This document shows, in pieces, positions 1 through 20,579 of a stretch of 20,579 bases of DNA. Below the pieces are notes generated by a model, which was not told the DNA's origin, did not search any database, and was given only the letters and a program-made list of their open reading frames with translations. Every line of letters starts with the position of its first letter. The stretch's first letter is position 1. Both the position numbers and the translations under genes were made by a program. The DNA is from a virus: positions 1-20,579 of IMG/VR virus record IMGVR_UViG_3300001798_000019. One strand, given 5' to 3'.

Positions 1-280
1 GTTGACTTGAAGAGCCCCTTTTTCCCGTTCCGTACTCTCCGAATATATCATAATTAGTTCCGCTGATAAAATTTATCTCTTTCTTTTCCGGAGAAACATC
101 AACCCTCTGAGAAGTGACTTTATTTAGGGAATTTCCCGTCCTGAACCATCTCTTTTTAATGGAATTCTGAATTCCCTTTAAGCCAATATCTTCGATTTTC
201 AAAGAAGCCCGATTCATTGCTTGATAGAATCGAGATTTGATTTTCAATAATTTCTGAGGAATTTTAACGGTTATTCTCAT
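1..280 (-). CDS. Partial tail-completion protein, HK97 gp10-like
   Basis: This open frame starts with ATG at 280 (MRITVKIPQKLLKIKSRF) and runs off the window edge after 93 codons, so only the N-terminal part is visible. It has a basic N-terminal helix and then the stretch YDIFGEYGTGKRG near the end of the visible part. That resembles the 'Y..Y.EfGT' signature of HK97 gp10-type proteins, which sit at the head-tail joint or tail terminus of siphophages and myophages. It lies 5 nt downstream of the preceding small connector-like gene, the usual place for this family after the capsid and connector genes. The assignment rests on motif and gene order only. The remainder lies beyond base 1. Confidence 0.6.
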   Translation of the reverse strand, partial: MRITVKIPQKLLKIKSRFYQAMNRASLKIEDIGLKGIQNSIKKRWFRTGNSLNKVTSQRVDVSPEKKEINFISGTNYDIFGEYGTGKRGSSSQ

Positions 281-285
281 TAATT

Positions 286-612
286 TTATAATGGTAAAAG
301 TTCAATAATCCATTCTCGTGTTTCTCCGATTGGAGCATCTTTATCAGTTACCTTATATTCCCTCAGATTCACTTTCGCAGTGTCCATAGTCGCGAGTATC
401 TGGGAACGTGTTCCCTCAATATCAGCAACGGACAATCTATAAAATTTCTTTCCTCCAGAGGGTCTTTGGTCGACTTGTTCAAAGAACCAGCCATCCGGAA
501 TATCAGACCAAGAACCGGAACCTTTTTTCACGCTCAAAGTCGAATCTTCACCTAATTCGAGGATTCGATTCACTTCCAATTCTGTAAATATTGCTTCTGT
601 TAGATTAGGCAT
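286..612 (-). CDS. Putative head-tail connector/stopper protein (108 aa)
   Basis: A 108-residue soluble protein with no membrane segment or cysteines. It lies between the 139-aa connector-like gene (9 nt upstream) and the gp10-like tail-completion gene (5 nt downstream). The N-terminal MPNLTEAIFTEL helix is followed by a predicted beta-rich body (STLSVKKGSGSWSDIPDGWFFEQVD) and a C-terminal strand EWIIELLPL. Size and position fit a head-closure (stopper) protein of the kind found after the adaptor gene in siphovirus neck modules. I recognise no family-specific motif, so the role is inferred from synteny. It could also be a tail-terminator subunit. Confidence 0.5.
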   Translation of the reverse strand: MPNLTEAIFTELEVNRILELGEDSTLSVKKGSGSWSDIPDGWFFEQVDQRPSGGKKFYRLSVADIEGTRSQILATMDTAKVNLREYKVTDKDAPIGETREWIIELLPL

Positions 613-620
613 TTAATTAA

Positions 621-1040
621 TCAAAAGCTCCTCGATGAAGGAACGGAGTTCGAGGATTCAGAGAAATAAATTCTATCCAAATCCGCCAATTCTTCATCAG
701 TCAAACTCGGAAGCTGGAGCATTCTCCGGACTTCCCTTCGTAAATCCATCTTGTCCCGTGTATTATCGAAATCCGAGCCACGTTTTCCGCCCTTTACTTT
801 AACAGTTCCATCGAGGAACTTATCAAAATAAACTTTCACGTGAGACCTCATCAGCTTTCTTTCTGATTGTTCCTCATCAGGAAGGACAACGGGCGGGTCT
901 TGGTCATCGAAAAGGGTTAAAAGAGGAACGAGATTTTTTATCTCGGAGAAACTTTTATCAATTACGATTCTCCGGATATAAGTTAGCTCCTGAGTTGTGA
1001 ACTCTCCTCCCGAAAGAGCTTCAATCTGAGTTTGCTTCAT
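621..1040 (-). CDS. Putative head-tail adaptor/head-completion protein (139 aa)
   Basis: A 139-residue, largely helical, charged protein (MKQTQIEALSGGEFTTQELTYIRR...) just downstream of the HhH-containing structural-module gene and just upstream of the 108-aa connector-like gene. The middle part has a short conserved-looking segment (LMRSHVKVYFDKFLDG) and the C-terminus is Ser-rich. Head-tail adaptors of the gp6/gp15 type are small helical proteins at this position between capsid and tail genes, which is the basis for the call. No diagnostic motif is visible, so this is a context-based hypothesis. The gene lies in the same tight cassette as its neighbours and is probably co-translated with them. 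Confidence 0.45.
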   Translation of the reverse strand: MKQTQIEALSGGEFTTQELTYIRRIVIDKSFSEIKNLVPLLTLFDDQDPPVVLPDEEQSERKLMRSHVKVYFDKFLDGTVKVKGGKRGSDFDNTRDKMDLRREVRRMLQLPSLTDEELADLDRIYFSESSNSVPSSRSF

Positions 1041-1104
1041 AAAAATCCCGCTCCCTTTTTCCTCTCCTCATCAAAATTAAAAATCTGTAACCCCCATTCC
1101 AGAT

Positions 1105-1569
1105 TTATTTTAATTCAGAAAGGAAAAGACCGATTTTCGTTGCCTTGACGCCGCCGATGCCTTCAATCTTCAAAATATCTTCCTCAGAAGCATTCTTTAA
1201 TTTTTCGATGGTGTCCAATCCTCCGGAGATTAATAATTCTCTTTCCGGAGTGTTTTCCGGAAGCTCCGTCGCTTCTCCGGTTTCTTCCTCTGATTCCTCA
1301 TCAGTTGAATCCGTTCCCTGACCGGGCGCCGTTAATTTCTGAAAATCTTCCTCTTTCTTTTCTGCATCGGCTTTTGCTTCAAGAAAGGCTTCATTCTGGA
1401 GAGTTTGGCTTGTAATTTTCCCTCGACCTTCTTTTTGAAATCTTTTGGCGGTTTCTTTATCGAGAGGCCAAAGCCCCCTTCCATAATGGAGCTGATTTTT
1501 CGGGTCATTAAAATTTTCCTTGACCTCGAATTCAACCATTTGAACTTTTTCTGTGTTTTCCTCTGACAT
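1105..1569 (-). CDS. Structural-module protein with C-terminal helix-hairpin-helix (154 aa)
   Basis: The first ~50 residues (VEFEVKENFNDPKNQLHYGRGLWPLDKETAKRF) form a compact domain of the type often found in small phage head or tail-joining proteins. A long acidic, Glu/Thr-rich linker follows (about residues 65-105). The last ~45 residues are a helix-hairpin-helix: LDTIEKLKNASEEDILKIEGIGGVKATKIGLFL, with the IEGIGGVKA hairpin typical of HhH DNA-binding motifs. HhH tails on small proteins next to the major capsid gene are seen in a number of phages and may contact DNA or the portal ring; that role is inference. The start at 1569 follows a GAGGAGAA ribosome-binding site. It lies 152 nt downstream of the capsid gene and its probable terminator. 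Confidence 0.6.
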   Translation of the reverse strand: MSEENTEKVQMVEFEVKENFNDPKNQLHYGRGLWPLDKETAKRFQKEGRGKITSQTLQNEAFLEAKADAEKKEEDFQKLTAPGQGTDSTDEESEEETGEATELPENTPERELLISGGLDTIEKLKNASEEDILKIEGIGGVKATKIGLFLSELK

Positions 1570-1621
1570 ATCTTAATTTCTCCTCAATTTATTAAATTCT
1601 TGCTGGGAAGTCGGCTCCATA

Positions 1622-1645
1622 AATCGAGCCTAATCGTCTTTTATC
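1622..1645 (-). repeat. 24-nt direct repeat, copy A
   Basis: An exact 24-base match to 15499-15522 in the same orientation, read on the minus strand as GATAAAAGACGATTAGGCTC plus four bases. The flanks also share scattered similarity (ATCATGA and AAGGA upstream). Both copies lie in short non-coding gaps just upstream of a minus-strand gene (154-aa gene here, 53-aa gene at copy B). That placement fits a regulatory element such as a phage promoter or a protein-binding leader sequence, but no sigma-70-like hexamers are clear. Confidence 0.6.
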
Positions 1646-1661
1646 CTTATCTCCTCATGAT

Positions 1662-1707
1662 GATATTCAGGAAAGATTTACCTTTCGGGAAACCCTCCCT
1701 GAATATC
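1662..1707 (-). terminator. Inverted repeat downstream of the capsid gene, possible terminator
   Basis: A 10-bp perfect inverted repeat, gatattcagg (1662-1671) and cctgaatatc (1698-1707), encloses a 26-nt loop. It begins 15 nt after the major capsid stop codon. No U-run follows the stem on the minus strand, so intrinsic termination is not assured. It could instead be an mRNA-stabilising hairpin or processing site that sets capsid expression apart from the next gene. Confidence 0.45.
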
Positions 1708-1721
1708 GAATCATCAAGGGA

Positions 1722-2861
1722 TTAGCTCATCAATTGGGATGAAGCGACTGCGAGGCGTTTTTCCGCTTCCAGAACCGGTAAGAAATTATCTACTCCTCTC
1801 GAATAGATTTTTTCCGGTTCATTTTCCGGAACCCAGATTTTACCCCAGCGTCCGGGTCTGCCACCGCCCTCAGTTGTCGGAGCGACGTGTCCATATCCGA
1901 GACGAACCGGAGAATCCAATTCCGGAGGAACTGTCGAACCTTGACCGGCAACCATGAACACATTTGAAGAATCAATGGGTTTTCCGATTGCAACGAGCGC
2001 GCCCGGAGTAAGGAAAGGAACTTTCTTGATTCCTTCCAGATTGGAAGAATCGCGAACCGTTCCTTCCTTTCCATAAGCAATCAAAGTCAGCTGGTCTCTC
2101 GGGTCGGGCGAAGTGATATTGACGCCGTTCACTGCGATTCTTCGAGTGAAGGAAAAGACTCCCGTCGCCGTGTTCTGGGAAACGAATTGAAGCTGGTTAA
2201 CGAGAGCGTTAGCCATAATATCTCTTAACAATTTCGGATGGACAAAGAAAGCAGAAATCTCCCAATTGAGGATTTCGTAGAGCTTATAAATATCCGCCCA
2301 AAGTTGAGAAGTCGTTCCGCCGTAACGATTGTTGCCGGTTTGAGCGGACAAGAAATTCGTCGTAGGCACGCCATAATCGGCTTTCAGATTGATTCCATTG
2401 AAAGTCCAATCCAATTTGCCGGTCGTCAAGACTTGCCATTTAAGCCATTCCTCTCTATCGAGGATAGCTTGAACGATAATCTTGTTATAGAAATTCATTC
2501 CGGTTTCCTGAATCAAGGAAGTCGTGTCCTTTCTTTCAGCGGTCATTCGGAGCATCCAAGTCTGGAGTTGCCGAAGCATTCTTTCCGGAATAACTCCTCC
2601 GATTCCGATTTTACCGGTATTTCCTTTATAAGTGGACATTTCCGCATATCCACCTTCCGCAGGAACCGAATCCATTCCCTGAAGTCCGGCCATTGTGGTT
2701 TGAATCGTCAATGAGCCTCCGCTCACGTCGTATTCATCCATATTGACATTAGGAAGGATTTTGTTTCCCAGATAATCATTTGCAGGTCGGGCGCCGTTAG
2801 CAGTTTCAAAGACATCACCTGAATCTAAAGCAGCTATAGCATCCCTCAAATCAAATTCCAT
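1722..2861 (-). CDS. Major capsid protein
   Basis: A 379-residue protein in the usual size range for HK97-fold capsid subunits, without signal peptide, membrane segment or long low-complexity region. It starts MEFDLRDAIAALDSGDVFE and has a central region rich in aromatic and beta-strand residues (LYEILNWEISAFFVHPKLLRDIMANALVNQLQF). This resembles the major capsid proteins of tailed phages in which a 'hP.....i' segment precedes the A-domain. Gene order supports the call strongly: portal, scaffold-like and decoration-like genes upstream, connector-like genes downstream. The ribosome site AGAGGAGATTAAC precedes ATG at 2861. The name rests on overall character and synteny, since I cannot run a profile search. 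The strong non-coding flanks on both sides suggest separately controlled, high expression. Confidence 0.8.
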   Translation of the reverse strand: MEFDLRDAIAALDSGDVFETANGARPANDYLGNKILPNVNMDEYDVSGGSLTIQTTMAGLQGMDSVPAEGGYAEMSTYKGNTGKIGIGGVIPERMLRQLQTWMLRMTAERKDTTSLIQETGMNFYNKIIVQAILDREEWLKWQVLTTGKLDWTFNGINLKADYGVPTTNFLSAQTGNNRYGGTTSQLWADIYKLYEILNWEISAFFVHPKLLRDIMANALVNQLQFVSQNTATGVFSFTRRIAVNGVNITSPDPRDQLTLIAYGKEGTVRDSSNLEGIKKVPFLTPGALVAIGKPIDSSNVFMVAGQGSTVPPELDSPVRLGYGHVAPTTEGGGRPGRWGKIWVPENEPEKIYSRGVDNFLPVLEAEKRLAVASSQLMS

Positions 2862-2926
2862 TTTGTTAATCTCCTCTAAATAATCTTTTAATCTTTTATA
2901 GAATCAGACCTAAAAGTTTTTAGATT

Positions 2927-3568
2927 TTAAGTGTTGTCTGAATATTGAAAGAACTGCCATGAGCCACCGCGAGCTCTTAATTCCGTCTTGAAGTTGGAAT
3001 CAATCGTTGTCGATGACGCTTTAATCGCTGCCGGTAGGAGATTTTCAAAGAAATTTCCTCCAACGAAAACCCCGTAGGCTCCCATTCCATCCGAGGGCAT
3101 ATCCTCTGAAGCATCAGTCGCGAGTAAGCAGTAGCAGGTAACACCGCCGGTTGCGAGAATCGAGGGAACGATTTTCCCTGATGATAATAAATCCATTTCC
3201 GTTCCCGCAGGAATGAATTTTCCTCCTCGACCACCAAGCCAAGAAGTTTCTGTTCCTCCGAGAGCAACTCCCAAAGCTGCTACCGGAACCGTGACTTCGC
3301 CAGCGGCTGTATCAGCCGTAACTCTCGCGAATTTTGCTCCTCCGAAATCAATGACCTGTCCAGCCTTAAGTGCTTTCGGAAGCGGAAGGACTGTTATTGA
3401 AGTTGCTGCTGCTAATGCCGCCGCATTCATCGTCACAACGAAAGCACCTTTCATGAATCTATTAGTCACAAGTGACCAATCAATCTGGCGCCCATTATCC
3501 CGCTGTAAGCTATGACGACTGTGAACGAAAGGAGGCAATGAAATATCCTTAAAAGTTTCTCGAATCAT
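2927..3568 (-). CDS. Putative head decoration/fibre protein (213 aa)
   Basis: A 213-residue protein immediately before the major capsid gene. The first ~40 residues are charged and arginine-rich. The rest is Ala/Gly/Val-rich with many short beta strands (ITVLPLPKALKAGQVIDFGGAKFARVTADTAAGEVTV and SSGKIVPSILATGG), a composition typical of trimeric decoration or head-fibre proteins. The middle segment (ALKAGQVIDFGG...) looks like the small beta-tulip or SH3-like modules of capsid-stabilising proteins. Position between scaffold-like gene and capsid gene supports a head role. The Shine-Dalgarno GAGGAAATAAA precedes ATG 3568. A head-fibre and a decoration subunit cannot be told apart from sequence alone. 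Confidence 0.55.
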   Translation of the reverse strand: MIRETFKDISLPPFVHSRHSLQRDNGRQIDWSLVTNRFMKGAFVVTMNAAALAAATSITVLPLPKALKAGQVIDFGGAKFARVTADTAAGEVTVPVAALGVALGGTETSWLGGRGGKFIPAGTEMDLLSSGKIVPSILATGGVTCYCLLATDASEDMPSDGMGAYGVFVGGNFFENLLPAAIKASSTTIDSNFKTELRARGGSWQFFQYSDNT

Positions 3569-3594
3569 TATTTTATTTCCTCATTATCTAAGAA

Positions 3595-4449
3595 TTAAGT
3601 CGTTTTTGGCGGGTCAAACGGGCTGGGTTTTGAGTCCCTTTCCTTATTGAAAGTATCAACAGGTTTTTCCTTTTTGCCGTCGCCAGAATTGTTTACTTCA
3701 TTTCCGCCGGAGCCGAGATTCGGAATGTAAATATTATTTGAATCCTCCGGAGAATTATTCAGAACGATTTTTGAATCCTGATTTGGTGAAGCTTTTGTCA
3801 AGGCTTCAACTTGATAATAGGATAACCTTTTCTTTGCTACATCGAGAACGGGATGTTCCGTGACTTTGACCTCGCCGGAAGTTTCATCCTTTTCTTTCAG
3901 TCGCGCCATTGGGACTTTTACTTTCGTATCAACCCCTTTGATTTTCTGAATATCATCCTTGAGAAAGAACTCGATTCCTTCACCTTTTGTTTTATCAAAT
4001 TTCCAATCTTTCAGAACATCAAGATTTAATCCTGAATCTTTCGAGAATTGCTCCAGAGAACCCGTTTCGGAAATGTTCGTCAATTTTTCGGTCAATTGGG
4101 GAAATTCCTCGACCATTTTCTTGACGTCTTTCAGTGCCCCTAGCTCCTGATAGGCTTTCCAAGTTTTCGCTTCCTCCGGAGAAAGGACCGTTCCATCTTT
4201 GACATTCGAGGATTTAACTTTCTCCTCTAATTCCTTGATGGTTTCCTTTGCATCCTCAAGTTCCTCTTTCTTCGTCTTTAATTGATTCATCGCACGAGTT
4301 TTGTTTGCAACAGCTCCACTGGCAAAAATCTCGTCTCCTCCATCAATCGCTGACTCTTTCAAATAGTATTCGCCATTCCGCAATTCAAATTCTGAATCTA
4401 AACCATCCGGAATATCCTCTTTCTTTGAATACTTACCTTTGCATATCAT
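3595..4449 (-). CDS. Putative capsid scaffolding protein (284 aa)
   Basis: A highly charged, mostly helical 284-residue protein. A strong coiled coil lies around residues 54-80 (MNQLKTKKEELEDAKETIKELEEKV). The C-terminal third is Asn/Ser/Pro-rich and looks disordered, ending PSPFDPPKTT. The N-terminus (ICKGKYSKKEDIPDGLDSEFELRNGEYYL) is a small globular-looking segment. Scaffolding proteins are typically helical, acidic and encoded between portal and capsid genes, exactly as here. No protease motif is visible in this gene or beside it. The start is supported by TGAGGAGAAATTGAT upstream of ATG 4449. The gene is preceded by a structured 193-nt non-coding gap that may control its level. Confidence 0.6.
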   Translation of the reverse strand: MICKGKYSKKEDIPDGLDSEFELRNGEYYLKESAIDGGDEIFASGAVANKTRAMNQLKTKKEELEDAKETIKELEEKVKSSNVKDGTVLSPEEAKTWKAYQELGALKDVKKMVEEFPQLTEKLTNISETGSLEQFSKDSGLNLDVLKDWKFDKTKGEGIEFFLKDDIQKIKGVDTKVKVPMARLKEKDETSGEVKVTEHPVLDVAKKRLSYYQVEALTKASPNQDSKIVLNNSPEDSNNIYIPNLGSGGNEVNNSGDGKKEKPVDTFNKERDSKPSPFDPPKTT

Positions 4450-4473
4450 ATATCAATTTCTCCTCAGATTTTA

Positions 4474-4492
4474 TTTAGTGCCCTACACGAAA
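4474..4492 (-). promoter_or_regulatory. UAGGG-loop hairpin 1
   Basis: The minus-strand RNA reads TTTCGTG-TAGGG-CACTAAA: GUG/CAC closes the UAGGG loop, a C-U mismatch follows, then UUU/AAA. It sits 25 nt upstream of the scaffold start codon. The loop matches that of the second hairpin at 4539-4566 while the stems differ. Confidence 0.4.
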
Positions 4493-4538
4493 TGACAAAA
4501 GAAAAAGAGATATATTTCAAATAGCGAAAATTCCCTTT

Positions 4539-4566
4539 CTGATTTTGTTGCCCTACAACTTATCAG
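4539..4566 (-). promoter_or_regulatory. UAGGG-loop hairpin 2
   Basis: The minus-strand RNA forms CTGAT-AA-GTTG-TAGGG-CAAC-AAA-ATCAG: a 4-bp stem closes the loop, an AA/AAA internal loop follows, and a 5-bp stem closes the base. It shares its pentaloop with the hairpin at 4474-4492. Two stems of different sequence presenting one loop suggest recognition by a protein or another RNA. Confidence 0.4.
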
Positions 4567-4642
4567 GATTTTTAGATGTCGGGCTTGCTCGACAAGTGGC
4601 ATCTAAAGATAAAATAACTGATAAAATCTTATTTGTAAACTA

Positions 4643-6331
4643 TCATTGATTCGATGGAGGGAATCCGGAATTAGCTGGGCGGATTTCCTGAAGCTTCTTT
4701 TCCTTTCCGATTTCCTTTTCAGTCGCAGCAGCTTCCTCGTTTTCAATCAATAGATTCTCCAAAGTAGGATTATCAATGTTCAATAATACACGGGCTGTTT
4801 CTTTGGAAATGATTTTATTATTCACCATTGAAATAATAAAATTCTTTTCCTCTGGGGTTAATGGGCCAATGTCAATCTTGGAATCAAAAACGACTCGGAA
4901 ATCATCCAGACCATTTTTAGGATTTAATCCGATGAATTTCAAAATCGTTGTCAGAACCCACGAGCCTAATGAATCAATATCAGCTTTGAACTTCTTTATC
5001 CGGAGATAAAATCCTGCCATTGCCTGAATCCTCGAAACTGCCGATGCCATCGCATCTCCGGAGATGAGCTTATATTGCTGACCGGCTTCCTCAAGACAGG
5101 ATTCATAGGCTATTTGTTTCGCGAGAACGAAATTCTCCATTGGAACAGGGTCTTTAATTGTAACCTTCGGCTCGTGTCTTTCCTTTTTCCCTGATTCCAA
5201 ATCAATTTTTTCAATTCCTTTGAAATTCTGAATCATCGCTCCGCCACGTTCTAATCCTACGGGAACATCTTCCATCTTACCGGTTTTTTCATTGAGGATT
5301 TTTTCCGTTTTGAATTGAGTGTTCGTTGTAATGATTTCCTGAAATCCAGTTTCAAAAATTCCAATTGCTGCCAAAGTGAGAACAAGATTCAGGAAGGCGG
5401 ATAGCTCCATGAGCTGTTCCGAGACGAAAGGTTCTCCGGAGATTTCAAAAAATGTTGTCTCTGAATCCAGATTCAAGCCGGTTGAAATATCTTTCTTTTT
5501 CGTGTCTCGATTTTCGACTGGGGTTGAAGCAAGAGCCTCAATCGAGAATGTTTCCGTCTGTTTATCGGAAACAACTCCAATGATGGTTTTTCCGTTATCA
5601 TCGACAAAAGAGAATTCGATTATTTCCGCATCCTCGTTCGTATCATAATCCAATTTTTTCGTGTAGGAGACGATTGAAAGCTTGTCGCCCTCGTCATCCA
5701 TCATTCGCGACCGTTCCGGTTTAATGTGCTCGATTCTGATGGAATCCAGACACGTTCTAATATCATCGAGAGATAACTTATTGAGATTCTTTTTCTTTGA
5801 ATTAGGGATATAAACCCTCAGCCCTCCTCTGGAGGCGACGAGTCTCGAATTAAATGCTTTCTGGAGCTTCTGCTCAAGATTTTGTTTTTCCCAGAATTTC
5901 GAGAGGATTTTATCAATCTTGTCTTTCGTGTCCTTCAATTGGGAATCCTCCGGATTATCTGGAGGAGGGGTTTCCGGATTATCTGGATTATCCGGATTAT
6001 CCGGAGTATCTTTTATTTTCGGTTTATCGCTTTCATTCGATAATTTTTCTCCTCCCTTTTCAATATACCAATTCGGAGATTTGAGGAAGGAATCAGAGAT
6101 TGTGTTAATGATTTCACCAATGATATTTCGAGAAACGAATCTATCCTTGAACATTTTCTGAGAGTTCTGGGCAATGAGGGGCCCGAGGAATCCTTTTGAA
6201 CTTCGCCAGTAATCTCCTCGATAAGCTTTCAGAAAACTATCAAAAATTAATTTCTCATCTTTGGAAAGAGAGAGTTGCTGTTTCAAAGTATTAAATCCTA
6301 AGCTTTTCGATTTTATCAATGGATGCGTCAT
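4643..6331 (-). CDS. Portal protein
   Basis: A 562-residue protein fitting the SPP1 gp6-like portal class in length and layout. The N-terminal helical wing includes YRGDYWRSSKGFLG, then KMFKDRFVSRNIIGEIINTISDSFLKSPNWYI, a pattern common in portals ('v.N.i...v....s.l.g.p'). The stem region contains LRVYIPNSKKKNLNKL, and a long hydrophobic/helical crown segment holds ISGDAMASAVSRIQAMAGFYLRIKKFK and the C-terminal TPEEKNFIISMVNNKIISKETARVLLNIDNP, which is the usual portal tail. Portals form the dodecameric DNA gate at one capsid vertex. Residues 109-129 carry an unusual DNP repeat. The start at 6331 lacks a well-spaced Shine-Dalgarno (AAGGA lies 16 nt upstream). The gene follows the terminator at 6376-6416 and begins the virion module. 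Confidence 0.75.
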   Translation of the reverse strand: MTHPLIKSKSLGFNTLKQQLSLSKDEKLIFDSFLKAYRGDYWRSSKGFLGPLIAQNSQKMFKDRFVSRNIIGEIINTISDSFLKSPNWYIEKGGEKLSNESDKPKIKDTPDNPDNPDNPETPPPDNPEDSQLKDTKDKIDKILSKFWEKQNLEQKLQKAFNSRLVASRGGLRVYIPNSKKKNLNKLSLDDIRTCLDSIRIEHIKPERSRMMDDEGDKLSIVSYTKKLDYDTNEDAEIIEFSFVDDNGKTIIGVVSDKQTETFSIEALASTPVENRDTKKKDISTGLNLDSETTFFEISGEPFVSEQLMELSAFLNLVLTLAAIGIFETGFQEIITTNTQFKTEKILNEKTGKMEDVPVGLERGGAMIQNFKGIEKIDLESGKKERHEPKVTIKDPVPMENFVLAKQIAYESCLEEAGQQYKLISGDAMASAVSRIQAMAGFYLRIKKFKADIDSLGSWVLTTILKFIGLNPKNGLDDFRVVFDSKIDIGPLTPEEKNFIISMVNNKIISKETARVLLNIDNPTLENLLIENEEAAATEKEIGKEKKLQEIRPANSGFPPSNQ

Positions 6332-6375
6332 AGTGTGAGAATTTTAATCCTTTTTTATCAGATTTGTAAAATATG

Positions 6376-6416
6376 AAAAAAGTAGCCCGATTATAAATTA
6401 ATCAGAGCTACTTTTT
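6376..6416 (-). terminator. Rho-independent terminator, possibly bidirectional
   Basis: On the minus strand AGTAGC ... GCTACT closes an inner stem GATTA/TAATC and is followed by TTTTTT. The sequence before the stem is AAAAA, so the mirror transcript would also end in U residues. It lies between the 122-aa membrane protein gene (stop at 6450) and the portal gene. It separates the nucleotide-metabolism block from the head module. Confidence 0.85.
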
Positions 6417-6449
6417 ATTATCGCTATTCGGTTTTATCCGGAGATTCGA

Positions 6450-6818
6450 TTAACCTTCGCCGCCGTCGGTTTCTCCCTCTCCCGTTCCCGTTTCGCCCGT
6501 CCCTTCCGCCGGAATATCCGTATCAGGAAGCGCGTCCTGCGCGAGACCGAGTTCCCGTTCGATTTCGAGGAGCTCGTCCTCTGAACCGGTCACGGATTCG
6601 TTGTTCGCTTTATAATCATCAAAAGCTTGCTGAACATTTTTGAGATGTTCTTTTGCTTCCTTGACCGCCGTTAAAACGCCTTGCATTCTTGTTTCAAAAG
6701 TACCCATTTTCCTCATTAACTCCTTTATGGTTTTATAGATTAGGATTATTGACACCGTAAGACATCCGATTGAAAAAAGGATAAATATCAATGTAATAAT
6801 CAACAGTGTTCGAGACAT
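6450..6818 (-). CDS. Small membrane-anchored coiled-coil protein (122 aa)
   Basis: Residues 4-30 (TLLIITLIFILFSIGCLTVSIILIYKT) form a single strong membrane helix with a short N-terminal tail. A charged coiled-coil-like region follows (ETRMQGVLTAVKEAKEHLKNVQQAFDDYKA), and the C-terminal ~40 residues are Gly/Glu/Thr-rich and acidic (GTGETGTGEGETDGGEG), so disordered. The Ile-Gly-Cys in the membrane helix is not a convincing lipobox, because it lies deep in the helix. The architecture recalls phage i-spanin or signal-anchor proteins, but no adjacent lysin, holin or o-spanin gene is present, so I leave the function open. The ribosome site GAGGTAAAG precedes ATG 6818. A terminator follows, so this is the last gene of its transcript. 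Confidence 0.6.
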   Translation of the reverse strand: MSRTLLIITLIFILFSIGCLTVSIILIYKTIKELMRKMGTFETRMQGVLTAVKEAKEHLKNVQQAFDDYKANNESVTGSEDELLEIERELGLAQDALPDTDIPAEGTGETGTGEGETDGGEG

Positions 6819-6875
6819 TTCTTTACCTCAGATTAGAATTTAATCAAATAAATCTTTCATGTCAATCAGGGATAT

Positions 6876-7100
6876 TTAATTGACTTTCAGAAAGATAGCC
6901 TCATTTATTTCAACCCAGAATTCTTGACCTTCTACAGTTCTATCCCAGATAAAGAACTCTGAAAGAACTTCTCCCTCCGGAGAGAAGTTTGCTCCTCGAT
7001 TGGATTCAATCCTCATTAACGCCGTGATTGAATCCTCTTTCTTTTTAAGATTCAGACTCGATTTATTTATCTCATCAATTAATTTTTGAGTCAGATACAT
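6876..7100 (-). CDS. Hypothetical protein (74 aa)
   Basis: A 74-residue soluble protein beginning MYLTQKLIDEINKSSLNLKKKEDSITALMRIESNRGANFSPEGEV. An N-terminal amphipathic helix is followed by a likely beta-rich half with many aromatic residues (FFIWDRTVEGQEFWVEINEAIFLKV). The start codon overlaps the stop of the FEN-like nuclease gene (TAATG), which indicates translational coupling. I do not recognise the family. No cysteines, membrane segments or catalytic motifs are visible. Confidence 0.55.
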   Translation of the reverse strand: MYLTQKLIDEINKSSLNLKKKEDSITALMRIESNRGANFSPEGEVLSEFFIWDRTVEGQEFWVEINEAIFLKVN

Positions 7101-7963
7101 TAGACAAAGTCCTCCATCTTTTCAAGAAACTTTATAAACCCGTTTTCATTGAAATAATCCCTCATCTGATTTTCTCTCCTCTGGGAACTCAGGTTCAGGA
7201 TTCGAGAGGAGAAATCATTTAGGATTCTTTCTTTATATTCTGCTGGTATTTCATGGAAGAAAATCAATTTTTTATTTCTCTGATAATATTCCTGACACTG
7301 TTTATCGAGAAATTGCTCGGGACGCTGATAAATCCATTTTGAAAGTTTCGTCTGGAAAATCGTCTTTTGGCGGATTCCCTTTGCGAAAGAATCATCCGGA
7401 GATAAGCAATTCGGTATGCCATCGCTTCTATCTCCCTTGATGATTTGTTCCTTCAAAAATATTTTCGGATTCGGGCATTTAATCCATCTCTTGCCGAGCG
7501 GGTCGTATTGGAAAATATTCGGTTTATTCTGGAGTTGTTGAAAATCTTTGTCTGCTGAGATAATAACCGATTTCTCTAATGTTTCGAGGGATAAAATCCC
7601 TATTACATCATCAGCTTCACAATTCCGGATTCTCATCAGAGGGAAATAAATGTTTTCCTGAAATTCTTTTATCAGTTTATCGAATTCCTGATAAACTTTA
7701 CCCCAGAATGTAGAGAATTTTTCCCTCCGAGAATATTTATAAAACTCGAATTCTTCATGGCGCCAGCAATTCTTTTCCTTGAAAGCACCTTCGCAACAAA
7801 TAATCAGTTTTCCATATTCCCGAAACTCGGAATTATATTTCCGGAGGGAATTCAAAACCATGAATCTGAAATCATCGAAAGGAAAATTTTCTTTGTTCTC
7901 CTCTTTCTGAAATAGAATTGAAGCATTAGAAATCATTATCTGATTGAAATCTATTAAAATCAT
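7100..7963 (-). CDS. 5'-3' exonuclease/flap endonuclease, T4 RNase H-like
   Basis: A 287-residue member of the FEN/PIN-like nucleases that remove RNA primers and 5' flaps during phage DNA replication. The metal-binding acidic residues can be read in order: MILIDFNQ (D5), CEADDVIG (E116, D118, D119), ISADKDFQQL (D138, D140) and GDRSDGIPN (D178, D181, with the following N) of the helix-3-turn/H3TH region. WRHEEFEFYKYSRR resembles the basic 'K..R...Y..nR' arch segment. The size matches T4 RNase H (about 300 residues). The start codon overlaps the stop of the Cys-rich protein gene (ATGA), and the stop overlaps the next start. No DNA polymerase is encoded in the window, so the partner enzymes are elsewhere or from the host. 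Confidence 0.85.
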   Translation of the reverse strand: MILIDFNQIMISNASILFQKEENKENFPFDDFRFMVLNSLRKYNSEFREYGKLIICCEGAFKEKNCWRHEEFEFYKYSRREKFSTFWGKVYQEFDKLIKEFQENIYFPLMRIRNCEADDVIGILSLETLEKSVIISADKDFQQLQNKPNIFQYDPLGKRWIKCPNPKIFLKEQIIKGDRSDGIPNCLSPDDSFAKGIRQKTIFQTKLSKWIYQRPEQFLDKQCQEYYQRNKKLIFFHEIPAEYKERILNDFSSRILNLSSQRRENQMRDYFNENGFIKFLEKMEDFV

Positions 7964-8634
7964 GTCTGGGAAACCTCGTGTGCTGGAGATTTAGTAAATG
8001 ATTTTGAGATTATGAGGAATTTTTCATCATTCATCAAATAAGATTTGTATTCCTTCATGCTCTCAATCGAGTCAGATGGATTTAATTCCTCTCCATGATT
8101 CCATATCTCTATTTCTAAGTAGGGACGACGAGGGACGAGATAAAAGCCACTAGCGCTATGAGGAGAAGCCTTAGTTCCGAACTCCGGAACCCTCGCAAAA
8201 ATAAAAATCTTCGGTTTATCCGGAATCATCGTCTGGTCAACAAAAAGTGCTTTGGGAGTTTTGATTTTGGAAAGATATTTTTCCGTCTTTTCGTCATCCA
8301 GAGAATTATAATTTTTTGTTGCGAGATAGGGGCATACTCTGAGGGAATAAGTCCCGCAGACTTTATGAACGGGAGAATCAATAAACACTCCAACCGGATT
8401 AAAAGCCGATTGTGGCCCCCCGATAAACCACATGTCCTCATAAAGTTCTAATCCGCAGATTGGGCACAATTGTTCATAGACACATTTTTTATATTTCTCA
8501 TCGTCATTGATTTTGAAATGGGCTTTTCCCTGATTATCAATCAGAACGATAAAGGGAACGGGAAAACCTCTCTCCGATTTGAGATGCTTCATTTGTTCCG
8601 GAATCTCTATTTTAACTTCTTTGATGTTTTTCAT
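7960..8634 (-). CDS. Conserved phage Cys-rich (zinc-binding) protein (224 aa)
   Basis: The N-terminus ERGFPVPFIVLIDNQGKAHFKIND is followed by a metal-binding pattern: C51, CPIC at 57-60, H90, C93 and C101 (CVYEQLCPICGLELYEDMWFIGGP and SPVHKVCGTYSLRVCPYL). I have a general memory of phage and actinobacterial proteins with the layout 'ERG.PVPwFV.....G.PdFRv....K...c....LCwvCG..LG' and 'P.H..Ca.ysa..CPfL', and this gene fits that pattern closely. Their function is not known to me. The C-terminal part (KPKIFIFARVPEFGT ... LVPRRPYLEIEIWNHGEELNPSD) also belongs to it. The gene has a tandemly duplicated ribosome-binding motif and ends in an ATGA overlap with the nuclease gene. Confidence 0.65.
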   Translation of the reverse strand: MKNIKEVKIEIPEQMKHLKSERGFPVPFIVLIDNQGKAHFKINDDEKYKKCVYEQLCPICGLELYEDMWFIGGPQSAFNPVGVFIDSPVHKVCGTYSLRVCPYLATKNYNSLDDEKTEKYLSKIKTPKALFVDQTMIPDKPKIFIFARVPEFGTKASPHSASGFYLVPRRPYLEIEIWNHGEELNPSDSIESMKEYKSYLMNDEKFLIISKSFTKSPAHEVSQT

Positions 8635-8660
8635 TCTTTTATCCTCTTTTATCCTCGATT
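8635..8660 (-). promoter_or_regulatory. Tandemly duplicated Shine-Dalgarno element
   Basis: The minus strand before ATG 8634 reads ATCGAGGATAAAAGAGGATAAAAGA. GAGGATAAAA appears twice in direct tandem. Single versions precede the genes starting at 9514, 10060, 10640, 17911 and 20123. The copy nearest the start codon gives normal spacing. The second copy could act as a standby site or reflect slippage. Confidence 0.55.
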
Positions 8661-8758
8661 TAATTAATGGACGGGGTAATTATATTTAGTCAGCCACCTA
8701 ACCCCGTTCTCACTGGTTGATTCCATTCTTGGCTCAAGCGGAGAATGACTCCGCAACC
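8661..8758 (-). other. Non-coding leader with two hairpins
   Basis: No open frame of note. On the minus strand the first hairpin is GCGGAG-TCATT-CTCCGC (8738-8754), directly after the 115-aa gene, without a U-run. The second is ACGGGG (8702-8707) with CCCCGT (8671-8676), enclosing TTAG/CTAA. The stems lie just upstream of the ribosome site of the Cys-rich protein gene and may regulate it or end the upstream message. Confidence 0.4.
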
Positions 8759-9106
8759 CTAAAATCTGAACCTCGGAGATTTCCGATTGAATCTTTTATA
8801 ATCAATCTTTGATTTCCTCTCCGAATAATTTTCTTTCTTGAAAAATGAATTTGAATTCACCTGATGAAAAGATTTTCCTCCTCTGGATTTCTTTTCCTCG
8901 ATTAGAAATTTTTCTCTCGAAATGTCCGGAGGATTTATTCCTCCGAACGCGTTGTGTAGAATCTTCCTAAATGAGTCGAAATTCGGGACAGGAGTCGCGT
9001 CAGGAACCTCGGAACTTAAAACAGGATGGAAACCATGAGCTCTGAGATAATGAATAATATGCCGGGCGAGAGAACCGATTCCTGAATCTCCAATGAGGAT
9101 TATCAT
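8759..9106 (-). CDS. Hypothetical protein with Rossmann-like start and basic tail (115 aa)
   Basis: The first ~40 residues, MIILIGDSGIGSLARHIIHYLRAHGFHPVLSSEVPD, read as a beta strand, a glycine-rich turn (GDSGIGSLA) and a helix, like the opening of a Rossmann or nucleotide-binding fold. There is no complete Walker A. The second half is strongly basic and low-complexity (KKENYSERKSKIDYKRFNRKSPRFRF), so it may bind nucleic acid. The gene starts at an ATGA overlap with the +1-frame extension of the upstream gene (stop at 9103), which supports both frames being translated. No function can be assigned. The terminal half is shorter than a full Rossmann domain would require, so the fold may be incomplete. 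Confidence 0.5.
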   Translation of the reverse strand: MIILIGDSGIGSLARHIIHYLRAHGFHPVLSSEVPDATPVPNFDSFRKILHNAFGGINPPDISREKFLIEEKKSRGGKSFHQVNSNSFFKKENYSERKSKIDYKRFNRKSPRFRF

Positions 9107-9222
9107 TTTTTCTTTCTCCGGTCTCCCAGTTTCAAGATAAAACCTTTTTCTTCCGCATCCTTATTCGAGAGGGATTGTTTTGCTTCCTCATCCAGAGAAC
9201 CGTGTTCTCTGGATTTGATAAG
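9103..9222 (-). pseudogene. +1-frame continuation of the 9188-9514 gene
   Basis: This frame encodes 39 residues reading LIKSREHGSLDEEAKQSLSN and then KDAEEKGFILKLGDRRKKK. It ends in a TGA that overlaps the ATG of the next gene (ATGA). It has no ATG, GTG or TTG start of its own: the frame is closed by a TGA further upstream, and only rarer start codons exist. Its composition is typical of a real C-terminus. It is offset by +1 from the 108-aa frame and very likely belongs to that protein, joined by a frameshift that is either real (programmed or mutational) or a sequencing indel near the hairpin at 9190-9214. Confidence 0.55.
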
Positions 9223-9514
9223 GGAAAAATGACACGAAAGTTCCGTCTTTCGGAGAGGTTTTCAGGACAGCGCCGGTTTCCTCATCCTGAAAATAATGGT
9301 CGACTCCCTTTCTCCGGATTAATTCGGAGATGACATTTTTCTGATTCTCATAGAAGGGCTTGACGATTTCTTTGTAAAGATATTCTAAATCAATTATGAT
9401 TGATTCAAGCTCCGTGTCCTTCATTTCTTTAAGTGTCTCCGGATTCATGACCTCGAACATCATATCATCCAGATTTTCAACATCATTACCTAATTCTTTT
9501 ATAGTTTCTTGCAT
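9188..9514 (-). CDS. Conserved phage hypothetical protein, apparently frameshifted at its 3' end
   Basis: The 108-residue frame has an acidic helical N-terminal half (residues 1-70, MQETIKELGNDVENLDDMMFEV ... ENQKNVISELIRRKG). The second half, VDHYFQDEETGAVLKTSPKDGTFVSFFPYQIQRTR, resembles a phage family I remember with the pattern 'VDHyFQDeeTG.VYkiv.p.GTFV.F....Y.RTkR' followed by 'GsLs..EA.e.GF'. That last part is found here in the +1 frame (9103-9222) rather than in this frame, which instead ends FSG. I infer one gene of about 137 codons with a frameshift near the perfect hairpin at 9190-9214. The start follows ATCGAGGATAAAAAGGAAG. The function of the family is unknown to me. Confidence 0.6.
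   Translation of the reverse strand: MQETIKELGNDVENLDDMMFEVMNPETLKEMKDTELESIIIDLEYLYKEIVKPFYENQKNVISELIRRKGVDHYFQDEETGAVLKTSPKDGTFVSFFPYQIQRTRFSG
9190..9214 (-). repeat. Perfect 11-bp hairpin with 3-nt loop inside coding sequence
   Basis: atccagagaac (9190-9200), cgt, gttctctggat (9204-9214): a 25-base perfect palindromic hairpin at the point where the reading frame appears to change. The short loop makes it very stable as RNA, and also prone to polymerase slippage or sequencing error. Confidence 0.85.
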
Positions 9515-9541
9515 TCTTTTTTCTTCCTTTTTATCCTCGAT

Positions 9542-10060
9542 TTAATAGATTGATTGAATGGGTAAATCCATGACAGATTTAGGGAAATTTTTTGAATCTT
9601 TAGGATGGGCTTCCTCGATTCTTTCGACGATATAATCTTTCTCGGCAGAAATTGGCTGTCGTAATTCCTGAATGAATTCAAGTAATGATTGATGATTATC
9701 AAACCAAGAATCGAACATCCTTCGCATCAAGCCAAAATCCTCGCCCTTTGCCCATAATCCCAGAATGATTTTTCCGGAGGAATAAGCCATTCCCACTTCA
9801 GCGGCGGCATCCTTTCCGGAGGGAGCAATATAAATTGTAATATCGGCAGCCATGGCTGATTTGGAATCGTATTGAAAAGAATCATAGGCATCTTGGGTTT
9901 TAACCCATTCCTCGAAGTCGAATCCCTTCTGCCCCTCCAGATGATTGTTCTCCACGAATGAGAAAATCTCGTGTCCTGATTTTCTCAAAAGAGAAGTTAA
10001 CATTTCGACAGCGTGCCTATGTTTCCATGAAGCAGCTATGTAAATACTATAATTTTTCAT
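9542..10060 (-). CDS. Nucleoside 2-deoxyribosyltransferase-like protein (172 aa)
   Basis: The N-terminus YSIYIAASWKHRHAVEMLTSLLRKSGHEIFSFVEN is the beta-strand/loop/helix opening of the deoxyribosyltransferase/SLOG superfamily ('yiAgsw..r......l...L...GheV'). The middle contains DSKSAMAADITIYIAPSGKDAAAEVGMAYSSGKIILGLWAKGEDFG, residues 66-110, with 'aD..i.i.P.G.da..E.G.A...Gk': E88 corresponds to the catalytic-type glutamate of this fold. Such enzymes exchange or cleave the base of nucleosides or nucleotides, and phages use relatives in nucleotide salvage or host interaction. Whether this one is an active transferase cannot be told from sequence alone. The ribosome site GAGGATAAAA precedes ATG 10060. 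The neighbouring 27-aa membrane peptide gene ends 28 nt upstream. Confidence 0.75.
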   Translation of the reverse strand: MKNYSIYIAASWKHRHAVEMLTSLLRKSGHEIFSFVENNHLEGQKGFDFEEWVKTQDAYDSFQYDSKSAMAADITIYIAPSGKDAAAEVGMAYSSGKIILGLWAKGEDFGLMRRMFDSWFDNHQSLLEFIQELRQPISAEKDYIVERIEEAHPKDSKNFPKSVMDLPIQSIY

Positions 10061-10087
10061 TCTTTTATCCTCTGATTGATTTATTGA

Positions 10088-10171
10088 TTATCTGGAAAAG
10101 ACGTAGCCTATGCTAATGAAGATTCCCAGAAAAACCGAAATCACGACTAAAAATAAACCACGTCTTTCCAT
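10088..10171 (-). CDS. 27-residue single-span membrane peptide
   Basis: A very short frame (84 nt) encoding MERRGLFLVVISVFLGIFIS followed by IGYVFSR. Positive residues flank a 17-20-residue hydrophobic helix, so it would insert in the membrane with few exposed residues. The start at 10171 has a well-placed GGAG (from GTTGGAGTAAAATTATG) 8-9 nt upstream and lies four nucleotides after the stop of the upstream gene, as expected for a coupled gene. Stop TAA at 10088-10090. Phages commonly encode such peptides, for example as host-membrane modulators. No function can be named. A chance frame is possible, but the site, length and composition all argue for translation. Confidence 0.55.
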   Translation of the reverse strand: MERRGLFLVVISVFLGIFISIGYVFSR

Positions 10172-10175
10172 AATT

Positions 10176-10640
10176 TTACTCCAACTCTTTTTTGTATTTC
10201 TCGACCAGTTCTTTCATCCTTTCCGGAGATACTAAATCCGGAGGTTTGATTTCAAACGGTCTTTGCTTATTGCCGATTGATTCATCCTCAGAAACTACCC
10301 GCATCTGAAACATGAATGGAAAATAATCTCCGGAATCAAAAACCCAGAGATGATATTGATTCGCCGTGTCGACTAATTTCGATTCCGGAGGATATATTTC
10401 AAGTGCACAAGTTTCTTTTCCACAAAGCATGTTCTTGATTTCCTGAAAATCCCTCCAATCATGAATCGCCTCTTTGTCACGACGTTTAATGGAAAGATGA
10501 ATCAAATCTCCATTTTCCATTTTCCCTGCAATCCTTAGATTGACCTGATATTTATCGTTCATCCAGACTTCTTCGTTCTTTGGAGGAGGGGCTAATTTTC
10601 CCTTCCGCTCGAACGTCGTTGCCTTTTCAAATTTTTTCAT
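10176..10640 (-). CDS. Conserved phage protein of the HLSIKR...DWR...ESR/KLVDTANQYHLW type (154 aa)
   Basis: The central part reads LIHLSIKRRDKEAIHDWRDFQEIKNMLCGKETCALEIYPPESKLVDTANQYHLWVFD. This is very close to a conserved phage domain I remember as 'HlSIKR.DR..irDWRdlQrIKNel.G.e.EAvELyPaESRLVDTaNqyHLw', possibly the Pfam family numbered DUF7694; the number should be checked. Function is unknown to me. The first 40 residues hold a Pro/Lys-rich segment (KGKLAPPPKNEEVW). The C-terminus (PPDLVSPERMKELVEKYKKELE) is a helix rich in Lys and Glu. The ATG at 10640 follows ATCGAGGATAAAC. The gene is the first protein gene after the structured RNA region. Confidence 0.7.
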   Translation of the reverse strand: MKKFEKATTFERKGKLAPPPKNEEVWMNDKYQVNLRIAGKMENGDLIHLSIKRRDKEAIHDWRDFQEIKNMLCGKETCALEIYPPESKLVDTANQYHLWVFDSGDYFPFMFQMRVVSEDESIGNKQRPFEIKPPDLVSPERMKELVEKYKKELE

Positions 10641-10668
10641 CGTTTATCCTCGATTTAATTTATTTTTT

Positions 10669-10708
10669 GGATGGTTTTCTTTTATTTTTCATCGTCCTAA
10701 AACCATCC
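10669..10708 (-). repeat. Inverted repeat before the 154-aa gene
   Basis: ggatggtttt (10669-10678) and aaaaccatcc (10699-10708) form a perfect 10-bp stem with a 20-nt loop. Seven further AT pairs can extend it across a small bulge. The sequence following the stem on the minus strand is A-rich, so it is not a terminator. The loop and arm hold a tiny frame (AGGACGATG, then a 10-codon basic peptide MKNKRKPSKK). It lies 29 nt upstream of ATG 10640, where it could govern translation. Confidence 0.55.
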
Positions 10709-10724
10709 GAAAATAACGATTAAA

Positions 10725-10853
10725 TCAGGGAGACAAGATTTTGAAAAGTCGGGTAAGACTTCCGCTCTATCCATCTGAGCTACTTTGGATTTCTCCGCAG
10801 GCTGGATTTGAACCAGCGTCCTAAAGTTGTAGACCTTTCCGCATTCTCCCTGA
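10725..10853 (-). ncRNA. tRNA-like RNA with permuted halves (T arm before D arm)
   Basis: In transcript order: TCAGGGAGA (10853-10845); GAAAGGTC (10839-10832); anticodon-stem 3' strand ACTTT (10827-10823); variable AGGAC; T arm GCTGG-TTCAAAT-CCAGC (10817-10801); 3' acceptor strand CTGCGGA (10800-10794); GAAA (10793-10790); 5' acceptor strand TCCAAAG (10789-10783); TA (8,9); D arm GCTC-AGATGGATA-GAGC (10780-10764); 5' anticodon stem GAAGT (10762-10758); GACTTTTC (10750-10743); TCTCCCTGA (10733-10725). The T loop has TTC and A58, and the D loop has GG. The anticodon stem pairs GAAGT/ACTTT. Two outer helices (8 bp with one G-U, 9 bp perfect) close the open anticodon end. The acceptor stem has two adjacent mismatches (5 of 7 pairs). 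No anticodon loop is encoded contiguously. It may be a permuted tRNA gene or a tRNA mimic. Confidence 0.6.
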
Positions 10854-10858
10854 ATATC

Positions 10859-10981
10859 AATATTTTTTCATCTGGATTGATGAATCAGGAAAGAAAGAAT
10901 CGCCGAGGATAAAGAATGAAATACGAGGCCTATTCTCTCCTCCCTCTAGCTAGGACTCATCAACCCAGATGAAAAAATATT
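10859..10981 (-). repeat. 25-bp near-perfect inverted repeat with a 73-nt loop
   Basis: The arms are 10859-10883 and 10957-10981: aatattttttcatctgg, then a one-base difference (A versus G, a G-U pair in RNA), then ttgatga. As RNA the arms form an uninterrupted 25-bp helix long enough to be an RNase III-type substrate. The arm nearest the tRNA-like RNA ends 5 nt before it. Arms this long and this well matched are not expected by chance. The 73-nt loop (10884-10956) is purine-rich on one strand and holds a translation-start-like element on the plus strand. No target-site duplication is evident at the ends, so a miniature transposable element is not supported. The feature is most likely part of the same RNA module. 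Confidence 0.85.
10916..10972 (+). other. Tiny plus-strand frame (18 codons) with ribosome-site-like motif, doubtful
   Basis: On the plus strand, opposite to all genes, GAGGATAAAGAATGAAA lies in the hairpin loop. It matches the start motif GAGGATAAAAGAATG found before several minus-strand genes. The frame encodes MKYEAYSLLPLARTHQPR and ends inside the right arm. It may be a leader peptide, part of a segment that inverts, or coincidence. Confidence 0.2.
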
Positions 10982-11084
10982 AAATTGTCAAAAATCAAAT
11001 ATCCCTTTCTTTTCAAAGGAATAGACTATATTCTCATAGTTTTCAAATTAATTCAACAAAATTTGTCAATTATTGACATTTATT
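10982..11084 (-). other. Rest of the terminase-to-RNA gap, small hairpins only
   Basis: No gene is seen between the terminase stop and the 25-bp inverted repeat. Three small stems lie here: TGTCAA-TAA-TTGACA (11064-11078), ACTAT-GAGAAT-ATAGT (11025-11040) and CCTTT-GAAAAG-AAAGG (11004-11019). None has a proper U-run on the minus strand. They may end or stabilise the terminase mRNA. Confidence 0.4.
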
Positions 11085-12851
11085 TTACGTTACATAGGAA
11101 AAACTTCCTGAAGCATCCTCATCCGGAGGAATATCTTTCAGGATTGAAGCCATATAAGTCGCCATTGATAAACCTACGGCGGCATCAATCTTTTTCGCTT
11201 CTGTTGCAGTTCCCTTGATTAATCGAATCATCTCGTTTTCATATTCTTTCGCCTTTGCGGAGAGCATGTGTTCCTCAAGTTCCGGATGAGGATATAAATC
11301 CAATCTTTTTTCGTTGATGATTTTCCAGAGATGAGTATCAGCCAATAATCTCATGTTTCCCTGATTGAATTCTTTACAAGGGATTCCCATTTCTCGGAGC
11401 TTCATCGCGATGGAATGGAGCTGAAACGGGTCATAATAAACGGAACCGAGGATTAATCCCATATTCCAGAGATTGACGATTTTCGGAATAATGATTTTCT
11501 CCAAATCAGCATCGTGCTTATGGGCTCCGAGAGCAATCAGTTCCGGAGAATTTTTATTTCTTTTCGGAGAATAGATTTCGCAATATCTTAATCGGAATCT
11601 ATCCATCTTTTTGCCGAATAACTCGACTTCTTTCTTCGATGCTCCGACAATTGAAATCGTGTCATTCCTCATAGAAGCATCAATTGCGATGACCATCGGT
11701 GAAAGGTCTCCTCTCTCGTCAAGGGTTTTACAGGCATCCAATTCCTCCGGAGAAATAAAAGTTCCCTCAGAACTCTGCCAATCATTCTGCCACAGGCGGA
11801 CGAATGTCGAGTGTCGAGTGTTGGATTTCTGAACCGCGATTTCTTCATCGTCAATCCATGTTGCTCGGATTTCGTGGTCCCAAAAAATAAAGAATTTTTC
11901 TTTCGGAATATGGTAGCAACAGGGAATCCCGCGAGATTGAATGTCCTCCAGACCTGGCACGGGCTCAATCTCATTTCCGAATTTCGAGAGAGATTTAACG
12001 ACTGCATCCTTTGAAGTATCTTCAAAAACTCTTAAATATTCATCTTTTAATAATTTGGATTCATCCTCGAATCCTGCGTAACTCTCAATCCATCGAATCG
12101 AGTTGAATCGTGTCGGGACGGGCGGAAGTTCCTCGAATAATCTGAAATCTGATTCAAGACGATATGTCCAAAGTTCTGACCAGAGGGTTAAACCATAATC
12201 TCCTCCTGCCTGTCCAGCATAGTTATTCGGGATTGCCTGAAAGGTGCTTCCATTAGGGAGGATAATTTCCGGCTTTGAAGTCGTATGAAAGGGAACTTTG
12301 CCGCCTTTGGCAAATAGACTGGGTCGAGCAGATTTGAAGATTAAACCGGCGCTCTGTTCCTGATTCGACGCAAGGGTTAAAATCAGATTAGGCGCCTCTA
12401 TAATGCAACTCCACCACCCTCCAACACACGCCGCGATTTGGGTTTTCCCGTGTTTCTTCGGTTGAGACCAGATTATTGTCTGATAGGGAAATTTACCATT
12501 ATCCTTTGGAGTGAGAACATGATTCAGGATTCTTTTTTGATAATCTTGAAGCTCCAATAATTTCGCATGAGTATAATCGAACTGCCCTTTATATTCCTTG
12601 ACAGTTTTCCAATTATACATGTTCTTTTCAATCCATTCGACAATGGGCACGAATTTGGAATTCTCAGCAATAAATTTCTCCATCTTTTCTTTTGCTTCTT
12701 TCGCTAATCCCTTTAATTCGGGTTCACCTGTCTGAAACATTTTCGGGATGGATTTTTGTTTTTGTTTTTCCTGATATTCACGGAATAATTCTTCATCGGT
12801 CTTTTGAAACCGAAGCATCGAGGGAAGTTTAATCGAGGATAATATACTCAT
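11085..12851 (-). CDS. terL: Terminase large subunit
   Basis: A 588-residue motor-nuclease that pumps phage DNA into the prohead and cuts it. The Walker A-like loop is WSQPKKHGKT (128-137), with the lysine/histidine-rich variant common in phage terminases. The Walker B candidate is LTLWSELW (221-228, E226). The C-terminal nuclease acidic residues are at MVIAIDAS (D391), VYYDPFQ (D474) and KKIDAAVGLSMA (D556), the standard three-aspartate pattern. Length is normal for the family. The start overlaps the 68-aa gene stop (ATGA). It is separated from the portal by about 4.7 kb of metabolic genes rather than being adjacent, which is less usual. The stop is followed by the structured non-coding region. 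Confidence 0.92.
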   Translation of the reverse strand: MSILSSIKLPSMLRFQKTDEELFREYQEKQKQKSIPKMFQTGEPELKGLAKEAKEKMEKFIAENSKFVPIVEWIEKNMYNWKTVKEYKGQFDYTHAKLLELQDYQKRILNHVLTPKDNGKFPYQTIIWSQPKKHGKTQIAACVGGWWSCIIEAPNLILTLASNQEQSAGLIFKSARPSLFAKGGKVPFHTTSKPEIILPNGSTFQAIPNNYAGQAGGDYGLTLWSELWTYRLESDFRLFEELPPVPTRFNSIRWIESYAGFEDESKLLKDEYLRVFEDTSKDAVVKSLSKFGNEIEPVPGLEDIQSRGIPCCYHIPKEKFFIFWDHEIRATWIDDEEIAVQKSNTRHSTFVRLWQNDWQSSEGTFISPEELDACKTLDERGDLSPMVIAIDASMRNDTISIVGASKKEVELFGKKMDRFRLRYCEIYSPKRNKNSPELIALGAHKHDADLEKIIIPKIVNLWNMGLILGSVYYDPFQLHSIAMKLREMGIPCKEFNQGNMRLLADTHLWKIINEKRLDLYPHPELEEHMLSAKAKEYENEMIRLIKGTATEAKKIDAAVGLSMATYMASILKDIPPDEDASGSFSYVT

Positions 12852-13054
12852 TTCTTTTTACTGATTTGGTCTTTCAGGGATTCTTTATCAGATGTAAAAT
12901 TAATTACGAAATCCATCAAATTACCATTCCCAAATCTCCGGATAGTGACACTCTTTGCGAAAAGATTGCCCTCCTCCTCATATTCCCTTAGAGCGACTTT
13001 TAATCGCTCTAAGGTTTCATCACATTTTTGTTGAGCTGGGCTCCCGTTGAACAT
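12848..13054 (-). CDS. Hypothetical protein upstream of terL (68 aa)
   Basis: A 68-residue charged protein, MFNGSPAQQKCDETLERLKVALREYEEEGNLFAKS then VTIRRFGNGNLMDFVINFTSDKESLKDQISKKK. It looks like a helix followed by a short beta-rich part and a basic tail. The stop overlaps the start of terL, so the two are translationally coupled. It is small and has no clear HTH, so it is not a convincing small terminase, although its place would be the natural one for that subunit. The ribosome site GAGGAGAGATAAAAATA precedes ATG 13054. Confidence 0.55.
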   Translation of the reverse strand: MFNGSPAQQKCDETLERLKVALREYEEEGNLFAKSVTIRRFGNGNLMDFVINFTSDKESLKDQISKKK

Positions 13055-13082
13055 TATTTTTATCTCTCCTCAGATTTAATAA

Positions 13083-13976
13083 TTAATCCTTTCCGAACAC
13101 TCCGCTCCCGTCTGAATCATTCTGATTGATATTTGATTTCAATCTTTCCAGAGTGGTTTTGTAATCATAATCGAGGATTTTCACGGAGATAAAAAGTTCC
13201 TTGATATGAGCGAATGGCATCCCTTCCGTATCCTTCAGCCAATAATCTCCATCAAAGAATTCTTTATCATATTTCTTGAATAATTTAGCCAAGAAAATCA
13301 ATCGGGCTTCCTCGGTCGGAGGCTCAATTTCGATGACTTCATCAATTCGGCTCGGGCGGGATTTGAATCTGTGAGGAATATCATCCAGATAATTCGTCGT
13401 GCAGATATGAATCACATTATCAACTTGCCGTTGACCATCGAAGAGCGAGAGAAGATTTTCTTCGCCGAACCCATTCAGGAATCCTTCAAAGTCCTCCCAT
13501 AATACAGCGAGCTTTCTCGTCGGTTCGATTCTCCTCAATTGGGTTAAAGCCTCAATTGTTAGATTTGGCTCCGAACCAACAATAACTATTCCGTCCCTCT
13601 GGATTAAATGTTGGGAGATTTGATTTAGGAGCGTCGTCTTACCACAGCCCGGTTTCCCATGAAAGAGGAAGCCTCGCTTATAAGTGATTCCTCCCTTTTT
13701 GATTTCGGATTCCTTCGCCCAGAAATTATCGAGGGAAATTAAAACCTTATCTGAAATTGTGTTACCAATCTCGAATATCTCATCCGTAGATAATTCCGTT
13801 TTTGTGAAGGCTAAAGCACCCTCGTTTATCTGGATGAAATAAATCCCTGAATCAAGGACTTTTGAATAAGCCGGAATCGGGCTATATGTATCTCCATCTT
13901 TGAACCATCCGGTCGGATTATTATAAAGCCGATTCGGGTTAAGATTTAGTTGTTCTGAATTGATTTCCTGAATCAT
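13083..13976 (-). CDS. AAA+ family ATPase
   Basis: An ATPase of the AAA+ superfamily with a single ATPase domain. Using the start at 13976 (GGGAGGGAAATATAATC-ATG, better than the longer frame from 14006), the Walker A is GKPGCGKTT (107-115), Walker B is LAVLWEDFEG (156-165, D162/E164), sensor-1 is ICTTNYLDDI (N195), and a trailing arginine cluster RFKSRPSRID (203-212) supplies the Arg finger region. The N-terminal ~100 residues (PTGWFKDGD, YSKVLDSGIYFIQ) are not a known domain to me. The arrangement recalls BCS1/FtsH-type AAA modules that remodel protein or DNA complexes. It is encoded two genes upstream of terL, so a role in assembly or packaging is possible but unproven. The gene starts 2 nt after the stop of the CxxC protein. 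Confidence 0.85.
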   Translation of the reverse strand: MIQEINSEQLNLNPNRLYNNPTGWFKDGDTYSPIPAYSKVLDSGIYFIQINEGALAFTKTELSTDEIFEIGNTISDKVLISLDNFWAKESEIKKGGITYKRGFLFHGKPGCGKTTLLNQISQHLIQRDGIVIVGSEPNLTIEALTQLRRIEPTRKLAVLWEDFEGFLNGFGEENLLSLFDGQRQVDNVIHICTTNYLDDIPHRFKSRPSRIDEVIEIEPPTEEARLIFLAKLFKKYDKEFFDGDYWLKDTEGMPFAHIKELFISVKILDYDYKTTLERLKSNINQNDSDGSGVFGKD

Positions 13977-13978
13977 GA

Positions 13979-14275
13979 TTATATTTCCCTCCCATCCGGA
14001 AAGCAAGAAATCATCATTGGAGCGATTGCTTTACCGAAATTCGATTGAATGAGATAAATTGATTTCGTTTCGATAATGTGCTTTATCTCCTCCTCTGATA
14101 ATTCCCAACGCGAGATGCAGGAGTTTCCTCCCTCGATATAAATCACAGGGAGTGTTTGATATTCCTCCTGCTTCTCTGCGACAAAAACCTCTCCGCAATC
14201 AGGACAGAATGATTCTTCGCCCTTTTTGGGATGTTTACAAATATTATCCGGAAAGACCGGAGTTACTGGATGCAT
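13979..14275 (-). CDS. Small CxxC zinc-ribbon-like protein (98 aa)
   Basis: A 98-residue protein with one clear CPDCG metal-binding knuckle (ESFCPDCGEVF) and two other cysteines (NICKHP near the N-terminus and ISCF near the end). The following segment LSEEEIKHIIETKSIYLIQSNFGKAIAPMMI looks like a small helical/beta domain. Zinc-ribbon proteins of this size in phages bind nucleic acids or act as protein adaptors; which applies is not visible here. ATG 14275 is preceded by AGAGGATAATAATT. The stop is 2 nt upstream of the AAA+ ATPase start, implying translational coupling. Confidence 0.6.
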   Translation of the reverse strand: MHPVTPVFPDNICKHPKKGEESFCPDCGEVFVAEKQEEYQTLPVIYIEGGNSCISRWELSEEEIKHIIETKSIYLIQSNFGKAIAPMMISCFPDGREI

Positions 14276-14289
14276 AATTATTATCCTCT

Positions 14290-14517
14290 CTATTTATTTC
14301 TATTTACGGAAAGATGGCAGAACAGACACCTTTCAGGAATACCTTTCTCCGATAATTCAAAAATACATAATTTTATCGGAGAGGTCGGGCAATCAAACTC
14401 CGCGAAAACCTGATGAAAGATTTCGTTATATTCAGGATATACCGATTTCGTAAAATCATTTATTTTCTTCCTGATTTTATGAATCAAAGCACTATATTCC
14501 TTGATTTTATTTTTCAT
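14290..14517 (-). CDS. Hypothetical protein with CxxC tail (75 aa)
   Basis: MKNKIKEYSALIHKIRKKINDFTKSVYPEYNEIFHQVFAE is a basic helical N-terminal half. The C-terminal half contains FDCPTSPIKLC and ERCLFCHL, so four cysteines may bind zinc. No family is recognised. The start at 14517 is preceded by ATCGAGGGAAAATC, a good ribosome site, and the gene sits in the same run of tightly spaced small genes. Confidence 0.55.
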   Translation of the reverse strand: MKNKIKEYSALIHKIRKKINDFTKSVYPEYNEIFHQVFAEFDCPTSPIKLCIFELSEKGIPERCLFCHLSVNRNK

Positions 14518-14531
14518 TGATTTTCCCTCGA

Positions 14532-14702
14532 TTATTGATTGAATTTTTGGAAACTATTATCCAATTTCTTTTGTGTTAAATCCTTGTGCCCTCTGGAGAC
14601 TTGGATTCGGTTTTTCGAGAAATGCCATTGGCGACTCCTCCCTGAATATTTCGCAACAACACCATTTGCTGCTGCATAATTTCTAACCTGACTTTTTAAC
14701 AT
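14532..14702 (-). CDS. Small basic protein (56 aa)
   Basis: A 57-codon frame encoding MLKSQVRNYAAANGVVAKYS, then GRSRQWHFSKNRIQVSRGHK and DLTQKKLDNSFQKFNQ. It has a strong Shine-Dalgarno, AGGAGGATGAATAA, at proper distance from ATG 14702, and starts 12 nt after the stop of the upstream gene. Net charge is strongly positive, with Arg/Lys spread through the chain, so nucleic-acid binding is possible. No known domain is recognised. The clear ribosome site and the tight packing make it a credible gene despite the length. Confidence 0.6.
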   Translation of the reverse strand: MLKSQVRNYAAANGVVAKYSGRSRQWHFSKNRIQVSRGHKDLTQKKLDNSFQKFNQ

Positions 14703-14714
14703 TTATTCATCCTC

Positions 14715-14966
14715 CTATCTTAAAATTAATTTATCACTATTCTGTTTTTCCTCTGGGAGATTTAGAAAATATTCTGTCTTTGTAAAACCGTAGTTCATAT
14801 CGAGACAGCGGTTTATTGATTCCCTGAAATTAAATCCTCTCTCCTCAAAGAATTTAATATCCTCCATTCTGAGCTTTGAATTCTCCTCAGATACTCCAAG
14901 AAATTCACTCATGAATTTCAAATAATCTTCCTTTGAATCGAATGGGCTTTTCTGCACTTTCTCCAT
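14715..14966 (-). CDS. Hypothetical protein (83 aa)
   Basis: An 83-residue, charged, probably helical protein: SPFDSKEDYLKFMSEFLGVSEENSKLRMEDIKFFEERGF, then NFRESINRCLDMNYGFTKTEYFLNLPEEKQN. No membrane span or metal-binding motif is seen. The ribosome site CAGAGGAGTGAAAC precedes ATG 14966. I do not recognise a family. It lies in a co-directional cluster of small genes with unknown roles. Confidence 0.55.
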   Translation of the reverse strand: MEKVQKSPFDSKEDYLKFMSEFLGVSEENSKLRMEDIKFFEERGFNFRESINRCLDMNYGFTKTEYFLNLPEEKQNSDKLILR

Positions 14967-15049
14967 GTTTCACTCCTCTGATACTCTCCGGTGGCACCTT
15001 TTAACTAAGTGGTTGATTTTTCAATATCTTTCACAGATGAGATATTGTA

Positions 15050-15166
15050 TCAAATTCTAATAAATCCTGAAATAAACATCAATAAAGCGATGATTATCAG
15101 GAGCCATTCGTCCCAACTGAGAGATTTAACTGGAGGTTGTTTGATTCCTTTCCGATATTTTCGCAT
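15050..15166 (-). CDS. 38-residue membrane protein overlapping the zinc-ribbon gene
   Basis: MRKYRKGIKQPPVKSLSWDE is followed by WLLIIIALLMFISGFIRI: a basic cytoplasmic N-terminus and one membrane helix reaching nearly the end. The start at 15166 is preceded by TTGAGGGAAAT. It overlaps the last 70 nt of the 78-residue zinc-ribbon frame in another phase. The amino-acid pattern (basic head, single membrane helix) is typical of phage membrane peptides. If both frames are used, this would be an unusually long overlap. No function is assignable. Confidence 0.5.
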   Translation of the reverse strand: MRKYRKGIKQPPVKSLSWDEWLLIIIALLMFISGFIRI

Positions 15167-15333
15167 ATTTCCCTCAATTTATTTATATCATCCAGAGATT
15201 TATTGCAATCTCCGCAAGTGGCGAACTCCAAATCTGGGAGAATCTTCCAATTATGCTCGAATTCAAGGGCGGCGCCCATCCAAGCATCTGTTACATTCTC
15301 CTCTTTTCCACAATTCGTGCATTTAACTATCAT
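15097..15333 (-). CDS. Zinc-ribbon-like protein (78 aa)
   Basis: The pattern MIVKCTNCGKEENVTDAWMGAALEFEHNWKILPDLEFATCGDCNKSLDDI has two CxxC knuckles (C5/C8 and C40/C43) about 32 residues apart, like a small zinc ribbon. The last third (ENIGKESNNLQLNLSVGTNGS) is polar and perhaps disordered. The start at 15333 lies within the last codons of the 53-aa gene, an 11-nt overlap. Its 3' end overlaps the 38-aa membrane peptide frame. The CxxC-rich part is convincing; the exact C-terminus less so. Confidence 0.6.
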   Translation of the reverse strand: MIVKCTNCGKEENVTDAWMGAALEFEHNWKILPDLEFATCGDCNKSLDDINKLREICENIGKESNNLQLNLSVGTNGS

Positions 15334-15484
15334 GCTTTTTATGGTTATCCTCCGGATTCCTAAGATTCAGATAAGTTTTAATCTGGAGAATGATTTCACT
15401 CAAGCCCCAGAAAAAATCATAGAGAAATTTGAATAAATTCTCCAAAATCCTAAAAATCAATATTAATCTGTCTAAAATCTTCAT
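15323..15484 (-). CDS. 53-residue amphipathic/membrane-associated peptide
   Basis: The frame encodes MKILDRLILIFRILENLFKF, then LYDFFWGLSEIILQIKTYLN and LRNPEDNHKKHDS. The first 37 residues are a hydrophobic helix with charged residues spaced every 3-7 positions, so it is likely amphipathic and lies on or in the membrane. The tail is polar. The start at 15484 follows AGAGAGGAAGGA closely, and the 24-nt repeat (copy B) lies 15 nt upstream of it. The stop overlaps the start of the zinc-ribbon gene, suggesting coupling. Function unknown. Confidence 0.55.
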   Translation of the reverse strand: MKILDRLILIFRILENLFKFLYDFFWGLSEIILQIKTYLNLRNPEDNHKKHDS

Positions 15485-15498
15485 TCCTTCCTCTCTAC

Positions 15499-15522
15499 AA
15501 TCGAGCCTAATCGTCTTTTATC
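15499..15522 (-). repeat. 24-nt direct repeat, copy B
   Basis: An exact 24-base match to 1622-1645. It lies between the stop of the 115-aa gene (15551) and the start of the 53-aa gene (15484). Flanking bases further upstream also resemble copy A (AAGGA and ATCATGA). The match length is far beyond chance for this window. Confidence 0.6.
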
Positions 15523-15550
15523 TTCAAGTCCTTATCATTTATCATGATGT

Positions 15551-15898
15551 TTATTTACCATCCTTTGAAGCCATTAATTCTTTTAAGCGAGGACACTTGG
15601 GTTTATGCCTTTCAAATCCTCCACAATATTCACACAATTGAATCGAATGAGGAAATTTCACGAAATTGGCAATATCTTCTCTTTGTTGAGCTTCTTCGAC
15701 CTCTTTCATGATTTTCTGATGTTCTTTCCATAATTCAAGATTGATTCCCTCTCTCATCCTTCCAACCTTAATTAACTGAGAACCTAATCTGTGCCCATAA
15801 ACGAATGGTTCTGATTGATTTCTCCTCATCCAATCGAGGAGATAATTCAAAATTTCCGTATCTGTAAAATATTTTCTCTCTGGATTAATATCTGACAT
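15551..15898 (-). CDS. Hypothetical protein with C-terminal zinc knuckle (115 aa)
   Basis: The N-terminal 75 residues (MSDINPERKYFTDTEILNYLLDWMRRNQSEPFVYGHRLG) look helical and charged. The C-terminus carries LCEYCGGFERHKPKCPRLKEL, with CxxC followed by H and C, a compact knuckle typical of small phage zinc-binding proteins. The start has an excellent ribosome site, GGAGGAGAGTAAA, embedded in the end of the upstream gene. The 24-nt repeat lies between this gene and the next. No function is assigned. Confidence 0.55.
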   Translation of the reverse strand: MSDINPERKYFTDTEILNYLLDWMRRNQSEPFVYGHRLGSQLIKVGRMREGINLELWKEHQKIMKEVEEAQQREDIANFVKFPHSIQLCEYCGGFERHKPKCPRLKELMASKDGK

Positions 15899-15899
15899 T

Positions 15900-16400
15900 T
15901 TACTCTCCTCCGGAACGATTGGCTCTTTCGATTGCTTCCATAATCATTCGTATCTTATCAGCCTTGATTCCGTAAAGCTTTCCGAGTTGTTCTGCGTCCT
16001 GATTCATCAACCATGCTTCATTCCGGAAATGATTATCAAGATGTTTCAATGATTCAAAGCCCTCCTCGATAAATTCAACAACTTTCAAAGCTATTCTCTG
16101 ATTGACCGCCTCATCTTTGAGAATAATATATTCTTTCGGAATCGAGGAGATTGTGTTTTCTACATTCGAGATTGATGTCCCTACGGCGTCCGCGATTTCG
16201 AGTTGCGATTGATACTTTCCGGAGAGATATGCCCCAATGATTGCAGCGATTATATGCTTCGGAGTCGGTTTACCTTTGCTCGTCTTTTTATCCTTTAGGT
16301 TTCCCTTTACCTTTTTCGGTTTCTCCGGAGGAAGAATATCAATTTTTAATTCTTCTATTTCTTCAATCGCTTGTGAATCTACTTCTGTTTCTTCATTCAT
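15900..16400 (-). CDS. HTH-containing protein, candidate terminase small subunit (166 aa)
   Basis: After an acidic N-terminus and a Lys/Pro linker (residues ~20-48), residues ~50-85 read IIAAIIGAYLSGKYQSQLEIADAVGTSISNVENTIS, a helix-turn-helix like the DNA-binding N-domain of phage small terminases. The rest (ALKVVEFIEEGFESLKHLDNHFRNEAWLMNQDAEQLGKLYGIKADKIRMIMEAI) is long-helical, as in the oligomerisation part of that subunit. Such proteins recognise the packaging site and feed DNA to TerL. TerS genes normally sit next to terL; here about 3 kb and eleven small genes intervene, so a transcription regulator is the main alternative. ATG 16400 has a weak ribosome site (AGGAAT some distance upstream). 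Confidence 0.5.
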   Translation of the reverse strand: MNEETEVDSQAIEEIEELKIDILPPEKPKKVKGNLKDKKTSKGKPTPKHIIAAIIGAYLSGKYQSQLEIADAVGTSISNVENTISSIPKEYIILKDEAVNQRIALKVVEFIEEGFESLKHLDNHFRNEAWLMNQDAEQLGKLYGIKADKIRMIMEAIERANRSGGE

Positions 16401-16407
16401 AAGATTT

Positions 16408-17286
16408 TTATATTCCTGAAACTTCCTGATTAATATCTTTTATATCCTCATCGAAAAGAAGTTTCCATAATTCCGGAACACTCAATTTAATTAAATCACT
16501 TTTGAAGAATGATTGAATATCATCAATCTTTTGTGGTTTATCTCCTCTATCCTTTTTCCATCCATCGAGATTAAAAAGATTGATTTGTTGATTCCCTGAA
16601 ACATTGGGATTATCCAGAATGTTTTTTATCTCCGAATATATCTTTATTTTCTTTTTGAACTGATGGAGCTCGAAATCTTTCTCGGTCAATTTCCTACCGG
16701 CTTTCGATTCGAGAGTTTTCCGGATTTTCCGGTGTTCACTCTTTTCCGTCATATCATCTCGCCATAACTCCTCCGGAACATTAAAGAGATGGACTCCACA
16801 ATATTTTTCCAAATCAACACCCTTTCCGGAATTGACGAGGGACATTAATTCTTCTGCTCTTTTCGGGAAATAATATTCCAGATTGAGAAACTTCATTTCG
16901 ATAAATAAACGATTCACTTCCTCGACATCGAGTTGTTCTCCCTCGACTTCACAATTTAACGGGCAGCTCATCATTGTTTTTGTTGCGCCGTATAATCTAC
17001 AAATCAAAGGTCGCTTATCATAGATTGAACATTTATTATCCGAAGTTAAACTTCCGCACCTTACTCCTCCATCGAGGAATTCATATCCATCAGGGAAAGA
17101 ACCGTGTTTTTCTTCGATGAGCTCTTTCTCGATAGGTTCCATTGCGATTGCGGAACAGAAGGGATGACAGTGCCCCTGGCATTTAACCTTAGGGATTTTA
17201 TCATAAATGATGTTGATTGTTTCTCCGAGAATTTTACGCTTCATTTCCGGAGAGATTTTATTTCGATTTCTTTTTGCCCAACCCAT
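16408..17286 (-). CDS. YkgJ-type Cys-cluster protein (292 aa)
   Basis: The start at 17286 (MGWAKRNRNK) is preceded by AGAGGAGATAATAAA and is preferred over an in-frame ATG at 17328. The Cys pattern matches the YkgJ/UPF0153-type Zn/Fe-chelating domain: KCQGHCHPFC (C36, C40, C44), VRCGSLTSDNKCSIYDKRPLICRLYG (C77, C86, C96), and CPLNC (C108, C112). That family is known only as metal-binding proteins of unclear function. The following ~170 residues are helical and charged and unlike the short bacterial members, so this is a phage-specific extension. It overlaps none of its neighbours and follows the 206-aa gene by 4 nt. Confidence 0.75.
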   Translation of the reverse strand: MGWAKRNRNKISPEMKRKILGETINIIYDKIPKVKCQGHCHPFCSAIAMEPIEKELIEEKHGSFPDGYEFLDGGVRCGSLTSDNKCSIYDKRPLICRLYGATKTMMSCPLNCEVEGEQLDVEEVNRLFIEMKFLNLEYYFPKRAEELMSLVNSGKGVDLEKYCGVHLFNVPEELWRDDMTEKSEHRKIRKTLESKAGRKLTEKDFELHQFKKKIKIYSEIKNILDNPNVSGNQQINLFNLDGWKKDRGDKPQKIDDIQSFFKSDLIKLSVPELWKLLFDEDIKDINQEVSGI

Positions 17287-17290
17287 TTTA

Positions 17291-17911
17291 TTATCTCCTC
17301 TTTCTATCTCTCCGAGCCTGTTCGACACTTTTCACACCATATACCAGAGCTCTTGCCAGTAAATCATCGAGAAACTCTTTTTCATCCTTTTGTTTTTGGG
17401 ATAATTTGAACTCTTTTGATTTCTCATTCTTGAAAAGAGGATTCGTGTAGAATTTTATTTTCGGGCACTCGTCTCTCAATCTGAAAGCATATTCAAACGC
17501 GCCAATGACCATATCCGGATAATCTTCAAAATGGTCTCCTCCCCAGATTTCGAGGAGCGTGACGTTTCCCCAGACATAATGCGGAATGGTGCCAATTGCT
17601 TTTCGATATTTCACCAGTTCTACATCCTGAAGCTCATCATTTGATTTGAATCCTTTTCCCATGAAACAGGTCTCGTTATTCGTCGGGTCGAATGTTTTAA
17701 TTTTCTCCTCAATGGGTTGAGAACCAATCTTTTTCGGGTACATTCTAAAGATTTGAAGTTCTCCCATTACACATTCTGCCAATGCTTCAAAAAGATGTTC
17801 CTCAATCTGAGGCTCAATGATTTTTGAAATCAAAGTCTCTTTCGGTAATATCTCCAATATGAGGGCGTCTCTTTCCGGACTATCCTCTGAATCTCCATAT
17901 TTTACAATCAT
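17291..17911 (-). CDS. Hypothetical phage protein (206 aa)
   Basis: A 206-residue soluble protein beginning MIVKYGDSEDSPERDALILEILPKETLISKIIEPQIEEHL, with a middle segment VWGNVTLLEIWGGDHFEDYPDMVIGAFEYAFRLRDE and a basic C-terminal end (VEQARRDRKRR). The alternation of charged and hydrophobic residues suggests a compact fold with one helical C-terminal region. I recognise no domain or catalytic motif. A well-formed initiation motif ATCGAGGATAAAAGA lies before ATG 17911, the same motif as before several other genes here. The stop is 4 nt before the start of the YkgJ-type gene. Confidence 0.55.
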   Translation of the reverse strand: MIVKYGDSEDSPERDALILEILPKETLISKIIEPQIEEHLFEALAECVMGELQIFRMYPKKIGSQPIEEKIKTFDPTNNETCFMGKGFKSNDELQDVELVKYRKAIGTIPHYVWGNVTLLEIWGGDHFEDYPDMVIGAFEYAFRLRDECPKIKFYTNPLFKNEKSKEFKLSQKQKDEKEFLDDLLARALVYGVKSVEQARRDRKRR

Positions 17912-17934
17912 TCTTTTATCCTCGATTTATTGAT

Positions 17935-18390
17935 TTATAGCTGCGTTAGTTTTAATTCCTTTTGCCCTTTGACGGGAAAAGCCTTATATTTTCCCTCCAG
18001 ATTGAGATTGACCAAAAATCTCAATTGGAGAAAATAATCCTCAGTATTGAATCTGTAGCTCGGATGCGTGATTCCTAAAAGATTTTTATCCAGAACCAAA
18101 TCCAGAGCAGAGATTGCTTTCAGACCACAAGCGACAACATATTTTGGTCTATGTTTAATAATTGCGTCCTCGATATAATGAAAATCCGGAGGAAGAATCG
18201 AGGAGGAATCCTTTCCCGCAATCGGTGTGAGATTCCAGACCATGTCTCTCCGGAGATTTATCGCAAATATCTTTTCGAGATTCCGGAAAGCCAATCCTTT
18301 TTTGAATCCTCTCCACCATTCGTCTCTGGGAAATTCCTTTCCCTGATATTTTTCCGAATATGTATTTTGTAAGAATATTAATCTTTTCAT
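17935..18390 (-). CDS. Uracil-DNA glycosylase-like fold protein (151 aa)
   Basis: Two signatures resemble the uracil-DNA glycosylase superfamily: a buried strand-turn VVACGLKAISALDL (residues 85-98, compare 'v.l.G..A...l') and ITHPSYRF (107-114, compare the catalytic-loop 'HPSp'). The N-terminal region also holds NLTP at 53-56. The classical 'GQDPY/GEnPG' loop was not seen, so an active glycosylase is not assured. The protein could be a diverged member that binds modified bases or has lost activity. It is a single-domain protein of 151 residues, shorter than typical UDG (about 200). The ribosome site is weak (AAAAGATTAAAAGA). It lies between the hypothetical 115-aa and 206-aa genes. Confidence 0.5.
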   Translation of the reverse strand: MKRLIFLQNTYSEKYQGKEFPRDEWWRGFKKGLAFRNLEKIFAINLRRDMVWNLTPIAGKDSSSILPPDFHYIEDAIIKHRPKYVVACGLKAISALDLVLDKNLLGITHPSYRFNTEDYFLQLRFLVNLNLEGKYKAFPVKGQKELKLTQL

Positions 18391-18402
18391 TCTTTTAATC
18401 TT

Positions 18403-18750
18403 TTAATAAAATACTTTCTCGGATGACCAGTTAATTTGATGATTCAGGGAATAATTATCCATTCTCTTTTTGAGGGAATTCACATCAACCGTTTCATTGT
18501 ATTCCTGCTCATAAGCTCCGAGAAAATAATATAAAGTTTCGGAAACTCCTCCGATTACTCTCCACGGCTTTTCGTTCCTGAATAAAGTAAAAATGAAGTA
18601 GTCCCGTGTATCTTCGATTCGATGATATTCAATCCGGAATTTCAGATATTTTCCCGTGAATAGGACAACTTTGATGAGATTTTCAATGTTCTGGATGGAT
18701 TGAGAATCAATTTCATCTTTTTTATCTATCTTGGCTATTTTATCAACCAT
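18403..18750 (-). CDS. Hypothetical protein (115 aa)
   Basis: A 115-residue protein with a Lys/Asp/Ile-rich N-terminus (MVDKIAKIDKKDEIDSQSIQNIENLIKVVLF), a beta-strand-rich middle (YLKFRIEYHRIEDTRDYFIFTLFRNEKPWRVIGGVSETLYYFLG) and a helical C-terminus. No membrane segment is clear. The start lies 2 nt after the stop of the SLOG gene, indicating coupling. I do not recognise its family. The many aromatic residues suggest a small soluble beta domain. Confidence 0.5.
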   Translation of the reverse strand: MVDKIAKIDKKDEIDSQSIQNIENLIKVVLFTGKYLKFRIEYHRIEDTRDYFIFTLFRNEKPWRVIGGVSETLYYFLGAYEQEYNETVDVNSLKKRMDNYSLNHQINWSSEKVFY

Positions 18751-18752
18751 TA

Positions 18753-19160
18753 TTAATTTTCCTCTCTGATGATATAAACTGATTTGCTACCTTTCAGAGC
18801 ATACCGAATAGTTGCCCATGTTCCGGAACGAATTACTTCGGGGCCGGATGGAAGGGCGATTAAAATATCCGTTTCATTTACGATTTCCTTGTTTCGATGG
18901 AGGAAATCCAGAGGAAGCCGGAGCTCGTCGAAATCTGTTATCTGGGAAATGAATTTCGTCAATATCGGAGGATGCCCAATAATCGAAACATCCGGATAAT
19001 ATTCTCTGATGAGCTCATGAATCTTCTCATCTCCTCCGATACAGCAGCCGTGGTGAACTTCGTCTCCCTCTTTCAAATCGAACAATCCGAGTAATCGGAT
19101 TAAAGTCCGAATCTGAACGGAGGAAACCCCCTCTCTGGGCGAAGTAAAGCCTATCTTCAT
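18753..19160 (-). CDS. SLOG/DprA-like Rossmann protein (135 aa)
   Basis: MKIGFTSPREGVSSVQIRTLIRLLGLF is followed by VHHGCCIGGDEKIHELIREYYPDVSIIGHPPI (H36-H48, HPP 63-65), then FLHRNKEIVNETDILIALPSGPEVIRSGTWATIRYAL (RSGTWAT 111-117). This matches a phage SLOG-type family with the pattern 'GfTG.r.G....Q...L...L......lHHGdC.GaD...h' and '..RN..iv...d.liA.P.....rSGTWaTvR.A'. SLOG domains bind nucleotides or nucleic acid and appear in DprA, LOG and TIR-SLOG-type sensors; the role of this phage version is unknown. The start has a strong ribosome site GGAGGAAAGGAAGTC and overlaps the zinc-finger gene stop by ATGA. Confidence 0.75.
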   Translation of the reverse strand: MKIGFTSPREGVSSVQIRTLIRLLGLFDLKEGDEVHHGCCIGGDEKIHELIREYYPDVSIIGHPPILTKFISQITDFDELRLPLDFLHRNKEIVNETDILIALPSGPEVIRSGTWATIRYALKGSKSVYIIREEN

Positions 19161-19390
19161 GACTTCCTTTCCTCCAGAAAGATAAGGGATTCTTTGAAAG
19201 CTTCCTCATAACCCGAACCGACTCGATTATAAAGATTCTTTCTCATTTCCGGAGGAAGCGCAAAGTAGCAGGGTCTGCAGTGACTCATCTTCGCCCCCTT
19301 CCTCGAACCACATGAAAAACATTCTGTTCCGGAAAGACTTTCCAGAATTGTTTTTAATTTCAAATTCTTGATTTCTTCTAAATTTGGCAT
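19157..19390 (-). CDS. Small phage zinc-finger protein (77 aa)
   Basis: C24-C27 and C38-C41 form a CFSCGSRKGAKMSHCRPC metal-binding motif, followed by YFALPPEMRKNLYNRVGSGYEEAFKESL. This strongly resembles small phage proteins of the form 'C..Cg..k.....fCr.CY.aLP.emr..Ly..ig.GYeeAy..al', a family I have seen in many phages but whose function I do not know. Zinc binding and interaction with nucleic acid or a host protein are likely. The stop codon overlaps the start of the SLOG gene, so the two are coupled. Confidence 0.65.
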   Translation of the reverse strand: MPNLEEIKNLKLKTILESLSGTECFSCGSRKGAKMSHCRPCYFALPPEMRKNLYNRVGSGYEEAFKESLIFLEERKS

Positions 19391-19395
19391 AATTT

Positions 19396-19665
19396 TTAAC
19401 CCTCTTTTGAAAAGAGATTCAATAGAAACTTAAACACGTCCAAATCCGTCATCGAGGAAGAATCGTGCTTAATCTGGATTGAACCATCAGGACTATTTAA
19501 GAGATTATAAATCGAATACGAATTATAACCCCTCTTAATAATCACTATTAATTTATAACATAAAAACCCATCTCGATTAAGAGAGATGAGGCATTCATAA
19601 TACGGATGTTGAGGGACTATGTAGTCCCTGTATTCTTTCGATTTTTTGAAATCTTCTATCCTCAT
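19396..19665 (-). CDS. Hypothetical protein (89 aa)
   Basis: An 89-residue, aromatic-rich protein starting MRIEDFKKSKEYRDYIVPQHPYYECLISLNRDGFLCYKLIVIIKRG. It could be a small beta-rich domain. A C-terminal helix (MTDLDVFKFLLNLFSKEG) follows. It is the first of a run of closely packed genes at 19.7-17.3 kb. I recognise no family or motif, and assign no function. Confidence 0.5.
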   Translation of the reverse strand: MRIEDFKKSKEYRDYIVPQHPYYECLISLNRDGFLCYKLIVIIKRGYNSYSIYNLLNSPDGSIQIKHDSSSMTDLDVFKFLLNLFSKEG

Positions 19666-19688
19666 TTATTAAAATTCTTTCTCCCTGA

Positions 19689-20123
19689 TTAATGCATCAA
19701 ATCATAAGCCGGATTTTTGTAAAGAATCACTCCGGAATAATTATAAGAGGGAGAAACCGAATTCCGAATCGTGTCCAGTCTCCAGATTTCCGAATGAAAG
19801 AATTCGCCCTTTTCCGGAATTCTCTGATTGCACCCGAATGTTCCGCCCTCACAAACTTTTCTTTCCGCCAAAGCCCTGATGACTTTCAAGTGGTCTCCGT
19901 TCGATGAAGAAAGCCGGTCGTGTTTCCGATAATCGAAAAGCCATTTTCCTCCCTCCGATAAATGAACATTTGAGATAACAAAGATTCGATGAAAATTGAT
20001 GACCGGTAAAGGTTTCTCAGCTTTGAGATTCTTTTCATAAGACCATCTTTCAAATTTGTAAATAACGTCGCCCGGTTTCAAATCCGAGACTTTTTCAATC
20101 CGTGTTTTCTGAATTTTTTCCAT
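19689..20123 (-). CDS. Hypothetical protein (144 aa)
   Basis: A 144-residue soluble protein with a plausible beta-rich fold: TRIEKVSDLKPGDVIYKFERWSYEKNL, then VINFHRIFVISNVHLSEGGKWLFDYRKHDR, with a pair of cysteines in CEGGTFGC (about 110-117). The phrase VSDLKPGDVIYKF resembles small regulatory or SH3-like domains but gives no family assignment. A strong ribosome site ATCGAGGATAAAAGAAA precedes ATG 20123. It lies between the three-hairpin intergenic segment and the 89-aa gene. Confidence 0.55.
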   Translation of the reverse strand: MEKIQKTRIEKVSDLKPGDVIYKFERWSYEKNLKAEKPLPVINFHRIFVISNVHLSEGGKWLFDYRKHDRLSSSNGDHLKVIRALAERKVCEGGTFGCNQRIPEKGEFFHSEIWRLDTIRNSVSPSYNYSGVILYKNPAYDLMH

Positions 20124-20146
20124 TTTCTTTTATCCTCGATTTTTTA

Positions 20147-20197
20147 ATCTGACCTCATCAGATGGAGATTAACTCCATGACTCCCAGAGGAGGGAGT
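20147..20197 (-). promoter_or_regulatory. Three tandem small hairpins
   Basis: In transcript order: ACTCCC-TCCTCT-GGGAGT (20197-20180), ATGGAG-TTAAT-CTCCAT (20178-20162) and ATCTGA-TGAGG-TCAGAT (20163-20147). Each is a perfect 6-bp stem with a 5- or 6-nt loop. The last two share two bases, so the third would be shortened if both form at once. None is followed by a U-run. They lie just upstream of the ribosome site of the 144-aa gene. Confidence 0.5.
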
Positions 20198-20207
20198 TTC
20201 GGTCTAT

Positions 20208-20492
20208 TTAATGGATTTGATTCTTAGAATTAAGGGTCTTGATTCTCTTAGAATACCAAGAAAGGATTTCATTCAATCGAGAGGAAGAATTCGACCAAGT
20301 GACTTTTCCTTCGTCATCTTTAACACTGATGTAATAATAGAAAACCTTTCCTCCATAACCATTGACTCCCTGATTCGTCGCCTGTATCGTTGTCGAATTA
20401 ATTACCCGAGTTCGTCGGAAACCTTCTTTAACTTCATTCCTCATGATTTCGATTTCATTTTTCACCACTTTGACACTTTCCGGATTTAACAT
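20208..20492 (-). CDS. Hypothetical protein (94 aa)
   Basis: A 94-residue protein, MLNPESVKVVKNEIEIMRNEVKEGFRRTRVINSTTIQATN followed by QGVNGYGGKVFYYYISVKDDEGKVTWSNSSSRLNEIL and a helical C-terminus. It looks like an N-terminal amphipathic helix and a beta-rich core (FYYYISVKDDEGKVTW). The start at 20492 has AAGGATAAAGAAA, a version of the recurrent initiation motif. The 87 nt upstream to the window edge hold no recognisable gene, and a TTGACA box (20564-20569) lacks a convincing -10. No function assigned. Confidence 0.5.
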   Translation of the reverse strand: MLNPESVKVVKNEIEIMRNEVKEGFRRTRVINSTTIQATNQGVNGYGGKVFYYYISVKDDEGKVTWSNSSSRLNEILSWYSKRIKTLNSKNQIH

Positions 20493-20579
20493 TTTCTTTA
20501 TCCTTGATTTTTAATTTTGGGATTCTCTCCCTTGAAAGACATCCTCTCATATTAGAAATAGCTTGTCAAGAATAAAATG

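What the first reader, a model, noticed from the sequence alone, without database searches (positions are those of the whole stretch)
10725..10853. tRNA-like RNA with its two halves in reversed order and the acceptor stem capped by GAAA
On the minus strand the T arm and the 3' acceptor strand come before the 5' acceptor strand and D arm. The acceptor strands are joined by GAAA, as in a circularly permuted tRNA. The T loop, D loop (GG), U8-A9 and a 5-bp anticodon stem are all visible. Two extra helices (8 bp, 9 bp) tie the open anticodon end together. To my knowledge permuted tRNA genes are known mainly from red and green algae and from some archaea, so a phage example with SD-type neighbours would be unusual. 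The acceptor stem has two adjacent mismatches, and there is no contiguous anticodon loop, so it may instead be a tRNA mimic, for example a decoy for tRNA-binding enzymes or an RNase P/RNase Z-processed element.
Basis: partly seen in the sequence, partly recalled or inferred. Interest (0 to 1): 0.9.

Follow-up and report, generated by a model that had tools for sequence, protein, structure and literature searches.

The report
Phage-encoded bacterial Y RNA (YrlA)
The reversed-order tRNA-like RNA is real, but it belongs to a known class: it is a bacterial-type Y RNA (YrlA), a natural tRNA mimic that partners the Ro60 protein, carried here by a phage that shows no Ro60 gene of its own.

Summary
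On the minus strand, 10853-10725, the RNA has a 9-bp end helix, an 8-bp helix, and a T arm / capped acceptor / D arm in circularly permuted order, plus a 5-bp anticodon-type stem. Rfam names it YrlA, the bacterial Y RNA (50.1 bits, E 9e-9, under the gathering cut-off of 69). I built a covariance model from 18 bacterial YrlAs, without the window. It scores the window at 79.2 bits (E 6e-19), inside the range of held-out true YrlAs; junctions of tandem tRNAs reach at most 47.8. Both flanks of the Ro60-site internal loop (GAAUGC / CUUGUC) are intact. Most phages with this RNA type also encode Ro60: 10 of 13 contigs found with the GAAUGC pattern. The window's 63-kb parent contig does not, by three profile searches. 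Best reading: a phage Y RNA that docks on a Ro60, probably the host's, and displays a tRNA mimic to PNPase or other tRNA-binding proteins. It is not a permuted tRNA gene, a tRNA remnant or a new RNA class. The remaining interest is that it looks Ro60-less and that default Rfam thresholds miss it.

The parts
10725..10853 (-). YrlA-type Y RNA, whole element
   Evidence: Rfam RF02553 50.1 bits; own CM R1 79.2 bits
10845..10853 (-). 5' strand of the end (Ro60-binding) helix, UCAGGGAGA
   Evidence: pairs with 10725-10733; 8 of 9 pairs show two-sided changes across relatives
10725..10733 (-). 3' strand of the end helix, UCUCCCUGA
10841..10846 (-). conserved 5' side of the Ro60-site internal loop, GAAUGC
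   Evidence: AAU and C invariant, flanking Gs at least 90% in 21 aligned YrlAs
10732..10737 (-). conserved 3' side of the Ro60-site internal loop, CUUGUC
   Evidence: CUUGUC or close variants in bacterial and phage relatives
10832..10839 (-). 5' strand of the 8-bp linking helix, GAAAGGUC
   Evidence: 5 of 8 pairs differ on both sides from the bacterial consensus GGUGGAAC/GUUUCACC
10743..10750 (-). 3' strand of the 8-bp linking helix, GACUUUUC
10823..10827 (-). 3' strand of the anticodon-type stem, ACUUU
   Evidence: pairs with 10758-10762; stem supported over 35 YrlAs
10801..10817 (-). T arm, GCUGG UUCAAAU CCAGC
   Evidence: 100% of cells paired in A1
10794..10800 (-). 3' acceptor strand, CUGCGGA
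   Evidence: all 7 acceptor pairs show two-sided change in relatives
10790..10793 (-). GAAA loop closing the acceptor stem
   Evidence: direct reading; loop sequence and length vary in relatives
10783..10789 (-). 5' acceptor strand, UCCAAAG
10764..10780 (-). D arm, GCUC AGAUGGAUA GAGC, preceded by U8-A9 (10781-10782)
   Evidence: 100% of cells paired in A1
10758..10762 (-). 5' strand of the anticodon-type stem, GAAGU

Best explanation
This is a phage-encoded bacterial-type Y RNA (YrlA), read from the minus strand of a 444-bp gap between the large terminase gene and a DUF7694 gene. Shown by comparison: the ends pair to form the conserved Ro60-binding stem, with the internal loop GAAUGC/CUUGUC intact. 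An 8-bp helix links this stem to a tRNA-like domain whose T arm, loop-capped acceptor and D arm follow in circularly permuted order, so it folds like a tRNA core but has no free acceptor end and no anticodon loop. Inferred from studied Y RNAs: the stem docks on a Ro60 (Rsr) ring, and the tRNA-like domain recruits PNPase or other tRNA-binding enzymes, redirecting or gating decay of structured RNA and tRNA fragments in the infected cell. Since no Ro60 gene is found in the 63-kb contig, the partner is most likely the host's Ro60.
For: Identity: Rfam YrlA 50.1 bits, E 9.4e-9, full length. Own CM from 18 bacterial YrlAs without the window: 79.2 bits, E 5.8e-19, top of 95 look-alike loci; held-out YrlAs in the same loci score about 59-99; tandem-tRNA junctions at most 47.8 and at most 37.4 with Rfam's model. 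Covariation: bacterial set plus window, 27 of 33 pairs changed on both sides, 0/500 shuffles, slid controls collapse; phage-only set, 24 of 30 pairs, 98% of cells paired. Anticodon-type stem, 126 of 175 pairs against a shuffle maximum of 93. Ro60 motif conserved. Ro60 beside such RNAs in bacteria and in most phages of this type. The known Y RNA-Ro60-PNPase model is summarised in PMC8394870.
Against: No Ro60 in the parent contig, so the partner is inferred, and the host is unknown. No sigma-70 promoter-like site was found upstream and there is no expression evidence. The acceptor stem has two mismatches, and the Rfam score lies below the family gathering score. The PNPase role is established for the Deinococcus RNA only.
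Confidence: 0.75

Rival explanations
1. The Y RNA works without Ro60, as a decoy: its tRNA-like domain competes for a tRNA-targeting host enzyme, such as an anticodon nuclease used against phages, and cannot be cut because it has no anticodon loop.
For: No Ro60 in the contig. The complete tRNA core is kept, anticodon-type stem included, but the anticodon loop is open. For Salmonella, YrlA was not cut by the SOS-induced anticodon nuclease and was proposed as a possible competitive inhibitor (PMC7790460).
Against: The Ro60-binding stem and its internal loop are fully conserved in the window, which a pure tRNA decoy would not need. Most phages with this RNA type carry Ro60.
Confidence: 0.2
2. The phage does encode its own Ro60, but it lies beyond the ends of the 63,299-bp contig or is too diverged to be found; the RNA is then half of an ordinary phage Ro60/Y RNA pair.
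For: The contig is linear without end repeats. Ro60 can lie several kb away in other phages: about 12, 17 and 22 kb in G345, G352 and G349. A diverged phage Ro60 (phrog_850) escaped TROVE and my profile in G003 and G018.
Against: phrog_850 finds all Ro60 types tested and still finds none in G001. The contig already holds replication, packaging, capsid and tail genes.
Confidence: 0.25
3. A remnant of two tandem tRNA genes (the 3' half of one and the 5' half of the next) with chance pairing.
For: Real tandem-tRNA junctions give the same T arm-acceptor-acceptor-D arm order and score on the YrlA models.
Against: Acceptor strands pair with each other and covary. Ro60 motif and both outer helices are present. 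No tRNA in the window or the 63-kb contig. Score far above all tandem-tRNA controls.
Confidence: 0.01
4. A circularly permuted tRNA gene matured into a working tRNA, as in red and green algae.
For: The order of the halves is the same.
Against: There is no anticodon loop: the anticodon-type stem opens onto an 8-bp helix and the Ro60 stem, which covary as continuous helices. The acceptor is closed by a loop in the relatives too.
Confidence: 0.01

Closest known systems
YrlA, bacterial Y RNA (Rfam RF02553; Chen et al. 2014 RNA; crystal structure 6CU1, Wang et al. 2018, both cited through PMC8394870 and PMC11472068)
   Same: Same order and geometry: Ro60-type stem with GAAUGC/CUUGUC, 8-bp helix, then T arm, loop-capped acceptor and D arm; conserved UACA after the 8-bp helix.
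   Different: Diverged sequence, 50.1 bits against a gathering score of 69; two acceptor mismatches; single copy; not next to rsr or rtcBA.
Y RNAs of Ro60-encoding phages (reported for mycobacteriophages per PMC12282133; here L237, L189, L169, L241, L227, L218, L211, L208)
   Same: Same RNA type, R1 scores 70-108 bits, same helices.
   Different: Those contigs carry a Ro60 (phrog_850), often within about 1-20 kb; none is found in the window's contig.
Deinococcus Y RNA / RYPER (Rsr-Y RNA-PNPase)
   Same: Shares the predicted logic: stem for Ro60, effector domain for PNPase.
   Different: Not tested here; no Ro60 known for this phage and no binding data.
Circularly permuted tRNA genes of algae and archaea
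   Same: T half before D half, acceptor strands joined by a loop.
   Different: No anticodon loop, no tRNA product expected; conserved Ro60 stem instead.

Membership tests
YrlA / bacterial Y RNA | Circularly permuted tRNA-like domain (T arm, closed acceptor, D arm) | tested here: met
   acceptor, T and D helices covary
YrlA / bacterial Y RNA | Stem from paired 5' and 3' ends bearing the conserved Ro60-site internal loop | tested here: met
   9-bp helix, GAAUGC and CUUGUC; helix covaries
YrlA / bacterial Y RNA | Significant match to the family covariance model | tested here: met
   RF02553 E 9.4e-9, though 50.1 bits is below the curated 69; R1 79.2 bits, E 5.8e-19
YrlA / bacterial Y RNA | Encoded near a Ro60 (rsr) gene | tested here: not met
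   No Ro60 in the 63.3-kb contig by TROVE, own profiles or phrog_850. This is a usual association used for discovery, not part of the RNA's definition; the contig may be incomplete.
YrlA / bacterial Y RNA | Binds Ro60; substrate of tRNA-modifying enzymes; tethers PNPase | not testable with these tools
   needs biochemistry
Permuted tRNA gene | Halves reversed but together encoding a complete anticodon loop and a maturable tRNA | tested here: not met
   no anticodon loop; ARAGORN finds nothing, with or without introns allowed
Tandem tRNA remnant | tRNA genes adjacent, acceptor strands pairing with their own partners | tested here: not met
   no tRNA in the window or contig; acceptor strands pair with each other

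The most novel reading that the evidence does not exclude
An orphan viral Y RNA: the phage carries only the RNA half of the Ro60/Y RNA system and uses it to take over, or block, the host's Ro60-PNPase or tRNA-repair machinery during infection.
Probability: 0.35. Interest if true: 0.55.

Novelty: new member of a known kind. Interest (0 to 1): 0.33.

Why it matters
It settles a striking structure as a known RNA class and shows that phage Y RNAs are both common and missed: none of the 20 phage records searched with Rfam's YrlA model, nor the window, reached Rfam's cut-off, yet a model of 18 bacterial sequences separates the window and many phage Y RNAs from tandem tRNAs. A phage that keeps the Ro60-binding stem but seems to lack Ro60 makes a testable case for a virus using the host's Ro60 ribonucleoprotein, whose role in infection is open.

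Tried and rejected
BLAST of the region against known phages gave only weak or tRNA-junction hits. TerL and the DnaB-type helicase had no relative in IMG/VR other than the parent contig, and TerL had none in INPHARED, so there are no close relatives to compare and no host assignment. Rfam YrlA on its own is not proof: at E 1e-3 it also fires on tandem tRNA junctions in 35 of 40 control records and in 7 of 14 named genomes, so I built a stricter model. TROVE (PF05731) alone under-detects Ro60: it missed phrog_850-type proteins in G003 and G018 and scored true gammaproteobacterial Rsr weakly, so my first count of Ro60-less phages was too high and was corrected. ORFs chosen for L122 and L124 were on the wrong strand and are not counted as Ro60 controls. 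Sigma-70 promoter scan: nothing. A search for the long hairpin arms elsewhere found only this contig. Chen 2014, Sim & Wolin 2018 and Wang 2018 are not held in the paper library, so their content is taken from papers that cite them.

Full report
WHAT WAS CHECKED. The ends pair over 9 bp (UCAGGGAGA/UCUCCCUGA). An 8-bp helix follows (GAAAGGUC/GACUUUUC), then the T arm, the 3' acceptor strand, GAAA, the 5' acceptor strand, U8-A9 and the D arm with GG. A 5-bp stem GAAGU/ACUUU sits where the anticodon stem belongs, one base after the D stem and five bases before the T stem. The acceptor has two adjacent mismatches, as stated. ARAGORN finds no tRNA here or anywhere in the window. No ORF of 50 aa or more covers the element; it lies in a 444-bp gap between the large terminase gene (11085-12851) and a DUF7694 gene (10176-10640), both on the same strand.

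WHAT IT IS. Searched against all of Rfam 15, the window's one significant match is RF02553, YrlA ('Y RNA-like'), over the full model at exactly this place: 50.1 bits, E 9.4e-9. That lies below the curated gathering score of 69, so default annotation would miss it. The match cannot be taken at face value, because tandem tRNA junctions also score on this model: up to 37.4 bits in 40 control phage records.

I therefore gathered true bacterial YrlAs by pattern and by genome search: Pragia, Limnobaculum, Pseudomonas, Albitalea, a planctomycete and further Gammaproteobacteria. They share GAAUGC near the 5' end, CUUGUC near the 3' end and (C)UACA after the 8-bp helix, and so does the window. A covariance model built from 18 of them, without the window, gives the window 79.2 bits, E 5.8e-19, the top of 95 viral loci that had been selected for looking alike. 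The next are phage Y RNAs at 63.7 and 59.6, and tandem-tRNA junctions reach 47.8. YrlAs in the bacterial loci that were left out of the model score about 59 to 99.

COVARIATION. In an alignment of 20 bacterial YrlAs plus the window, 27 of 33 pairs change on both sides, 91% of cells are paired, no shuffle reaches these values, and sliding the partners by one column collapses them. Relative to the bacterial consensus GGUGGAAC/GUUUCACC, the window's 8-bp helix has changed on both sides at five of eight pairs and still pairs throughout. A second search of viral contigs gave 13 contigs with matches at E 1e-10 or better, up to 108 bits. The 18 best phage RNAs, window included, give 24 of 30 pairs with two-sided change and 98% of cells paired; this alignment was fitted to the model and so leans towards it. 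The anticodon-type stem, which was not in my model, pairs in 126 of 175 cells over 35 sequences against a shuffle maximum of 93.

RO60. In bacteria with this RNA type, Ro60 (Rsr) is encoded close by. In phages, of 20 records that hold the reversed module without adjacent tRNA, 8 have TROVE, against 1 of 40 tandem-tRNA controls (Fisher p = 3.5e-4; several of the 20 are near-identical). The broader Ro60 model phrog_850 adds two more and finds Ro60 in 10 of the 13 contigs of the second search.

The window lies, 100% identical, inside a 63,299-bp contig, IMGVR_UViG_3300025536_000016. It carries a DNA polymerase, DnaB-type helicase, clamp, ThyX, TerL, and head genes, with tail-type ORFs, but no Ro60 by TROVE, by a profile that recovers left-out Ro60s at E 1e-48 or better, by the same kind of profile on the whole record, or by phrog_850. 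The contig is linear, so a Ro60 beyond its ends cannot be excluded.

HOW IT LIKELY WORKS. Shown here: the architecture, and conservation of the Ro60-site loop and of the tRNA core. From the literature: YrlA's stem tethers Rsr and its tRNA-like domain binds PNPase and is modified by tRNA enzymes (PMC8394870). The YrlA crystal structure is a circular permutation of tRNA (PMC11472068). For Salmonella, YrlA was not cleaved by an anticodon nuclease, and a competitive-inhibitor role was suggested (PMC7790460). Y RNAs have been noted in mycobacteriophages, and a Listeria phage was proposed to have them (PMC12282133). Inferred: since the Ro60 stem is intact and no phage Ro60 is seen, the RNA most likely joins the host's Ro60 and brings PNPase or another tRNA-binding protein to chosen RNAs. 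The main rivals are a Ro60-independent decoy of tRNA-targeting enzymes, and an ordinary pair whose Ro60 gene lies off the contig.

VERDICT. It is a new, diverged member of a known kind, of moderate interest because it appears to lack its usual protein partner in the same genome and because phage Y RNAs fall below standard detection thresholds.

Noticed in passing
10859-10981: A 28-bp, 93% inverted repeat with a second inner helix lies directly upstream of the Y RNA. It folds as one long hairpin (-61.9 kcal/mol, z -9.0). It is the only spaced inverted repeat with a perfect arm of 14 bp or more in the 63-kb contig, matches no Rfam family and was found in no other viral contig. Role unknown.
   Followed up: partly
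10664-10713: A 15-bp inverted repeat (GGATGGTTTT...AAAACCATCC) between the Y RNA and the ribosome-binding site of the DUF7694 gene; possible leader hairpin or processing site, no T-run of a terminator.
   Followed up: no
L086 181-325 (310-kb contig IMGVR_UViG_3300011559_000001); L073 about 4660-4815 and 4820-4970 (278-kb contig IMGVR_UViG_3300045450_000109): The reversed tRNA-like module seems to sit inside the anticodon loop of an ordinary tRNA, so that a tRNA cloverleaf replaces the Ro60 stem. With introns allowed, ARAGORN calls a tRNA-Ile(tat) with a 70-nt insert at position 38, and a neighbouring tRNA-Gly with a 59-nt insert, in L086; for L073 the outer pairs are by eye. Neither contig has a detectable Ro60. 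A possible link between tandem tRNAs and Y RNAs.
   Followed up: partly
L016, L068, L090, L098, L099, L114 (contigs up to 176 kb): A family of viral contigs with a 7-bp-acceptor reversed module and no Ro60 by three profile searches; more candidates for orphan phage Y RNAs.
   Followed up: partly
L030 7053-7101 and L029 about 729-783: Reversed modules beside a diverged Ro60-like protein (phrog_850; the L030 protein matches Pfam DUF2828/DUF7788) that the TROVE model misses; L029 also carries a Thg1-type tRNA-His guanylyltransferase.
   Followed up: partly
L005:17704-19269, L006:1642-2913 (parent contig): An AAA ATPase and a DUF3150-like protein near the contig end; the contig stops shortly after it, so any further genes beyond it are unseen.
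   Followed up: no
20121-20205, 20490-20579, 8617-8664, 9494-9546, 1622-1661, 15499-15538: Short intergenic stretches, 77-97% alike, recur around the parent contig; probably shared leader and ribosome-binding or regulatory repeats.
   Followed up: no
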